Positions 1 to 64,000 of a DNA stretch of 64,000 nucleotides are shown piece by piece. Below the pieces are notes generated by a model. It was not told where the DNA came from. It did no database searches and was given only the letters and a program-made list of their open reading frames with translations. This DNA is from Pseudoduganella lutea. GTDB lineage: Bacteria; Pseudomonadota; Gammaproteobacteria; Burkholderiales; Burkholderiaceae_D. The number at the start of each line of letters is the position of its first letter. Position 1 is the first letter of the stretch. A program made the translations under genes and the position numbers. The stretch lies in the NCBI RefSeq assembly GCF_004209755.1, contig NZ_CP035913.1, positions 186,001-250,000 of the forward strand. Direction: 5' to 3'.

Positions 1-294
1 GCACCCACGCCGCTGGCCTACCTGGGCCGGCCCTGGCGGCCGCACGGCGCCGTCGCATTCATCGACACCGAGATGGGGGCGCACATCCGGCCCGAGGGCT
101 GGAACAACTGGGGCAAGCCGGACAACGAAAAAACCGCCCGCTACGTGGAATACAACAGCCGTGGCGACGGCGCCAATCCCGGCAAGCGGGCCGGCTGGTC
201 GCGGCAGCTGACGGATGCCGAAGCGCGGGAGTACACGGCCGCGAACATCCTTGGCGGCAGCGACGGCTGGCGGCCGCTCCATGGGTTGAAGTGA
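1..294 (+). CDS. Pectin methylesterase (CE8), C-terminal part
   Basis: The gene is cut by the left window edge; only the last 97 codons are visible and the frame is open from base 1. The fragment has the conserved end of carbohydrate esterase family 8: YLGRPWRP, then an EMGAHIRPEGWNNWGKP block, then EYNSRGDGANP and the terminal NILGGSDGW. In the family, the Arg and Trp of the LGRPW motif lie in the substrate cleft, and the enzyme removes methyl esters from homogalacturonan, outside the cytoplasm. The catalytic Asp residues and any signal peptide lie to the left of the window. The next gene is a TonB receptor in the same direction, and a polygalacturonase and a tagaturonate reductase-like gene lie elsewhere in the window, so a role in pectin use is consistent. 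Confidence 0.9.
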   Translation, partial: APTPLAYLGRPWRPHGAVAFIDTEMGAHIRPEGWNNWGKPDNEKTARYVEYNSRGDGANPGKRAGWSRQLTDAEAREYTAANILGGSDGWRPLHGLK

Positions 295-439
295 CCTGCC
301 CGGCGCCGCCATGAGCGGCGCCGTGACGACACGGCCGCGCACCGGCGGCCCACCGATCCGTTTCACCGAAAAAAGCAGCGCCATACGCGGCCGGCCCCGG
401 CACGCCCGCACACAACATCAAACCGCATTGGAGGAGACC

Positions 440-3400
440 ATGTACCAGCACAGCAGCCGCAATCCCGGTAGCACGCTCAGGGTTAAACGTTTAACGCACG
501 CCGTCTCGCTGGCGCTTGTTTCGCTGGTTGCCAGCCAGGCTGCGCTGGCCCAGCAAAGCACAGGCGCGCCGGCCGAACCGGCCGCGAACGGCGCGATCCA
601 GCGCGTCGAAGTGGTGGCGACGCGCGCCTCGCAGCAGTCGGGCATCGAGCGCAAGAAGAATGCCGCCACGGCGATGGATTCGATCGTGGCCGAGGACGTG
701 GGCTCGCTGCCCGACCGTAACGTGGGCGAAGCCATTTCGCGCATGGCGGGCATCGTGCTCGACCGAGGTGACTATGGCGAAGGCGTGACGGTGTCCGTGC
801 GCGGCAATGGCGCCGACCTGACCCGCGTGGAACTCGATGGCCAGAGCGTGCAGTCGGCCGGCGGCACCGATGCCGGCGCCACAGGCGGCGCGAACAGCCG
901 CGGCACGGAATTCCGCCAGCTGTCCGCCGATCTGATCAAGAGTGTCGACGTCGTGAAGGGATCGACGGCCGACATGACCGAGGGCGCGCTGGGCGGCGGC
1001 ATCGTCATCAAGACCCGCACCGGCCTGGACTTCAAGAAGCCGTTCGCCTCGCTGCGGCTGGGCGGCAGCCACAATTCGCTGGACAAGAAATGGAAGCCGG
1101 ACGCCAACCTGATCCTGGCGAACAAATACCTCGACGGGCGGCTCGGCCTGATCCTGAACGCCTCGCACAGCACGCTGAACAACGAGGCGCATTCGATGCA
1201 GGTGTCGCAGACGGCCCAGCAGGGTTATTACCGCCTGCTGGATTTCGACGGTTCACCGGAGAAGACGTACAGTTTCCTGCCCAGCACCGTGGCCAGCGAC
1301 GACAGCACGGCCACCACGCCGATCCTGCGCACGCCGATGGGCGGCACGAACTTCCTGAATTCGGAATCGCCGCTGTCGCTGATCACCAAGTCGGCGGGCG
1401 CGCAGACGAAGCAGGATTGCCACAACCTGTTCCCCGACCTGTCGGCCGCGCAGCTGGCACTGATTCCTTCCGGCAGCCAGGGCGCGGCGCGGGCGCAGCG
1501 CGGCAACGAGCTGCTCACCTGCCTGAACCAGTGGAACGACTACACGCCGTCGAACGTGCGCTACTTCATCAAGAAGGAACACGACCGCAAGGACAACCTG
1601 GACCTGCGCGGCGACTTCAAGGTGAACAACAAGCTGACCGTCTATGCCAAGGGCAGCTTCAACCGCCGCGAAACGCGCATCGAGCAGATGACCTACCAGC
1701 TGGGCCTCGTGAAAAATCCGAACCAGCTGCCCAACCCGCTGGTCACGCCGGGCTACACGGGCGCGGTCTTTGCCGACGATGCCATCAACAACGTGCGCAA
1801 CGTGGTACTCGGCTCCGGCTTCTTCCATTACCCGGGCGGCTACTCCACGCGGTCGAACAACTACGTCATTCCCGGCGCCGTCACCAACATCGATCCGGCT
1901 TCCGTGCTCGTCGACCCGAGCCACCACCTGACCCGGTTCACGGTCTCCGATGGCCAGGCGATTCCCGACCAGACGCTGGAATTTGCCCGCACCATCAGCC
2001 GCTACCTGCAGACGGGCGGCACCTACCGGAACGATGGCCTGACCGCCGAATTCTTCTTCGCCGACGCGCGTTCCGACTTCCGCCGCGTGCAGCAGCGCAT
2101 GAGCTATACGCTCAACACGGGCCCGACCACGTTCGAACTGGACCCCAGCGGCCTGTGGGGCTTCAATTTCCCGGCCGGCGTCAACCAGGCCGACCCAGCC
2201 GGTTACGCGGCGCTGTTCCCGCGCACCGTCGGCGGCGCCGCGCTGGGCAACACCAACACCATCTTCCGGCCGAACTATGCGGCCGCCGTGCAGCCGCTGC
2301 GCACGATGGCGACCGGTATCCTGTGGCTGCCGCAGATCCGCGAGACGGGCGAGCGCACGGCCAAGCTGGACGTGACGTACATGACGCCGGAAGGCATTCC
2401 GTTCTTCAAGCGCTTCAAGGCCGGCTTCAACCTGCGCGACAGCTACAGCAATTCCTGGGAAGGCGGTGCCGGCGACCGCATGGTCAAGGCACCGATCGGC
2501 ACCTATGGCAAAGAGGGTTACGTGCCGGGCGTATACTTGCCGCAGGCCCGTGTCGACAACCGCTTCGAAGGCTGCCAGAACACGCCCGCGTCGCTGGCGC
2601 CGGGCGGCGACGCCTGCCAGTACGGCATGAATCCGCCGGGCGACCCGCGCAGTGGCCGCGACAGCACGCTGGTGCTGTCGCAGCAGGATTTCCTCAACAT
2701 CATCCAGCAGACGCTGACCAAGCCGGCCACCGGCACTTCGTTCTTCCACGGCGCCAAGGACCGCCCGGCAATCCTGCCGCAGAACTGGATGGGCATCGAC
2801 ATCGCGAAGGCCGTCGAGCTCACCAACTTCGCCAACCGCAACTGGGATTGCGTGCAGACCTGCACCGGCACCGACGGCAAGGTCTACGACCAGCCCGTGA
2901 ACAAGCTGCAGGAACGCATCGATGCGTTCTACCTGATGACCGATTTCGGTCTCGACCACGTACCCTTCACGAACCGCGCATTGCCGTTCGGCCTCGAATT
3001 CGATGGCAACATGGGCGTGCGCTACGTGCGCAGCCGCGTCAGCGGCACCGGCACGATGACGTTCACGTCGTATTCGAAGACGGCGCTGTACGATCCGGAA
3101 GACCCGAACAACTCCGCGGGCTACGTGCAGTCGTCGATCGTGCAGAACACGGCGGTCGATGCCACCACGACGGACGTGCTGCCCAGCCTGAACCTGGCCA
3201 CCTGGCTGCGGCCGGACGAACTGGTGCTGCGCTACAGCGTGGCGAAGACCGTGGCGCGCCCGCCCATCCAGCAACTGCTGCCGGCCAGCACCTGCATCTA
3301 CGACGAACGCGCCGCCGACCTCGATGCCGATGGCACGCAACGCTGCAACGGCACGATCGGCAACCCCGCCCTGCAGGCGCGCAAGAACGTCAACCAGAAC

Positions 3401-4180
3401 GTGTCGCTGGAGTGGTACCCGAACCGCGACACGATGTTCAGCCTGGCCTGGTTCAACCAGAAGGGCAAGGTGGGCCAGTTCATCACCGAGGGCGTGAGCG
3501 GCGGCCAGCTGTTCGCCGGGTCCGACCTGGTGGACCCGCAGACAGGTGTCAAGCTGTCCGACCTGCCGTTCAACTATTCCACGTATGTGAACGGCCCGGT
3601 CTCGACGCGCAACGGCGCCGAGTTTTCCACGAAGACGGCCTTTACGTTCCTGCCTGGCCTGCTGAGTTTCACCGGTTTCGATGCCAACTACACGAAGGTG
3701 AAATCGAAGCACGTGACCGCGTCCATCGTCGACCTGCTGACCGGCACGGCGCTGCCGCCGGCGCGCGAATCGGAGTCGCAGTACAACGTGGCACTGTGGT
3801 ACGACGATGGCCGGCTGTCGGCCCGCGTGGCACTGCAGGGTGCCGCCGCCTGGTTCACCTGCATCTCGCCATGCGGGCAGGCGCCGCGCGAGCTGATCAA
3901 CTATCCGGCGCAGGGCGTGAACGTGAACAATTCCACGCCGAAGATCTATTCGCCCGGATCGCCGAACTTCAAGGACGCCACGCGCTTCGTCGACGCGAAG
4001 ATCGCCTGGAAATGGCGCCCGGACGTGGAGTTCTTCCTGGAAGGCCGCAATATCGGCAACGCCACCACGTCGAACAGCCAGGCCCACTACGCCCCCCTCA
4101 GCAACGGCGTACCGAACCTGCTGGACTACGCCTATGCCGGCCGGCGCATCATGGTCGGCGTGTCGTTCCGCACGCTGTAA
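440..4180 (+). CDS. TonB-dependent receptor, polymer-uptake type
   Basis: Outer-membrane active transporter of 1246 residues. An N-terminal signal peptide with a hydrophobic core at about residues 20-37 (ends ASQAALAQQ) is followed by a Ton-box-like stretch (IQRVEVVATR, about 53-62). The plug domain begins near residue 70 (SLPDRNVGEAISRMAGI) and a long beta-barrel ends in VGVSFRTL. The size and the DRNVGEAISR signature fit the large Xanthomonas/Caulobacter family (TIGR01782-like). I chose the ATG at 440 because GGAGGAG precedes it and a signal peptide follows directly. An in-frame ATG at 311 sits in the loop of a perfect 8-bp hairpin (302-322) and would add 43 non-signal residues. It follows a pectin methylesterase gene by 145 bp, so the ligand may be a pectin oligosaccharide; this is inference. 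Confidence 0.93.
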   Translation: MYQHSSRNPGSTLRVKRLTHAVSLALVSLVASQAALAQQSTGAPAEPAANGAIQRVEVVATRASQQSGIERKKNAATAMDSIVAEDVGSLPDRNVGEAISRMAGIVLDRGDYGEGVTVSVRGNGADLTRVELDGQSVQSAGGTDAGATGGANSRGTEFRQLSADLIKSVDVVKGSTADMTEGALGGGIVIKTRTGLDFKKPFASLRLGGSHNSLDKKWKPDANLILANKYLDGRLGLILNASHSTLNNEAHSMQVSQTAQQGYYRLLDFDGSPEKTYSFLPSTVASDDSTATTPILRTPMGGTNFLNSESPLSLITKSAGAQTKQDCHNLFPDLSAAQLALIPSGSQGAARAQRGNELLTCLNQWNDYTPSNVRYFIKKEHDRKDNLDLRGDFKVNNKLTVYAKGSFNRRETRIEQMTYQLGLVKNPNQLPNPLVTPGYTGAVFADDAINNVRNVVLGSGFFHYPGGYSTRSNNYVIPGAVTNIDPASVLVDPSHHLTRFTVSDGQAIPDQTLEFARTISRYLQTGGTYRNDGLTAEFFFADARSDFRRVQQRMSYTLNTGPTTFELDPSGLWGFNFPAGVNQADPAGYAALFPRTVGGAALGNTNTIFRPNYAAAVQPLRTMATGILWLPQIRETGERTAKLDVTYMTPEGIPFFKRFKAGFNLRDSYSNSWEGGAGDRMVKAPIGTYGKEGYVPGVYLPQARVDNRFEGCQNTPASLAPGGDACQYGMNPPGDPRSGRDSTLVLSQQDFLNIIQQTLTKPATGTSFFHGAKDRPAILPQNWMGIDIAKAVELTNFANRNWDCVQTCTGTDGKVYDQPVNKLQERIDAFYLMTDFGLDHVPFTNRALPFGLEFDGNMGVRYVRSRVSGTGTMTFTSYSKTALYDPEDPNNSAGYVQSSIVQNTAVDATTTDVLPSLNLATWLRPDELVLRYSVAKTVARPPIQQLLPASTCIYDERAADLDADGTQRCNGTIGNPALQARKNVNQNVSLEWYPNRDTMFSLAWFNQKGKVGQFITEGVSGGQLFAGSDLVDPQTGVKLSDLPFNYSTYVNGPVSTRNGAEFSTKTAFTFLPGLLSFTGFDANYTKVKSKHVTASIVDLLTGTALPPARESESQYNVALWYDDGRLSARVALQGAAAWFTCISPCGQAPRELINYPAQGVNVNNSTPKIYSPGSPNFKDATRFVDAKIAWKWRPDVEFFLEGRNIGNATTSNSQAHYAPLSNGVPNLLDYAYAGRRIMVGVSFRTL

Positions 4181-4546
4181 GGATCTGCGGGAAGGAAAGC
4201 CCGATCGCGTCACCCGGTAGCCGTTGGCTGCCGAACACCGGTGTCTGACATTTTTTTCGGGCGCTCCATCCGGAAAATGTGTCAGACCGCTGCGGCGGAC
4301 CGACCGGTTCTCCCATGCCGCCTGCCCCTTCAGGCGCAGGCATCTATCACGCTGCCCAGCGTCGACGTTCCATTCCCCTGCCCTGTTTTCGAATCCTGCT
4401 CGCGCCCCACTAGCCGCTGGCCATCTGGCCGCCGCCTGCCGGCGCGGCCGTAAAGATGCCCATGGCCGAGCGTGTACACTGCGCCCTGCCAGCCTTGCAT
4501 TGCCAGGGCGGCCACTGACGTCAACGAAACGACCACGAGACTGCCC
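4181..4546. other. Intergenic region without a convincing gene
   Basis: This gap holds a dyad repeat (4240-4288) and no open frame with a start signal and plausible protein. It presumably carries the 3' end of the receptor transcript and the promoter of the chaA gene, but I see no canonical terminator with a T-run on the plus strand. Confidence 0.5.
4240..4288. repeat. Imperfect dyad repeat with GTCTGACA arms
   Basis: GTCTGACA (4243-4250) and TGTCAGAC (4280-4287) form a perfect 8-bp inverted repeat around a 29-base centre that contains a run of seven T and later a run of four A. The layout resembles small interspersed palindromic repeats common between genes in Massilia-like genomes; that comparison is from memory. 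It may fold as a stem at the end of the receptor mRNA. Confidence 0.5.
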
Positions 4547-5641
4547 ATGAAAATATCGAATTCCCTGCCCGCGTGGACGATCGCGGCGCCCATCGTCGCC
4601 TGGCTGCTGTTGGCCGGCAAAGCCGCCGGCCTTGGCGACGCGCTGGGCGGTGTGTACGTCGCGCTGCTGGCCGCCGGCCTGTTCGGCGGCGTGCTGGCCG
4701 CCGTGTTCCATGCCGAAGTGGTGGCGCACCGGATCGGCGAACCGTATGGCACGCTGGTGCTCGCGGTGGCGGTCACGTCGATCGAAGTGGCGCTGATCGT
4801 GTCGCTGATGATCGCCGGCGGCGAATCGACCACGGGGCTGGCGCGCGATACCGTGTTCGCAGCCGTGATGCTGATCCTGAACGGCATGGTCGGCATCTGC
4901 CTGCTGGCCGGCGGGCGGCGCCATGGCGAGCAGCGCTTCAACCAGGGTGGCGTCTCCGCCGCGCTGGCCACGCTGTCCGCGATCGCCGTGCTGACGATGG
5001 TGCTGCCGAACTACACGACGACGACGCCGGGCCCTTCCTACAGCAGCAGCCAGCTGGTGTTCATCGCCGTGGTCTCGCTCGTGCTGTACGGCACCTTCGT
5101 GCTGGTGCAGACCGTGCGGCACCGCGATTACTTCCTGCCCGAAGTGGCCACCGCCGACGAGGCCGTGCACGCGCCGCCGCCATCCGCCAAAGTCATGTGG
5201 TGGAGCAGCGCACTGCTGCTGGCCTGCCTGGGCAGCGTGGTGCTGCTGGCCAAGTCGCTGTCGCCGCCGCTGGAAGCGGCCGTGCTGGCGCTCGGCGCGC
5301 CGAAGGCGCTGGTGGGCATCATCATCGCGGCCGTCGTGCTGCTGCCCGAAGGGATCGCCGCGTTCCAGGCGGCGCGCGCGAACCGGCTGCAAACGAGCCT
5401 GAACCTGGCGCTCGGTTCCGCGCTGGCCAGCATCGGCCTGACGATCCCCGCGGTGGCCATCGTGTCGCTGCTGAACGGCTGGACGCTGTCGCTGGGCATC
5501 GACGTCAAGTCGACCGTGCTCCTGCTGCTGTCGGTCATCGTGGCCACCATCTCGCTGGGCAATGGCCGCACGACGATCATGCAGGGCATGGTGCACGTGG
5601 TGATCTTCGCCGTCTACCTGTTCATCACGATCGTGCCCTGA
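4547..5641 (+). CDS. chaA: Calcium/sodium:proton antiporter ChaA-like
   Basis: Integral inner-membrane cation/proton exchanger of 364 residues, close to the 366 of E. coli ChaA. About 11 hydrophobic segments run along the chain in two homologous halves. The family's first acidic helix motif is visible as GEPYGTLVLAVAVTSIEVAL near residues 64-83, and the second-half counterpart as LVGIIIAAVVLLPEGIAAFQ near 262-281. The Glu residues of these helices bind the cation in the CaCA superfamily. The start at 4547 is chosen because the hydrophobic N-terminus begins there; an upstream in-frame ATG (4472) would add a non-conserved, Cys-containing tail. It expels Ca2+ or Na+ using the proton gradient. 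No regulator or partner is adjacent. Confidence 0.9.
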   Translation: MKISNSLPAWTIAAPIVAWLLLAGKAAGLGDALGGVYVALLAAGLFGGVLAAVFHAEVVAHRIGEPYGTLVLAVAVTSIEVALIVSLMIAGGESTTGLARDTVFAAVMLILNGMVGICLLAGGRRHGEQRFNQGGVSAALATLSAIAVLTMVLPNYTTTTPGPSYSSSQLVFIAVVSLVLYGTFVLVQTVRHRDYFLPEVATADEAVHAPPPSAKVMWWSSALLLACLGSVVLLAKSLSPPLEAAVLALGAPKALVGIIIAAVVLLPEGIAAFQAARANRLQTSLNLALGSALASIGLTIPAVAIVSLLNGWTLSLGIDVKSTVLLLLSVIVATISLGNGRTTIMQGMVHVVIFAVYLFITIVP

Positions 5642-5817
5642 CCTCGGGGCTCGCTGGCGAGCTTGCGCACGAGCCACGTCAGCCCGTCGAACCCCGCCAC
5701 AACGGTTTCCGTGAACAGCACGCCGGCCAGGCCGAGCCGGGCCATCGACAGATTGTCGGGCATCGTCAGGCGCGGCGCGGGCAGCCCGCCAGCGATGATC
5801 AGTACGTCTCCATTCAC
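5614..5817 (-). CDS. Possible 67-residue protein of unknown function
   Basis: A minus-strand frame overlaps the last 28 bases of chaA in convergent orientation. From a GTG at 5817 it reads VNGDVLIIAGGLPAPRLTM and ends in GQGTIVMNR. Third codon positions are strongly GC-rich from this GTG onward but not upstream, which argues that only this part is coding. A GGAG lies close to the GTG. The frame is open further upstream to a TTG at 5946, with composition that looks non-coding. I do not recognise the protein; it may also be a remnant of a longer gene. Confidence 0.3.
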   Translation of the reverse strand: MNGDVLIIAGGLPAPRLTMPDNLSMARLGLAGVLFTETVVAGFDGLTWLVRKLASEPRGQGTIVMNR

Positions 5818-6015
5818 GTGGACTCCGCTCGTAATCAAGTCAAGCAGCGGGCCGATCTTATGCGACGGCCGGGGCGGCCTATGTGCGGCCACGTACGAAA
5901 CGGACCACGCGGCGCGCGTTTGTGAATTCGCCACGCTAACGTGCAACGCTTGTTTTTTTTACATGGTAAAGTTGCCACGTCGTCCGGCATCCGGAGCCGC
6001 AAAGGCGACACCGTA

Positions 6016-6079
6016 TTCAGGCATGCAGTTCAGGCATTCCAGTTTCAGGTATTTCTTCAGGTGTTTCTTCAGGTATTTC
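6016..6079. repeat. Tandem 12-bp repeats upstream of glf
   Basis: Three contiguous 12-mers are TTCAGGTATTTC (6044-6055), TTCAGGTGTTTC (6056-6067) and TTCAGGTATTTC (6068-6079). They are preceded by two looser copies that begin TTCAGGCAT (6016 and 6029). The array ends 41 bases before the glf ATG and lies in an AT-rich leader. It could be a direct-repeat binding site or the product of slippage. Confidence 0.7.
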
Positions 6080-6084
6080 ATTAA

Positions 6085-7275
<1,191 letters not shown>

Positions 7276-7293
7276 TCCGCCGCTGACAGCCAC

Positions 7294-7321
7294 GGCCGGT
7301 CGCTGAACCGGCCTGGCTTTT
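7294..7321 (+). terminator. Putative terminator of glf
   Basis: GGCCGGT (7294-7300) and ACCGGCC (7307-7313) form a perfect 7-bp stem with a 6-base loop, followed by TGGCTTTT. The T-run is short, so termination may be partial. A second perfect 10-bp hairpin (CATGCGCAGG / CCTGCGCATG, 7322-7344) follows at once and is trailed by a pyrimidine-rich stretch. Confidence 0.6.
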
Positions 7322-7422
7322 CATGCGCAGGCACCCTGCGCATGACTCTTCTCTTTCCGCTTTTCGCCTTTCCCGTTCTCTCCTTCCTTCCCTTCGATCG
7401 TCACGCTCTCCTCGCCGGTACA

Positions 7423-7463
7423 TTGCAAGCTTTTACTTAGGATGCTAAACTTTCGTATCCTAA
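7423..7463 (+). promoter_or_regulatory. Promoter and MarR operator of the efflux operon
   Basis: TTGCAA (7423-7428) and TAAACT (7446-7451) are spaced 17 bp apart as -35 and -10 elements. The inverted repeat TTAGGAT (7437-7443) ... ATCCTAA (7457-7463), 7-bp arms with a 13-bp centre, brackets the -10 box. A dimeric repressor bound there would block the polymerase. The marR start codon is 16 bp downstream, so autoregulation by MarR is likely. Confidence 0.65.
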
Positions 7464-7478
7464 TCGAAAGCCAGCGCA

Positions 7479-7928
7479 ATGCCCGATCTCGACAAGACCC
7501 TGATGTCCCTCACCCACACGCTGATCCACTCGGCGCGTGCCTACAAGGCGGCGGCGGACCGGGTGGCCGGCAATTTCGCCCTGTCGCACGCCAGTGGCTG
7601 GCCCGTGGTGATGATTGCCCGGCTCGGCGATGGCGTGCGGCCGGGTACGGTGGCCGAGGCGCTGGGCGTCGAGCCGCCGTCGCTGGTACGCATCATCGAC
7701 CAGCTCGTGACGGCCGGCCTCGTGACGCGCCAGGACGATCCGGCCGACCGGCGCGCGAAGACGCTGCACCTGACGGCCGAGGGGCGCCACTGCGCGGCCC
7801 AGCTGGAAGAATTGCTGCTGCCATTCCGCCGCGAGCTGTTCGCCGGGCTGCCGCAGGCCGATATCGAAGCCTGCGTGCGCGTGCTCACCCATCTGGACGG
7901 GCTGCTGGCAGGCCGCGCGAAAGGCTGA
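7479..7928 (+). CDS. MarR-family transcriptional regulator
   Basis: 149 residues, the usual MarR length. A central winged helix-turn-helix is seen at about residues 60-105: VAEALGVEPPSLVRIIDQLV as helix-turn-helix, then the wing DDPADRRAKTLHLTAEG with the characteristic D-x-R-[RA]-K core. The terminal helices form the dimer interface in this family. The gene is the first of a same-strand run with a FUSC pump, DUF1656 protein, HlyD adaptor and NodT channel; its stop is 6 bp before the next start. The palindrome over the -10 box upstream is the obvious operator. By analogy it would be released by a phenolic or other aromatic acid, which is inference. Confidence 0.92.
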   Translation: MPDLDKTLMSLTHTLIHSARAYKAAADRVAGNFALSHASGWPVVMIARLGDGVRPGTVAEALGVEPPSLVRIIDQLVTAGLVTRQDDPADRRAKTLHLTAEGRHCAAQLEELLLPFRRELFAGLPQADIEACVRVLTHLDGLLAGRAKG

Positions 7929-7934
7929 GCGGCG

Positions 7935-9974
7935 ATGCTGTTGCAATGCCCACAGCCGCGCGAACTGCTGTTCTCGGCCAAGTGTTTCACGGCATCGATG
8001 CTGGCGCTGTACGTGTCGATGGCGGCCGGCCTGCCGCGACCATTCTGGGCGATGATGGCCGCGTACATCGTGGCCAGCCCGCTGGCCGGCGCGGTGCGCT
8101 CGAAGGCGCAGTTCCGCGTCTGCGGCACGCTCGTCGGTTCGGCCGCCACGGTGGCCATGGTGCCGAACCTGGCCAACGCCCCCGAACTGCTGTCGCTCGC
8201 CCTGGCCTGCTGGGTCGCCGTGTGCCTGTACGTTTCGCTGCTCGACCGCACGCCGCGTTCCTATGTCTTCATGCTGGCTGGCTACACGGCCGGGCTGATC
8301 GGCTTTCCGTCGGTGGCCGATCCCGGCACCGTGTTCGACACGGCGCTGGCCCGTGTCGAGGAAATCGGTGTCGGCATCCTGTCCGCCACGCTGGTGCATT
8401 CGCTGGTCTTTCCCCAGGGTGTCGGGCCGGCGCTGCTGGGCCGGCTGGACCGCGCGATCGGCGACGCGCGCGGCTGGATGCTCGACGTGCTGCGGCCCGC
8501 CGCCGGAAGGAAAGATACGCACGTGCGCCTGGCGCTGGCCGCCGAGATCAGCGACATGCGCGTGATGTCCACGCACCTGCCGTTCGATACGTCGCACCTG
8601 CGCTGGACCGGCGCGATGGTGCATGCGCTGCATGACCGCCTGGCCGTGATGGTGCCGCTGCTGCTCGCTGTCGAGGACCGGCTGCAGGCGCTGGCGGAAA
8701 TTGGTCCCGTCGAAGCCCACTGGCAGGCCATGCTGGACGACGTGGCGAGGTGGATCGAGGAAGGCCGCGCCGCCGATCCCGCCCGCGCGGCGGCTTTGCG
8801 CACACGGCTCGCCGCGCTGACGCCGGCACTGGCGCCCGATGCGGCGTGGCGCGCGATCCTGCAGGTGAACCTGGCGCAGCGCCTCGGCGCGCTGGTCGCC
8901 GCCTGCGAGGAAAGCCTGGAACTGCGCGACAGCATCGACGCCGTGCTGCACGGCGCACCGCCGGCCACGCCGCCCCACCTCACGCCGGCGGTGTTGCACC
9001 GCGACCATGGCATGGCGCTGCGCTCCGCGCTGGCGGCGGCGATCGCGATCCTGGCCTGCTGCGCGTTCTGGATCGTGACCGGCTGGCCGGCCGGCGCCGC
9101 CGCGCCGATGCTGGCCGGCGTGGCCTGCTGTTTCTTCGCCACGATGGACGATCCCGTGCCGGCGATCACGGGCTTCGTGAAGTTCACGCTGTGGTCGGTG
9201 CCGGTATCGGTGTTCTACATCCTCGTGGTGCTGCCGGCCGTGCACAGTTATGAAATGCTGGTGCTGGCGCTGGCACCGGTATTCCTGCTGCTGGGCGTGT
9301 ACATGGCGCGCCCGGCCACCTATGGCAACGCGCTGACGTTCGTGATCGGCATCGCCAGCACGCTGGCATTGCAGGACACGAACCAGCTCGACATGGCGTC
9401 GTTCGTCAATGGCCTGCTGGCGCAGATGCTCGGCTACATTGCCGCCGCGGTGGTCACGCGCATGATGCGCACCGTGGATGCGCCATGGATGGCGCGCCGC
9501 ATGCTCGCTCGCGCCCGCGCGGAACTGGTGCGGATGGCGCGGTCGCCCCGTGCACCGGCGCTGCTGGAAGTGTCGGCGCGCGTGGTCGACCGCGTCGCGC
9601 TGCTGATGCCCCGTCTCGCGCTGGCAAAGGCGGCACCGGAAGTGCGTGCCGCCGCGCTGGAAAACATGCGCGAACTGCGCGTGGGCCTGCACATCGCGCA
9701 GCTGCGTGGCCTGGGCGCGCGGCTCGAACCGGCCGGCGTGCCGCTGCGCGCGCTGCTCGATCAGGTGGCTGCGCATTTCAGCCTCGCCGCGTCGTCCCGC
9801 GACAGCCTGCTGGCACAGCTCGACACTACGCTGCGTGCCGTCTGCCGCGCGGTCGAAGGCCATGCGCTGGACGACACCATGCGCGCCACGGCTGCCGCCG
9901 CGCTGGCCAGCATGCGGCGCGACCTGTTTCCCCATGCCGCTCCTTATGAACCCTTGCCCATGGAATTCCGATGA
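7935..9974 (+). CDS. FUSC-family inner-membrane efflux pump (AaeB-like)
   Basis: 679 residues. Two clusters of hydrophobic segments (about residues 15-165 and 355-520) are separated by a long soluble helical region, the fusaric-acid-resistance/AaeB architecture. The N-terminal block KCFTASMLALYVSMAAGLPR followed by FWAMMAAYIVASPLAGAVRS is typical of this family. A matching second-half block runs from HGMALRSALAAAIAILACCA. These proteins move aromatic carboxylic acids or similar compounds out of the cytoplasm together with an HlyD adaptor. Its last codon overlaps the start of the DUF1656 gene (ATGA), which indicates translational coupling. Confidence 0.9.
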   Translation: MLLQCPQPRELLFSAKCFTASMLALYVSMAAGLPRPFWAMMAAYIVASPLAGAVRSKAQFRVCGTLVGSAATVAMVPNLANAPELLSLALACWVAVCLYVSLLDRTPRSYVFMLAGYTAGLIGFPSVADPGTVFDTALARVEEIGVGILSATLVHSLVFPQGVGPALLGRLDRAIGDARGWMLDVLRPAAGRKDTHVRLALAAEISDMRVMSTHLPFDTSHLRWTGAMVHALHDRLAVMVPLLLAVEDRLQALAEIGPVEAHWQAMLDDVARWIEEGRAADPARAAALRTRLAALTPALAPDAAWRAILQVNLAQRLGALVAACEESLELRDSIDAVLHGAPPATPPHLTPAVLHRDHGMALRSALAAAIAILACCAFWIVTGWPAGAAAPMLAGVACCFFATMDDPVPAITGFVKFTLWSVPVSVFYILVVLPAVHSYEMLVLALAPVFLLLGVYMARPATYGNALTFVIGIASTLALQDTNQLDMASFVNGLLAQMLGYIAAAVVTRMMRTVDAPWMARRMLARARAELVRMARSPRAPALLEVSARVVDRVALLMPRLALAKAAPEVRAAALENMRELRVGLHIAQLRGLGARLEPAGVPLRALLDQVAAHFSLAASSRDSLLAQLDTTLRAVCRAVEGHALDDTMRATAAAALASMRRDLFPHAAPYEPLPMEFR

Positions 9975-10180
9975 TCGCCGAAGTCAGCCTGCACGGCCTC
10001 TACGTGCCCACCCTGCTGCTGCTCGCGCTGGCCGCGCTGGTGTGCACCCGCGTGCTGGGCAAGCTGCTGCTGCGCGTTGGCTTCTACCGCTTCGTGTGGC
10101 ACCCCGCTCTCTTTGAATTCGCGCTGTTCGGCATTGTGCTGGGCGGCTTTTCCCTGTTGATGACCCGTTATGGCTACTGA
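9971..10180 (+). CDS. DUF1656 small membrane protein (AaeX-like)
   Basis: 69 residues with two hydrophobic helices (about 10-27 and 47-64). The family start MIAEVSLHGLYVPTLLLLAL and the central GFYRFVWHPALFE are typical of DUF1656/AaeX proteins. These are almost always encoded between a FUSC pump and its HlyD adaptor, exactly as here. The start overlaps the end of the pump gene by 4 bp and its end overlaps the adaptor gene by 11 bp. The precise role of AaeX is unsettled; it is assumed to be a small subunit of the pump. Confidence 0.92.
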   Translation: MIAEVSLHGLYVPTLLLLALAALVCTRVLGKLLLRVGFYRFVWHPALFEFALFGIVLGGFSLLMTRYGY

Positions 10181-11099
10181 AACCACCCTCAAGACCTCCG
10201 CGCTGGCGCTGGCGCGCTTTCTCGTGACGATGGCCGCGCTGGCCGCGGCCGGCGCCCTCGCCTGGCGCCTGTGGCAGCACTACGAAGTGGCACCCTGGAC
10301 GCGTGATGGCCGCGTGAAGGCCGACGTGGTGCAGGTGGCGCCGGACGTGACCGGGCAGGTGACGAAGGTGCTGGTGCGCGACAACGCGCAGGTGAAGGCG
10401 GGCGACGTGCTGTTCGAGATCGACCCGTCGCGCTTCGCACTGGCGTTGCGGCAGGCCGAGGCGGCGGTGACGGCCCAGCGCGTGGCGCTTGGCCAGGCCG
10501 AGAAGGATGCGCGCCGCAATGCCGAACTGCGCGACCTGGTGGCGCAGGAAGTGCGCGAGCAGTCGTCCGCGAAAGTGGACGAGCTGCGTGCCGCGCTGGC
10601 ACAGGCGATCGTCGGCCGCGACGTGGCAAGGCTGAACCTGTCGCGCACGCGCGTCGTCTCCACCGTCAACGGCACCGTCACCAACCTCGACCTGCGCGCC
10701 GGCGGCTACGTGACGGCCGGCCACGCCGTGATGGCGCTGATCGACCGCGATTCGTATTACGTGGAAGGCTATTTCGAGGAAACCAAACTGGCCGTGATCG
10801 GCATCGGCGACCCGGTGCTGGTAACGCCGATGGGAGCAACCGGTGTGCTGCATGGCCACGTCGAGAGTCTTGCCGGCGGCATCGCCGACCGTGACCGCAG
10901 CACGTCGCCGAACCTGCTGTCGAACGTGAACCCCACGTTCAACTGGGTGCGGCTGGCGCAGCGCATTCCGGTGCGCGTGAAACTCGATGCGCTGCCCGCC
11001 GGGACGCGCCTTGTTGCGGGCCAGACGGTGACGGTCGACGTGAGGCATGCGGCGCCACCCGCAAGCGCCACCGTCGCCGTGCACGCCACGCGGTCTTGA
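10170..11099 (+). CDS. HlyD-family periplasmic adaptor (AaeA-like)
   Basis: 309 residues. There is one N-terminal membrane anchor (about 17-35), then the biotinyl-lipoyl half-motif DGRVKADVVQVAPDVTGQV. A coiled-coil hairpin follows (about 95-150, with ALRQAEAAVTAQRVALGQAE), then the second lipoyl half (VNGTVTNLDLRAGGYV) and a beta-barrel region containing YYVEGYFEETKL. This is the AaeA/EmrA-type membrane-fusion layout that links an inner-membrane pump to an outer-membrane channel. It overlaps the DUF1656 gene and is 25 bp from the NodT gene, so the whole efflux operon appears co-transcribed. Confidence 0.92.
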   Translation: MATETTLKTSALALARFLVTMAALAAAGALAWRLWQHYEVAPWTRDGRVKADVVQVAPDVTGQVTKVLVRDNAQVKAGDVLFEIDPSRFALALRQAEAAVTAQRVALGQAEKDARRNAELRDLVAQEVREQSSAKVDELRAALAQAIVGRDVARLNLSRTRVVSTVNGTVTNLDLRAGGYVTAGHAVMALIDRDSYYVEGYFEETKLAVIGIGDPVLVTPMGATGVLHGHVESLAGGIADRDRSTSPNLLSNVNPTFNWVRLAQRIPVRVKLDALPAGTRLVAGQTVTVDVRHAAPPASATVAVHATRS

Positions 11100-11124
11100 G
11101 GAGTAAACCATGGAGGAGGAAACC

Positions 11125-12552
11125 ATGCGCAACCTGATGCGACTGCCGCTGCTTGCATCGCTGGCCGTGCTGGCGGCCTGCGGCACCGTGGGCCCCGACT
11201 ACGAGCTGCCCGCCAAGGCGGTGATCGAGCGCCCGGCCGCCGCTGCGCCGTTCGTCAGCGCCGGAGAACCCGCGTTCCGCGGCGAACCTCTGCCGCCCGG
11301 CTGGTGGCGGCTGTACCGCGACCCGGCGCTCGACGCGCTGGTCGGCAAGGCGTTCGCCGCCAATACCGACCTGCGCGTGGCGGCCGCGAACCTGGCGCGG
11401 GCCCGCGCGGTACAGCGTGAAGTGGCCGGCGCCGCCGAACCCGTGATCGGCGCTTCCGGCGGGCCGGCCTATGGCCGCGCATCGGCCGCGGCGAAGGGCT
11501 TGCCCGAGCCCCTGGCGGACGGTTACAGCCATGACGCGGGCGTCACCGTGTCGTACCAGCTCGACCTGTTCGGCAAGATCCGCCGCGGCGTCGAGGCGGC
11601 CGGCGCGGACAGCGAGGCCGCCGAAGCGGCGCTCGACCTGGCGCGCGTGACCGTGGCCGCCGACACGGCCCGTGCCTACGTGGACGCGTGCGGCGCCCGC
11701 CACCAGCTGGACGTGGCACGCCGGTCGGTCGACCTGCAACAGCGCTTCGTGGACCTGACGCAGCGGCGCATCCGCGCCGGCCGCGGCACGGCGCTCGAGG
11801 CCTCGCGCGCCCGCGCCCAGCTCGAACAGTTGCGCGCCGCGCTCCCGCCCCTGCTGGCGCAAACCCGCACCGCGCGGTTCCGGCTCGCCGCGCTGACCGG
11901 CCGCGCACCCGCCGACATGGCCGATGGCGAAATCGCCTGCTCCGCCGCGCCGCGGCTGGCGCAGCCCATGCCCGTGGGCGACGGTGCCGCGCTGCTGCGC
12001 CGCCGGCCGGACATCCGCGGCGCCGAGCGCAGCCTGGCCGCCGCCACCGCCCGCATCGGTGTCGCCACCAGCGACCTGTATCCCAGCGTGAGCCTGGGGC
12101 TGTCGGCCGGCAGCACGGGCGCGCTGGACCGCTTCGGCGCCGGCGACGCCATGCGCTGGAGCCTGGGTCCGCTGGTCTCGTGGACGCTGCCCACGAAAGC
12201 CGGCCATGCCCGCGTGGCCCAGGCGGAAAGCGCCACGGCCGCGGCGCTGGCCCGCTTCGATGGCATCGTGCTGAACGCCCTGCGTGAAACGGAATCGGCA
12301 ATGACCGTCTACGCGCGCGAACTCGATCGCAATGCCGCACTGCGCGCCGCGCGCGAGCAGAGCGCGCTGGCCGCCAGCCAGTCGCACCGCCTGTACGAAG
12401 CCGGCAAGATCGATTTCCTGTCGGTGCTCGATGCCGACCGCACGCTGGTCACCGGCGACAGCGCGCTGGCGGCCTCCGATGCGCAGGTGGCCGCCGACCA
12501 GGTGGCGCTTTTCCTTGCGCTGGGCGGCGGCTGGGAAGGTTCCGGCGGCTGA
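11125..12552 (+). CDS. NodT-family outer-membrane efflux lipoprotein
   Basis: 475 residues. A lipoprotein signal ends in LAAC at about residue 18, followed by the family motif GTVGPDYELP. The two repeated outer-membrane-efflux units are visible: WWRLYRDPALDALVGKAFAA with a VSYQLDLFGKIRR block in the first, and RRPDIRGAERSLAAATARIG and SLGPLVSWTLP in the second. The start at 11125 is preferred over the in-frame ATG at 11110 because GGAGGA lies directly before it and the signal peptide starts there. It forms the outer-membrane exit duct for the FUSC/HlyD pump encoded upstream. Confidence 0.92.
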   Translation: MRNLMRLPLLASLAVLAACGTVGPDYELPAKAVIERPAAAAPFVSAGEPAFRGEPLPPGWWRLYRDPALDALVGKAFAANTDLRVAAANLARARAVQREVAGAAEPVIGASGGPAYGRASAAAKGLPEPLADGYSHDAGVTVSYQLDLFGKIRRGVEAAGADSEAAEAALDLARVTVAADTARAYVDACGARHQLDVARRSVDLQQRFVDLTQRRIRAGRGTALEASRARAQLEQLRAALPPLLAQTRTARFRLAALTGRAPADMADGEIACSAAPRLAQPMPVGDGAALLRRRPDIRGAERSLAAATARIGVATSDLYPSVSLGLSAGSTGALDRFGAGDAMRWSLGPLVSWTLPTKAGHARVAQAESATAAALARFDGIVLNALRETESAMTVYARELDRNAALRAAREQSALAASQSHRLYEAGKIDFLSVLDADRTLVTGDSALAASDAQVAADQVALFLALGGGWEGSGG

Positions 12553-12678
12553 ACACGGGCTGCTTACGGCCTCTCGGGCGCCCATGCCGCCCTGTCCTGG
12601 TGCATTGGGACTGGCGCACTTCGCAAAGAAAAGCGAAAATGCGGTTCGCGCAGTGTTTTGGTGTTTTGCAGCGCCCAT

Positions 12679-12711
12679 AAAAAAAGCGGCGGCCGGAAAC
12701 CGGACCACCGC
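12679..12711 (-). terminator. Minus-strand rho-independent terminator, orphan
   Basis: Read on the minus strand, GCGGTGG-T-CCGG pairs with CCGGCCGCCGC across a TTT loop (one bulge, one G-U pair) and is followed by seven T. It could end the nodT mRNA only if read backwards, so on the plus strand it is merely a hairpin. It has no minus-strand protein gene to serve. Confidence 0.6.
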
Positions 12712-12823
12712 GAAGGGAAGCGCGCCATGGGGCAGGCGCTGTCGAAACACTGTGCGAGCTGTCTCGCCGGGGCTAGTGTAGAACTTCCTGGCGGAATAAA
12801 TAAGGCGAACTAATTTGAACGTC

Positions 12824-12842
12824 GGTTCGTAAAATACGAACC
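12824..12842. promoter_or_regulatory. Perfect 19-bp palindrome, operator-like
   Basis: GGTTCGTA and TACGAACC flank a 3-base AAA centre. The arms, spacing and AT-rich setting resemble a site for a dimeric helix-turn-helix regulator. It lies about 115 bp upstream, on the minus strand, of the orphan terminator hairpin. Confidence 0.5.
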
Positions 12843-12980
12843 ATTCGCATTAACGCTCAGCTATAAGCCACCTACCCGGCCTGGCTGCGCGTCCCGATCG
12901 CGATTGCCCGCCCATTATCCTTCCCCGTGCTTTCATCTGGCTTTCACGAAGCCTCAAGGCATGCGCGCGGAAATCCGGAC

Positions 12981-13007
12981 AAAAAAAAGCCGGCTTCGAG
13001 AGCCGGC
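12981..13007 (-). terminator. Rho-independent terminator of the histidine kinase gene
   Basis: On the minus strand GCCGGCT-CTCGA-AGCCGGC is a perfect 7-bp stem followed by eight T. It lies 122 bp past the stop codon of the histidine kinase gene transcribed toward it. Confidence 0.8.
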
Positions 13008-13128
13008 AAATTCCAATTCTTGGGAAATTGGAGGAGACAGGTGCATCATGCCACCGTGTTTCCGGTCAGGCCAATTTATTGTGGCCATACCAATCATCAC
13101 CAAAAGCCATATCTTGTCACAATCGGCT

Positions 13129-15279
13129 TCATGCGGGAGCGGGCATTTCGGCCAGCGCCGGCAGTGTCACCGTGAATGTGCTGCCCTGCCCCAGCCCCGC
13201 GCTGGCGGCGCACACGGTGCCGCCATGCAGCTGCACGAGGCTGTGCACGAGCGCGAGGCCGATGCCCAGGCCACCCTGCGAGCGGTCCGGCGTGCGTTCG
13301 GCCTGCGTAAACAGCTCGAACACGTGCGGCAGCACGTCCGCGGCGATGCCAACGCCGTTGTCGCACACGGCGATGGCCACGCTGCCCTCCCCGGCCGTGA
13401 CCGACACGGCGATGCGACCGTTCGGCGGTGTGTACTTGGCCGCGTTGTTCAGCAGGTTGGTGACCACCTGCACGAGGCGCACGCGGTCGCCGTGCACCAG
13501 CGGCAGGCCGCCCGCCGCATCCGCCGCATCTGCCATATCCACCGCCAGCACATGGCCGCGCGCGTCGACGAGCGGGCGCACCTGCTCGATGGCGCTGGCC
13601 AGCACGGAGGGCAGGTCGACTACTTCACGCTCCAGCTCCACCAGCCCGCGCGTGACACGCGACACGTCGAGCAGGTCGTCGACGAGGCTCGTCATGTGCC
13701 GCACCTGCCGCACGATCACCTCGCTCGATCTGCGCGCCTGCTCCGCATCGAGGCGCCCCAGCGCCAGCATATGGGCGGCGGTGCTGATGGGCGCGAGCGG
13801 GTTGCGCAGCTCGTGGGCCAGCATGGCCAGGAATTCATCCTTGCGGCGCGACTGCGTGCGCAACTCCTCCTCGCCCGTCTTCTTGTCGTGGATGTCGGTC
13901 AGCGTGCCCAACCAGCGGGTATGCGGCCCGATGGCGTCCGTCGACGGCACGGCGCGGTTCAGCACCCAGCGGAACTGGCCCGTGTGGTGCCAGAGGCGAT
14001 GCTCGATCTCGAAACGGTGGCCGGTGGCAAGGCAGGCGCGCCACGCCTCTTCCAGCAGCGGCAGGTCGTCAGGGTGGATCAGCGGCCGCCAGTCCCAGTC
14101 GGGCCGGCGCGGCAGCGGCTCGCCGGTGTACTCGAACCATCGCGTGTTGATGTAATCGTTGATGCCGGCGGCGTTGGCTGCCCAGACGATTTGCGGAATA
14201 TCGTCGGCCATCAGGCGGAAGCGCGTTTCGCTGTCCTCCATCCTGCGCGCGCTCTCGGCCGCCCGCATGGACGCTTCGGCCGCCGCCTGCTCGCTCTCGA
14301 TGCGGCGCCGCTCCGCCAGCTTGCGCTCGGTGACGTCGATGGCGATGCCGGCGAACTGGCGCCGGCCTGTTTCCAGGCTGGTGAACACCTTGCCGCGTGC
14401 ATTGATCCACACGTCGAGCCCCGAGCGCTGTGGAATACGGTATTCGGTGTCGTACAGCGTTTCGTCGTTGATCGCCCGATCGATCGCGGCCAGCACGTGG
14501 GGCCGGTCTTCGGCGTGGATCATGTCGGTGAACCGCACCAGATCCGTGCCCGCCATCGCCACGGCCGCATCGAGCTGGAACAGGCGCGCGAAGCGTTCGT
14601 CGACATGCGTGGTTGCCGTCTCGAGGTCCACCGACCACGTGCCGATATTGCCGGATGCCTCCAGCGACAGCGCCAGCCGCTCCTCGGCCTCCTTGTGCCG
14701 GGCCAGCGCCAGCACCTTGTCGGTGACTTCGATCACGGTGCACAGCATGCCGCGCACAAGTCCCGCCTCGTCGCGCACGGGGCTGAACGAGAACGTGAAC
14801 CAGGTCTGTTCCGGCGCACCGTTGCGGTACAGCGTGGTGGCGTAATTCTCGAAGAAGAACGATTCGCCGTCCTTCACGCGGGCCACGTAGGGCCCGAGGT
14901 CCGCCCACACCTCGCTCCACACCTGCTCGTATGGCTGGCCGAGCGTGCTGTCCGCCCGCTTGCCGAGCATCGGCAGGTAGGCGTCGTTGTGGAACAGGTA
15001 ATTCGCCTCGCCCCATGTAACGAACGTGGGGAACGACGAGCCGAGCACGGTGCCCAGCGTGGTGCGCAGGGCCGACGGCCACTGCGCCAGCGCACCCAGC
15101 GGATGACCGGACCAGTCGCGTGCGCGCATCCGCGCGCCGGTGGCGCCGCCGTTGAGGGTAAAGGCGAGAAGCTGATCCTGGTCTGTCACGAAAGTGGCCG
15201 GTTGCGGGGAAGGCCAGATTCTACTGGATCGGCCGCGCCGGCGACGACAGCGCTGCTGCGCGTGCCAGCAATCATGCAT
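13129..15279 (-). CDS. PAS-domain sensor histidine kinase
   Basis: 716 residues from the first ATG; the first 30 are Arg-rich and unlike the rest, so a GTG at 15189 may be the real start. No membrane segment is visible, so it is probably a cytoplasmic sensor. Three PAS-like units can be followed: an N-terminal one (about 60-190, with HNDAYLPMLGKR), a second ending in GIAIDVTERKLAERR, and a third ending in LGTLTDIHDKK. The phospho-acceptor block is DEFLAMLAHELRNPLAPI with His489. The ATP-binding core has LLNNAAKYT (N box), DNGVGI (G1) and GGLGIGLALV (G2). No response regulator gene is adjacent, so the partner is unknown. Confidence 0.9.
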   Translation of the reverse strand: MHDCWHAQQRCRRRRGRSSRIWPSPQPATFVTDQDQLLAFTLNGGATGARMRARDWSGHPLGALAQWPSALRTTLGTVLGSSFPTFVTWGEANYLFHNDAYLPMLGKRADSTLGQPYEQVWSEVWADLGPYVARVKDGESFFFENYATTLYRNGAPEQTWFTFSFSPVRDEAGLVRGMLCTVIEVTDKVLALARHKEAEERLALSLEASGNIGTWSVDLETATTHVDERFARLFQLDAAVAMAGTDLVRFTDMIHAEDRPHVLAAIDRAINDETLYDTEYRIPQRSGLDVWINARGKVFTSLETGRRQFAGIAIDVTERKLAERRRIESEQAAAEASMRAAESARRMEDSETRFRLMADDIPQIVWAANAAGINDYINTRWFEYTGEPLPRRPDWDWRPLIHPDDLPLLEEAWRACLATGHRFEIEHRLWHHTGQFRWVLNRAVPSTDAIGPHTRWLGTLTDIHDKKTGEEELRTQSRRKDEFLAMLAHELRNPLAPISTAAHMLALGRLDAEQARRSSEVIVRQVRHMTSLVDDLLDVSRVTRGLVELEREVVDLPSVLASAIEQVRPLVDARGHVLAVDMADAADAAGGLPLVHGDRVRLVQVVTNLLNNAAKYTPPNGRIAVSVTAGEGSVAIAVCDNGVGIAADVLPHVFELFTQAERTPDRSQGGLGIGLALVHSLVQLHGGTVCAASAGLGQGSTFTVTLPALAEMPAPA

Positions 15280-15343
15280 GCGGCTGAGTGAAACGGTGAG
15301 TGTCGCGAACCGGCAATTCTGGCGCTGGCAGGAGGTGCCGGAT

Positions 15344-16456
15344 CTATACCGCCTTCAACCTTGCACGAAAGTCGATCGCTTCCAGCTGCACATGGTCAGC
15401 CAGCGGCCCCCTCAGGACGAACAGTCTCGGTGCACTGGCGAATTCGAAAAGGCGATACAGGCAAAACGCATCCGGAAACTCTTCCGAGAACGTCAGTTCA
15501 TTGCGCGTGACGATGAACGGTGCCAGCGGGCCGGCATTCGTTGTCTTCACCTCGATGAACCGCGTGACCTCGGACCGTTCATAGGACAGGATGTCGTAGC
15601 CGGCGCCATCACCCAGCCTGTCGCTGATCCAGTCGATTCTTCCGGCGAGGTCGGGCCTGCCTTCTGCGGCCAAGCGTGCCTGCTCGTAGTGAACGGTCCA
15701 TGCTTCGCCGCCCCGTCCCAGTAAGCGGTTGCGCTCCTCGCGTGCCGCATAGTCGAGCTTGCGCGGCAAACGCGTGCGCTGTTGGGGTGCAGGTAGCTCC
15801 ACCACCTGGGGGCGCTCGACAAGGACGCCAATGTAACGCTCCTCGCCGGGCTGCACCTGCGCATCAAAATTGTCCATCACGGCCTGCAATGCTTCGCGGT
15901 GCCGATCGACATGGCGCAGCACGGTTTCGCGCAGCAGTGCCTGCAGGTTCCCGCGCGGTTTGTAGCCGCGGATATAAGGCAGCTGCATCTGGTCGAGAAC
16001 CGCCGAGATGTTTTGATGCTTCAGTTCGATTGACGATCTGCTGCGGGTGGTCAGTTGCTTACGCAACTGCTCATTATGCTCGGCCTTGCTGTAGGGTGCG
16101 CCGAGCGATTCGAGTTTCAGCATCTCGAAATAGTCAGCCACGGTCGCTTCCACTTCGGCCGAGCTCCAGTCGAGCCCGACGCGCACGACCTCGAAACCCA
16201 GGTCGACCAATAATTGCCCGGCATCATCTTCGCCGTTCGTTAGTACGTTGACCGGCTCACCGTTAAGACCGGCACTTCTTGCGACGGCCGCGGTGACCGC
16301 CAATACGTCGTACAGCTTGCCACTGACGGGTTCGCGCAGCATATATTCCCTTGAGCGAGGAACCGCATACTTCTCGTGGAAATAAGAGCGGCCGACATCG
16401 TCGAATTCCGCGAGCGCGCGACGGACGGCATCCGGTGAAATGGGCTTGTTCTTCAT
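15344..16456 (-). CDS. McrA-head/DUF3883 putative nuclease-like protein
   Basis: 370 residues, start at the ATG in MKNKPISPD; a longer frame to 16528 adds an unlikely tail. Residues 7-60 (VRRALAEFDDVGRSYFHEKY, then a GKLYDVLAVTAAVA block) resemble the N-terminal head domain of ScoMcrA-type modification-dependent enzymes. The middle holds RSRSSIELKHQNISAVLDQM followed by PYIRGYKPRGN. The C-terminal part (about 240-355) looks like DUF3883: GRGGEAWTVHYEQARL, DGAGYDILSYE and RFIEVKTTNAG. Glu251, Asp288 and the Glu302-Val-Lys304 tripeptide are spaced like a PD-(D/E)xK nuclease core. A role in recognising or cutting modified DNA is inference. It stands alone, at the edge of AT-richer decayed DNA. 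Confidence 0.65.
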   Translation of the reverse strand: MKNKPISPDAVRRALAEFDDVGRSYFHEKYAVPRSREYMLREPVSGKLYDVLAVTAAVARSAGLNGEPVNVLTNGEDDAGQLLVDLGFEVVRVGLDWSSAEVEATVADYFEMLKLESLGAPYSKAEHNEQLRKQLTTRSRSSIELKHQNISAVLDQMQLPYIRGYKPRGNLQALLRETVLRHVDRHREALQAVMDNFDAQVQPGEERYIGVLVERPQVVELPAPQQRTRLPRKLDYAAREERNRLLGRGGEAWTVHYEQARLAAEGRPDLAGRIDWISDRLGDGAGYDILSYERSEVTRFIEVKTTNAGPLAPFIVTRNELTFSEEFPDAFCLYRLFEFASAPRLFVLRGPLADHVQLEAIDFRARLKAV

Positions 16457-17043
16457 TGTACCTGCCGGTAGTTTTCGGCAGGTTACCACGGCTGAGGCCG
16501 CTCGCGCGCTCAAACCCGTGAGAACCATTTCGGGTGCCTGCCCTACAGCGCTCGGATGCGCGGTCTAAGATGATCTGCCTGAAGCGCCTTTCGTCTAAAG
16601 TTGTCGAGAAACACGGAGGTACTTCAACACTTAGACAGAAATCGACTACGCCTCGGTAACGCTAGCACTTAGTAGACGAGCCCCCATGACAGTCTAGACT
16701 ATTGAGGGATTCCTGCCGAGCAGCTCATTAGTTGGTGCGCTGGCATATATTTGTGAGGGCCAGGTCGGGCTGTCGGCTATTTGGATCATCCAGAATCGAT
16801 CGACCCGAATCAACTCAGGCAGATGCTGCGGGTCATCCCGATGAGTAGTAAGAATCGGCTGTTCAGTTGACCGAGCTGGGCGCTAAGTACATCGGCATTG
16901 AGCAAAACTAGCTGGCCACCTGCAAGCTGCACAAGATCATCATCTATGTTCGGATGGGGCGACTTACACAAGTTCGCCAGCGTGTCGCGCCTGCCGTCGC
17001 AGTCTGGCTTCTACGTCTGAGAGCGACCACTGCCCAGGGATCG
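16457..17043. other. Decayed, AT-richer region without an intact gene
   Basis: About 590 bp of lower GC than the flanks with stops in all frames. Short coding-like fragments appear on the plus strand near 16780-16930 (for example DPNQLRQMLRVIPMSSKNRL, then after a frame change QLTELGAKYIGIEQN). They look like the remains of a gene broken by frameshifts and stops. I cannot name the original family. Confidence 0.4.
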
Positions 17044-17523
17044 TCAATCGGCACCGGTTACGAGCAAATTGCACTTGCTCATCACGCCGGCGTTTCCGTG
17101 ATCTAGAGGGCCGACCATATCGATCGCCTTGACCGTATAAACCACCCTGGTATCTTTCTTGGTGAACGGTACCGCAATCACGCTGGTCGGAATTTGAGCC
17201 TCCCAATTGGCCGCGCGCCGCCGCGTGACCGGTTCGGATTGGCTAAAATTCAAGTGGCGCATAGTCGTATTCAAGCGGCCCTTTTCGTCGGTGCTCAGCG
17301 CAGTAACGAACACGAGCCGTTGCGGGCGGACTTCGGCGAGCGAGTGCAAAGCAAATCCCCGATTGTTCATCGTGATCCATTTACCGGCATGCAGGTACAG
17401 GCTAATGCGCAGACTATTGCTCTTCTCGTCAGGCAATTGCTGCTGTTTGCTCGTCGAAACAGATAACTTTAGTTCCTCCGCAGCAGATAAGATTGACTTC
17501 CTCGCAATCCATGCGGGCGACAT
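17044..17523 (-). CDS. Hypothetical protein (159 aa)
   Basis: I do not recognise this protein. It starts at an ATG preceded on the minus strand by AAGGGAG. It lacks a clear signal peptide or membrane segment and has mixed polar composition with a beta-rich centre (SNSLRISLYLHAGKWITMNN, then PQRLVFVTALSTDEKGR). The C-terminal part includes TSVIAVPFTKKDTRVVYTV. It lies 78 bp downstream of another unknown gene in the same direction and in the same AT-richer DNA, so the two probably form an operon acquired together. The antisense frame is longer but Ser/Arg/Cys-rich and unlikely to be coding. Confidence 0.55.
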   Translation of the reverse strand: MSPAWIARKSILSAAEELKLSVSTSKQQQLPDEKSNSLRISLYLHAGKWITMNNRGFALHSLAEVRPQRLVFVTALSTDEKGRLNTTMRHLNFSQSEPVTRRRAANWEAQIPTSVIAVPFTKKDTRVVYTVKAIDMVGPLDHGNAGVMSKCNLLVTGAD

Positions 17524-17601
17524 GCCGCCTACTCCCTTTCAATTGGGATTGATGTCGAATTGGCTGAAGAATATCTTCCTGAAACCCGTAGCCTCTTCAA
17601 A

Positions 17602-17889
17602 TTACAGGTTCTCGATTTGCTTGCGCTTAACGAACGTATCTTTACTATTTTTGAACACGCCAGTTTCCGCATCCGGAAACGCGATTTCGAGGCGCCTTGC
17701 GATTTCGCCCAGCCACGCACCACGATACGTCTGGTCGAGCCCGTTCCACTGTCCCCCGCAGCAAAAATCTTTGATATCCGTGCACAACGTATCGATATAG
17801 AATTGATTTGGCTTGCCGACTAATGTCTCCTTCGAGCATTTCAAGAGCCATCTGTATAGCATCTCAATGTTCTCTTGCTCCAGTGCCAT
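17602..17889 (-). CDS. Hypothetical protein (95 aa)
   Basis: The frame begins at the ATG of MALEQENIEMLYRWLLKCSK, with GGAGG six bases upstream, a good ribosome-binding site. The protein is acidic-to-neutral, soluble and mostly helical, with a Cys-containing centre (DTLCTDIKDFCCGGQW) and an end rich in Lys. I do not recognise it. It precedes the 159-residue gene in the same direction. A longer frame from 17961 adds 24 residues but has no comparable ribosome-binding site. The AT-richer composition suggests recent acquisition; a toxin/immunity or phage origin is possible but unsupported. Confidence 0.55.
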   Translation of the reverse strand: MALEQENIEMLYRWLLKCSKETLVGKPNQFYIDTLCTDIKDFCCGGQWNGLDQTYRGAWLGEIARRLEIAFPDAETGVFKNSKDTFVKRKQIENL

Positions 17890-18026
17890 ATCGCCTCCGT
17901 GTGGCTGGGCCCGGGTGAGGCCGAACAAGACCAGTATAGGCGTGGTTGACATGACCACCAAGTATTCTGCTCGACCAGATGTTCGCTAACAGCTATGTAT
18001 TCCGGAATGTACTCCGGCACGGCAAA

Positions 18027-19637
18027 CTACGTTTGCGTTACCTGGGCAGCCAAATCCTCGTTTGCCTGCACGCCGTTCATCCGCTCGAGCGCAAGGCAGA
18101 GTTCGGCGAACGCCATCGGCTTGGCAAACAGCCATCCCTGCGCATACTGCACGCCGTTTTCGATCAGGAAGTCGGCTTGTTCCCGGGTCTCCACGCCCTC
18201 GGCGATCATGCGCAATCCCATTGCGCGCGCCATCGGGATGATGTGGCTGACCACCTGGCTGGTGGGGGCACGCGTGCCGATGGCTTCGATGAACGAGCGA
18301 TCGATCTTGAGATAATCGAGTTCCAGCGACTCGAGGTAGGAGAGGCTCGAGTATCCGGTGCCGAAGTCGTCGATGGCAACCTCGATGCCACGCGCTCGCA
18401 GGTCGCAAATGACTTTCCGGGCAGGTCCGATGTCGAGCAAGGCCCGCTCGGTCAGTTCGACCAGCACGTTGCTCGGCCTGGCACCCGTCCGATGGAGCAA
18501 TTGGTCGAGCAGATCGACGATGGTCGTCGTCAGGAGATCGGCTGCCGAAAGATTCAGGGCGACGTGGAATGTCGGGTGATCGGCCAGGAAGCGGCCGGTA
18601 TCCTCCTGCACCAGGCGAAGCACGCGTTCGGTCAGCTTCGTGATGGCGCCGGTGCGCTCGGCGACAGGGATGAACAGGTCGGGGCCGATCAGTTCACCCG
18701 TGGCGCGGCGCCAGCGCAGCAATGCTTCGGCACCCACCCATTTTCCCGTTGCCAGCTCGACGATCGGCTGGTAGACAAGAAAGAACTCGTTCTTGCGCAG
18801 GGCATGCCTGATGGCGCTGGCCAACGACATCTGGCGCCGGGCCAGCAACAGGATCGCCAGGGCCAGCGCGATGCCGGCCACCACGCCGGCGGGGACCACC
18901 CGCATTGCGATGTCCATCGTGCGCCGGTCGAGGTGGGCGCGCGGCACGGCTGCGACACCCGCGTTCAGGTAGGACGGGGAACGGACCACGGCAACGAGGT
19001 AACGGTCGGTCAGGAAGGTGACTTCGCGCTTGTCGCCCAGCTGCTCCAGCCATCGCCGATCGACGTATCCCCGGTTGGTCATCGGCGTGCCGCTATCCTT
19101 CATCTCCAGGTGCAGCGCGGCGAGCGACACATCCGGGACCGTGGTCCAGGTATCGAGCGGCAGGTCGCGGTGAAACAGCACGGCATAATCACCGCGCTGT
19201 ATGCCGATCAACGGGCTGGAGATATCGCCGGCAAGCGGCACGCGGGTGTGCACGACAACATTCCTGGAAGTACGAAATGTCTTGGCGCCCAGAGCGACGG
19301 GTTGCATACCCATCGAAGAGCATGCCAGCGTATCGCCACGGACGTAACCGATGGCCTGGATGTACGTGGACGACAGGTCGATACGACGCATCAGCGCCTG
19401 TGACTCTACTGAGCAGGGTGGGAAGCCGGATGCTTCAAGCTGATCGATGCCGCGAAATGCCTGCCGCCCCGTTTCGTCGGTCCGGCGCGTGATGTCACGT
19501 GCGTAGCCAAGCGCGAGGTCGGCCTCGGCCCGATGGGCCTGGTAATGCGCTTCCCTGTAGGCGAGCCAGGGCGCGACGCCGGCCGCGACTGCAGCAAGCA
19601 GCAGCAGGGTTGCGCTGGACACCGCTCGTCTGTTCAT
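18027..19637 (-). CDS. CSS-motif EAL phosphodiesterase
   Basis: 536-residue inner-membrane enzyme predicted to hydrolyse cyclic di-GMP. One membrane helix (about 8-26) and a second (about 240-262) flank a periplasmic domain with the redox-sensing CSS features: a PCS near residue 74 and ACSS near residue 105. The cytoplasmic EAL domain (about 270-510) has all expected catalytic elements: AEALLRW, NLSAADLL, VELTERAL, IDDFGTGYSS, LKIDRSFI, IAEGVET and a final QGWLFAKP. It should therefore be active rather than degenerate. The start at 19637 follows GGAGG by five bases. No GGDEF partner is adjacent. Confidence 0.93.
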   Translation of the reverse strand: MNRRAVSSATLLLLAAVAAGVAPWLAYREAHYQAHRAEADLALGYARDITRRTDETGRQAFRGIDQLEASGFPPCSVESQALMRRIDLSSTYIQAIGYVRGDTLACSSMGMQPVALGAKTFRTSRNVVVHTRVPLAGDISSPLIGIQRGDYAVLFHRDLPLDTWTTVPDVSLAALHLEMKDSGTPMTNRGYVDRRWLEQLGDKREVTFLTDRYLVAVVRSPSYLNAGVAAVPRAHLDRRTMDIAMRVVPAGVVAGIALALAILLLARRQMSLASAIRHALRKNEFFLVYQPIVELATGKWVGAEALLRWRRATGELIGPDLFIPVAERTGAITKLTERVLRLVQEDTGRFLADHPTFHVALNLSAADLLTTTIVDLLDQLLHRTGARPSNVLVELTERALLDIGPARKVICDLRARGIEVAIDDFGTGYSSLSYLESLELDYLKIDRSFIEAIGTRAPTSQVVSHIIPMARAMGLRMIAEGVETREQADFLIENGVQYAQGWLFAKPMAFAELCLALERMNGVQANEDLAAQVTQT

Positions 19638-19847
19638 GTCGCCTCCGCGGTCGGCCGGGCGCAGGGCCGCCCGTTGCTCCCAATGAGCAGGCAGTATACT
19701 CCCACCCATCAGGCAGCTTCGCAGCAAAGGTGATTGCCATAGCAGAGTACCGTTTCACAAGCTGGTCAGGCACGCGGTCATCGGCGAAACCTCCAGCGGT
19801 GGCCGCCTTCTTCAGCCGTTTCCATGCCGGGGCGTGGCGCAGCAGCG

Positions 19848-21479
19848 CTACTGCCGCAGGCTCTTCCGCACATAGCCCGGCAGGTTCGGATTGCCCAGCA
19901 GGCGTTCGATGAACCGGTTGTCGTCCACCGCGGTGATCGGATCGAGGGCCATCCGCCGCACCGGCGTGTCGGCCGCGGCGCGCAGGGCGATGCCTGCCGG
20001 CGCGGCGTGGGCACGGGCGCCCATGTGCACATGGTCGTCGTGGTCTTCCATCTCCAGGTCCAGCCGCCATTCCGGGGCCGCGCCGCGCGCCATCGCCGGC
20101 GCCGGCTGCGCCGACTCTTCCGCGAGTTCTGGCAGGTGCGCCAGGCCATGCGCCAGCTTGTCCACGGCGGCGGCCAGCGTCATGCCGCCCATCGCGTCGT
20201 CCCCCTCTTCCACCAGGTCGATGTGGTATTCCTTGCCGCCGATGGTGAACGACTCGCTCGTCAGCGGATCGCCGACGGTGAACGCGGCGGCTTCGCCCAC
20301 GCGGATACGGCCATCGATGAGGATGGCACGGATCGCGGACTCGCCGGCATCGATCAGGGCGGTGTACGGATCGGCGTGCGTGCCGTCGATGACGAGCAGG
20401 TCGGCGCGAAGGCCGGTGGCGATCGAGCCGATATGCTTCGCCCATCCCAGCATGGTCGCCGGCACCGAGGTCACCATCTCCACCAGCTCGCGTGGCGTGA
20501 ACAGGCTGTCCCCGCCCGTGCTCCGCCGTGCGCTGACCGCCCGTGCCACTTTCAGCTCGCCGAGCAGGTTCTTGCACCCGCTCGGGCTCCAGTCCGCACC
20601 GAGGGCGATGGGCACGCCGCGCTTCTTCGCGGCGGCGACATCGGCCGTGCGGCCATACAGCAGCAGGTTGCTGGTGGGCGACCAGACCATGCCGGCCGTG
20701 CGCGCCATCACGCTGAAGTCGCGCGACTTCAGGCCCACGCAGTGGATGCAGATCATCGACTTGCCGACGGCCCAGCGGCCATCGTTCAGCAGCAGGTCGC
20801 GGAAACGCTGGCGCGCCAGGCGGTCCGTGCCCTCGCTCAGGTGGTAGAAGAACGGCATGCCGGTCGCCAGTGCCGGCACGAGCTTGCTCCTGATTTCCTC
20901 GGGATGGAAGTCCAGCGTCTGGCACCCTGCTATCGGCCAATCATGTTCGAGCGGCTGCTCGACGTTGCGCACCAGCCCCTCGAACAGCTTGCGCGTGCCG
21001 TGCGACGACGACAGCGACATGCCCTGCGCTGTCGTCACGCCGCCAAACAGGCTGCGGCATTCGGCATAGCGGATGATCGCCCGCGTATAGCCGGGATCGG
21101 GATGGCGGGCCAGCAGGCTGGCCGGCCGTGCCACGTCGGACTGGTAGCTCGCCTCCTGCGTGCGCCACTGGTTGCGGTTCGTGTACCGCTTCTGCACCTG
21201 CCACAAGGGCAGCATGTTGTAGGTGAGGTGGTTGTGCAAGTCGACCAGACCGGGAAAGATGGTGCCGGCCGTTTCCGTGACGTCGACATCGCCGAAGCCG
21301 GCCGGCAGCGGTTCACCTGGCGCGAGAACGGCCGCGATCGCGGCACCATCGATGCACACGCGCCCGTGCCGCACGATCCTGCGCCCCGCATCCATCGTGA
21401 CCACGTCGCCGGCCAGGATTTTCCTGCGGCCCTGGTGCTGCGCACCGCCCTGCGGTTGCCCGCCGTTGAACTGGATCAT
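19848..21479 (-). CDS. Amidohydrolase-family metal-dependent hydrolase
   Basis: 543 residues with the amidohydrolase fold. There is an N-terminal beta-sandwich (KILAGDVVTMDAGRRIVRHG) and the metal-binding FPGLVDLHNHLTYNMLPLW at about residues 70-88. Later metal and proton-relay positions are seen as ICIHCVG and ALGADWSPSG, followed by LRADLLVIDG where the chain re-enters the sandwich. No signal peptide is visible, so it is cytoplasmic. The substrate cannot be read from sequence; relatives deaminate or hydrolyse cyclic amides, imidazolones or chlorinated triazines. The start was chosen by GGAGG five bases upstream. A His/Asp-rich segment near residue 480 (EMEDHDDHVHM) is unusual and may bind extra metal. 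Confidence 0.85.
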   Translation of the reverse strand: MIQFNGGQPQGGAQHQGRRKILAGDVVTMDAGRRIVRHGRVCIDGAAIAAVLAPGEPLPAGFGDVDVTETAGTIFPGLVDLHNHLTYNMLPLWQVQKRYTNRNQWRTQEASYQSDVARPASLLARHPDPGYTRAIIRYAECRSLFGGVTTAQGMSLSSSHGTRKLFEGLVRNVEQPLEHDWPIAGCQTLDFHPEEIRSKLVPALATGMPFFYHLSEGTDRLARQRFRDLLLNDGRWAVGKSMICIHCVGLKSRDFSVMARTAGMVWSPTSNLLLYGRTADVAAAKKRGVPIALGADWSPSGCKNLLGELKVARAVSARRSTGGDSLFTPRELVEMVTSVPATMLGWAKHIGSIATGLRADLLVIDGTHADPYTALIDAGESAIRAILIDGRIRVGEAAAFTVGDPLTSESFTIGGKEYHIDLVEEGDDAMGGMTLAAAVDKLAHGLAHLPELAEESAQPAPAMARGAAPEWRLDLEMEDHDDHVHMGARAHAAPAGIALRAAADTPVRRMALDPITAVDDNRFIERLLGNPNLPGYVRKSLRQ

Positions 21480-21618
21480 CGTGTCCTCCATCGCGCTGTT
21501 GACCGACGATTGCCGGCGAATGGGGGCGAGGATGGCACGGGCAGGAAGATGAAAGTTCAGGTAAATTGTATTTTGATTGTCGCCATATGGTTGCAATAAG
21601 GATCAGCGATCCGGACGG

Positions 21619-22458
21619 CTAGCCTGCAATCCGGTAGAACCGCCGGGCATTTTCCCCGAAGACGGCCGCGCGGGCCGGCGCGTCCAGGTGCGCCAGCAGC
21701 GCCTCGCTGGCGGCGATCCAGCGGCCGTAATCGGCCGCCAGGTCGAGCACGGGCCAGTCGCTGCCCCACAGCACGCGGCCGGCGCCGAACGTTTCCAGCA
21801 CGTGCCTTACGCAGGGCCGCAGATGCCCCAACGTCCAGCCCTGCCCCGCCTCGGTGACGATGCCGGACAGCTTGCAGTGCACCTGCGGCAGCGCCGCCAG
21901 CGCAGCGAGATCGTCGCGCCAGCGCGCGAGCGCTTCTGCCGCGCCGGCACCGATGGGCGGCTTGGCCATGTGGTCGATGACGATCGGCAGCGCGGGGTGA
22001 CGCCGCGCGAACGCCAGCAGCGCGGGCAGGTGCCGCGGCAGCACCAGCGCATCGAACGCGAGGCCATGGCGCTGCATCGCCTCCACAGCCGGGTCGAGCG
22101 CGGCATCGTCGATCCAGCGCTCGTCCGCCAGGTCCTGCAGCATCGGCCGCAAGCCGCGCAGCTTGGCATGTGCCGCGAGCGCGGCGATCCGCTCCGGCGC
22201 ATCGGGCGCCTTCAGATCCGTCCACCCCACCACGGCGGCGATGAACGGGAACCGGTCCGCGAGATCGAGCAGGAAGCGCGTGTCGGCTTCCTCCGGCAGC
22301 GACTGCACCAGCACCGTCGCGCCGATGCCGTGTTCGCGCAGCAGCGGCTCCAGGTCGGGTGGCGCGAAATCGCGGTGGATGGCGGCCAGTTCCGGCGGTG
22401 GCCAGCCGCCATGGCGCGCGGCCAGTTGCCAGAAGTGCTGGTGGGCGTCGATCCTCAT
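21619..22458 (-). CDS. COG3618 lactonase-like amidohydrolase
   Basis: 279 residues in the amidohydrolase_2 family that includes L-fuconolactonase and related sugar-lactone hydrolases. It starts with the metal-binding MRIDAHQHFWQL and ends with GRVLWGSDWPV (catalytic Asp region) and ENARRFYRI. The central VVGWTDLKAPDAPERIAAL, IVIDHMAKPP and HCKLSGIVTEA are typical landmarks. The ATG at 22458 overlaps the stop of the upstream reductase gene by four bases, so the pair is translationally coupled. In that context a sugar-acid lactone is a reasonable substrate, which is inference. Confidence 0.88.
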   Translation of the reverse strand: MRIDAHQHFWQLAARHGGWPPPELAAIHRDFAPPDLEPLLREHGIGATVLVQSLPEEADTRFLLDLADRFPFIAAVVGWTDLKAPDAPERIAALAAHAKLRGLRPMLQDLADERWIDDAALDPAVEAMQRHGLAFDALVLPRHLPALLAFARRHPALPIVIDHMAKPPIGAGAAEALARWRDDLAALAALPQVHCKLSGIVTEAGQGWTLGHLRPCVRHVLETFGAGRVLWGSDWPVLDLAADYGRWIAASEALLAHLDAPARAAVFGENARRFYRIAG

Positions 22459-23585
22459 GCGGCCTCCATGTGCAGCGCGGCGGACAGGCGCGGCTGGGGC
22501 AGGCCCAATGCCAGCTCGCTGGCCAGCACGACGATCGGCAGCAGCCTGCGGCGCTTTTTCTCGCCATGGTTCTGGGCGATGTCGGCCAGGCGGTGCGCAA
22601 GGAACGGATTGGCGAACCGGTCGCGCACCTCGGCCACGTAGGCGCGCGCTGCCGGCCCCTCGTTCATCGCACCGAACACGGGCAGGATCTCGTCTTCCCA
22701 CAGCGCTTCCAGGTCGCGCCGCAGCGCCGGATCGGCCATTGCCCGGCCCACCGTTTCATCGGCCGCGCGGCCTTCCAGTAGCCAGCGTTCGGCGAGGAAT
22801 GTGTGCGCGGCATTGAGGAGGAACAGCTTGCGCCGTTCGTAGGGTGCCAGACGGTCCGTCAGCACGATGCGCGGATGGCGGCACGGCAGCACCATGCCCG
22901 GCTGCGCCTGCATGACCCAGATCGCATAGGGCTCGGCCACCGCGCCGGCCGGCTCGATCGCCTCCGACACGATGCGGTCCACCAGCGAATCGACCCAGAT
23001 GCAGCGGCCGCGCAGCCACGCGACGAATGCCTCGTCCAGCCGCCACGCGCGCGCCATGTTCGACACCACGTCGCGCAGCACGCTGCCGTTATGCGCGACC
23101 AGCTCGCACGGATACAGCGTGAGCGGCGCACCACCGGCTTGCCAGCGCCCGTGCAGCAGCACCAGCAGCTTGGCCGGAAAGCCGCGCGGCGGCGCATCGC
23201 CATCGAGCAGGTGCGGCCCATCCCCGGCCACTGGTTCATACCCACGATCGCCCGTGTTCGACACGATCACCTGCACCGACGTCGCCACGAGCGCACGGAT
23301 TGCGGGCCAGTCCCGGTCGGCATCGAACCCCGCCGCGATCGCGGTAACTTGCCGCTCGTCCTCGACCACCCGGCCCTCCAGAAGACCGCGGATGCGCACC
23401 GGGTACCCGCCCGGCGCGGCCAGCGCGGCGATCCGGCGCAGGCTTTGCGGGTTGCCGGTGGTCTGCACCACGGCGATGCGGCCCAGGGCATCGTGCCGTT
23501 CCAGCGCTTCGTCGACGAACAGGTCGACGTGCGCCTGCAGGAAGCGGCTGGTCCCGAATTGCAGGATGGGGGTTTCGGTTGTCAT
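22455..23585 (-). CDS. Tagaturonate reductase-like dehydrogenase
   Basis: 376 residues of the polyol/mannitol dehydrogenase family, closest by eye to UxaB (altronate oxidoreductase). The N-terminal nucleotide-binding LQFGTSRFLQAHVDLFVDEA, the VSNTGDRGYEP block and YPCELVAHNGSVLRDVV match that family. The catalytic RRKLFLLNAAHTFLAE carries the conserved Lys, Asn and His. It is about 100 residues shorter than E. coli UxaB but the catalytic helices are complete. UxaB-type enzymes reduce D-tagaturonate to D-altronate in galacturonate breakdown, in line with the pectin enzymes at 1-294 and 50752-52050. It heads a two-gene operon with the lactonase-like gene. UxuB/mannonate activity cannot be excluded. 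Confidence 0.8.
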   Translation of the reverse strand: MTTETPILQFGTSRFLQAHVDLFVDEALERHDALGRIAVVQTTGNPQSLRRIAALAAPGGYPVRIRGLLEGRVVEDERQVTAIAAGFDADRDWPAIRALVATSVQVIVSNTGDRGYEPVAGDGPHLLDGDAPPRGFPAKLLVLLHGRWQAGGAPLTLYPCELVAHNGSVLRDVVSNMARAWRLDEAFVAWLRGRCIWVDSLVDRIVSEAIEPAGAVAEPYAIWVMQAQPGMVLPCRHPRIVLTDRLAPYERRKLFLLNAAHTFLAERWLLEGRAADETVGRAMADPALRRDLEALWEDEILPVFGAMNEGPAARAYVAEVRDRFANPFLAHRLADIAQNHGEKKRRRLLPIVVLASELALGLPQPRLSAALHMEAA

Positions 23586-23607
23586 CCGTAGCAGTCTCCA
23601 AGTCGTC

Positions 23608-23626
23608 TGTATTAAATATATACCAT
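23608..23626 (-). promoter_or_regulatory. AT-rich dyad in the promoter of the reductase operon
   Basis: On the minus strand TGGTAT, then ATATTTA, then ATACAG form an imperfect inverted repeat with GGTAT/ATAC cores, centred about 30 bp before the reductase start codon, in an otherwise GC-rich setting. It resembles GntR-type operators with GGTATACC cores and likely overlaps the -10 region. Confidence 0.35.
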
Positions 23627-23730
23627 ACCGACGAGACTGGTGCCACCACAAGTTTCAGCGCCCGCGTGCGCCCGATCCGCCCATGCTTTCCCTGCAGGCC
23701 ACAACGCGGCAGCGGACGAAAGGAAACGGC

Positions 23731-23841
23731 ATGGATAGCGAAACCTTGCTGGTGGCGGCGGAAGGCGGCGTGTTCAACCGCCAGCCGGGTCGCTGCGGTA
23801 TAGCGGTTTCGGAGCCTGTACCAGCCATGCTTCCTCCATAG
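23731..23841 (+). CDS. Possible 36-residue small protein
   Basis: An ATG preceded by AAAGGAAA at a good distance opens a short frame reading MDSETLLVAAEGGVFNRQPG and ending PVPAMLPP. It lies between the divergent reductase promoter and the Cys-repeat gene. There is no hydrophobic segment. I do not recognise it; it could equally be chance. Confidence 0.2.
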   Translation: MDSETLLVAAEGGVFNRQPGRCGIAVSEPVPAMLPP

Positions 23842-23864
23842 ATGCGCTGGCGGATGGTCCGGTG

Positions 23865-25025
23865 TCACGCATTGACCTTGTTCATCGCCGCCGTGATGGC
23901 CTTGCTCAGGTCCGGTTTGAAATCGCCGTTGGCATTGATCGCTTCCGTCACCGACCGGCTGAAACCGCCCTTCGTGATGAAGTCCCCCGCCGTTTCGGCG
24001 ATCGTGCCCACCGCGTTGGCGCCATGGATGGTGGAATCGTGGACACGCGCATCGACGACGGTCACCACCACGGGCGGGCTGCCACCCTGCTGGTAGGCGA
24101 TCTCCAGGTTCACCAGCATCTTGAAGCCGACACGGAAACTGGGGTCGCCGTAGGAGCCGAATACGGTGGGCGTGGTCAGGTCGAACTTGATGTTGTTGCC
24201 CGGCGCCGCCAACCCGACCGCATACCGGTCCGGGGCCAGTTGCCGCACGGTCGACGTGATACTGCCGAGGTTCACATGGGGATCCTTGATGTTGACACCG
24301 TCCGCCAGGCCGCGGTTGCGGATCGCCTTGTCGATGTGCTCCGTCAGCAGCGCCTTGCCGCGCCCGTCCCACATGATCTGCAGCATTTCCTGCATGCGTG
24401 CCGGCTGTTGCGCAAGGGCCTGCAGCTTCTGCCGGTAATTCGTCGCGTGGGCCAGCACGAATACCAGGCCGGCCGCCGCATGCCCGCCCCCGGCGTTGCA
24501 TTTGCCCTTGTCGGGAAAGCCGTCGTAGAACATCAGCATGCACTTGTGGCAGAAACGCCAGCTGGCCTGCGCGACGGGGGTTTCGGCGGCACTGTGCGGC
24601 AGCGTGAAGGTATAGCCGGCCGCGACGTGCGGTCCGCCATCCGCCGCGCACACACCCTTGCCGGGGAAGCCGTTGAAGAACAATGCCTGGCATTTGCCGC
24701 AGTAGCGCCAGTTGCTTTGGGCGGTGGCCGTTTCCGGCACGCCGTGCGGCAGCACGAAATTGAAGCCGGCCGCCTCGTGCGCGCCGCCGGCCTTGCACAC
24801 GCCCTTGGCGGGATAGCCGTTGAAGAACATCGCATGGCACTTGTGGCAGTAGCGCCAGTCGCGCTGCTTCGGCGTTTGCGCCAGCGCCGGCCCGATGGTC
24901 AGCGGCGACAGCAGCCAGGCCGACGCGGCCAGCCAGCGCGCGCCCGTCATCAAGGAGCTGCGCCGCGATTGGTTGATGGAATGCGCGCCGTGCTGTGTCA
25001 CTGCGCTCGACCGGTAGGCGATCAT
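23865..25025 (-). CDS. Secreted protein with three Cys-rich zinc-ribbon-like repeats
   Basis: 386 residues; start after GGAGG. An N-terminal export signal runs to about residue 50 (RRSSLMTGARWLAASAWLLS then ALAQ; the twin Arg hints at Tat export). Then come three repeats of about 50 residues: W-R-[YF]-C-x2-C-x13-C, then a Gly-x-His or Pro-His. The ligand-like residues are C60/C63/C77/H83, C109/C112/C126/H133 and C159/C162/C176/H182. Repeats of this kind recur in actinobacterial and proteobacterial secreted proteins, but I know of no assigned function. The C-terminal 190 residues carry LTTPTVFGSYGDPSFRVGFK and look like a separate beta-rich domain. It is transcribed toward the reductase operon, about 280 bp from its start. 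Confidence 0.75.
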   Translation of the reverse strand: MIAYRSSAVTQHGAHSINQSRRSSLMTGARWLAASAWLLSPLTIGPALAQTPKQRDWRYCHKCHAMFFNGYPAKGVCKAGGAHEAAGFNFVLPHGVPETATAQSNWRYCGKCQALFFNGFPGKGVCAADGGPHVAAGYTFTLPHSAAETPVAQASWRFCHKCMLMFYDGFPDKGKCNAGGGHAAAGLVFVLAHATNYRQKLQALAQQPARMQEMLQIMWDGRGKALLTEHIDKAIRNRGLADGVNIKDPHVNLGSITSTVRQLAPDRYAVGLAAPGNNIKFDLTTPTVFGSYGDPSFRVGFKMLVNLEIAYQQGGSPPVVVTVVDARVHDSTIHGANAVGTIAETAGDFITKGGFSRSVTEAINANGDFKPDLSKAITAAMNKVNA

Positions 25026-25285
25026 GAAAGTACCTCCATGGATCCCGGCGGTATCGGATGGCACCGCCGCATGCATTTGCAGATCTCCATGCTGCGCCGG
25101 ACCGGCGAATGCGTCTGTCGCCGGATGTCGTGATTGTGTCCGCACGGCGTGCCGGAGTGTCACCGGATGTCACCCGTCATCACGGGGGCCACGGAGCCCT
25201 GGAATTATCAGAAAGTTAATGCTAGACTGCCGCCCCGCCCCGACTCGACTGTTTTAGGGCATCGTATTTACTCCACTGCCCATCC

Positions 25286-27628
25286 ATGGACTTCATCAAG
25301 AAAGCTTCCTGCATCGCCTGCCTGTCCGTCGCCCCGTTTGTCGCCCCATTTGCCGCGCCATATGCCGCCGCGGCCGACAAAGGCGCGGTGCTCGCATCGA
25401 TGCCCGCGCTGCTGCTGGACCGCCACCAGCTCGTCACGGTGGACGGCAAGCTGGATGAGGCGCCGTGGCGGGCCGCGCCCGAATTCGCCACGTTCCACCA
25501 GTTCTTGCCGGAGAACGGCAAGCCGCTGCCGGCAGGCCTGCGCACGAGCGTGCGCCTGCTGATCGATGGCGATGCGCTGATCTTCGGCATCCGCGCATGG
25601 GATGGCGCGCCGGACAACATGCGCAGCTCGCTGGCGCGGCGCGACAAGGTGGCGAACGACCAGGACTTCATCGGCATCTGGCTCGACCCCACCGGCCATG
25701 GCCGCGCCGCCCAGTTCGTGCGCGTGAACATCGACGGGGTGCTCACCGACGGCATGTACCGCGCCGACGAGGACGAGGACGACCTGGGCCCCGATTTTCC
25801 CATCGATGCGGCCGTGCGCCGCCTGCCCGACGGCTACAGCATGGAGATCCGCTGGCCGATGTCGAACCTGCGCTTTCCCTACGCGGACGGCAAGACGTGG
25901 CGCCTGATGGTGGAACGCAGCGTGCCGCATGCGGGCGGGCTGCGGCTCACGAGCACGCCGTTGAAGACGGGCTCCCTGAGCTACATCGATGCGCTGCAGG
26001 AGATCGGCGGCATGGGCGGCACCGTGCAGGCCGTGCGCGACCGCGCCTTCGTCGACCTGAAGCCGGAACTCACGGTCCGCGCCAGCCACGACCGGGACGA
26101 TGCCGGCCGCCGCCACGGCAACGAGGCCAGCGTCGGCCTGGAGATCAATGCGCGGCCGCGCGCCGACTGGGTGTTCAACGCCACGCTCAATCCCGATTTC
26201 TCGCAGGTGGAAATCGACGAGCCCATGCCCACCGGCGCCAGCCGCATCGCCCTGTCGCTGCCGGAGAAGCGCGGCTTCTTCCTGGAGAGTGCAGACGTGC
26301 TGGGCCTGCCGCTGTCGGCCGTGTATTCGCGCACGGTCGCCAGCCCGCAGTGGGGCCTGCGTGCCACGTGGCGCGATGCCCGGGCCGACGCCACCGCGAT
26401 GAGCCTGCGCGACGAGGAAGGCGGCGTGGTGCTGCGCGGCAGCGTGTATGAAACGGCGCAGCATGCGCAGACGCGCCGCACGTTGGCCAGCGTGGCGCGC
26501 GCGCGCTGGCATCGCGACGGCATGTTGCTGGGTGCCTTCCTGTCGCAACGCGATTATGGCGATGGCGGCAGCAACGAGGTGGCAGGGTTCGACGGCCAGT
26601 GGCGTGGCGGCGGCACGCAGGCATCAATGCTGCTGATGCACTCGCAAAACAGCGCCGGCTTCGTCGACGAGCCCCGCGAGGCCACCGTGAAAGTCCCCAC
26701 GCGCAGCGGCAGCTACGGGCAGGGCCGGTACGTGCACATCAGCGACGACTGGTGGAACGAAGTGAAGGTGGAAGCGATCGGCCCCGGCTTCGTCAACGAC
26801 AATGGCTTCGTGCCGCAGACCGGCGTGGTGAAGACGGACATCAACCTGAACCGCCGCCTGGGCGAGCACAACGTGCCCGTCCCGGCGCCCGGCATCGCGC
26901 CGCTGAAACTCTACGAACTGGAAGCGCACCTGGGCCTGCACGAGATCCGCACGCTGTCCGATGCCACGCTGGGCCAGCGGGCCAACCAGGTGGTGCAACG
27001 CAAGCTGCAGCCGGGGATCTGGTTCCGCGCGGGCCGCCAGACGGACCTGTGGGCCAACCTGGGCTTCGACCAGCAACGGGCGCACCGCCAGGGCAGGCTG
27101 CACGACACGCCGGCCCTGCACTTCGGCTTTGCCTCGTCGCCGCTGCCGTGGATGCCCGTACTGAAGGGCGAGGTCACACTGGGCCGGCAGCTCGACGTGG
27201 ATGCCGACCGGGTCGGCCGCGGCGGCAATGTCGTCATCGATGCCGGCTTCCGCTTTCCGCTGGGCGCGCTGGGCGCACTGGCACGGGGCTGGGCGATGGA
27301 ATCGGATGTGCGTGTGAACCGCGCGTGGATCGAGGGCACGCTCGGCCGCCCGGCATTCGCCGACAACGGCTGGCGCTGGCTCGGCATGCTGCACTTCACG
27401 GCCAGCGATTCGCTGCGGCTGCTGGCGCAGAACACCTCGTCGTCGCGGCGCGACGATGGCGTGTCCGGGCTGCCACTGTGGGCCGAGCGGGGCTCGCACC
27501 GCTCGCTGCTGTACCGGCACCTGTGGCGGCATGGCCGCTCGATGTCGGTCGGCTACGCGCGCGACCGGGCCAGCGAAGCCAACACGGTCAACAAGGCGCT
27601 GACCATCAAGATGCAGTGGGAGGTATAA
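25286..27628 (+). CDS. DUF5916-like protein with CBM9-type N-terminal domain
   Basis: 780 residues with a signal peptide (core at 10-28, ending AAPYAAAADK). Residues 40-230 look like a carbohydrate-binding family-9-type beta-sandwich: VTVDGKLDEAPWRAAPEFAT, then RTSVRLLIDGDALIFGIRAW, then IEIRWPMSNLRFPY-like MEIRWPMSNLRFPY. The remainder matches the DUF5916 layout: NATLNPDFSQVEIDEPM, LPEKRGFFLESADV and a C-terminal run of alternating strands that probably forms an outer-membrane beta-barrel. Proteins of this group are exported in polymer-degrading Bacteroidota and Proteobacteria; their substrate is generally unknown. It is a single gene, divergent from the Cys-repeat gene. Confidence 0.8.
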   Translation: MDFIKKASCIACLSVAPFVAPFAAPYAAAADKGAVLASMPALLLDRHQLVTVDGKLDEAPWRAAPEFATFHQFLPENGKPLPAGLRTSVRLLIDGDALIFGIRAWDGAPDNMRSSLARRDKVANDQDFIGIWLDPTGHGRAAQFVRVNIDGVLTDGMYRADEDEDDLGPDFPIDAAVRRLPDGYSMEIRWPMSNLRFPYADGKTWRLMVERSVPHAGGLRLTSTPLKTGSLSYIDALQEIGGMGGTVQAVRDRAFVDLKPELTVRASHDRDDAGRRHGNEASVGLEINARPRADWVFNATLNPDFSQVEIDEPMPTGASRIALSLPEKRGFFLESADVLGLPLSAVYSRTVASPQWGLRATWRDARADATAMSLRDEEGGVVLRGSVYETAQHAQTRRTLASVARARWHRDGMLLGAFLSQRDYGDGGSNEVAGFDGQWRGGGTQASMLLMHSQNSAGFVDEPREATVKVPTRSGSYGQGRYVHISDDWWNEVKVEAIGPGFVNDNGFVPQTGVVKTDINLNRRLGEHNVPVPAPGIAPLKLYELEAHLGLHEIRTLSDATLGQRANQVVQRKLQPGIWFRAGRQTDLWANLGFDQQRAHRQGRLHDTPALHFGFASSPLPWMPVLKGEVTLGRQLDVDADRVGRGGNVVIDAGFRFPLGALGALARGWAMESDVRVNRAWIEGTLGRPAFADNGWRWLGMLHFTASDSLRLLAQNTSSSRRDDGVSGLPLWAERGSHRSLLYRHLWRHGRSMSVGYARDRASEANTVNKALTIKMQWEV

Positions 27629-27749
27629 CGCCGCCGCCCCGGCTGCCGCCACGATGTCATCGTGCCGTCATACGCGTCCCCTACGCTGTGCGGATCGCAG
27701 GCACGCCGGATGACAGCGCGGGGGCCTGCTCATCAAGAGGCGGCCCACC

Positions 27750-28001
27750 ATGCATCCAATCGCTTACGTATTTGCCGGCGCCGGCGACACCGCGGCATGG
27801 ATCGCGCTCGGCGTCATTTCGGCCGTGGCGGCCTGGCTGTTGCGCGACGGCCTGCGGCTCGTCGTCCACCTGCGCGCTGCGGACAGCCTGATCGCGGCGG
27901 GCATGGCCGAGCAGGATGCGCTGCGGGCCGCCGGCTGCCTGTTCTGGCAACTGCCCTGGTACCGGCGCATCTTCAGGCGCTATCCCGAATTGGAGAGCTG
28001 A
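27750..28001 (+). CDS. Small membrane protein, unknown function
   Basis: 83 residues. An N-terminal hydrophobic stretch (about 6-30, FAGAGDTAAWIALGVISAVA then WLL) suggests one or two membrane helices. A charged, Arg-rich C-terminus (WYRRIFRRYPELES) would face the cytoplasm. An AGAGGCGG element precedes the ATG at 27750. The protein is not one I recognise. It lies 85 bp before the arsenate reductase gene in the same direction, but a link is not evident. Confidence 0.5.
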   Translation: MHPIAYVFAGAGDTAAWIALGVISAVAAWLLRDGLRLVVHLRAADSLIAAGMAEQDALRAAGCLFWQLPWYRRIFRRYPELES

Positions 28002-28086
28002 CTGTCATCATGCGGTCAAGATCGCGGGTTAACGTTGGAAACCCTTGTGCCGGCATGCCGCGCACGGTTCAACCCCAAGGATTCCG

Positions 28087-28584
28087 ATGACAGAAAAGGT
28101 TTACAACGTGCTGTTCCTCTGCACCGGCAACGCGGTGCGCAGCATCATGGCCGAAGCGCTCGTGACGACGATGGGCAACGGCAGGTTCCGCGGCTTTTCC
28201 GCGGGCAGCCGCCCTGCCGGCAGCGTCGATCCGCTGGCGCTCGAGCAGATCGCGCCGACCGGCTACCCGCTCGATCGCCTGCGCAGCAAGAGCTGGGACG
28301 AGTTCGCGGCGCCCGGTGCACCGCAGATGGACTTCATCTTCACCGTGTGCGACGACGCCGCCGGCGAATCGTGCCCGTTCTGGCCCGGCCACCCGATCAC
28401 CGCGCACTGGAGCGTGGAAGATCCCGCTGTTGTACAGGGCACCGAGGAGCACCGGCGCGCCGCCTACCACCAGGCATTCCACCAGATCCGCGCGCGCATG
28501 AGCATCTTCGTGGCGCTGCCGCTGCACATGCTGGAAAAGAATGCCATCCACCAGGAACTGGCGGCGATTGGCCGGGCGGCCTGA
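28087..28584 (+). CDS. arsC: Arsenate reductase, LMW-phosphatase type
   Basis: 165-residue cytoplasmic enzyme reducing arsenate to arsenite. The phosphate-loop is LCTGNAVRS with the nucleophile Cys12 and Arg18. Two further cysteines, Cys88 and Cys96 in FTVCDDAAGESCPFWPG, correspond to the Cys82/Cys89 relay of thioredoxin-linked ArsC, so the enzyme probably uses thioredoxin rather than glutaredoxin. The acid-loop is HWSVEDPAVVQG. The start at 28087 is the ATG directly before the conserved fold; an upstream ATG adds a non-conserved tail. No arsR or arsB is adjacent, so this is a stand-alone copy. Confidence 0.88.
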   Translation: MTEKVYNVLFLCTGNAVRSIMAEALVTTMGNGRFRGFSAGSRPAGSVDPLALEQIAPTGYPLDRLRSKSWDEFAAPGAPQMDFIFTVCDDAAGESCPFWPGHPITAHWSVEDPAVVQGTEEHRRAAYHQAFHQIRARMSIFVALPLHMLEKNAIHQELAAIGRAA

Positions 28585-28604
28585 ACATCCGGGGCCAGCG
28601 CATC

Positions 28605-28892
28605 TCAGACTAGATTAACTGCCAGCACAAAGGAAATCTTGCCGACGTCGGCGCCCTTCTTCTCGACGCTGACCGAACGCAGGACGGGCATCACGAGCGA
28701 GGTACCAGGCTCATAGACCTCGCCGTGGTGGAGCAGGTAGCGCAAATCCGTTTCCGCTACCTGGAAGGGTTCCACCGAATAAGGCATGTCGGCCACAACA
28801 CAACCCGCCGACACCAGTTTTTGCATCACACGCCGGCACGCCTCATCCACCGGCGCGTCCGTTACCGCCACATCAAGTACCGTTGTTCTCAT
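28605..28892 (-). CDS. Hypothetical protein (95 aa)
   Basis: The frame starts at the ATG of MRTTVLDVAVTDAPVDEACR with GAGGAGG eight bases upstream, so translation is likely. The protein is small and soluble, with a predicted alpha-beta pattern: an N-terminal strand, a helix (DEACRRVMQKLVSAGCVVAD), and C-terminal strands (LVMPVLRSVSVEKKG, then KISFVLAVNLV). I do not recognise the family. It is convergent with arsC, 20 bp apart. No partner gene is visible. Confidence 0.6.
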   Translation of the reverse strand: MRTTVLDVAVTDAPVDEACRRVMQKLVSAGCVVADMPYSVEPFQVAETDLRYLLHHGEVYEPGTSLVMPVLRSVSVEKKGADVGKISFVLAVNLV

Positions 28893-29129
28893 ATTCGACC
28901 TCCTCAGCGAGCGCCCGGGCGCGACCACGTTGCGTGGATAGTTCGCGCCTGAAGGGATCTTCCGAATGGCTAAGTGCTCCGTTGACCGGTGCTGCTAGCG
29001 TTATCAGTGCTGCGTCTGGAGCATTACTTGGAGGATTCGGAGTATGACGGATTTATGACAAATAGTAAATATTTCCTTACATCATGAAGGGTTATTTTCG
29101 TACTGGCCGGTACATGATCCGGGCCCGAA

Positions 29130-30098
29130 TCAAAGCCAGCCTGCCTTCTTGAATCGCCGGTACAGGTAGCCGCACACGGCCGCTATCGTACACAGTGCGA
29201 ACGGATAGCCGTATTTCCACTTCAGCTCCGGCATGTATTCGAAGTTCATGCCCCAGATGCCTGCAAACGCGGTGAATACCGCGAAGATCGCCGCATACGA
29301 GGCCAGCTTCTTGCTGATGTCGTTTTCCTCGATCGCCACCATCGACAGCGTGACCTGGATCGCCGTATTGATCGTGTCGCGCACCGCGTCGAGCCGGCCG
29401 GCGATGCGGAACAGGTGGTCGTGCACGTCGCGGAAGTAATCCTGGGTTTCCGCCACCACGGCGGGCACCCGGCCGCCGTGCAGGCGCCCCATCGCGTCCA
29501 TCAGCGGCATCACCGCGTGGCGCAACACCAGCGCCTTGCGTTTCAGCGCATACAGGCGTTCCACGTTGGCGCGCTGTTCGTCCTTCTGGCTGAAGATGTG
29601 GTCCTCGATCGATTCGAGTTCCGATTCCAGCATGTCGACGATGGGGAAATAACGGTCGACCACGGCGTCCACCAGTGCATACAGCACGAAGCCTGCGCCC
29701 TTGCCCAGCTGGTGCGGTTCCCGTTCGGCGCGGGCGCGCACGCCGAGGAAATCTTGGGGCGAATCGCGCCGCACCGACAGCACATAGTTCGTCCCCGCGA
29801 ACACGGCCAGCTGGCCGACCTTCAGCTGGTCCCCTTGCATTTCCACGATGTGCACGACGACGAAGATGTTGTTGCCGTACTCCTCCATCTTGGGCCGCTG
29901 GTGGCCGCGGGCCGCATCCTCGATGGCCAGTTCGTGCAGGCTGAATTCGTCCTGCATGAGGGCGATTTCATCCACGTCCGGGTCGCGCAGCGCGACCCAC
30001 ACGAACGTCTCGGGTTCCTTGAGGTATTCACTGATGTCCACGACGGGGACATCGAGCAGTTTCTTGCCTTCCTGGTAGGCGACGCAGTTGATCAGCAT
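29130..30098 (-). CDS. corA: Magnesium/cobalt transporter CorA
   Basis: 322-residue pentameric inner-membrane channel for Mg2+ and Co2+. A large cytoplasmic N-terminal domain (EEYGNNIFVVVHIVEMQGDQ, then the long helix region SELESIEDHIFSQKDEQRAN) is followed by two C-terminal membrane helices. The signature GMNFEYMPEL between them is the selectivity-filter loop (GMN). The C-terminus ends in the basic RRFKKAGWL. Length and order match the family. It is divergent from the xylan-type receptor gene across a 460-bp, AT-richer region, and no Mg2+ riboswitch is apparent in its short leader. Confidence 0.95.
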   Translation of the reverse strand: MLINCVAYQEGKKLLDVPVVDISEYLKEPETFVWVALRDPDVDEIALMQDEFSLHELAIEDAARGHQRPKMEEYGNNIFVVVHIVEMQGDQLKVGQLAVFAGTNYVLSVRRDSPQDFLGVRARAEREPHQLGKGAGFVLYALVDAVVDRYFPIVDMLESELESIEDHIFSQKDEQRANVERLYALKRKALVLRHAVMPLMDAMGRLHGGRVPAVVAETQDYFRDVHDHLFRIAGRLDAVRDTINTAIQVTLSMVAIEENDISKKLASYAAIFAVFTAFAGIWGMNFEYMPELKWKYGYPFALCTIAAVCGYLYRRFKKAGWL

Positions 30099-30192
30099 GT
30101 TGACTTGCAGTGTAGGTGACGCAAATGCATGAGCTTACAGCATTGTCGATGTTGCAAAAATACGTCAGGCGATGCAAGCAAACCACAACGAC

Positions 30193-30208
30193 ATTGGAAG
30201 CGCTACCA
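30193..30208. promoter_or_regulatory. LacI/XylR-type operator, site 1
   Basis: TTGGAAGCGCTACCAA is a near-perfect 16-bp palindrome around AGCGCT. It resembles the LacI-family xyl box of Xanthomonas (TGGTAGCGCTAACA, from memory). It lies 95 bp before corA and about 350 bp before the receptor gene. Confidence 0.6.
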
Positions 30209-30416
30209 AATTTCATGTTTGCGCTATTCATTTATATCAGCCGCTTCACTATGATGGCCGCCTTTATCAGGCTTGCTGATACCATTTTGCATATCAGTGA
30301 TGGCATAAAAGTTATTGGATTACGGGTAGGCTAAGGGCTAGATTCGCATTCAAGGGCAGCAAATATTTCAGCTGGCGCACGAACGATCACGTCCGTGATT
30401 GATGATTGCGCATATC

Positions 30417-30430
30417 ATTTAGCGCTACCG
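30417..30430. promoter_or_regulatory. LacI/XylR-type operator, site 2
   Basis: ATTTAGCGCTACCG matches 11 of 14 positions of the reverse complement of the xyl box (TGTTAGCGCTACCA). It is 128 bp upstream of the receptor start codon, a normal operator position. Confidence 0.6.
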
Positions 30431-30557
30431 AGTGAGACCACGAAGCTTGTACGTTGCTGTTGTTTCTTCCAGTAATACATTGATCCAGTAAAAAAACACG
30501 CGGCACGGGTCGAACCCGGCCGACCAAGGCCTCGAGCCAACAATAACGGAGACATGG

Positions 30558-33500
30558 ATGAACAAAAAGTATGCAGGCGCGCCGCTGCGCCGGATGGGCC
30601 GCGGGCGCGATGCGCTCGTGATGAGCATGATGTCGGCACTCGTCGGCGGTGCCTGTGCGCAGGCGCAGACCGATGTGCCCCCGGGGCCCGTCCCTGCCGC
30701 GACAAGCACCGGCACCGCGGCCCAGGGATCCCCAGTGCTGCCCACGGTGACCGTCAGCGGCTTTCGCAGCTCGCTCGGCCTGTCGGCTGCGGAAAAGCGC
30801 GACAACATCGGCCTGTCCGATACCGTGTTCTCGGAGGACATGGGCAAGTTCCCCGACCCGAACATCGCCGATGCGCTGTCGCGCGTGCCGGGCGTGCAGG
30901 TGACCCGCGCCTCGATCGACGGCGAAGGCATGAACATCTCGATCCGCGGCATGGGCCCGGCCTTCACGCGCGTGCTGCTGAACGGCGCACCGATGGCGTC
31001 CGCGTCGGCCGGCAGCTGGGGCGGCAACATCAGCGCCAACCGCGAAGTGGACATGGACTTCCTGCCGTCCGAACTGTTCCGCAGCGCCAGCGTGTACAAG
31101 AGCCAGCAGGCCAGCGTGATCGAGGGCGGCATTGCCGGCACCGTCAACATGCGCAGCGTGCGCCCGTTCGACAAGCAAGGCCTGCGCTCGGCCTTCACGC
31201 TGTCCGGCAACTACCGCGACCGCGACGGCAAATGGGGCAACACGGGATCGGGCCTGATCAGCAACACATGGAACAGCAGCACCTTCGGCCGCTTCGGCAT
31301 CCTCGGCGGCGTGGCGTGGGGGAACACGAAGTACAAGACCGACGCCTTCCAGACCGTGGACATGCGCAACCTGCAACTGAAATCGTTCCAGGCCAACGCG
31401 GCGGACAAGCCGAACAGCACCGGCGGCGGCTCGCAGTCGACACCGGATACCGTGCCCTCCGGCCTGCCGCTGGCCTCCCTGCCCTCGTATGCGCAATCGG
31501 TGCTCGTGCCCGGCAAGCAGATCGATCGCAACATGCTGCTGGCGCTGAACCCCGGCGCGACGATCCAGCAGATCGACAACGGCCTGATGGGCCGCCTGGG
31601 CCGCCACATCATCTACCAGGGCGAACGCAAGCGCGCCGGTGAAGTGATCAGCGTGCAGTGGCAGCCGAACGACCAGTGGGACATCTACCTGGACACGCTG
31701 TTCGCGCAAAAGGAAAACAGCATGCTGTCCGAAGGCATGAACGTGGGCACGCGCGCCAACACGCCGATCCCCATCGGCCTCGAATTCGACCGCAGCGACT
31801 GCACCATCGGCTGCGTGATCACCAAGGGCACGTTCGCCAACACATTCTGGTCGCTGGAATTCCGGCCGATGCAGGAGAAGACCGTGTTCCGCAGCTTCAA
31901 CCCGGGCTTCGAATGGCGCCCGGCGGACAAGTGGACGGTCGACGGCCACGTGAACTACACGAAAAGCACCTTCTGGCGCGACATGCCGACCGTGCTGCTG
32001 GCCACCCGGTCCGCGAACTCGGTCATCGACTACGACAACACCACGCCGGGACAGACGCCCACCTACACGGGCAACCTGGACGTCAACGACCCGGCCAACT
32101 TCGGCTGGTACCAGGCCGGCCAGAACCTGTCCGGGCTGCGCATGGACCTGTACGAGCGCACCAACACCACCAAGGGTTCGCGCCTGAACGTGGCCTGGGG
32201 CGACAGCGACCTGTCGCTGAAAGTGGGCGCGGCGTGGGATGACATCGAACGGCGCTACCGCGGCTACAGCACGGCCGATGCGTGGATGAACGTCGCCTGC
32301 GGCAACAACGTCAACGCTCGGCTGTTCGGGCCGAACCCGCAGCTGCGCTCGCCCGGCTGCGACGGGCGCAGCACGCCGGGCCCGATCGCCGATGCCGCCA
32401 CCGCCTATCCCGGCTACGGCACCGGCTACACGGCCGGCGGCGCGCCGCTGGCGTACCTGGGCTCCGTGGTGCCGAATGCCGCGGTACCGAACTACGCGTA
32501 CTCCAGCAACCACGGCTTCATCACCGTCGACTGGCCGAAGTTCGCGAAGGATACGGATTACCAGTACTTCCGCGACAATATCTACAACGGCTTCAACAGC
32601 GGCAGCGGTGGCTACATCCGCGAAGTGGTGTCGTCCGCCTATGCGGAAATCAATGGCCGCGCCGAGGTCTTCGGCCGCACGCTGCGCTACAACGCCGGCC
32701 TGCGCCATGCGCGCACGAAGCAGACGATCGGCGACCTGTCGTCCGTGGCCGATCCGCGCAATGCCGGGCTGCAGGCCGGCGGGCTGTATCCGAACATCTC
32801 GTCATGGGCCTACGAGACGGTTCACTACAGCAATACCCTGCCGTCGATGACGCTGGCCTACAACATCACGCCCGACACGATCTTCCGGCTGTCCGGCTCG
32901 AAATCGCTGACGCGCGCCAACCCGGCCGACCTGCGCCAGACCCGCCTGTCCATCGGCGATCAGGGCGCCCGGCAGGGCAACCTCACGAACCCGAACCTCA
33001 AGCCCTTCGCCGCCAACAACTACGATGCCGGCATCGAGTACTACTTCAGCCGCGAAGCCTATGTGGCGGGCAGTGTGTTCGCCAAGGACATCACCAGCCG
33101 CCCCGGCCTGCGCGTGCTGCAGTACACGCTGGCCGAACTCGATGCGCTGTATGGCGAGATCGGCCTCACCGATGCGCAGCAGGTCGCCGTTGCCGCCAGC
33201 GGCGGCCGGGCCAACCACCTGGTCGAGATCACCGCGCCGTACAACATCGACACCAAGCTGAAGGTGCGCGGCGTGGAACTGACGTGGCAGCAGCCGCTCG
33301 ACATGCTGCCCGTGAAGGGCTTCGGCTTCACCGGCAACTTCACGTACACGAAGCAGACCGACGAAGCGGCCAACGCGCCACCCGTGGCCGGCGTGCCGCC
33401 CCGCACCAACAACTTCACGCTGTACTACGAGCGCAACGGCCTGTCGGCCCGCGTGTCGCGCCAGTACACTGCGTCGCACGTGGTCAATACCAGCACAGGC

Positions 33501-33734
33501 CTGTCGGTGCCGGGCGGCGCCTATGCGTACACGACGGAACGCAAGCAGGTCGACCTGTCGCTGAGCATGAACCTGAAGCGCATGTTCAATTTCGCGTACA
33601 ACACCGACCTCACGCTGTCGGCCTGGAACCTGAACAACGCGATCAGCCAGACCTACACGCAGTTCGGCAACGCGATCTACGACGAGTACAAGCCGGGCCG
33701 CAGTTACACGATGTCGCTGCGCACGGCGTTCTGA
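30558..33734 (+). CDS. TonB-dependent receptor, probable xylo-oligosaccharide uptake
   Basis: 1058-residue outer-membrane transporter. An N-terminal export signal (about 1-36, SMMSALVGGACAQAQ) and a Ton-box-like TVTVSGFR (about 63-70) precede the plug (FSEDMGKFPDPNIADALSRV). The plug is followed by SIRGMGPAFTRVLLNGAPMA and the TonB barrel, which ends with the aromatic RSYTMSLRTAF. The GKFPDPNIADAL signature is typical of the oligosaccharide-type receptors of xanthomonads and caulobacters. Two GH43 genes follow in the same direction and two XylR-type boxes lie upstream, so xylan or arabinoxylan fragments are the likely ligand; that is inference. A terminator-like hairpin separates it from the first GH43 gene. 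Confidence 0.92.
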   Translation: MNKKYAGAPLRRMGRGRDALVMSMMSALVGGACAQAQTDVPPGPVPAATSTGTAAQGSPVLPTVTVSGFRSSLGLSAAEKRDNIGLSDTVFSEDMGKFPDPNIADALSRVPGVQVTRASIDGEGMNISIRGMGPAFTRVLLNGAPMASASAGSWGGNISANREVDMDFLPSELFRSASVYKSQQASVIEGGIAGTVNMRSVRPFDKQGLRSAFTLSGNYRDRDGKWGNTGSGLISNTWNSSTFGRFGILGGVAWGNTKYKTDAFQTVDMRNLQLKSFQANAADKPNSTGGGSQSTPDTVPSGLPLASLPSYAQSVLVPGKQIDRNMLLALNPGATIQQIDNGLMGRLGRHIIYQGERKRAGEVISVQWQPNDQWDIYLDTLFAQKENSMLSEGMNVGTRANTPIPIGLEFDRSDCTIGCVITKGTFANTFWSLEFRPMQEKTVFRSFNPGFEWRPADKWTVDGHVNYTKSTFWRDMPTVLLATRSANSVIDYDNTTPGQTPTYTGNLDVNDPANFGWYQAGQNLSGLRMDLYERTNTTKGSRLNVAWGDSDLSLKVGAAWDDIERRYRGYSTADAWMNVACGNNVNARLFGPNPQLRSPGCDGRSTPGPIADAATAYPGYGTGYTAGGAPLAYLGSVVPNAAVPNYAYSSNHGFITVDWPKFAKDTDYQYFRDNIYNGFNSGSGGYIREVVSSAYAEINGRAEVFGRTLRYNAGLRHARTKQTIGDLSSVADPRNAGLQAGGLYPNISSWAYETVHYSNTLPSMTLAYNITPDTIFRLSGSKSLTRANPADLRQTRLSIGDQGARQGNLTNPNLKPFAANNYDAGIEYYFSREAYVAGSVFAKDITSRPGLRVLQYTLAELDALYGEIGLTDAQQVAVAASGGRANHLVEITAPYNIDTKLKVRGVELTWQQPLDMLPVKGFGFTGNFTYTKQTDEAANAPPVAGVPPRTNNFTLYYERNGLSARVSRQYTASHVVNTSTGLSVPGGAYAYTTERKQVDLSLSMNLKRMFNFAYNTDLTLSAWNLNNAISQTYTQFGNAIYDEYKPGRSYTMSLRTAF

Positions 33735-33786
33735 TGGGCTGAGTTCAGTCGTCACGTTTCATGGTCTCGCTCCGGCGAGTTGGCGG

Positions 33787-33814
33787 CCCTGCTTGCGCAG
33801 GGTCGCGTTTTTTT
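33787..33814 (+). terminator. Hairpin with T-run between receptor and GH43 genes
   Basis: CCCTGC (33787-33792), loop TTGC, and GCAGGG (33797-33802) form a perfect 6-bp stem, followed by TCGCG and a run of seven T. It looks like a rho-independent terminator or attenuator. Its position 22 bp before the GH43 ATG means read-through would set expression of the downstream enzymes. Confidence 0.65.
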
Positions 33815-33836
33815 GTTTTTCCTTCCAGGCTCTTTC

Positions 33837-35510
33837 ATGCGACAGCCAACAGCTTTGCTTGCAGCACTTCTCCTCACCACCGCCGCGCAGGCTGCGGACA
33901 ACCCGGCCGCCAGCGCGCGCTTCGAGCGTTTCAGCTACGCCGGCAAGGCGCCCGAACGGACGACAGCGCGGGCGGGCGAATACGCGAACCCGGTCCTCGC
34001 CGGCTACTATCCCGATCCGTCGATTGCCCGCAAGGGCGACGACTATTATGTGGTTGCCTCCTCGTTCACGAACTTCCCCGGCCTGCCGATCATGCACTCG
34101 AAGGACCTCGTCACGTGGACGCAGGTCGGCAACGCGCTGGACCGTCCCGGGCAGATCGACTTCACCGGCGTACGCGGCTCGCAGGGCATCTTCGCGCCGG
34201 ACATCTCGTACCACGACGGCCGCTTCTACATCATCACGACCTGCGCCAGTTGCCCCGGCGGCGTGGGGAACTTCATCGTCACGGCCACCAACCCGGCCGG
34301 CCCGTGGTCCGATCCCATTACCGTGCAAGGGCTGAACGGCATCGATCCGTCGATCTTCCGCGATGGCGAGAAAATGTACGTGGTCCACAACGATGCGCCC
34401 GAAGGCACGCCCCGCTACGACGGCCACCGCGCCATATGGATCACGCAGCTCGATCCGGTGTCGCTGCAGCGCATCGGCACGCCGAAGGTGCTGGTCGATG
34501 GCGGCGTCGATCCGTCGAAGAAGCCGATCTGGATCGAGGCGCCGCACATCTTCAAGAAGGATGGCTGGTATTACCTCATCTGCGCGGAAGGCGGCACCGC
34601 CGACAACCACTCGGAAGTGGTGTTCCGCTCGAAAGACGTGATGGGGCCCTACGTGCCGGGCCCCGTCAATCCGATCCTCACGCAGCGCGACCTCGATCCG
34701 CAACGCCCGAACCCCGTGACGACGGCCGGCCACGCCAAGTTCGTGCAAACGCAGAACGGCGAATGGTGGGCCGTGTTCCTGGCCACGCGCCCCTACCCCG
34801 GCAACTTCTACAATATCGGCCGCGACACCTTCCTGCTGCCGGTGACGTGGAAGGATGGCTGGCCGATGATCCTCGAACAGGGCAAGACGGTTCCCTATAC
34901 CCACCGCAAGCCCGACCTGCCCGCGCAGCCCGCGCCGGCAATACCGATGAATGGCGACTTCTCCTATGTCGACGAGTTCGATGCCCCGCTGGCGCCGGCC
35001 TGGATGGGCATCCGTACGCCACGCGAGCGTGTGTATGACTTGAAGAAAGGCGCACTGGTGCTGCATGCGGGCCGGCCGCTGGGCGACCTGGCCGGCGTGC
35101 CGGGCTTCGTCGGCCGCCGCCAGCAGCACCACGATGCGAGCGTGTCGACGGTCGTCGACTACACGCCCCGGCGCGATGGCGACCGTGCCGGCCTGCTGGC
35201 GATGCAGAACGATGGCGCCTGGATGTTCCTCGGCATCGCATGGGTGGACGGCAAGCGCGTCGTGGCGCTGGTCAAGTCCGAGGGCGGCAAGGAGACCCTG
35301 CTCGCGACGGCGCCCGCACCGGCGCCGAAAGGAAACGTCGAGCTGGCCATGCACATGCGCGGCGGCCAGTCGGACTACCGTTACCGCAGCGGCGGACAAT
35401 GGAAGACCTTGAAGACGGGCGTGGACGTGACGTTCCTGTCCACGCAGAAGGCCAAGGGCTTCGTCGGCGTCGTGATCGGCCCTTACGTGCAGTCGCATAA
35501 CCCCCAATAA
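33837..35510 (+). CDS. GH43 glycosidase (xylosidase/arabinofuranosidase type)
   Basis: 557 residues. A signal peptide (1-20, ALLAALLLTTAAQAA) is followed by the five-bladed beta-propeller of family 43, with the general base Asp60 in GYYPDPS, the pKa-modulating Asp170 in GLNGIDPSIF, and the general acid Glu234 in WIEAPHIF. The C-terminal region (about 385-557) is a beta-sandwich accessory domain that begins near DEFDAPLAPAWMGIRTP and is common in beta-xylosidase-type GH43 enzymes. It probably acts in the periplasm on oligosaccharides brought in by the adjacent TonB receptor. The ATG at 33837 gives a clean signal peptide; the longer frame from 33780 would read through the terminator hairpin. 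Confidence 0.92.
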   Translation: MRQPTALLAALLLTTAAQAADNPAASARFERFSYAGKAPERTTARAGEYANPVLAGYYPDPSIARKGDDYYVVASSFTNFPGLPIMHSKDLVTWTQVGNALDRPGQIDFTGVRGSQGIFAPDISYHDGRFYIITTCASCPGGVGNFIVTATNPAGPWSDPITVQGLNGIDPSIFRDGEKMYVVHNDAPEGTPRYDGHRAIWITQLDPVSLQRIGTPKVLVDGGVDPSKKPIWIEAPHIFKKDGWYYLICAEGGTADNHSEVVFRSKDVMGPYVPGPVNPILTQRDLDPQRPNPVTTAGHAKFVQTQNGEWWAVFLATRPYPGNFYNIGRDTFLLPVTWKDGWPMILEQGKTVPYTHRKPDLPAQPAPAIPMNGDFSYVDEFDAPLAPAWMGIRTPRERVYDLKKGALVLHAGRPLGDLAGVPGFVGRRQQHHDASVSTVVDYTPRRDGDRAGLLAMQNDGAWMFLGIAWVDGKRVVALVKSEGGKETLLATAPAPAPKGNVELAMHMRGGQSDYRYRSGGQWKTLKTGVDVTFLSTQKAKGFVGVVIGPYVQSHNPQ

Positions 35511-35522
35511 AAAGGAGACACC

Positions 35523-36554
35523 ATGAAATCATCCACGAAACATCCAGGAAGCCGGGCAATGCGCCTGGCCGTTACGGCGCTGTGCGCCGCCGCACTGGCC
35601 GCGCCGGCAGCCGCGCAGGTGAAGATGGGCAAGGCGCCCGGATCGAACCCGATCATCCGCGACAAGTTCACGGCCGATCCCGCGCCGCTCGTCGTCGGCG
35701 ACACGCTGTACCTGTACGTGGGCCACGACCAGGCGCAGCGCGACGAGATGTTCAATATGCGCGAATGGCTCGTCTATTCGACGAAGGACATGAAGACGTG
35801 GCAGGACCACGGCCCGATCATGCACGTGAAGGATTTCAAGTGGGCCAAGGCGGACGCCTGGGCATCGCAAACGATCGAGAAGAACGGCAAGTTCTATTTT
35901 TACGCTGCCGTCGAGCATGACGCCACGCACCCCGGCAAGGCCATCGCCGTGGCGGTGTCCGACAAGCCGACCGGCCCGTTCCGCGATGCGCGCGGTTCGG
36001 CGCTCGTCACCAACGCCATGACGCCGAAAGGCACGCACAGCTGGGAAGACATCGATCCGACCGTGTTCACGGACGACGACGGCACCACGTGGCTGGCCTG
36101 GGGCAACCGCCAGTGCTACATCGCGAAGCTGAAACCCAACATGACGGAGATCGACGGCCCGATCCGCGAGATCACGCCGCCCCACTTCGAGGAAGGCCCG
36201 TGGCTGCACAAGCGCGGCAAGCTGTACTACCTCACCTACGCCTCGCTGGACCGCACCACCCAGCGCGACGAACACGTGTCGTATTCGACGGCGCCGAGCA
36301 TACAGGGCCCGTGGACACATCGCGGCCTGCTCACGGGTTCGGGCAAGTACAGCTTCACGATCCACCCGGGCATCGTGCAGTTCAAGGACAACTGGTACCT
36401 GTTCCTGCACAACGCCACGCTGGCAGTGGGCGACATGAACGGCGCGATCGGCCGCCGCGCCGTGACCGTCGAGCACCTGCAATACAACGCGGATGGCACG
36501 ATGAAACCGGTGGTACAGACCGAGGCCGGGGTGACGGTGCCGCCACCCCGCTGA
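35523..36554 (+). CDS. GH43 arabinofuranosidase-like enzyme
   Basis: 343 residues, exported (signal 1-31, ALCAAALAAPAAAQ). It has the family-43 triad: Asp52 in FTADPAPLV, Asp178 in WEDIDPTVF, and Glu224 in FEEGPWLHKRGKLYYL. The short five-bladed form without an accessory domain resembles arabinoxylan arabinofuranohydrolases of the XynD/AXH type. A strong ribosome-binding site (AAAAAGGAGA) sits just before the ATG, 12 bp after the upstream GH43 stop, so the two are co-translated. A debranching role on arabinoxylan is inferred from the pair and the receptor upstream. Confidence 0.9.
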   Translation: MKSSTKHPGSRAMRLAVTALCAAALAAPAAAQVKMGKAPGSNPIIRDKFTADPAPLVVGDTLYLYVGHDQAQRDEMFNMREWLVYSTKDMKTWQDHGPIMHVKDFKWAKADAWASQTIEKNGKFYFYAAVEHDATHPGKAIAVAVSDKPTGPFRDARGSALVTNAMTPKGTHSWEDIDPTVFTDDDGTTWLAWGNRQCYIAKLKPNMTEIDGPIREITPPHFEEGPWLHKRGKLYYLTYASLDRTTQRDEHVSYSTAPSIQGPWTHRGLLTGSGKYSFTIHPGIVQFKDNWYLFLHNATLAVGDMNGAIGRRAVTVEHLQYNADGTMKPVVQTEAGVTVPPPR

Positions 36555-36568
36555 CGCTTTTACCCGGC

Positions 36569-39163
36569 CTAGCGGTTCTCCACGCTGGCGACCAGGCCAG
36601 GCCGGCCATTGCGGTCGAACGCGGCAACCTTGATGACACCGCGTTCCGCGATCGGCCCGCTCACCAGCGGGCTGGCCGCGGTGGGCGCGCTGCCATCGCT
36701 CGTGTAGCGCAGCGCCAGGCCGGGCAGCACATGGTTGGCCAGTACTTTTCCGCCTTCGACCAGCAGGCCGGGCGGCGCGATGCGGTAATCGACGCCAGCC
36801 CGTTCCAGGTCGAGGCGCGGCAGCACGCGCTGCCCCAGCGCGTTGACGAAACCGGACCACGCAGTGCGGTGCAGCGCGGCCGCCTTGCCCGAGTCGGCCT
36901 CGGTGGCCCAGGCCGGGTCCGGCGCCCATGCCCGCTCGGCCACTGCCAGCAGCCGCGGCATCACGAGGTAGTCGATGCGTTGGGCGTCGCGCACCGTTTC
37001 CGTGAACAGCGTGGCTTCCAGCCCACGGATGCGGCGCTTGCCGTAGTCCGTCAGGCCATCCTTGCCGATGCGCGCCTTGTCGGTGGCATTCTTCAGGTAG
37101 TCGAACGGGATGAAGTCGTACACGTCGTCCAGCTCCACGTACGCGCCCCAGTTGACGCCCGGTTCGTCGGGATTCTGGTTGTGCGCCATGTCCATGTACA
37201 TTTTCGTGACCGGCGCGAGCACGATGTCGTAGCCCGCGTTGGCCAGGCGATAGGCCAGGTCCTCGGCGCCGACCGTGTTGTTCCACACGTAAGCGGAGAA
37301 GCCGCGCTGCGTGAAGCGCGGATTCGGGATCAGCTTGTGGCGCCCGTGCAGCAGCGTCTTGCGCGAAGCCATTTCTTCCCAGCCGGATGCGAACAGGCCG
37401 TGCTTCTTCACGATCGCATCGACGCGGTCATAGAAGTAATCCCACAGGTCGGCGGTGGTTTCCAGCTTTTCCTTGCGCATGCGCGCATGGCTCGCGGGTG
37501 ACTTCTCCCACGCGCCATCCGGCAGCTCGTCGCCGCCCATGTGAATCGTGCGCATCGGCACGCCGGCGGCCTTGTGCAGCTTCACGACCTCCGCCACGAC
37601 GTGATCGATGAAGGTGAAACTCGATTCGAGCCCGGGGTTGACGACGTGGTCGTTGAACATCTGCGGCGATTTATAGACGGACCGGTCGTCGAAGTCGTTC
37701 AGCAGATATTTCGCGGCATCCTTGCTGCCCGCCGCCTTGAGCCGGTGGTAACGCGCCTCCATCGCCTGCACGGCGGCGCGCGCATGGCCGGGCATTTCGA
37801 TTTCCGGGATCACTTCGATATGACGGGCCGCCGCATAGCGCAGGATCTCGATGTAGTCGGTCCGGCTGTAATGGCCGGTGCCGGATGCATTCTTTGGATC
37901 GGGGCCGGACCCGTAGGCCGGCTGCAGCCGCACGCCCGGCTTCGCGCTGTGGCCGCGCACGGCCCCGATCGACGTCAGCTCCGGCAGGCCGGCAATTTCC
38001 AGACGCCAGCCTTCGTCGTCCGTCAGGTGGAAGTGGAACTTGTTGAGCTTGTGGCGTGCCATCAGGTCCAGCCACTTGAAGACAGTGTCCTTGCCGTGGA
38101 AATTGCGCGCCACGTCGAGCTGGAAGCCCCGATAGCCGAAGCGCGGCGCATCGACGATCGTCAACACCGGCAACGCCGGTTCGGTGGTGCCCGGCAGCGG
38201 CATCAGGTCGCGCAGCGTCTGCAGGCCATAGAACACGCCGGCCGCGCTGTTGCCCGTGATGGCGATGCCGTCGTTCGCATCGATGGTGAGGCGGTAGGCT
38301 TCGGGCGACGATTGCCCCGCCACCGTGCCAACCGCAAGCTTCACGGCGGCGCCGCCGGCGCCAAACAGCGTGCGCGCCAGTGCCGCTTCGGTGGCCAGCG
38401 CCGCGGGTGCGCTCACCGTTGCGCTGCCGGCCAGCCGCAGCGTGCCCGTGCCGGCCTGCAGTTGCAGCGGCGTGGGCAGCACGGGCGGAATCGCGGCCGG
38501 GGGCATCACGTCCGCGCGGGCATTGCGCCGATACGTGTCGGCCGGCGTCACGAGCGCCTTCAGGCCGTTGTCGCCCGTGTCCACCTGTTCGGGCCGCGTG
38601 ACCGGCATCAGCGCGTAATCGGGAATGGCGACGCCCGTGTCGGGCGCCGCGTCGTAGACGAGGTAAGGCCCCGTGGGCGCCTTGTCCAGCTTGACGATGC
38701 GGTAGGGATACAGCAGGCTCACTTCGAGCGACTGCCCCGGCGCCAGTCCCTTGAAACCGTCCGCCGGGCGAAGCCGGAAGAACGGGCCCGCCACCTGCTC
38801 CAACACGAGGCCACTGCCCACGGCGCCCGTCTGCAGCTCATCCATGCTGTTGAAATACAGCGACCAACCTTGCGCCGGCAATGGCTGGCCGTCGTTGTTC
38901 CTGACGATGAGGCGCGCCTGCGTGCGGCCTTTCGGTGCGGCTGCGTCGAACACGTTGCGCTGCAATTCCCAGCGCAATTGCAGCCGGGCGCCGCTGGCCG
39001 CACCGTCCGGCGCCTTCGCCATGGTTTGCTGGCCGGCCTGCGTTGCCATGGCCGGCGTTGTCGCCGCTGCCAGCAAGGCCAGCACCAGCGCCGGCAGCAG
39101 CGGCGCGCCCAGTGCGCGGCCCCAGGCGTTCGTTCGATGTCCCAAGCATGTCTCCCTGTTCAT
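36569..39163 (-). CDS. GH20 beta-N-acetylhexosaminidase
   Basis: 864 residues, exported (hydrophobic core 17-40, ALLAAATTPAMATQ). Domain order: N-terminal chitobiase/hexosaminidase beta domain (LQLRWELQRNVFDAAAPKGR), GH20b domain (about 230-330), then the catalytic TIM barrel from FGYRGFQLDVARNFH. The catalytic pair Asp545-Glu546 lies in HMGGDELPDGAWEKSP; the Asp assists the substrate acetamido group and the Glu is the general acid. A C-terminal CHB_HEX_C-like Ig domain follows (LALRYTSDGSAPTAASPLVS). It removes terminal GlcNAc from chito-oligosaccharides or glycans. The gene starts 6 bp after the NagP-type transporter stop, forming an operon. It is convergent with the second GH43 gene, 14 bp apart. 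Confidence 0.94.
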   Translation of the reverse strand: MNRETCLGHRTNAWGRALGAPLLPALVLALLAAATTPAMATQAGQQTMAKAPDGAASGARLQLRWELQRNVFDAAAPKGRTQARLIVRNNDGQPLPAQGWSLYFNSMDELQTGAVGSGLVLEQVAGPFFRLRPADGFKGLAPGQSLEVSLLYPYRIVKLDKAPTGPYLVYDAAPDTGVAIPDYALMPVTRPEQVDTGDNGLKALVTPADTYRRNARADVMPPAAIPPVLPTPLQLQAGTGTLRLAGSATVSAPAALATEAALARTLFGAGGAAVKLAVGTVAGQSSPEAYRLTIDANDGIAITGNSAAGVFYGLQTLRDLMPLPGTTEPALPVLTIVDAPRFGYRGFQLDVARNFHGKDTVFKWLDLMARHKLNKFHFHLTDDEGWRLEIAGLPELTSIGAVRGHSAKPGVRLQPAYGSGPDPKNASGTGHYSRTDYIEILRYAAARHIEVIPEIEMPGHARAAVQAMEARYHRLKAAGSKDAAKYLLNDFDDRSVYKSPQMFNDHVVNPGLESSFTFIDHVVAEVVKLHKAAGVPMRTIHMGGDELPDGAWEKSPASHARMRKEKLETTADLWDYFYDRVDAIVKKHGLFASGWEEMASRKTLLHGRHKLIPNPRFTQRGFSAYVWNNTVGAEDLAYRLANAGYDIVLAPVTKMYMDMAHNQNPDEPGVNWGAYVELDDVYDFIPFDYLKNATDKARIGKDGLTDYGKRRIRGLEATLFTETVRDAQRIDYLVMPRLLAVAERAWAPDPAWATEADSGKAAALHRTAWSGFVNALGQRVLPRLDLERAGVDYRIAPPGLLVEGGKVLANHVLPGLALRYTSDGSAPTAASPLVSGPIAERGVIKVAAFDRNGRPGLVASVENR

Positions 39164-39169
39164 GATTTT

Positions 39170-40504
39170 TCAGTGACCTGTCCGGCGCCAGCTGCGCAGC
39201 TTGTGGCCGCTCGCTGCATACCACAGGATCATCAGGTAGCACGGCAGCAGCAGCCAGTAGGCGTCCCGCGCGGACGCCAGGTCCGACAGGTGGCCGTACA
39301 GCAGCGGCAGCACCGCGCCACCGCAGATCGCCATGATCAGCACGGCCGAGCCGCTGGCCGTGTAGCGCCCCAGCCCCTGCAGGGCCAGCGGCCAGATGGC
39401 CGGCCACACGAGCGCATTGGCAAGACCCAGCAGTGCCAGGCACATGACGGTATCGGGCACCGGTGCGATCCCCGTCCAGCCCACCAAGGCCGTCGAGATG
39501 CCGGTCGACTGCATGGACCCGGTGACGACACCGATGGTGAACACGATGCCGGCCACGGCCGACAGCAGCAATGCGCGGTGCTGCGACAGGTAGCGCGGGA
39601 TCGCCACCACGCCGACCAGGTAGCCGAGCACCATGCAGACCATCGTGTACGACGTGAGCATGCCGAAGTTGGCGACGTTCAGTTCATGGCCATACAGGCC
39701 GATGGTGTCGGCGGCGATGACTTCCACGCCCACGTAGGCGAACAGCGCCAGCGCCCCCAGTACCAGTTGCGGGAACTGCAGCACGCCCGTCCGCTCGACC
39801 TGCGCACCGGGTTCGTCGACTTCGGGCGGGATGTCGCGCAGGCTGGAAAAATGGATGAACACCATGATCGCGAACAGCACGCCGGCCATGCAGCCATACG
39901 GGAACGCGAGCCGCTGCGCCAGCACGGCGCGCGTGGCGGCATCGAGCGACGACAGCGCGGCGTGCGAAAAATTGTCGATATCGGCCAGCATCAGCGACGT
40001 GAAGATCAGCGGCACGACAACGCCGGCGCCCTTGTTGAACAGGCCCATGATGCTGATGCGCATGGCGGCGCTTTCACGCGGGCCGAGGCAGACGATGTAG
40101 GGGTTGATCGCCGTCTGCATCAAGGTCATGCCGGTGGCCAGCGTGAACAGCGCGGCCAGGAACAGTTCATAGCGGGAGCTGTAGGCGGCCGGAATGAACA
40201 GCAGCGCGCCAAGGCCCATGATGCCCAGGCCGATCGTCATGCCGTTCTTGTAGCCGGTGCGGCGCAGCACCGCCGCCGATGGCAGCGCCATCACCGTGTA
40301 GGCGATGTAGAACGCGAACGTCACCCACAGCGCCTGGAAGTTGTTCAAGCCGCAAACGATCTTCAGGAACGGCACCAGCGACCCGTTCAGCCACGTGACG
40401 AAGCCGAGGATGAAAAACAGCAGGCCGACGAACAGCATGCCGACCACCACTTCGCGCGAGCCATTGCCCGCGCGCCCTGCCCTTTCGCTGGCGCTCATTT
40501 CCAT
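39170..40504 (-). CDS. MFS sugar transporter, NagP/FucP-like
   Basis: 444-residue inner-membrane transporter with 12 hydrophobic helices. It carries the features of the glucose/galactose-FucP-NagP group: ILGFVTWLNGSLVPFLK in helix 1, and LMQTAINPYIVCLGPRESAA followed by GLFNKGAGVVVP in the middle. The second-half block is ADTIGLYGHELNVANFGMLT. In xanthomonads and Shewanella, NagP imports GlcNAc released by GH20 enzymes, and here the GH20 gene follows directly. The assignment to GlcNAc is therefore by context. An in-frame ATG at 40498 is an equally good start. Confidence 0.88.
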   Translation of the reverse strand: MEMSASERAGRAGNGSREVVVGMLFVGLLFFILGFVTWLNGSLVPFLKIVCGLNNFQALWVTFAFYIAYTVMALPSAAVLRRTGYKNGMTIGLGIMGLGALLFIPAAYSSRYELFLAALFTLATGMTLMQTAINPYIVCLGPRESAAMRISIMGLFNKGAGVVVPLIFTSLMLADIDNFSHAALSSLDAATRAVLAQRLAFPYGCMAGVLFAIMVFIHFSSLRDIPPEVDEPGAQVERTGVLQFPQLVLGALALFAYVGVEVIAADTIGLYGHELNVANFGMLTSYTMVCMVLGYLVGVVAIPRYLSQHRALLLSAVAGIVFTIGVVTGSMQSTGISTALVGWTGIAPVPDTVMCLALLGLANALVWPAIWPLALQGLGRYTASGSAVLIMAICGGAVLPLLYGHLSDLASARDAYWLLLPCYLMILWYAASGHKLRSWRRTGH

Positions 40505-40641
40505 GCGGCGCTACTCGTGGACGTGATGGCGCGGGCTGGTGCGGCGAATGTGGCCGGTCGGGCGGCGGTGGGCTGGAGCATGCGATCCCCTTGGTAGCGT
40601 TTATTGTCCGTAAGGCATGCTAGCAGTAGTACCGCTTAAAG

Positions 40642-40657
40642 ACCAGTGGCAAGTGGT
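40642..40657. promoter_or_regulatory. Dyad upstream of the GH20/NagP operon
   Basis: ACCAGTGGCAAGTGGT has ACCA/TGGT ends and pseudo-symmetric arms (ACCAGT and, read in reverse, ACCACT). It lies 138 bp before the transporter start. The ACCA...TGGT pattern is seen in operators of GntR-type regulators of GlcNAc genes, so a NagQ-like site is possible. A half-site TGGTAGCG occurs nearer the gene, within the CTTGGTAGCGTTT stretch just past 40590. Confidence 0.4.
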
Positions 40658-40800
40658 ATTGCCGCAGCCGCCCCGGTTTTCGCTTCGCTGGACAGTTTGC
40701 CAAGGCTTGAACGCAACACCCATGCAGTGAAACGCACCGTCGACGGCATGAATACCGGTAGACTTCGGCATTGCCCTAAATCATCTTTTCAATCCTCGAT

Positions 40801-42348
40801 ATGATTTCCCGCACTTCCATTGGTACCCGCCTCACGCTTGCCTTCGGCATTATCGTCATGATCCTGTGCGGCATCACGCTGTTGAGCATTTCACGGCAAG
40901 CGTCGCTGTATGACGATGTCGACCTCGTGGTGCGCGACCGCTATTCGAAAGTGGTATTGGGCACCCGGGCGCTGGACGGCATCCAGGATGCGGCCACGAC
41001 GATGCGCGGCCTGGTGATTGCCGAGGATCCCGCGCAAGTGCAGGCCGAACGCGCGCGCCTGAAAGCGCGCGATACCGAAGCGCTGGCGACGCTGCGCGAA
41101 TTCGAAGGCCGCATCACGACGGACAAGGGGCGCGCCGGCATGAAGGCCGTGATGGCCGCGCGTGAACGCTACGAGGCCGACCAGGCACGCTTTCTCGCCC
41201 TTCTCTCGGCCGGGAACAAGCCCGAAGCGACACGCCTGCTGCTGGGCCCCCTGTCCACGAGCCACGCGGCCTACATGGAGCTGGTGCAGAACATGAATCG
41301 CCTGGGTGGCGAGCTGATGGAAAAAAGCGCCGTGCAGGCGGGACAGACCTATGCCAGCGGTCGCACGCTGACGCTGGTGCTGGCCGGTGCCGGCCTGGCG
41401 CTGGCCGTCGCAATGGCTTACTGGCTGCGCCGCAGTATCACGCTGCCGCTGCGCGAAGCCGTCGACATCGCCAACACGATCGCCGCCGGCAACCTCTCCC
41501 GCCGTATCGTCGCCACGACGGACGACGAAACGGGCCAGTTGCTGCGCGCCCTGGCCACCATGAGCGACAGCCTGAGCGGCATCGTGCGCGACGTGCGCGC
41601 CAATGCCGACGCCATTTCCGGCTCGGCCGGCGAGATCGCCCACAGTTCGCTGGACCTTTCCAGCCGCACCGAGGAGCAGGCCAGCTCGCTGGAAGAAACG
41701 GCGTCGTCGATGGAGGAATTGACCAGCACCGTGCGCCAGAGTGCGGACAACGCGCAGGAAGCAAGCCGCATCGCCCGCGCGGCGGCCGACGTGGCGGCAC
41801 GCGGCAGCGCCGAGGTGGCGCAGGTGGTCGAGCGCATGGGCGACATCAGCGAATCGTCGCGGCGCATCGGCGACATCACGGGTGTCATCGACGGCATCGC
41901 CTTCCAGACCAACATCCTGGCGCTCAATGCCGCCGTGGAAGCGGCCCGTGCAGGCGAACAGGGCCCTGGCTTTGCGGTGGTGGCGAGCGAAGTGCGCAAC
42001 TTGGCACAGCGTTCCGCCGCCGCTGCAAAGGAAATCAAGGCCCTGATCGAGGAATCGGCCGGCAAGGTGGCTGCCGGCAACCGGTATGCGGGCGAAGCCG
42101 GCCGCACGATGACGGCCGTGCTGGCCGAGATCGAACGGGTCTCCACGCTGATGATTGAAATCGGCAATACCAGCCGCGAACAAAGCGATGGCATCGACCA
42201 GGTCAACCAGGCCGTGATCGCGATGGACCAGGTGACGCAGCAGAACGCCGCGCTGGTCGAACAGGCCGCACGGAGCGCCGAAGCGATGCAGGGGCGAACG
42301 CAGGATCTGCTGGCGGCCGTTGGGCGGTTCTCGATGGAACGCGCCTGA
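40801..42348 (+). CDS. Methyl-accepting chemotaxis protein, 4HB type
   Basis: 515 residues. TM1 (about 9-31), a helical periplasmic four-helix-bundle sensor (about 32-187), TM2 (about 188-207), HAMP (about 209-262) and a cytoplasmic signalling domain. The methylation-region helix includes [20 protein letters not shown], and the hairpin tip is [20 protein letters not shown]. At the tip the usual [11 protein letters not shown] reads [11 protein letters not shown], with Pro389 in place of Arg. The second chemoreceptor at 46595 has Arg there. This change next to the CheA/CheW contact could alter signalling. The ligand is unknown. The gene points toward the accessory island. Confidence 0.93.
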
Positions 42349-42947
42349 CTGTCGATGCTTGCCGGTCGAACCGGCAGCACAAAGCACGCCTGCCATTGCT
42401 GAATGGACAGTGAATCGTGTCGATCCGAGCTATCGTGGCCTTACCCATGGCTGGACGGCAAGCAGCCTCGCGCCAGCAACGGCTGCCGGGACATAAAGCC
42501 GTTTGCGGCGATCAGTCATTCCAGGCGATGAGGCGCCGTCGGTGTTTCTCGCAACGCCGCCCTGGCCACTGACTGCCGCCATTTCCTATCGATATAAAAG
42601 CGACTTTGGATCATTGCCCGGTGATCCGAATCGATCCCGGTCGACCTTCGTGAAACGCCATTACGGATATTTCTGGCGAAAACCAGGCGATCGATGCACG
42701 CACGCCACACGACGCCGATCTTAGCATTTTCGTAATATTATCATTATAATGTTCAGTCCGAAGCCGGCTGAGCACGATCATCCGAGCTGCGGAAACCTGA
42801 CTGTTGAACCTCTGCACCGGCATGTGGTGAGACTTATGCGCGCCGCACTCGAGTTGTTGAACAAAATGCGCAAGCACAACCGCCTGCTGCGCCTGAATTC
42901 CTCTGACGATGACGGACCCGCAATTGTGATAGCCACGAGAGCAAAAA
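42349..42947. other. Intergenic region at the left edge of the island
   Basis: About 600 bp with GC content falling toward the right. No frame looks coding on either strand. A good promoter (42721-42750) points into the island. I see no inverted repeat, integrase fragment or tRNA that would mark an insertion edge here. Confidence 0.5.
42721..42750 (+). promoter_or_regulatory. Sigma-70-like promoter of the island
   Basis: TTAGCA (42721-42726) and a perfect TATAAT (42745-42750) are 18 bp apart in an AT-rich stretch. They lie about 200 bp before the first 167-residue gene, and nothing else on the plus strand starts between them. Confidence 0.55.
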
Positions 42948-43451
42948 ATGGATATCGAAGAAGTAACCAAATTCGTGGGACTCCCTGCACAAAGCAAGGA
43001 TTTTGATCGATATCTATCTGCGCATGGACTTGCCCACCGCCCCGTCTTTAAAGGAACGCCAGTCGATCGAATCAGTGTCAAGGCCGCTGGTATTTCGCTG
43101 GTTTTCGACACCGCTATTCGCTACGAAAAGATGCATGGCCCACTGCGCGAAGGTGGATCAATGATATTTTCTACGGCACAGATTTACAGCGACGCAAATA
43201 ACAGCGGGTTTGAAGAGTATCGCGGCACTCTGCCTTATGGCCTGACATTCAAGCTTGCTTTGACAGATACAATCGGAATTCTTGGCACGCCAACGGTAAG
43301 TCACACCTTCGACGAAGAGCACAGTTACGTTTGGTACAATTTTCGCGGTAACACAATTGGCATCACGTTTCTATCAGACGAGCAAGGTATTTCATGGTTG
43401 GAGATCACGAGGGCAGCGAAGGAACCTCCGGTGCAAGTTGACTGGGATTGA
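42948..43451 (+). CDS. Island paralogue 1 (167 aa), immunity-like
   Basis: First of three 167-residue paralogues. Shared landmarks: the N-terminal KFVGLPAQSKDFDRYLSAHG, H-R-P-x-F at about 32-36, an AGISLVFDT strand, GSMIF, YRGTLPYGLTF, LGTPTVSHTF and the end GNTIGITF...GISWLEI. It has no signal peptide and is acidic. Small acidic single-domain proteins in tandem arrays are typical of immunity proteins to polymorphic toxins, and I recall LPYGLSF...LGxP proteins among them, but no toxin gene is in the window. The start codon has only a weak AG-rich ribosome-binding site. Composition is AT-richer than the flanks, which suggests transfer. Confidence 0.75.
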   Translation: MDIEEVTKFVGLPAQSKDFDRYLSAHGLAHRPVFKGTPVDRISVKAAGISLVFDTAIRYEKMHGPLREGGSMIFSTAQIYSDANNSGFEEYRGTLPYGLTFKLALTDTIGILGTPTVSHTFDEEHSYVWYNFRGNTIGITFLSDEQGISWLEITRAAKEPPVQVDWD

Positions 43452-43478
43452 TGCGAACCGAATGAAAAGGATACAACC

Positions 43479-44501
43479 ATGAGTAAAAATATTGTCCCCA
43501 GCGCCAACCTCCTCCTTTCGCACCTTGGTCTACCGCTGGAAACGCTTGACCAGTCTGTTTTCGCATACGCGGACTCACCGGATTTCGAGTTGCCGGATCA
43601 CTCACCGATCGGAGGAGCATTTTTCAAGGATCATGGATTATCCATTACCTTCTGCGCACCGGACTTCTATCATGTGAACGATGCTCTGACCAATCATCCT
43701 GCCATCATTACCAATGTGCAGTTCTATTCCGGCGAGAGTTATTACAATCACGCCAGGTATGAAGGTGAACTACCGTTCGGCTTGTCTTTTGATGACGACC
43801 GTGCAGCCGTCATCGACAAGCTCGGTCAGGGCGCCTGGCGGTTTCCGCTGGTCGCACCGTTCAAGCTCGAACGATTCGACCTGCCGGATCGCTGGATTCT
43901 TGTGAAGTATGCCGACGATGGCTCCGGTATCAGCATGATCCAGATCGGGCTGAAGCCTAAGAAGTCAGATGCAACCGTCTTGCCGAAGATCCTGCAACCC
44001 GACATCCATGCGTTGCAATCGATGCTGACAAGAAGTTGGGACATCGTGAGCGAAGATGACCGATTCGAGGGCATCGATTTGTCAGGCTTCTGCGAGCCTG
44101 CCGCTGAAGAAGATTGCCCAGATGAGATCGACGCGTTACCGACGCACGGGGTCGAACTGTACTTCCGTCAGTCCAAGGAAACCATCGATGCGAAATCGGT
44201 GCTGTCAGGCGCGCGGTACATTCGCAAAGGCCTGAACTGGTCTTCCGGTTTTGATGGGGATCTTCCGATGGGGATAGGCTTCGACGACACCCCGGAACAA
44301 TTCCTGGCAAAGGTAGGTTGCTATCCGGTGACCGGAAAAGCGAATGTTCTGACTGGGTACTATGTTTGGCGGCTTCCCGAACACCTTCTTCACATCGGCT
44401 ACAGCGTCATGGAGCAACGTATCAACCGCATTTATATAGCTGCCCACTCCTACTACTCTCCGTCATTATTGGAGTCGCCGCTCCTCGAGTTGCCGACGTG
44501 A
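43479..44501 (+). CDS. Island protein with two family-like units (340 aa)
   Basis: 340 residues, start after AAAGGAT. Two units can be read. The first (about 10-170) has LLSHLGLPLETLDQS, HGLSITF, YEGELPFGLSFDDDRAAV and a GSGISMIQIGL end. The second (about 175-335) has THGVELYF, a FDGDLPMGIGFDDTPEQFLA block and RINRIYIAAHSYY. Each repeats the landmarks of the 167-residue paralogues (G-x-LP-x-G-x-x-F, then about 10 residues to LG/VG, then an aromatic strand). I read it as an internal duplication of the same fold. It sits 27 bp after paralogue 1 and is probably co-transcribed. Function is unknown; immunity is inferred from the array. Confidence 0.7.
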   Translation: MSKNIVPSANLLLSHLGLPLETLDQSVFAYADSPDFELPDHSPIGGAFFKDHGLSITFCAPDFYHVNDALTNHPAIITNVQFYSGESYYNHARYEGELPFGLSFDDDRAAVIDKLGQGAWRFPLVAPFKLERFDLPDRWILVKYADDGSGISMIQIGLKPKKSDATVLPKILQPDIHALQSMLTRSWDIVSEDDRFEGIDLSGFCEPAAEEDCPDEIDALPTHGVELYFRQSKETIDAKSVLSGARYIRKGLNWSSGFDGDLPMGIGFDDTPEQFLAKVGCYPVTGKANVLTGYYVWRLPEHLLHIGYSVMEQRINRIYIAAHSYYSPSLLESPLLELPT

Positions 44502-44615
44502 TCGAAATACAGAAAAGCGGAAATTCAGAGACACTTGCTCATTAGCTGCCGTTCCAAACCACTCCTCCGAAGCAATGAGAATTCATAGATCCGGTGAAGA
44601 TGATAAAAAGTATCC

Positions 44616-45119
44616 ATGAATATTGAAGAAGTTATCAGGTTTCTTGGGCTGCCGGCCCAAAGCAGAGAATTCGACGAATATCTTACTGCGCATGGCATCT
44701 CACATAGACCAGAATTCAAAGAAACGCCGGTTGACGACATCAACATTGAAGCGGCAGGTCTTTCGCTGGTTTTCGACAGTGCCAATATTTACGAGAGTAT
44801 GTATGGCACTCTGCAAGAACAAGGATCAATGATCTTTTCATCATTACAGGTTTATAGCGCCGCCAACGATAGTGGATTTCAACAATACGGTGGGCCGCTG
44901 CCTTATGGTCTTTCGTTTGAATCCACCCCCATGGAAGCAATGACTATCTTCGGCACACCGACAGTGAAATATACTTTCAGCGAAGAGCCTTCGTATGTTT
45001 GGCATGATTACAATGGCAATACCATTGGAGTTACCTTCTTAGGGGAAGAGAAAGGTATTTCATGGCTGGAATTGTCGAGAGCCGAGAAAGAACCACCAGA
45101 ACAGATGGATTTCGATTAA
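44616..45119 (+). CDS. Island paralogue 2 (167 aa), immunity-like
   Basis: Same length and motif order as paralogue 1: FLGLPAQSREFDEYLTAHGI, HRPEFKETPVDDI, AGLSLVFDS, GSMIFSSLQVYSAANDSGF, GGPLPYGLSF, FGTPTVKYTF, GNTIGVTFLGEEKGISWLEL and the tail EKEPPEQMDFD. By eye it is more than half identical to both sister genes over the full length. It lies 114 bp after the 340-residue gene. No signal peptide. The ribosome-binding site is weak (AAAAAG). Divergence among sisters is spread along the chain, with insertions absent, which indicates duplication followed by substitution. Confidence 0.75.
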   Translation: MNIEEVIRFLGLPAQSREFDEYLTAHGISHRPEFKETPVDDINIEAAGLSLVFDSANIYESMYGTLQEQGSMIFSSLQVYSAANDSGFQQYGGPLPYGLSFESTPMEAMTIFGTPTVKYTFSEEPSYVWHDYNGNTIGVTFLGEEKGISWLELSRAEKEPPEQMDFD

Positions 45120-45276
45120 TTTGCGTTGCGCATTCAATTACGCAAGAATGAGACAAAGCAGACCTTGAATGACCGACATGACCGGTTTAAGCTCGAAGAG
45201 TGCAACTGAAACTGGAACTGGATCGTCGGCGCTGTCAGTCAGACATCCGCGTCAAGTCAGTCCAGAAAGGTAGACC

Positions 45277-45780
45277 ATGACGATCGATAAAATAACAAAA
45301 TTCCTGGGCCTGCCCGCCCAGAATATCGAATTTGACAAATATCTCGCCACGCACGGCATTTCACATCGCCCCGTCTTCCGGGAAACGCCTGTCGATCGAA
45401 TCAGCCTCGAGAGCTCGGGCCTCTCGCTGGTTTTCGACACCGCCGGGCTGTATGAGGAAATGTATGGACCGCTTTCGGAGAAGGGGTCGATGATATTTTC
45501 AGAACTGCAGATCTATGGAGCAGTGAACGACAGTGGATTCGAACAATATCCTGGTCCGCTCCCGTATGGCCTGTCATTCAAATCCACATCCGCGGAGGCG
45601 ATCAACATTTTTGGCAGCCCAACGGTAAGTCATACCTATGGCGAACAGCGCAGTCTCGTCTGGTACGATTACGATGGCAATACCATCGGCATTACATTCT
45701 TGCAGGAAGATCAGGGCATTTCCTGGCTGGGTTTATCGAAGGCCGCGAAAAAGCCACCAGAGCAGGACGACTGGGACTAA
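45277..45780 (+). CDS. Island paralogue 3 (167 aa), immunity-like
   Basis: Third 167-residue copy: TIDKITKFLGLPAQNIEFDK, HRPVFRETPVDRI, SGLSLVFDTAGLYEEMYGPL, GSMIFSELQIYGAVNDSGF, PGPLPYGLSF, FGSPTVSHTYGEQ, GNTIGITF and GISWLGL, ending EQDDWD. It is closer to paralogue 1 in some blocks (VDRIS, PTVSHT) and to paralogue 2 in others (NDSGF, PLPYGLSF), a mosaic that hints at recombination among copies. A GAAAGG precedes the ATG by six bases. It is 157 bp from paralogue 2, and that spacer has no gene. Confidence 0.75.
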   Translation: MTIDKITKFLGLPAQNIEFDKYLATHGISHRPVFRETPVDRISLESSGLSLVFDTAGLYEEMYGPLSEKGSMIFSELQIYGAVNDSGFEQYPGPLPYGLSFKSTSAEAINIFGSPTVSHTYGEQRSLVWYDYDGNTIGITFLQEDQGISWLGLSKAAKKPPEQDDWD

Positions 45781-45897
45781 CGCTGGCCCGGCAAGCTCGC
45801 ACCAGGCACTTGTGGCATGTGCGCAAGCACAGTCTGGCCTCGACCGAAGGTGATCAGGCACAGCGCGATGCGGCTTGTCGGCGGTTCACGTGCGCCT

Positions 45898-45991
45898 CAC
45901 GCCCAATCCCGAACTCCCCACCAGCGCCACCAGCGTGGCCCGCCTGCTGCTGCAAGCTCTACCCCGCGGCGGCGGCTTCTCGACCAGCGCG
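45898..45991 (-). pseudogene. Decayed copy of a chemoreceptor gene 3' end
   Basis: This stretch matches 46596-46691, the 3' end of the chemoreceptor gene, at roughly 85% over about 95 bp with single-base indels. On the minus strand it still reads as ALVE, a run of Ala/Pro codons, then ATLVALVG. Short indels break the frame. It stands directly left of the unknown gene at 46013, so the gene is bracketed by two copies of the same end in direct orientation. Confidence 0.75.
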
Positions 45992-46012
45992 CGAAGTGCC
46001 CTAGGGATCACT

Positions 46013-46447
46013 ATGGCAAACAGTATTTTTGTACCAGCATTGCGAATGCCGACGGATATCCTTGAATTGAGTTCCGTTATAAATTTTGCTTTTGCAGAAT
46101 TGGGTTTTTTGACACCGTCAGTCCGGATCGATAAACAGGGTCGAGAATCTCTATCGTTAACTGATGGCTTCATCATGATCGAAGGACAACACGACAAAGA
46201 TCAATGTTGGGTATCGATTGGCAGGTGCGACCCGAAATTTACCGGCGATGCCGAGTGCTGCATTCTTTGCGATGTAAAAACTCGCGGCAGCTGGCTTTTC
46301 GCCGCCGTGGTCGCATATGCTTTTTGCAAGGCATGGGGACGAACTGTTTTTAACGATGCAGGCGAGCTGGATGGACAAGAGACCTACTCTGCCGAATCAT
46401 TAAAAGAGGTAATCCTCAAAGCCAACCCCACCCGCCGAGACGCTTGA
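46013..46447 (+). CDS. Hypothetical island protein (144 aa)
   Basis: The frame starts at the ATG of MANSIFVPALRMPTDILELS; the longer frame from 45875 would translate the chemoreceptor scar and is rejected. The protein has no signal peptide. It contains an alpha-beta layout with FAFAELGFLTPSVRID, the strand-rich IMIEGQHDKDQCWVSIGR, two cysteines in AECCILCDVK, and a helix FAAVVAYAFCKAWGR. It does not share the LPYGL motifs of the paralogues but has the size of a single-domain immunity protein. I do not recognise it. It lies between a decayed and an intact chemoreceptor 3' end. Confidence 0.6.
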   Translation: MANSIFVPALRMPTDILELSSVINFAFAELGFLTPSVRIDKQGRESLSLTDGFIMIEGQHDKDQCWVSIGRCDPKFTGDAECCILCDVKTRGSWLFAAVVAYAFCKAWGRTVFNDAGELDGQETYSAESLKEVILKANPTRRDA

Positions 46448-46594
46448 TGCGGCATTTTCATGCATGCATCTGCTGACCTGCCCGGGACAAAATGCCAGCT
46501 GGGCTGATTCCGAGAAATAGTCACGTTCCGGAAACGAAGCTGCGCATCGCGCCACCGGCTGGTGGCGCAGTGCGTGGGAGGCGCCGCCTCGAAC

Positions 46595-48526
46595 TTACGC
46601 CCCGATCCTGAACTCTCCCACCAGCGCCACCAGCGTGGCCGCCTGCTGCTGCAGGCTCTCCGCCGCGGCAGCCGCTTCCTCGACCAGCGCGGCATTCTGC
46701 TGCGTCACGCCATCCATCTGGCCGACGGCCTGCGTGACCTGCCCAATGCCGGCGCTTTGCTCGATGCTGGCCGCGGCGATGCCGGCGATGATGTCGGCCA
46801 CGCTGCGCACGCTCGTCACCACTTCATCCATCGTGGCGCCGGCGCCCTGCACCAATGCGCTGCCGCGTTCGACCTGGGCGACGGAATCGCCGATCAGCGC
46901 CTTGATTTCCTTGGCCGCGCTGGCCGAACGTTGCGCGAGGTTGCGCACTTCGCTCGCCACCACGGCAAAGCCGCGGCCCTGTTCGCCAGCGCGCGCCGCT
47001 TCGACCGCCGCGTTCAGCGCCAGGATATTGGTCTGGAACGCGATGCCGTCGATGACGGCGATGATGTCGACCACCTTCGTCGACGATGCGTTGATGGCGG
47101 CCATCGTCTCGACCACTTCGGCCACCACGGCGCCACCCCGTGTCGCCACGCCGGAAGCATTGGCGGCCAGCTGGCGCGCCTGCGCGGCGTTGTCAGAATT
47201 CTGCTTCACGGTGCTGGTCAGTTCTTCCATCGATGCCGCCGTTTCCTCCAGCGCGCTGGCCTGCTGCTCGGTGCGCGCCGACAGGTCGGCGTTGCCCTGG
47301 CTGATTTCACTGCTGGCAACGGCCACGCTGGCGGAACTGTCGCGCACGCGCGCCAGCACCGCCTCGATCTTCGCGACGAAGGTATTGAAGCCATTGCCGA
47401 TCACGGCCAGTTCATCGTTGCCCTTTACCGCCAGGCGCTTCGTCAGGTCGGCATTGCCGCCGGCCAGTTGCGTCATCGTGCGGGCGAGTTCGCGCAGCGG
47501 CCGGGTCAGGCGGCCCAGCACGAAGACCATCACGGCGGCCGCGATGGCGGCGCACAGCACCGAGGCCATCGCCGTGTACACCATCAGTTCGTGCGCCGGC
47601 GCGGTGGCCACGCTTTTCGGGAATGCCAGGCGCACGGCCCACGGGGCCACGCCGCCGGAAATATGCAGCGGCTGCACCAGGTTGACGATGCCGTCGGCTT
47701 CGTATTCGAACGGCTGGCCGGCACGCACGGCCGCCAGGGCGGCCTGCGGCATGTCGTCGGCCTTCTTGCCGTTGCGGGCCGCGTCCGGGTGGCTGGCGTA
47801 CAGGCCTTCGTTCGACACGAGCGCCAGCCTGCCCTCTTCCACCGTCTTCAGGCCGGCAAGGATATCGCCCAGCTTCGTCAGCAGGAAGTCGGCGCTGACC
47901 ACGCCCCTGACCTGACCCGCGACAACGACGGGCGCCATCAGGGAGATCATCAGCACGTCCTTGCCGGCGACGGGATACGTGGTCGGTTCGGTGAGATAGC
48001 GCTTGCCGGTTTTCTTCGGCACGTCGTACCAGTCGTTGGCACCGGGCTTGTCGCTGAACGTGATCGGTTCGACGTGGACGCCGCCGTCGGCCTTGCGCGT
48101 GAAGTACGGCATGTAGCGGCCGGTCGCGTCGAAGCGGGGTTTCTGGCCCGCGAATTCGGCGTCGCGGCCATCGAGCGCGTTCGGCTCCATCGTCACGGAA
48201 ACGCCCAGCAGGTCATCGGAACCGCGCAGCAAGGCCTGCGACGCCGCATCGACCTGGTCGCGCGCCAGACCCTTGTCCGCCGCCAGCGCGGCGGCCACGG
48301 TGTTGGCCAGCGTGGTCGTCGAGGAATAATTCGCTTCGATGCGGCCCGACAGCGTGGCGGCGGCCGCCTCGGCGGAAACGCGCGCGAGGCGCATGGCCGC
48401 GTCCACGGCGCTGTCGCGGTTGTGCGCGCCGGTGATGATGGCCACCAGCGCCAGGCTCACGATCACAAGCGTGGTCGCGGCGAGGCTGATGCGGGCGTTC
48501 AGGGAAAGGTTGCGAAGCAAAGTCAT
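46595..48526 (-). CDS. Methyl-accepting chemotaxis protein, dCache type
   Basis: 643 residues; GGAGAG lies before the ATG at 48526. TM1 (about 10-32), a double-Cache periplasmic sensor (about 40-290, with [20 protein letters not shown] and [19 protein letters not shown]), TM2 (about 305-328), HAMP and a signalling domain. The hairpin tip is intact ([20 protein letters not shown]). The C-terminus [20 protein letters not shown] then VALVGEF is the piece duplicated at 45898-45991. dCache receptors usually sense small metabolites such as amino or organic acids. The gene points toward the island from the right, so two chemoreceptors frame it. Confidence 0.93.
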
Positions 48527-48573
48527 GCTGCTCTCCATCGATTGCTGAATCAGAAGGTGTGTCGGAAGGTGCG

Positions 48574-49383
48574 TCAGAACGCGCGGCTCACGCCCACGAT
48601 AGCCGTGGCCTTCGCCACGTTCGCGTAGCGCAGGTTCCCGGCGCTGTCCGCAATCCCCGTCGTGTAGGTTTTATAGATACCGGTGCGCCCCCAGGCGCGC
48701 GTGACGGCCAAGGATGCGCTCCAGCCGCCACCCAGGTCCTTCGTCACGCCGGCCTTGGCGTCGCGCCAGTTCCAGATGTCGTTGCCGGCGCCGGCCACGC
48801 GGCCGTTACCCGCGTGCAGGTTCAGCGTCCAGCCGTTGCCGAGGTCGGGATTGGCGCCCACGTCGAGGTAGCCCGTGCCGCGCGAATCGGGAATGCCGAA
48901 GAACATGGCGCTGACGGTGCGGTAGTACTTTGCATAGGCCGCGCGCCACGTGAAGCCCAGCGCCAGTTCCGCATAGTCGAAACGGTCGCCGGTGGCGCTC
49001 ATCCGCGCGCCCGGATAGGCGTAGCAATACGCCATCACGCTGTAGCCGATGGCGCCGGCGCTGCCGCTGTAGCCGCCATACAGGTCCCACTCCACGCGCC
49101 CGTCTTCCATGAAGCGGTCGCTGACCGTCGACGCCCACGTGCCGGCCGACCAGCCGTCCGGCCGCACGTAGTCGACGCCGGCCTGCACGGCGGGCTTGCC
49201 CCACGTCTGGCGGATGCCGCGCGAGACATATTGCGACACGACGCTCGTGGTCGCGGTCCATTGCGCCGCTTGCGCCTGCGGTTCCTTCTCTGCGTCGGTG
49301 TCGGAAGCGTGCGCGGCGCCCGCGAACACGGCAAGGCAAAGCACGGGCAGGAGCGCGATGCTCCACTGTTGGGCTTGATTCAT
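48574..49383 (-). CDS. TorF-family putative porin
   Basis: 269 residues with a signal peptide (about 1-27, [18 protein letters not shown]). The motif [20 protein letters not shown] is the hallmark of the TorF/Gcw_chp family of outer-membrane proteins (TIGR02001-like). The remainder alternates strands with aromatic girdles, ending [11 protein letters not shown] with a terminal Phe, as expected for a barrel inserted by the BAM machinery. The exact transport role of this family is unknown. It is upstream of the chemoreceptor gene on the same strand, separated by 47 bp, so they may be co-transcribed. Confidence 0.85.
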
Positions 49384-49639
49384 GTGATTGTCGTCAGGTA
49401 GCGGCGAACATGCCGGGGAAAAGTACCGCGCGGCGAAAGCGCCCGGTGCGGGATGTATATCCACACGGCAATAATAAACGCGATCTGTGCCTATCGCCTT
49501 GAAACGTGCGTTTACGTCCACGCCTTTTTCGCCCAGGTGCGTCGGCGATACAACAAACCGGTCAGCGGATTGATCGGGCCTGCCCTTCTGCCCGTGCATA
49601 CGGTCGGCTACACTCGGCCGTCAAATCCCCGGAGCCCCC

Positions 49640-50731
49640 ATGACACGACGCCCCGCCCCGGCAGCACTGTTGCCATCGATCCTGCTGGCCGCGCTGGCCC
49701 TGCCAGCCGGCGCCGCCGAGCCGCGCCGGCTGGCGATGCCCGACATGCCGCTGCACGATCCGTATATCGTGGCCGACAAGGCCAGCGGCACGTATTACCT
49801 GTACACGTCGAACGTGCCGTTGGTGAGCGGCGAATGCGGCATCGGCATCATGGCCTACACGAGCCGCGACCTGAAGTCATGGATGCCGCCGAAGGTGGTG
49901 TTCAGGCTGCCCGAAGGCAGTTGGGCGAACGGCGGCGCCTGGGCACCGGAAGTGCATGCGTGGCGCGGCAAGTACTATCTTTTCACCACGCTGCATAACG
50001 AGGCGGCCACCATCGCCACGCCATCAGCGTCGGGCTGGCCGGCCTACCGGCGCGGCACCGTGATGGCGGCGGCGGACCGCCCGGAAGGGCCGTTCACCGT
50101 GGCGAACGGCGGCGAGCCCATGGCACCGGCGGACCGGATGACGCTGGACGGCACGCTGTATGTGGACCGGGCCGGCAAGCCTTCCTATGTGTATGCCCAC
50201 GAGTGGATCCAGGCCGGCGACGGCACCATCGAGGCGCTGCCGCTGACCCAGGACCTTAAACCGGCCGGTCCGCCGAAACTGCTGTTCAAGGCATCGGGCG
50301 CGCCGTGGTCGAACGGGCAACGCCCGGTGGCGCCGGACGGCACGCCGGCGAAAACCAATGTCTACGTGACCGACGGGCCGCAGCTGTATCCGTCGAAGGA
50401 TGGCAGCCTGCTGATGCTGTGGTCGAGCTATGACCGCAACGGCTACGTGCAGTCGGTGGCCCGCTCCGCATCCGGCGAGCTGGCCGGCCCGTGGGAACAG
50501 CTCGAACCGATCGTGCGGCGCGATTCGGGCCACGGCATGCTGTTCGACACGTTCGACGGCAAGCGCATGCTGGTGGTGCACCGGCCCTTCAAGAACGCGC
50601 GCGGCAAGCTGTACGAGGTGCGCGATGCCGGCGGGAGGCTCGAGATCCTGAACCAGCGTGTGGACCTCGATGGCGACCATGTGATGGCGCCTTCTCCGCC
50701 GGAACGGGACCACTGCAAGCCGACGCAGTAG
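49640..50731 (+). CDS. GH43-family glycosidase, exported
   Basis: 363 residues; GGAG before the ATG; signal peptide about 1-26 (ILLAALALPAGAAE). Family-43 propeller with the general base Asp40 in PLHDPYIVAD, a second Asp in MTLDGTLYVD, and WANGGAWAPEVHAWRGKYYL. The acid position reads VTDGPQLYPSKDGS, with Asp245 where most relatives have Glu (TEGP). As I recall some GH43 subfamilies carry Asp here, so the enzyme may still be active. Substrate is not readable; arabinan or arabinogalactan side chains are plausible beside a polygalacturonase. It is convergent with the GH28 gene, 20 bp apart. Confidence 0.85.
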   Translation: MTRRPAPAALLPSILLAALALPAGAAEPRRLAMPDMPLHDPYIVADKASGTYYLYTSNVPLVSGECGIGIMAYTSRDLKSWMPPKVVFRLPEGSWANGGAWAPEVHAWRGKYYLFTTLHNEAATIATPSASGWPAYRRGTVMAAADRPEGPFTVANGGEPMAPADRMTLDGTLYVDRAGKPSYVYAHEWIQAGDGTIEALPLTQDLKPAGPPKLLFKASGAPWSNGQRPVAPDGTPAKTNVYVTDGPQLYPSKDGSLLMLWSSYDRNGYVQSVARSASGELAGPWEQLEPIVRRDSGHGMLFDTFDGKRMLVVHRPFKNARGKLYEVRDAGGRLEILNQRVDLDGDHVMAPSPPERDHCKPTQ

Positions 50732-50751
50732 CCCGCCGCCGGGGGAAGCGC

Positions 50752-52050
50752 CTAGAGCGTCAGCGGCTTGCCGTTGACGCGCACGTTCTCCAGCCGCAGG
50801 TTGCTCGCGCCCGTTGCGTCCAGCGTACCTGTCTTCAGGTCGACGTCGATATCCTTCAGCAGGATGTCGGCGATTTCCGTCTGGCCCGGATTGGGCGCGA
50901 TCTTGCCGAACGTGCCGAAGCGACCCTTGATGTCGACGAGGCTGATGTTGCGCACGACCGACTTCGGCGGCGGCGCGCCCTTCAGGTTGAAGTACTGCGT
51001 CCACGGGCGGAAAGCCACGATCAGGCCGCGTTCGGAATCGAGCGTGAGGCCGCGGAAGTGGATGTTCTCGTAATGCTGTGGCGTGTCGGCGCGCAGCTTC
51101 AGCACGGCCACGTTGGAGACGCCCGGCCCCACCTTGCAGTTTTCCACAATGACATCGCGCACGATGGTGGCTTCGCTGCCCAGCGTCATCACGCCATGAC
51201 CCCGGCGGAACTCGCAGTTACGCACGCGGATCTGTTCGACCGGCGGGCTGTCCTTGTCATCCATCGCGAACGGGCCCTTGGAACCCTTGGCGGCGATGCA
51301 GTCGTCCGTCACGGAGAAATAGCAGTTCTCGATGGTCACGCGCTGGCAGCTGTCCAGGTCCACGCCATCGGTGCTGGGTGCCTGCTTGTAGTCATCCGGC
51401 ACCTCGAAGCGCGCGCCGCGCACCGTCACGTCCTGGCAGCGGTACAGGTGCAGGTTCCAGAACTGCGAATCCTTGAACGTGACACCTTCGACGGTCACGC
51501 CGCGCGACCGCTCGATCAGCGCCAGACGGGCGCGCGGCACGCTGATGTTGGCGAAGTTGTGCGGGTCGGGCGCGGCATTGCGCAGCTGCCAGAACCGGTC
51601 CCAGATCGGCCTTCCCGCGCCGTCGAGCGTGCCTTCGCCGGAAATCACCAGGCCGTCGCAGCCGTTCGCATTGACCAGCGCCGGGTTGAAGCTGGGCGCG
51701 AAATGCCCTTCGATGCGGGTGCGCTGCGCGGGAAAATTCGACAGCTCCGTCGAGCATTTCAGCACGGCGCCCTTGTCCAGGTGCAGGTTCACCTTCGGCT
51801 TGAGGAACAATGCGCCGCTGACGAACACGCCGGCCGGCACCACCACGGTGCCGCCGCCCTGCCCGGCCGCGTGGTCGATGGCCTTCTGGATCGCGGCCGT
51901 GTTGACGGTCCGGTCGTCGGCCACGGCGCCGAATGCGGTGATGGCGAAGCGCTGGGAATCGTCCAGCGTGGCGCAGGCCGGCAGCGCAAGGAAGGGCGTG
52001 GCCAGCAGCGACAGGGTGAAACTGCGGCGGTTGAGCGGGTGGTTGGGCAT
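50752..52050 (-). CDS. GH28 polygalacturonase, probable lipoprotein
   Basis: 432 residues. The N-terminus NRRSFTLSLLATPFLALPAC has a twin Arg and a lipobox-like LPAC, so Tat export and lipid anchoring are possible. The right-handed beta-helix of family 28 shows DRTVNTAAIQKAIDHAAGQG near the start. The catalytic motifs are Asp228 in STDGVDLDS, Asp249/Asp250 in VTDDCIAAKGSKG and His285 in RRGHGVMTLGSE. The usual R-x-K is replaced by LKLRADTP. It should cleave alpha-1,4-galacturonosyl bonds; an exo form is likely because the motifs match bacterial exo-polygalacturonases. The start follows GAGG by eight bases. It links with CE8 and the UxaB-like gene. Confidence 0.9.
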   Translation of the reverse strand: MPNHPLNRRSFTLSLLATPFLALPACATLDDSQRFAITAFGAVADDRTVNTAAIQKAIDHAAGQGGGTVVVPAGVFVSGALFLKPKVNLHLDKGAVLKCSTELSNFPAQRTRIEGHFAPSFNPALVNANGCDGLVISGEGTLDGAGRPIWDRFWQLRNAAPDPHNFANISVPRARLALIERSRGVTVEGVTFKDSQFWNLHLYRCQDVTVRGARFEVPDDYKQAPSTDGVDLDSCQRVTIENCYFSVTDDCIAAKGSKGPFAMDDKDSPPVEQIRVRNCEFRRGHGVMTLGSEATIVRDVIVENCKVGPGVSNVAVLKLRADTPQHYENIHFRGLTLDSERGLIVAFRPWTQYFNLKGAPPPKSVVRNISLVDIKGRFGTFGKIAPNPGQTEIADILLKDIDVDLKTGTLDATGASNLRLENVRVNGKPLTL

Positions 52051-52242
52051 GCCGGACCTCATGGGAATGGACCGGCCATGGTAGAGCCGTACTGCCCGGC
52101 AGGCCAGCGCCGCAGGCCATTCAGTCAGGAACTTGATCCATTGCGCGATATCCGTTCGGGCATCCCTGGGCCGGCAAAAGTGATTGGCGCGCGGGGCGGG
52201 GCTGATGGCACACTCGCCGCACCATAACGATATCCTCGAGAC

Positions 52243-53265
52243 ATGCCCTACCGTACCCTCCCCGTGCTTGCCGCCCTGGTCTTCTCCACCGCCGGCGCCG
52301 CCCCCGTGTTCGACAATCCCCTGGTGACGCAGCGTGCCGATCCCCACGTGACCCTGCAGGCCGATGGCTATTACTACCTGACCGCGACGGCGCCTGAATA
52401 CGACCGCATCGAGGTGCGCCGCGCGCGCGACCTGAACGGGATCGGCAAGGGCGAGAGCAAGGTCGTCTGGCGCAAGCATGCTTCCGGGGAGATGGCGGCC
52501 AGTATCTGGGCGCCCGAGATGCACCGCATCGACGGCAAGTGGTACATCTATTTCACCGCCGGCCGCTCCGATGCGCCGATGGACATCCGCCTGTATGTGC
52601 TCGAGAACGACGCCGCCAATCCGCTCGAGGGCACGTGGCGCGAGCGCGGGCAGCTCAAGACGGGCTGGGAAATGTTCGCGCTCGACGCCACCACGTTCGC
52701 CCTGGACGGCCGGCGCTACCTGCTGTGGACCCAGCGCCCGCCCAAGTCGGACAAGCACATGACGGCCGTGTACATCGCGGAAATGGATACGCCGCTGTCG
52801 ATCAAGGGCCCGGCAACCCTGCTGACCACGCCCGAACATCCGTGGGAAAAGGTGAAGTTCGACGTCAACGAGGCGCCGGCCGTGCTGGTGAAGAACGGCC
52901 GCGTGTTCGTCACCTATTCGGCCAGCGCCACGGATGCGAACTATGCGCTGGGCATGGTCACGGCCGATGCCAGGGCGAACCTGCTCGATGCGAAGTCGTG
53001 GACGAAGTCGCCGAAGCCCGTCTTCGCGAGCAGCAAGGCCACCGGCCAGTATGGCCCGGGGCACAACTCGTTCACCACCACACCCGATGGCAAGACCGAC
53101 ATCCTCGTCTACCACGCGCGCGGCTACGAGCATATCCCCGGGGATTCGCTGCACGATCCGAACCGCCATACCCGCGCGCAGGCGATCGCATGGCGGGCGG
53201 ACGGCACGCCGGACTTCGGCGAACCGGTGGCGGACAAGAAGGCGCCGGCGGTTGCCCGGCAATAG
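52243..53265 (+). CDS. GH43-family glycosidase, arabinofuranosidase-like
   Basis: 340 residues with a short signal peptide (1-19, VLAALVFSTAGAA). Family-43 signature positions are Asp33 in QRADPHVTL, Asp148 in FALDATTFALDG and Glu210 in DVNEAPAVLVKNGR, with SIWAPEMHRIDGKWYIYFTA in blade 2 and GQYGPGHNSFTT near the end. The form resembles GH43 enzymes of the alpha-L-arabinofuranosidase type. It is divergent from the GH28 gene across about 190 bp, which may share regulation. There is no strong ribosome-binding site before the ATG. Ligand and cellular location (periplasm) are inferred from the signal and family. Confidence 0.87.
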   Translation: MPYRTLPVLAALVFSTAGAAPVFDNPLVTQRADPHVTLQADGYYYLTATAPEYDRIEVRRARDLNGIGKGESKVVWRKHASGEMAASIWAPEMHRIDGKWYIYFTAGRSDAPMDIRLYVLENDAANPLEGTWRERGQLKTGWEMFALDATTFALDGRRYLLWTQRPPKSDKHMTAVYIAEMDTPLSIKGPATLLTTPEHPWEKVKFDVNEAPAVLVKNGRVFVTYSASATDANYALGMVTADARANLLDAKSWTKSPKPVFASSKATGQYGPGHNSFTTTPDGKTDILVYHARGYEHIPGDSLHDPNRHTRAQAIAWRADGTPDFGEPVADKKAPAVARQ

Positions 53266-53279
53266 ACTGCCACTATCGC

Positions 53280-53717
53280 TCAAGGCCGTGTTGGGGCACG
53301 CTCGCGGATCCAGTAGAAATACAGGTCGCGGGCGCCGCCGGCAACGTCCACGGTGACCCGGCGCCGCTGTTCGACGCCCCGGGACGTGGCCACCACCGTG
53401 TAGGTACCGGGCGGCACCTTCAGGAAGACCAGCGGCCCGCTGCCTTGCAGCGCGAACACCCGGCCCCGCCGGACGTCGTCGACCGTCAGTGCCACATTGG
53501 CCACCATCGCGTTTGAATCGTGCACGCCAAAGACGAGGCGCAGGTTGTAGTCGTCGCGCCGGGTGGCCAGCGCGGTGCGTTCGGCCGCGCTGGCGCCGCC
53601 GCTTGCATACGGGATCTTGCCGCTGGCGTCACCTGGCGCCCGCCCCTGTGCCGGCAGAGCGCACGCCGGCACCAGGCAAGCCAGCGCCACGCACAGGATT
53701 CGTCGGATGTGTTTCAT
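53280..53717 (-). CDS. Exported protein with carboxypeptidase-regulatory-like domain
   Basis: 145 residues; GGAG precedes the ATG. The signal peptide (about 1-22, VALACLVPACALPAQG) has a possible lipobox with Cys near residue 15-18. The C-terminal half is a beta-sandwich-like unit: VANVALTVDDVRRGRVFAL, then FLKVPPGTYTVVATSRG and a final FYWIRERAP. This resembles small transthyretin-like regulatory domains (CarboxypepD_reg). No catalytic residues are evident. The gene is convergent with the GH43 gene, 14 bp away. I cannot give a function. Confidence 0.6.
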   Translation of the reverse strand: MKHIRRILCVALACLVPACALPAQGRAPGDASGKIPYASGGASAAERTALATRRDDYNLRLVFGVHDSNAMVANVALTVDDVRRGRVFALQGSGPLVFLKVPPGTYTVVATSRGVEQRRRVTVDVAGGARDLYFYWIRERAPTRP

Positions 53718-53902
53718 GCAATCTCCTGGCGGTGGGAGCGGCCGCTCCACGTTCCACCAGCGCCATGGTACGCCAAAGCGTCGCGGCACTGCCGGCACAG
53801 GGCGTGTGCCGGCACCCGCGGGTCCCCGCAGCCGCGATTACCCTCTACAATCGCGCAGTCCGTCCTTCGTCCGAGCATCCATTGACCGAGCTGGCCACCG
53901 CC

Positions 53903-55129
53903 ATGAAAACCACCCGCAAGACGCCGTCCGCCGGGGCGCTGCTCGCGGCCGCGTGCGACATCGTGGCCGGTGGCGGCGGCCTGCATGCGCTGGCGCTGCG
54001 GCCGCTGGCCCAGAAACTGGGCGTTTCCGTGACCGTGCTCGCCACGCATTTTGGCGACCGGGCCGGCGTGCTCGCGGCCATCTGTCGGGCCGCCAGCGCC
54101 AGCGACGCCGTGCCGTTCGAGCGCTGGCGCGCGACGCTGGCGGCCATGGGTGCCATGACGCCAGCGATGGCCGCCGACCTGGCCGAGGCGATGCTGGAGG
54201 AAGAAGCCACGGCGCGGCGGGCGCTCTCGATGCTGTACGTGGCCATGCTGCATGCCAGCGCCTCGGACCCGTCGCTGCGCCCGGCGTTTGCGGGCTGGGC
54301 CGGGCAACGCCGCGGCTTCTGGGATGAATTCGGCCGCAGGGCCGGCATTCCCGGGCCGATGCTGGCCTGCGGCTGGTGGCACGGCTACGCGATCGCCGAG
54401 CAGTTCTACGGGCTCGCCCTGGATGGCAACCTGCCCTACCGGATGCTGCGCCGGCTCTGCCTGCAGCGCCTGTTCGCCGGCCCGGCCGCGGGGTCGGCGG
54501 CGGCGGCGGAAGATGCGCTGTTCGTCCACGCGGGCGAACGCATGCGCCACGCGATGGAGCCGCCCGCGGCCGGCGCCGATAGCGCACGCGTGCCCGCATG
54601 GCTGGCACCGGCGGCGCGCGCCTGCGGCATGCGCCTGGCCGCCGAGGGCATCGGCGGCCTGACGCACCGGGCGGTGGCGGCGGACATCGGCATTGCCCAC
54701 ACCACGCTGAGCTACCGCTTCCCCACGCAGCACCATCTCGTGCTGGCCGGGCTGGCGTCGATCACCGCCCACGTGCTCGGCGCCGTCGATGGCCCCGGCC
54801 TGGACGACGTGCAGCGCCTGCGCAGCGAGGGCGACGGCCGCAAGCTGGACCTGGCGCGCGCCAACTGCGCGGTTGCGCTGGCCGCCACGCACATGCCCGA
54901 ACTCGTGCCGCACACGGCGCACATGCGCAGCCGGCGCGGCATCCATCTGGCCAGGGTGTTCCGGAAATACCTGCCCGACACGCCCGGCATCGACGCGCTC
55001 TGCGCACAGGTGGTGTCGCTGGGATTGACGGGGCTGATCAACAGCCTGCCACCGGGCGACGCATGCGAACAGTCGGTGCAGGCGGCGTTCACCGCCGCCG
55101 CCCGGTGGCTGCAGGACCGCCACCGATAG
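53903..55129 (+). CDS. Regulator with two TetR-like units in one chain
   Basis: 408 residues, twice the usual TetR length. Two N-terminal-type TetR DNA-binding units can be read. The first is at about 15-60, with LRPLAQKLGVSVTVLATHFG as helix-turn-helix and GDRAGVLAAI after it. The second is at about 240-285, with LTHRAVAADIGIAHTTLSYR and FPTQHHLVLAGL, the classic T-x-x-x-[FY] turn. Each is followed by a helical stretch that would be a ligand/dimer domain. It may be a natural fusion of two tandem regulators. The start ATG at 53903 is chosen from the beginning of the first unit; the frame extends upstream over non-conserved sequence. No obvious target gene or operator was found beside it. Confidence 0.8.
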   Translation: MKTTRKTPSAGALLAAACDIVAGGGGLHALALRPLAQKLGVSVTVLATHFGDRAGVLAAICRAASASDAVPFERWRATLAAMGAMTPAMAADLAEAMLEEEATARRALSMLYVAMLHASASDPSLRPAFAGWAGQRRGFWDEFGRRAGIPGPMLACGWWHGYAIAEQFYGLALDGNLPYRMLRRLCLQRLFAGPAAGSAAAAEDALFVHAGERMRHAMEPPAAGADSARVPAWLAPAARACGMRLAAEGIGGLTHRAVAADIGIAHTTLSYRFPTQHHLVLAGLASITAHVLGAVDGPGLDDVQRLRSEGDGRKLDLARANCAVALAATHMPELVPHTAHMRSRRGIHLARVFRKYLPDTPGIDALCAQVVSLGLTGLINSLPPGDACEQSVQAAFTAAARWLQDRHR

Positions 55130-55171
55130 AACAGGGCACCCGCCTGCTTCCTGACCGCAGGCACCAAGGCC

Positions 55172-55218
55172 GAGCCTGTGTCCACCTTGGGGTCAACCCC
55201 AAAAATGGACACGGGCTC
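55172..55218. repeat. Cruciform repeat unit 1
   Basis: Outer arms GAGCCTGTGTCCA and TGGACACGGGCTC and inner arms GGGGT/ACCCC around a 2-base centre form a nested dyad. It lies between the double TetR gene and a convergent lipoprotein gene, so it may act as a bidirectional transcription end. It is related to unit 2 at 55265. Confidence 0.75.
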
Positions 55219-55264
55219 GGCAGTCGCAACCGTGGTCAACGTGCTTTCCAACGACGTTAGTGTC

Positions 55265-55310
55265 GAGCTCGTGTCCGATTCCGGGGTTGACCCCATGGTG
55301 GACACGAGCT
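55265..55310. repeat. Cruciform repeat unit 2
   Basis: Outer arms AGCTCGTGTCC and GGACACGAGCT and inner GGGGT-TG-ACCCC repeat the design of unit 1, with GTGTCC and GGGGT/ACCCC shared. Unit spacing is about 93 bp start to start. Both are followed by GGCAGT. This pattern indicates a family of small palindromic repeats. Confidence 0.75.
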
Positions 55311-55364
55311 GGGCAGTTGCTGCATGGGATTTCGGGCGGCATGGCCCTGCCGTGTGGCTGGCGA

Positions 55365-56018
55365 TCAGCCGGGGTAGGCCCACAGGTCGAGCGGCGCGGT
55401 GCCGCCCGTGCCCAGCAGCCGGAAGGCGGCCGGCGCATAGTCGGCATCGATCACCAGATAGCCCTCCACCCCGGCCGGCAGGTCGCCGCAGCCGGCCGTG
55501 GCCAGCGTGAGCTTGAGCGTGTTCGGCAGCGTGGAAGCCGCCACCTTGCCGGACAGCCTGCACGCCGTGGTGCCCGGCACGATATCGCCGCCGGCGCCGA
55601 CCGAGAACGCAGCCGCCGCACCCGAGGCCAGGCGCACTTCATACCGGCCCGCGACGGACGCCACGCCGGGCGTGCTGGCCGCGATGGTGTTGTTGCCCGT
55701 CAGGTCCACCACGGTATCGGCGTCCGCCGCGGGCGTGCCGCGCCAAGGGCCGTTGCCGTCGCGCCGGTAGAGGGCGGCGGCGGCCTGGTCACTGTTGTTG
55801 AGGACGAGCAGCCGGCTGCCATCGGCGCCGGCGTAGTACTTGCCGTCGACGGGACTGGCGGCATCGCCCGTGCTGACGGCATAGGCGCCGGCGGCCAGCT
55901 CGGTCACCTTCATCGTGGGCGCGTCATCGTCATGGCTGCTACCGCAGGCGGCGAGCATCAATGGCAGGAATGGGGCCAGCAGCGCGGCCGCAGCACCGCG
56001 GCGTGACATCGGCTTCAT
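55365..56018 (-). CDS. Hypothetical lipoprotein (217 aa)
   Basis: Lipobox LAAC near residue 25 after a hydrophobic core (AAAALLAPFLPLMLAAC), so it is probably lipid-anchored. The mature part (GSSHDDDAPTMKVTELAAGA) is Gly/Ala/Thr-rich with many short strands, and two Cys (TTACRLSG and AGCGDLPA) may form a disulfide. I do not recognise the family. It lies 8 bp downstream of the secreted SurE-like gene in the same direction, so the two are probably one operon. The closing segment is ending in GTAPLDLWAYPG. Confidence 0.65.
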   Translation of the reverse strand: MKPMSRRGAAAALLAPFLPLMLAACGSSHDDDAPTMKVTELAAGAYAVSTGDAASPVDGKYYAGADGSRLLVLNNSDQAAAALYRRDGNGPWRGTPAADADTVVDLTGNNTIAASTPGVASVAGRYEVRLASGAAAAFSVGAGGDIVPGTTACRLSGKVAASTLPNTLKLTLATAGCGDLPAGVEGYLVIDADYAPAAFRLLGTGGTAPLDLWAYPG

Positions 56019-56026
56019 GGCGCGGC

Positions 56027-56974
56027 TCACTGGAACATCTCGCGCAGGCGCAGGCGCAGCCACTGCTGCGCCGCGGGGCGCTGCTCGTAGCCGACCTGCA
56101 TGGCGGTGACGGCCACCCGGGTCTTGTAGACGAGGGCTTCGTCCTCGGCCTGGTCGGCGGTCGCCGCACCGGGCGCCGCGCCCGACAGGCCCCATGGCGC
56201 GGCACTGGCGAATTTCAGCCGATAGGTATCGTAGGTGCCCTGGCGGGCGAACGCCCAGCCCACGTTCGCCGCCGGTGCGTCGGGGAAGTTCACGTTCAGG
56301 GCCATGCCGGCCGGCAGCAGCGCGCCATTGCCGGCCTTGGCCTGCAGCGCCGCGACCAGCTTCACGGCCAGCTGGGCAACGATGCGCGAGCGTGGATTGG
56401 CCAGGCCCGTGTTGTCGACGGTGTCGGTACCGGCACTAAGCGCGATCGCCGGCAGGCCGCGCCCCGCGGCGAACTGGGCATTGCCGATGGTGCCCGAGTT
56501 GATCACCACCTTGCCCACGTTCTGGCCTTCGTTCGGGCCGGACAACACCAGGTCGGGCGCCTTGCCCCAGCGTGCCGGCGCCAGCACGTCGAGGCCGTAC
56601 ATCAACGCCATCACCGGCGTGCCATGCACATAGTGGTAATCGCCGCCCGTGTAGCCGCTCTTGGTAAACGGCCCGACGGCCGGCGCGCCCAGTGGCGCGG
56701 CGCCGTTGTGGCAGCCGCCTTCCGCCTCGATCTGCGTCTTGTCGTTGTCGGCCACGATCGTGGTGGTGCTGTACATCACGATGGCGGAGCTGCGGCCGCT
56801 CTGGCCCGTGCACGGCACCGACACGATGACCGAATGGCCGGCGGCGCGTAGTTCATCGTACAGCGCCTTCACGTTGCTGGTCAGGCCGTCATCGTTGGCG
56901 ACGACGATGTTCAGGGCAAGGGCGTGGCTGGCGCACAGGGCCAGCCCGGCGGCGGAGATCAACCGTAGTGTCAT
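56027..56974 (-). CDS. Secreted SurE-like 5'/3'-nucleotidase
   Basis: 315 residues. A clear signal peptide (1-20, LISAAGLALCASHALA) precedes the SurE catalytic core: NIVVANDDGLTSNVKALYDE, with the metal-binding Asp28/Asp29 at the very start of the mature chain. The second metal site and phosphate loop are seen as SGPNEGQNVGKVV, and the fold also shows GTPVMALMYGLDVLAP and ALNVNFPDAP. Classical SurE is cytoplasmic and about 250 residues; this one is exported and has a C-terminal extension of about 60 residues. It probably removes phosphate from nucleotides in the periplasm. It heads an operon with the lipoprotein gene. Confidence 0.88.
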   Translation of the reverse strand: MTLRLISAAGLALCASHALALNIVVANDDGLTSNVKALYDELRAAGHSVIVSVPCTGQSGRSSAIVMYSTTTIVADNDKTQIEAEGGCHNGAAPLGAPAVGPFTKSGYTGGDYHYVHGTPVMALMYGLDVLAPARWGKAPDLVLSGPNEGQNVGKVVINSGTIGNAQFAAGRGLPAIALSAGTDTVDNTGLANPRSRIVAQLAVKLVAALQAKAGNGALLPAGMALNVNFPDAPAANVGWAFARQGTYDTYRLKFASAAPWGLSGAAPGAATADQAEDEALVYKTRVAVTAMQVGYEQRPAAQQWLRLRLREMFQ

Positions 56975-57263
56975 GGATTCCTCTTGGATGCTGCTGTGTT
57001 GTGGAGCAGCGATACTAGCGAGTGTTCATGACAAGACCATGACGCATGTACGAATTATTAATCGTTTTAGTGGCTTGTCACTGGCCCTACTCTCAGCCTA
57101 AAAGACATTTGTTCGAAAAATTATGCGACCGGGACGCTTCCGCCGCCGCATCTGGGCACGGCTCGTCATCGCGCCGTGGCACAGGCGAGCGACAAGGCTG
57201 CGACCTGCGTGGTCCATCGCCGCAGGCAAGTCGATTTGCCGAGGGCGTGTACTTTACGCTAAC

Positions 57264-57280
57264 ATGAGAATAATTCTCAT
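57264..57280. promoter_or_regulatory. Fur box upstream of the FecI-type sigma factor gene
   Basis: ATGAGAATAATTCTCAT is a near-perfect 17-bp palindrome of the Fur 7-1-7 type. It lies 28 bp before the sigma-factor ATG, over the likely promoter. Iron-loaded Fur would repress the operon. Confidence 0.85.
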
Positions 57281-57308
57281 TACCGTTTTTAGCCGGTCTT
57301 TCGCCGAA

Positions 57309-57818
57309 ATGAACTCAACCCTGTCCCCTGTCGATGCGCATCGACAAATAGGCACGCTCTACAGCGAGCATCACGGCTGGCTGGCCAGCTGGCTCAGCCA
57401 TAAGCTCCAGTGCAGGGACCTCGGGGCCGAACTGGCGCAAGACACGTTCCTGCGTATCCTCACTGCCCGTCTGCCCCTGGATCTGCGCGAGCCGCGCGCA
57501 TACCTGACGGTCATCGCGAAGGGCTTGCTCATCAGCCATCTGCGCCGCAGGAAGCTGGAAGAGGCTTACCTGGCGGCGCTCGCCACATTGCCCGAGGCGG
57601 CCCAGCCATCGCCGGAAGACCGGCTGGCGGTACTGGAAACGCTGACCGAGATCGACGGCATCCTCGACCGCTTGCCAAGCAAGGCAAAGCAGGTATTCCT
57701 GCTGGCCCAGCTCGACGGGCTGTGCTATGCCGACATCGGCGCGATGCTCGATCTTTCGCTGAGCACCGTCAAACGCCACATGGTGCTGGCGTTCCGCCGC
57801 TGCCTGGTGGCGCTGTAG
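57309..57818 (+). CDS. ECF sigma factor, FecI-type
   Basis: 169 residues. Sigma region 2 is seen at about 15-80 (YSEHHGWLASWLSHKLQ, then ELAQDTFLRIL with the -10-binding helix and EPRAYLTVIAKGLL). Region 4 lies at about 115-165 (LDRLPSKAKQVFLLAQLDGL, then YADIGAMLDLSLSTVKRHM). This is the FecI class controlled by an anti-sigma factor. The start at 57309 gives normal FecI length; the frame extends upstream across the Fur box, so a longer start is rejected. It directs transcription of the TonB receptor gene downstream once the receptor signals through FecR. Confidence 0.9.
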   Translation: MNSTLSPVDAHRQIGTLYSEHHGWLASWLSHKLQCRDLGAELAQDTFLRILTARLPLDLREPRAYLTVIAKGLLISHLRRRKLEEAYLAALATLPEAAQPSPEDRLAVLETLTEIDGILDRLPSKAKQVFLLAQLDGLCYADIGAMLDLSLSTVKRHMVLAFRRCLVAL

Positions 57819-58786
57819 TGGCGCGCGCAACGCAGGACGACGACGCGATCTCGAAGCGCGTCCTGACGGAAGCCGCCACCTGGCTGATGACGTTGCACGA
57901 CGGCCCGCTGGACACGCGGCAGCGCCTGCAGCTCGAGCAATGGCGCCAGCGCAGCGACGAACATGAACGGGCTTGGGCAAAGGCCACCCTGCTGCTCGGC
58001 AAATTCGAGGCCTTGCCACCCGGTGGCGCCGCGGCCCTCAAGACCATGGCGAAACCCGAGCGTCGCGTGGCCGTCAAGGCGCTGGCCACCCTGCTGGTGG
58101 CCGGGCCAGCCGCGTGGCTCGCTTACCGCGGCGCGCCATGGACACAGGCGGTGACCTACAGCACGGCCACCGGCGAACGCCGCACGCTGGCCCTGGACGA
58201 CGGATCCCAGGTGATCCTCAACACGGACACCGGCATCGACATCGCATTCGACCGCACGGACCGGATCGTCCACCTGCGGCGGGGCGAGATCCTCGTCGGC
58301 ACCGCAAAGGACACTGCGTATCCGCCCCGTCCATTCCAAGTGGCCGTCCGTGACGGCATGATCCGCGCGCTTGGCACGCGCTTCACGGTCCGCCAGCAAG
58401 ACGACCTCAGTCATGTGGCGGTGTTTGCCGGCGCCGTGGAGGTCGATCCACGCGGCATGCCCTCGGCCAAGGCCATTATTCCCGCCGGCCGGCAGGCATC
58501 GTTTTCCCGTTCGCACATCGGCGCATCCACCGCCGTCGACGAAGCCGTCACGGCCTGGCGGCAAGGCATGCTGATCGCGGACCGGATGCCGATGTCGCAC
58601 TTCCTGGCCGAGCTGGACCGCTATCGCCGCGGTACGCTGCAGTGCGATCCAGCTGTCGCCATGCTCGCGGTCTCGGGCGCCTTTCCCGTGGCCGACACCG
58701 ACCTGGCGCTGTCGCTGCTGGCGCAAACCCACGCGATCAGGGTGCGGTACCTGACCCGCTACTGGGTCACCGTGGGGCCAGCCTGA
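57818..58786 (+). CDS. FecR-family anti-sigma factor
   Basis: 322 residues. A GTG start overlaps the sigma-factor stop (TAGTG), which couples translation. The cytoplasmic N-terminus (TEAATWLMTLHDGPLDTRQR, then WRQRSDEHERAWAKA) binds the sigma factor. One membrane helix (about 88-105, ATLLVAGPAAWLAYR) follows, then the periplasmic FecR domain with GERRTLALDDGSQVILNTDT, VHLRRGEILVG and IRALGTRFTV. It ends in a DUF4974-like region. It holds the sigma factor until the STN domain of the receptor touches the periplasmic part. Confidence 0.9.
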   Translation: MARATQDDDAISKRVLTEAATWLMTLHDGPLDTRQRLQLEQWRQRSDEHERAWAKATLLLGKFEALPPGGAAALKTMAKPERRVAVKALATLLVAGPAAWLAYRGAPWTQAVTYSTATGERRTLALDDGSQVILNTDTGIDIAFDRTDRIVHLRRGEILVGTAKDTAYPPRPFQVAVRDGMIRALGTRFTVRQQDDLSHVAVFAGAVEVDPRGMPSAKAIIPAGRQASFSRSHIGASTAVDEAVTAWRQGMLIADRMPMSHFLAELDRYRRGTLQCDPAVAMLAVSGAFPVADTDLALSLLAQTHAIRVRYLTRYWVTVGPA

Positions 58787-58870
58787 ATATCACTGAAAAT
58801 ATTTGAGCCTTTTTCGATTCTCGTTCGACATATCAGATGAGACAGCACATTTGATGATCGAAAGGCCGTA

Positions 58871-61426
58871 ATGAATTTTCAGCAGGATCTGCAAGATCAG
58901 CAGCAAGAACGGGCACATGCCGGGACGGCACACCAACCCGGCATGCTCCGGTCCCCCGGTGCGGGCGTCTTGCGGCGCAGCCCTCTGTCGCTGGCCATCG
59001 GATATGCCGCCGCCATGCTGTCGGCAGCATCCCTGGTGCCAGCCGCCCAGGCACAGCCGGCGCCCGGCACCGCCGCCGCCACCTACCGCGATATCGCGGC
59101 GGGCCCGCTCGGCCAGGTCCTGTCCCGCTTTGCCGCCGATGCCGGCGTGGCGCTGTCATTCGACAGCCGTTTATTGGAAGGGAAAACCAGCCCGGGGCTG
59201 CGCGGCAGCTTCTCCGTCAGCGACGGCTTCACACGCTTGCTGCAAGGCAGTGGGCTGCAGGTGCGACGGCTGTCCAGTGGCGGCTACGTGCTCGAGGCCG
59301 GGGCACCTGCCGGCAACGCCATTCCGCGCGCCGACATCGCGGTGACGGAGCTGCCGACCGTCGAGATCACGGCGCAGCGCACCAACAGCGAGCTGGTCCG
59401 GCCGACGCGGCAAAGCACCTTGATCGGGCGCGATGAGTTCGTTGAACTGCGCCAGGCGTCCGACAGCCTGGCGACCGTGCTGAGCAAGGCAGTACCCGGC
59501 ATGGCCGATTCAAGCCGCACCATCACCGACTATGGCCAGACGCTGCGTGGCCGCAACGCGCTGGTGCTGGTCGACGGCATCCCGCTGAACACGAACCGCG
59601 ATTCGGCGCGCAATATGGCGACACTGAACCTGGCCAGCATTGAAAGCGTCGAAGTGCTGCGCGGCAGCAGCGCCATCTACGGGGCCGGCGCCAGCGGCGG
59701 CATCATCGCCATCACCACGCGGCCGGCCGGCGGCGCGCCCCATGCGGAAACGACCGTGTCGTTGCGCTCGTCGTTGTCGCAGCCGCGTGCCGACAGCCTC
59801 GGCGGCGAAATCAGCCATTACCTGTCCGGGTCCGCCGGCGCGGTGGACTATGCCGTCAATGTCGGCCTGCAGCATATCGGCGCCTCCTACGACGGCAAGG
59901 GCCGGCGCATCGCGCCCGAGCCCAGCCAGGGCGACCTGTTCGACAGCGAAAACTACACCGTCGGCGGCAAGATCGGCATGCGCATCGACCGCCACCAGCG
60001 CGTGCAACTGAGCGCCAGCCGCTACGTGGCCGAGCAGGACAGCGAGGTTGCTTCCGATCCCTCGGTGGCGCGCCTGCCCGCCGGTTCCGCGGTCGCCGCG
60101 CCGATCCATGGCCTGCGCCTGGACAAGCAGAACCAGATCAGGAACACGCTGCTCAACGCCAGTTACCAGCACGGGAATATCGCCGGCAGTTCCCTGTCGA
60201 CCCAGTTGTATTTCCGGGATTACTTCACGCGATTCACGCCGTTCGACGCGCGCGCGGTCGCCACGCGCGGCAACAACGTCGACCAGGTGATGCAGAACTC
60301 GACGATCTGGGGCGGGCGGGCCACGTTCGACACGCCGCTGGCCAAGGACTGGAAGCTGCTGTGGGGCCTGGACGCCAACCACGAACGCAGCGACATGCCG
60401 AACGATTTTTTCGACGCGGCCGCGTATGACGCCAGCGGGGGTCTGGTTTTCGAGCCGAGCCGGACGGTGATGTACATGCCATCGCTGACCACCCGCAGCA
60501 TCGGCGGCTTCGGTCAGCTGCAATACCGGATCAGCCAGGCCTGGGCGCTCGAAGGCGGCTTGCGCCGCGAGCATGCCCGCGCGCATTTCGACGATTTCGT
60601 GCCGCTGTCGCAGATCCGTGCCGCCAGCCCGCGCCAGGTGCGGGGCGGCACGTTGTCGTATGCCGCCTGGCTGGCAAACGTGGGCGCGGTGTTCAAGCCG
60701 GCCAAGGGGCACGAACTGTATGCCTCGTTCAGCCAGGGCTTCCAGCTGCCGGACATGGGGCTGCAGGTCCGCAACGCCACGCCGGCGTTCAACCTCACCT
60801 CGTCGGCACTGGCGCCGGTCAAGACGAATAACTACGAGCTCGGCTGGCGCGGCGGTGCCGGCGCGCTGCACGGAACGCTGGCGCTGTTCTATACGACGTC
60901 GAAACTGGGCGACCTGCAAAGCTTCAACAACGGGCTGATCCTGACGCGCACCGCGGAAAAGATCCGCGGCCTGGAAGCGGCCGTCGATTATCTGCCGGTC
61001 GCCTCCTCGTGGGGCTATGGCGCCACGCTGACAGCGATGTCGGGCCGCGAAACGCCGCAAGGCAGCACGCAGGACCAGGTCATGACGGGTTACCGCATTC
61101 CGCCGACCAAGGTCACCGCTTACGTGCAATACAAGCCGGGCGACGCCTGGAGCGCCCGTTTGCAGGCCACCCACTATGGTGCCCGCGACTCGCGCCTGAA
61201 TGGCGCGGCCAGCTTCGGCCGCCGCGACGTGTCCAGTTACACCACGCTCGACCTGACCGGCCGCTACCAGCTGACGGCGCGCGATGCCATCACGTTCGGC
61301 ATCGAAAACCTGCTGGACCGCTACTACCTGCCCGCCTACAGCCAGCTCATGCGAAACAGCAACAACACGAGCCGCTTGCCGGCCCTTGGCGCCGTGCTGA
61401 GCGCCAGCTACCAGCACCGCTGGTAA
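58871..61426 (+). CDS. STN-domain TonB-dependent siderophore-type receptor
   Basis: 851 residues. The signal is followed by an STN signalling domain at about 70-142 (YRDIAAGPLGQVLSRFAADA, then GVALSFDSRLLEGK), a Ton-box-like LPTVEITAQR (about 161-170), plug (DSLATVLSKAVPGMADSSRT, then VLRGSSAIYGAGASGGI) and barrel ending SASYQHRW. The STN domain and the FecI/FecR genes upstream mark it as a cell-surface signalling receptor. Fur control and the RGSSAIYGAGASGG motif fit a siderophore or iron-chelate ligand; the exact ligand is not readable. A weak GAAAGG lies before the ATG; the N-terminus is long, so M25 is an alternative start. Confidence 0.92.
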   Translation: MNFQQDLQDQQQERAHAGTAHQPGMLRSPGAGVLRRSPLSLAIGYAAAMLSAASLVPAAQAQPAPGTAAATYRDIAAGPLGQVLSRFAADAGVALSFDSRLLEGKTSPGLRGSFSVSDGFTRLLQGSGLQVRRLSSGGYVLEAGAPAGNAIPRADIAVTELPTVEITAQRTNSELVRPTRQSTLIGRDEFVELRQASDSLATVLSKAVPGMADSSRTITDYGQTLRGRNALVLVDGIPLNTNRDSARNMATLNLASIESVEVLRGSSAIYGAGASGGIIAITTRPAGGAPHAETTVSLRSSLSQPRADSLGGEISHYLSGSAGAVDYAVNVGLQHIGASYDGKGRRIAPEPSQGDLFDSENYTVGGKIGMRIDRHQRVQLSASRYVAEQDSEVASDPSVARLPAGSAVAAPIHGLRLDKQNQIRNTLLNASYQHGNIAGSSLSTQLYFRDYFTRFTPFDARAVATRGNNVDQVMQNSTIWGGRATFDTPLAKDWKLLWGLDANHERSDMPNDFFDAAAYDASGGLVFEPSRTVMYMPSLTTRSIGGFGQLQYRISQAWALEGGLRREHARAHFDDFVPLSQIRAASPRQVRGGTLSYAAWLANVGAVFKPAKGHELYASFSQGFQLPDMGLQVRNATPAFNLTSSALAPVKTNNYELGWRGGAGALHGTLALFYTTSKLGDLQSFNNGLILTRTAEKIRGLEAAVDYLPVASSWGYGATLTAMSGRETPQGSTQDQVMTGYRIPPTKVTAYVQYKPGDAWSARLQATHYGARDSRLNGAASFGRRDVSSYTTLDLTGRYQLTARDAITFGIENLLDRYYLPAYSQLMRNSNNTSRLPALGAVLSASYQHRW

Positions 61427-61550
61427 CCACCACGCGTCGCGCGGCAGTCACGCTTTCACGAGTGACCGCCGCGCATCGCCGGCGGGACAGACGGCCAGCC
61501 CATCCCACACCACGATCTTCTCAGCCCTTCGCATCCCGACCGGCGTTGTT

Positions 61551-62516
61551 TCAACGGTTGACCGGCGCGGCGCCCTTGCCGGCGGGGCCCCGTGGCCGCC
61601 GGCGCGGGCCGCCCGCCGCCACGCCCGCCGCCGACCGCGCCTGTTCGGCCAGCGCGAGGAAGTTGGCCACCTTCGCGGAAGGTTCCGCATCGCGCGACGC
61701 CAGCGCCAGGTTGGTGACGACCTTCGCATCGGCGATGTCCGCATACACCACGCCCTCCGCGCGGATCTGGCTGACGGATGCCGGAACGATCGAGACACCG
61801 AATTCGGCGGACACGAGGTTGACGACCGACGACAGCTGCGGCGCCTGCTGCCCCGGCAGCGGCTCGAAGCCCGCCTTGCGGCATGCGTTGAAGATTTCGT
61901 CGTGGAGCATCGGGCTTTCCTCGCGGGGAATCAGCACGAACGATTCGGCCGCCAGCGCCGTCAGTGGAATGCGGCGGCTCTTCGCCAGCGGATGACCGGC
62001 CGGCAGCACCACCTTCATCGGCTCGCTGGCGATCTGGTACAGCGCGATGCCGGCAAACGAGTGGGTGCCGGGGCGCATCAGCGCCAGGTCGAGCCGCCCT
62101 TCCTCCAGCAGTGCCAGCAACTGCGTGGTCGTGCCTTCGGTCAGCGTGAGCGCCACGCCCGGATACGTGGCGCGAAACGCGCGGATCAGCGCGCGCACGA
62201 TCGGGTGGAACGCGGCCGAGGCGGTCGAGCCAAGGTGCAGGCGGCCCGTTTCGCCGCGGCCGGCGCGTTGCGCATTCGCCACAGCGCTCTGCGCATCGTT
62301 CAGCAGCCGCTTGGCATCTGCCATCAACGCCTTGCCGGCTTCCGTAAGCGACACCCCATGGCCCGTGCGATGGAACAGTTGCACGTCGAGTTCCCGCTCC
62401 AGCGTGAGGATCTGCTGGCTCAGCGGAGGCTGGCCGATGCCGAGCCGCTCCGCCGCCCGGGTCACATTGCCCTCTTCCGCCACGGCCAGGAAATAACGCA
62501 ACCGTCTTAATTCCAT
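61551..62516 (-). CDS. LysR-family transcriptional regulator
   Basis: 321 residues. N-terminal winged helix-turn-helix: MELRRLRYFLAVAEEGNVTR, then AAERLGIGQPPLSQQILTLE, with the wing LFHRTGHGVSLTEAGKAL. The effector domain (about 90-300) begins at GRLHLGSTASAAFHPIVRAL and includes GVALTLTEGTTTQLLALLEE. Resemblance to BenM/CatM-type regulators by eye suggests an aromatic or metabolite effector. The tail is Pro/Arg/Gly-rich (GPRRRPRGPAGKGAAP), which is unusual for the family. It is divergent from sdhCDA across about 200 bp; whether it regulates them is unknown. Confidence 0.9.
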   Translation of the reverse strand: MELRRLRYFLAVAEEGNVTRAAERLGIGQPPLSQQILTLERELDVQLFHRTGHGVSLTEAGKALMADAKRLLNDAQSAVANAQRAGRGETGRLHLGSTASAAFHPIVRALIRAFRATYPGVALTLTEGTTTQLLALLEEGRLDLALMRPGTHSFAGIALYQIASEPMKVVLPAGHPLAKSRRIPLTALAAESFVLIPREESPMLHDEIFNACRKAGFEPLPGQQAPQLSSVVNLVSAEFGVSIVPASVSQIRAEGVVYADIADAKVVTNLALASRDAEPSAKVANFLALAEQARSAAGVAAGGPRRRPRGPAGKGAAPVNR

Positions 62517-62615
62517 TGCAATAATCCAATCATTGATGTGCCTGAAAAACAGGCGAATCGCACCAGCAAGTGCTCCGGTATCTGATTTTCATCTGGATTC
62601 CAAACGTTTCATATA

Positions 62616-62645
62616 TTGGACAGTATAGCGGCATTTCACCATAAT
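62616..62645 (+). promoter_or_regulatory. Candidate sdh promoter
   Basis: TTGGAC (62616-62621) and CATAAT (62640-62645) are 18 bp apart in AT-rich DNA, 75 bp before the sdhC start codon. No other pair of this quality lies in the interval. Confidence 0.5.
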
Positions 62646-62719
62646 CCGTGCCTTGCAACCTGCGTTGACCATGGGCATGGTCGCGCGCGTCATTTAAAAC
62701 CCAGGCGAGAGAGGTCTCC

Positions 62720-63136
62720 ATGGCTGTACAAGAAACCCAAATAAAAGCGCGACGAGAGTTCCGCAACATCCACGTTACCGAGCTGTCGAACTACCGCATG
62801 CCGTTCTCGGCCATCGTGTCGATCCTGCACCGCATCAGCGGCATGCTGCTGTTCGTGCTGCTGCCGTTCATCCTGTACCTGCTGCAGGAAAGCATCCGCT
62901 CCGAGATCTCCTTCGCCCACTTCCAGGGCATCGCTTCGCACCCGCTCGCGAAACTGGTCATCCTGGCCATGGTGTGGGGCTACATGCACCACTTCTGCGC
63001 CGGCATCCGTCACCTGGTGATGGACACGCACGTGGGCCTGGACAAGGATTCGGCCCGCAAGACGTCGGTCGCCGTGCTGATCATCAGCCTGGTCGTGACC
63101 CTGCTGGTCGCCCTGAAACTGTTCGGAGTGTTCTGA
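62720..63136 (+). CDS. sdhC: Succinate dehydrogenase cytochrome b556 subunit
   Basis: 138-residue inner-membrane anchor of complex II with three hydrophobic helices (about 29-50, 68-92 and 109-135). The family signatures are RMPFSAIVSILHRISG (S-x2-H-R-x-S) and HHFCAGIRHLVMDTH with the heme-ligand His. GAGAGAGG precedes the ATG. It passes electrons from the iron-sulfur subunit to ubiquinone with SdhD. The next gene follows 1 bp after its stop. Confidence 0.95.
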   Translation: MAVQETQIKARREFRNIHVTELSNYRMPFSAIVSILHRISGMLLFVLLPFILYLLQESIRSEISFAHFQGIASHPLAKLVILAMVWGYMHHFCAGIRHLVMDTHVGLDKDSARKTSVAVLIISLVVTLLVALKLFGVF

Positions 63137-63137
63137 G

Positions 63138-63500
63138 ATGAAAAACAATATCGGACCAAAGCGCCTCGTCGTCGGTGCCCACTACGGCCTGGGCGAATTC
63201 CTCGCGCAGCGCGCCACCGCGATCGTGATGGTGGTGTACACCGTCGTGCTGCTGGCCGCTTTCCTGACTGGCAATAATTTCTCGTATGAGGGCTGGGCCG
63301 GCCTGTTCGCGCAGACGTGGTTCAAGCTGTTCACGCTGGCCACGCTGATCGGCCTGTTCTATCACGCCTGGGTCGGCGTCGTTTCCGTCTACCAGGACTA
63401 CATCAAGAACGTGGGCGTTCGCTTCCTCATTCAAACCGCGTCAGCCATGTGGCTGATCGCGTGCGCCGTGTGGTCGGTGCAGATCCTCTGGAGTGTGTAA
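63138..63500 (+). CDS. sdhD: Succinate dehydrogenase membrane anchor subunit
   Basis: 120 residues with three hydrophobic helices (about 25-45, 58-80 and 96-116). The conserved heme-side motif is FYHAWVGVVSVYQDYIKNVG. The N-terminus GPKRLVVGAHYGLGEFLAQR is typical of the proteobacterial subunit. It pairs with SdhC to hold heme b and the quinone site. The gene begins 1 bp after sdhC and ends 3 bp before sdhA, consistent with one sdhCDAB operon. Confidence 0.95.
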   Translation: MKNNIGPKRLVVGAHYGLGEFLAQRATAIVMVVYTVVLLAAFLTGNNFSYEGWAGLFAQTWFKLFTLATLIGLFYHAWVGVVSVYQDYIKNVGVRFLIQTASAMWLIACAVWSVQILWSV

Positions 63501-63503
63501 ATC

Positions 63504-64000
63504 GTGGCAGCAATCAAATCTTCCATCCCAGTCCGCCGCTTCGACGCGGTGATCGTCGGCGCCGGCGGTTCCGGCATGCGCGCCTCCCTGCAACTGGCAG
63601 AAGCTGGCCTGAACGTGGCCGTGCTGTCGAAAGTCTTCCCCACCCGTTCGCACACCGTCGCCGCACAGGGCGGCATCGGTGCTTCGCTGGGCAACATGGC
63701 CGAGGACAACTGGTTCTGGCACATGTTCGACACGGTCAAGGGCGGCGACTACCTGGGCGACCAGGACGCGATCGAATTCATGTGCCGCGAAGCGCCAAAG
63801 GTCGTGTATGAACTCGAACACTTCGGCATGCCGTTCGACCGCAACCCCGACGGCACGATCTACCAGCGTCCGTTCGGCGGCCACACGGCGAACTTCGGCG
63901 AGAAGGCCGTGCAGCGCGCCTGCGCCGCGGCCGACCGTACCGGCCACGCGCTGCTGCACACGCTGTATCAGCGCAATGTCCGCGCCCGCACGCACTTCTT
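63504..64000 (+). CDS. sdhA: Succinate dehydrogenase flavoprotein subunit, N-terminal part
   Basis: The gene runs off the right edge; 165 complete codons are visible from a GTG start 3 bp after sdhD. The FAD-binding dinucleotide motif is [17 protein letters not shown], and the covalent-FAD His lies in [20 protein letters not shown]. The succinate-site region [16 protein letters not shown] is present. It catalyses oxidation of succinate to fumarate at the inner face of the cytoplasmic membrane. Confidence 0.96.

Follow-up and report, generated by a model that had tools for sequence, protein, structure and literature searches.

How does a run of small, related genes that resemble immunity genes come to stand in a bacterial genome with no toxin beside them? 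We examined such a locus in Pseudoduganella lutea, within a stretch of 64,000 nucleotides (the window) of a 7.5 Mb genome that is assembled as one contig. An initial annotation, made from the letters alone, had described three open reading frames of 167 aa and one of 340 aa as a same-strand array of orphan immunity-like paralogues. All four were found at the places given:

42948..43451, forward strand: imm1, TsiN-type immunity protein of 167 aa (open reading frame)
43479..44501, forward strand: protein of 340 aa, predicted to hold two TsiN-like domains (profiles and AlphaFold model)
44616..45119, forward strand: imm2, TsiN-type immunity protein of 167 aa (TsiN, 9j9w_A, E 1.3e-7)
45277..45780, forward strand: imm3, TsiN-type immunity protein of 167 aa (TsiN, E 4.9e-6; model with TsiN at Foldseek rank 1)

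The array is AT-richer than its surroundings, as had been claimed (GC 0.500 for 42948-45780 vs 0.652 for the whole window), and the description of its products as small acidic proteins also holds (pI 4.2-5.2 for all four). All four frames are open, with ribosome-site-like spacing still present. The three 167-aa proteins share 62-67% pairwise identity, and a search of the genome with imm3 returned four matches at E 0.01, every one of them within the array.

Pfam and NCBIfam gave no family for the five window proteins scanned, with weak matches below the cut-off at most, and the same applies to the proteins of relatives (best match DUF7738 for P0006, E 0.0014, under the cut-off). The sole solved structure matched by imm2 and imm3 was instead TsiN (PDB 9j9w), with E 1.3e-7 for imm2 (phmmer, residues 1-104 only) and E 4.9e-6 for imm3 (residues 6-107); imm1, 62% identical to both imm2 and imm3, is tied to TsiN through these two queries. 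TsiN confers immunity to TseN, a T6SS DNase effector of Acidovorax citrulli, and the available part of its description places the loop between helix 2 and strand 1 above the catalytic pocket of TseN (PMC12574953). The AlphaFold model of imm3 (pLDDT 90.9, pTM 0.88) also has TsiN as its first Foldseek hit (E 1.4e-8, TM 0.75/0.79, 158 columns). An HRPxF...PVD motif lies at residues 26-38 of this model, between helix 2 and strand 1, and R31, P32, P38 and V39 are invariant across the nine sequences of alignment A1. Membership of the 167-aa proteins in the TsiN family is firm; by analogy with TsiN, the loop that carries the motif could plug the toxin here as well. PF19929 (DUF6392) is annotated in the database for proteins P0006, P0015, P0043, P0047, P0048, P0051 and P0054. 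A local Pfam scan of P0006 did not reproduce it, a literature search for DUF6392 gave no papers, and a PF19929 search of the P. lutea genome had zero matches with its controls also silent, hence is uninformative. The search of plasmid sequences with imm3 gave no match.

As judged from profiles and a predicted structure, the 340-aa protein is a tandem of two TsiN-like domains, because both lines of comparison give the same picture. In hhalign the profile of its family aligns with the 167-aa family across the first half (99.2%, E 2e-19), and the second half alone matches it too (93.7%, E 1.8e-7). Its AlphaFold model (pLDDT 90.9, pTM 0.89) repeats one order of helices and strands twice and has TsiN as first structural hit, with many middling VIA-align rows ranked below. 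The protein had been proposed to consist of two units, on which hhalign and model agree; it had also been said to carry the landmarks of the 167-aa proteins, and here LPxGxxF is indeed present in both halves while HRPxF and GSMIF are absent. Thus, neither a metabolic or structural family nor an unrelated fold for the 340-aa protein, the two results named beforehand as refuting an immunity array, came up. A homologue search returned 33 proteins, namely the query itself, 29 at 50-74% identity and three at 24-29%. From its sequence, P0015 (541 aa) appears to be a natural three-domain fusion, in which a 167-type domain is followed by a 340-type protein.

The initial annotation suggested a search for toxin genes with the same neighbours in relatives, and this search uncovered a TseN-type operon in four genomes of the family. 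At E 0.001 the 167 profile had matches in 9 of 392 family genomes, one of them that of the window itself, and the 340 profile matched 12 of the 392, at full length in five: the window's genome, P. buxea (G386; NZ_WNKZ01000025.1), G203, G175 and G136. The latter four share the order vgrG-like gene, DUF2169-like gene, PAAR-like gene, toxin, one or two 167-type genes and 340-type gene. Pfam identified VgrG domains, DUF2169 and Tox-PAAR-like in the first three genes of locus L019 (P. buxea), and the genes of the other loci are named by their likeness to these. None of the four toxins has a Pfam family above the cut-off. Those of L019 and L025 match TseN (E 3.8e-11 and 3.6e-9), and the L018 and L021 toxins can be aligned with these two. 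The A. citrulli operon is described as encoding VgrG5, a DUF2169 chaperone, a PAAR-like protein, TseN and TsiN (PMC12574953). In G203 the 167-type genes have uninterrupted frames (159 and 166 aa), and apparent stops fall where the match overruns the genes. A plasmid of Paracoccus alcaliphilus encodes DUF2169, ketosynthase-like and DUF4150/toxin proteins followed by genes of 157 aa and 340 aa, which match the 167 and 340 profiles at 93.7% and 99.5%. Behind a pyocin-type toxin of Vibrio maritimus lies a protein with a weak match (52.5%) to the immunity profile. A search for the locus in assembled genomes gave one, P. buxea; a draw of 399 genomes across the order gave no match to the toxin profile, and the 340 profile, run on 369 genomes of the class, recovered the genome of the window alone. 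TseN-type modules are therefore rare, or the genome draws missed them.

TseN-type domains also occur in other settings. They match 13 plasmid records (11 annotated as S-type pyocins, one DUF4150 protein and one unannotated record), and they lie at G067:C18:889-1308, G385:C33:73465-73770 and G385:C33:115357-115653, in open frames of 1311, 5498 and 5538 aa. By eye the long frame of G067 resembles Rhs proteins, and behind it lies a 167-type match; the second place in G385 is followed by one as well.

Comparison with P. buxea points to three further features, directly ahead of the array:

42721..42750, forward strand: probable retained vgrG promoter, TTAGCA-18-TATAAT (scan, and block conserved upstream of P. 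buxea vgrG)
42836..42940, forward strand: vgrG stub, about the first 35 codons (DNA similarity to the start of P. buxea vgrG)
42922..42947, forward strand: deletion junction between the vgrG stub and the first immunity gene (similarity jump in the P. buxea comparison)

Within the stub, 74 nt (42848-42921) are 82% identical to the start of P. buxea vgrG (E 2.4e-16). Past the stub, similarity jumps from the vgrG start to the immunity start of P. buxea, which are 4989 nt apart there and 112 nt apart here; across the four relatives, with ORF starts taken mechanically, the same distance is 4923-5112 nt. P. buxea is the one relative of the four that matches the stub at the DNA level, the VgrG start of L018 resembles it as protein (by eye), and none of the genome's own eight vgrG loci matches it at the DNA level. 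A single promoter had been proposed ahead of the run, and the place is upheld by P. buxea rather than by the scan: a plain promoter scan found two sites in the stretch against a shuffle mean of 3.4, so that the scan alone is no evidence, whereas a 35-nt block with the TATAAT lies about the same distance upstream of P. buxea vgrG at 80% identity (0 of 1000 shuffles as good). The stub, the similarity jump and the conserved promoter block together make a strong case that the array is the remnant of a P. buxea-like vgrG-toxin operon of which the promoter and the first vgrG codons survive. The promoter now reads into the immunity genes and presumably expresses them. A separate 22-nt match (42555-42576) to the body of P. 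buxea vgrG was set aside as probable chance.

No toxin lies in the window, as had been stated, and the toxin profile extends this to the whole genome, with 0 matches at E 0.01 in the single contig and a best E of 0.69 for a single toxin query. The same profile search was positive in 6 of 12 genomes, divergent toxins included. The evidence is strong that the genome has no cognate TseN-type toxin and that the array is orphaned. The genome nevertheless retains parts of a T6SS, with eight VgrG-type and two VipA genes, and the former are candidate carriers of an unrecognised toxin. We regard it as very improbable that the array still serves such an unrecognised toxin elsewhere in the genome, for the 167-type and TseN-type genes adjoin in relatives and the profile reaches the divergent members of G067 and G385 but finds none here. 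Likeness to TsiN in sequence and fold, the toxin operon in four relatives and the genome-wide absence of the toxin thus bear out the proposal of orphan immunity to a T6SS-type toxin.

We consider it very probable that an in-place deletion within a T6SS vgrG-effector operon left the immunity array behind as an orphan. The ancestral operon would have run from its promoter through vgrG, a DUF2169 chaperone gene and a PAAR-like gene to a TseN-type DNase toxin, a TsiN-type immunity gene and the gene of the 340-aa two-domain protein. A loss of about 4.9 kb, from about codon 35 of vgrG to the end of the toxin gene, would have let the vgrG promoter read straight into the immunity genes, and the 167-aa gene would have been duplicated to three copies that then diverged. 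Each copy, like TsiN, could bind an incoming TseN-type toxin at the DNase domain, with the helix2-strand1 loop over the catalytic pocket. The copies would in this way neutralise TseN-type toxins fired by neighbours, and the 340-aa protein might help in protection. By analogy with TsiN, a present protective use of the copies is likely; TseN-type attackers may be rare among the sampled kin, given the null result in 399 genomes of the order. More tentatively, and to our mind possible rather than probable, a weapon could have been converted to a shield in one step. A single internal deletion would remove the T6SS carrier together with its chaperone, tip and DNase and bring the immunity genes under control of the vgrG promoter, to be made when T6SS genes are on. 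The amplified and diverged copies with the two-domain protein would then cover several TseN-type DNases, a kind of warhead likewise found in proteins with an S-type pyocin annotation and in other proteins of very large size.

P0002, a protein that comes from a different source, groups with the three copies in one clade (support 99/98), where its partner is imm2 (85.6% identity). Synonymous sites between the copies are saturated, dN is 0.24-0.26, and a search of the array spacers for remnants of a toxin detected none (in the best case, 5 of 100 shuffles were as good). Taken together, these results favour duplication and divergence over stepwise displacement. The similarity of the paralogues had been called a block-wise mosaic, as would be expected if copies recombine. 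Shared-site patterns do fall into fewer runs than in shuffles (121 vs 136.0 +/- 6.6; 1.5% of shuffles as low), which weakly supports recombination between copies, but duplication and divergence are enough.

The array sits between two convergent chemoreceptor-like genes (by eye). Three congeners (G787, G779 and G374) retain the second of these genes and its neighbour at 74-84% DNA identity, and the regions fetched from them contain no match to any array gene. The chemoreceptor-like gene at 46595-48538 (reverse strand) has some 90 nt of its 3' end repeated just after the array (45903-45991 vs 46602-46691, 89% identical), and both copies of the repeat align to the same gene end in the congeners, which suggests repeated insertion at the 3' end of this gene.

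Both the congeners, which hold the flanking genes without the array at the same place, and the repeated gene end fit an array that was already orphaned when horizontal transfer brought it in, the deletion having happened elsewhere; the lower GC of the array fits this too. We give such an import close to an even chance. The stub and promoter place the deletion in the operon, but not in any particular genome, and import would leave the mechanism unchanged. Another reading takes the array for the inert leftover of an auxiliary T6SS cluster that has decayed, with immunity genes that no longer bring any benefit. Carrier and toxin are indeed gone, and decayed auxiliary clusters with orphan immunity genes are reported to be common in Ralstonia, where 251 of 1,066 were decayed (PMC11481896). 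We hold this to be unlikely, as all four frames are open, the promoter block and ribosome-site-like spacing are kept and copy number has gone up, not down. The copies also differ mostly at synonymous sites, though they are possibly old; their divergence may predate the deletion, so that the substitution pattern is no proof of use since then.

Protection by the 340-aa protein itself is debatable, and we rate at somewhat below even the chance that it is an accessory of vgrG-linked TseN modules rather than an immunity protein, for example a holder of the toxin-immunity complex. A 340-type gene is present in 4 of 4 vgrG-linked modules seen in the family, a homologue follows the DUF2169 - DUF4150/toxin module of P. 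alcaliphilus, and no full-length 340-type match was reported in G067 and G385, whose TseN-type domains sit in other large proteins. The RP loop motif is absent from both halves, and Aave_2132, a possible counterpart encoded after tsiN in A. citrulli, is reported to have failed to neutralise TseN (PMC12574953). On the other side, the fold is that of TsiN, twice, and the gene was retained despite the loss of carrier and toxin. Two-domain (SUKH) immunity proteins in which one domain suffices have moreover been described in Bacteroidales (PMC12247911).

The closest known system is TseN/TsiN of A. citrulli (PMC12574953, PDB 9j9w), which is alike in immunity fold and sequence and in the operon order of the relatives. 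The P. lutea locus differs from it, as far as that description is available, in having no vgrG body, chaperone, PAAR-like gene or toxin, in its three immunity copies and in the two-domain companion, which has at most a putative counterpart in A. citrulli. Orphan T6SS immunity arrays of Vibrio cholerae likewise place several effector-less immunity genes at a vgrG-linked locus; there, unrelated immunities are described as accumulating while new modules displace effectors (PMC5361080), in contrast to one clade and spacers without detected toxin remnants here. In decayed auxiliary T6SS clusters of Ralstonia, vgrG or the toxin was lost and orphan immunity genes or arrays were kept, with deletions among the causes, but a vgrG promoter and start fused to immunity genes is not among the features in the available account (PMC11481896). 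The AID-1/rAID systems of Bacteroidales are co-oriented, short, low-GC orphan immunity genes and include two-domain proteins; in rAID a tyrosine recombinase lies ahead of the array and the immunity proteins belong to other families (SUKH) (PMC12247911), and by eye we noticed no recombinase among the long open reading frames beside our array. Tandem T7SS immunity paralogues such as esaG also form strings of non-identical copies, but belong to another secretion system with reported recombination between paralogues (PMC9484751), which is weakly hinted at here. From the parts of these accounts available, orphan T6SS immunity arrays and decayed clusters are already known (PMC5361080, PMC11481896, PMC12247911), and what is unusual here is how clear the origin is. 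Such origins have mostly been inferred from strain comparisons, while in this case the promoter, the vgrG stub, the junction and intact counterparts are all legible in the sequence. Origin and consequence, immunity under the promoter of a weapon, thereby become directly testable, and the TseN/TsiN family, published in 2025, is extended by an orphan array and a conserved two-domain companion.

Other loci may carry traces of similar events. Near transposase-like open reading frames (by eye), L081 (G159:C24) has at 6701-6817 a 41-residue fragment of a 340-type C-terminus, perhaps a more decayed relic of a module. L020 (G175:C35) has a lone 167-type gene at 623-1129, near the contig end and away from the toxin operon of that genome (C11), perhaps a second orphan, although the contig start is too close to tell. 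Between the two repeats beside the array lies an acidic open reading frame of 144 aa (46013-46447, GC 0.48), for which no Pfam, NCBIfam or convincing PDB match was found and which is possibly another small immunity-like gene. Further stretches of lower GC in the window are found at 6001-7000, 16001-18000 and 30001-31000 (0.52-0.58).
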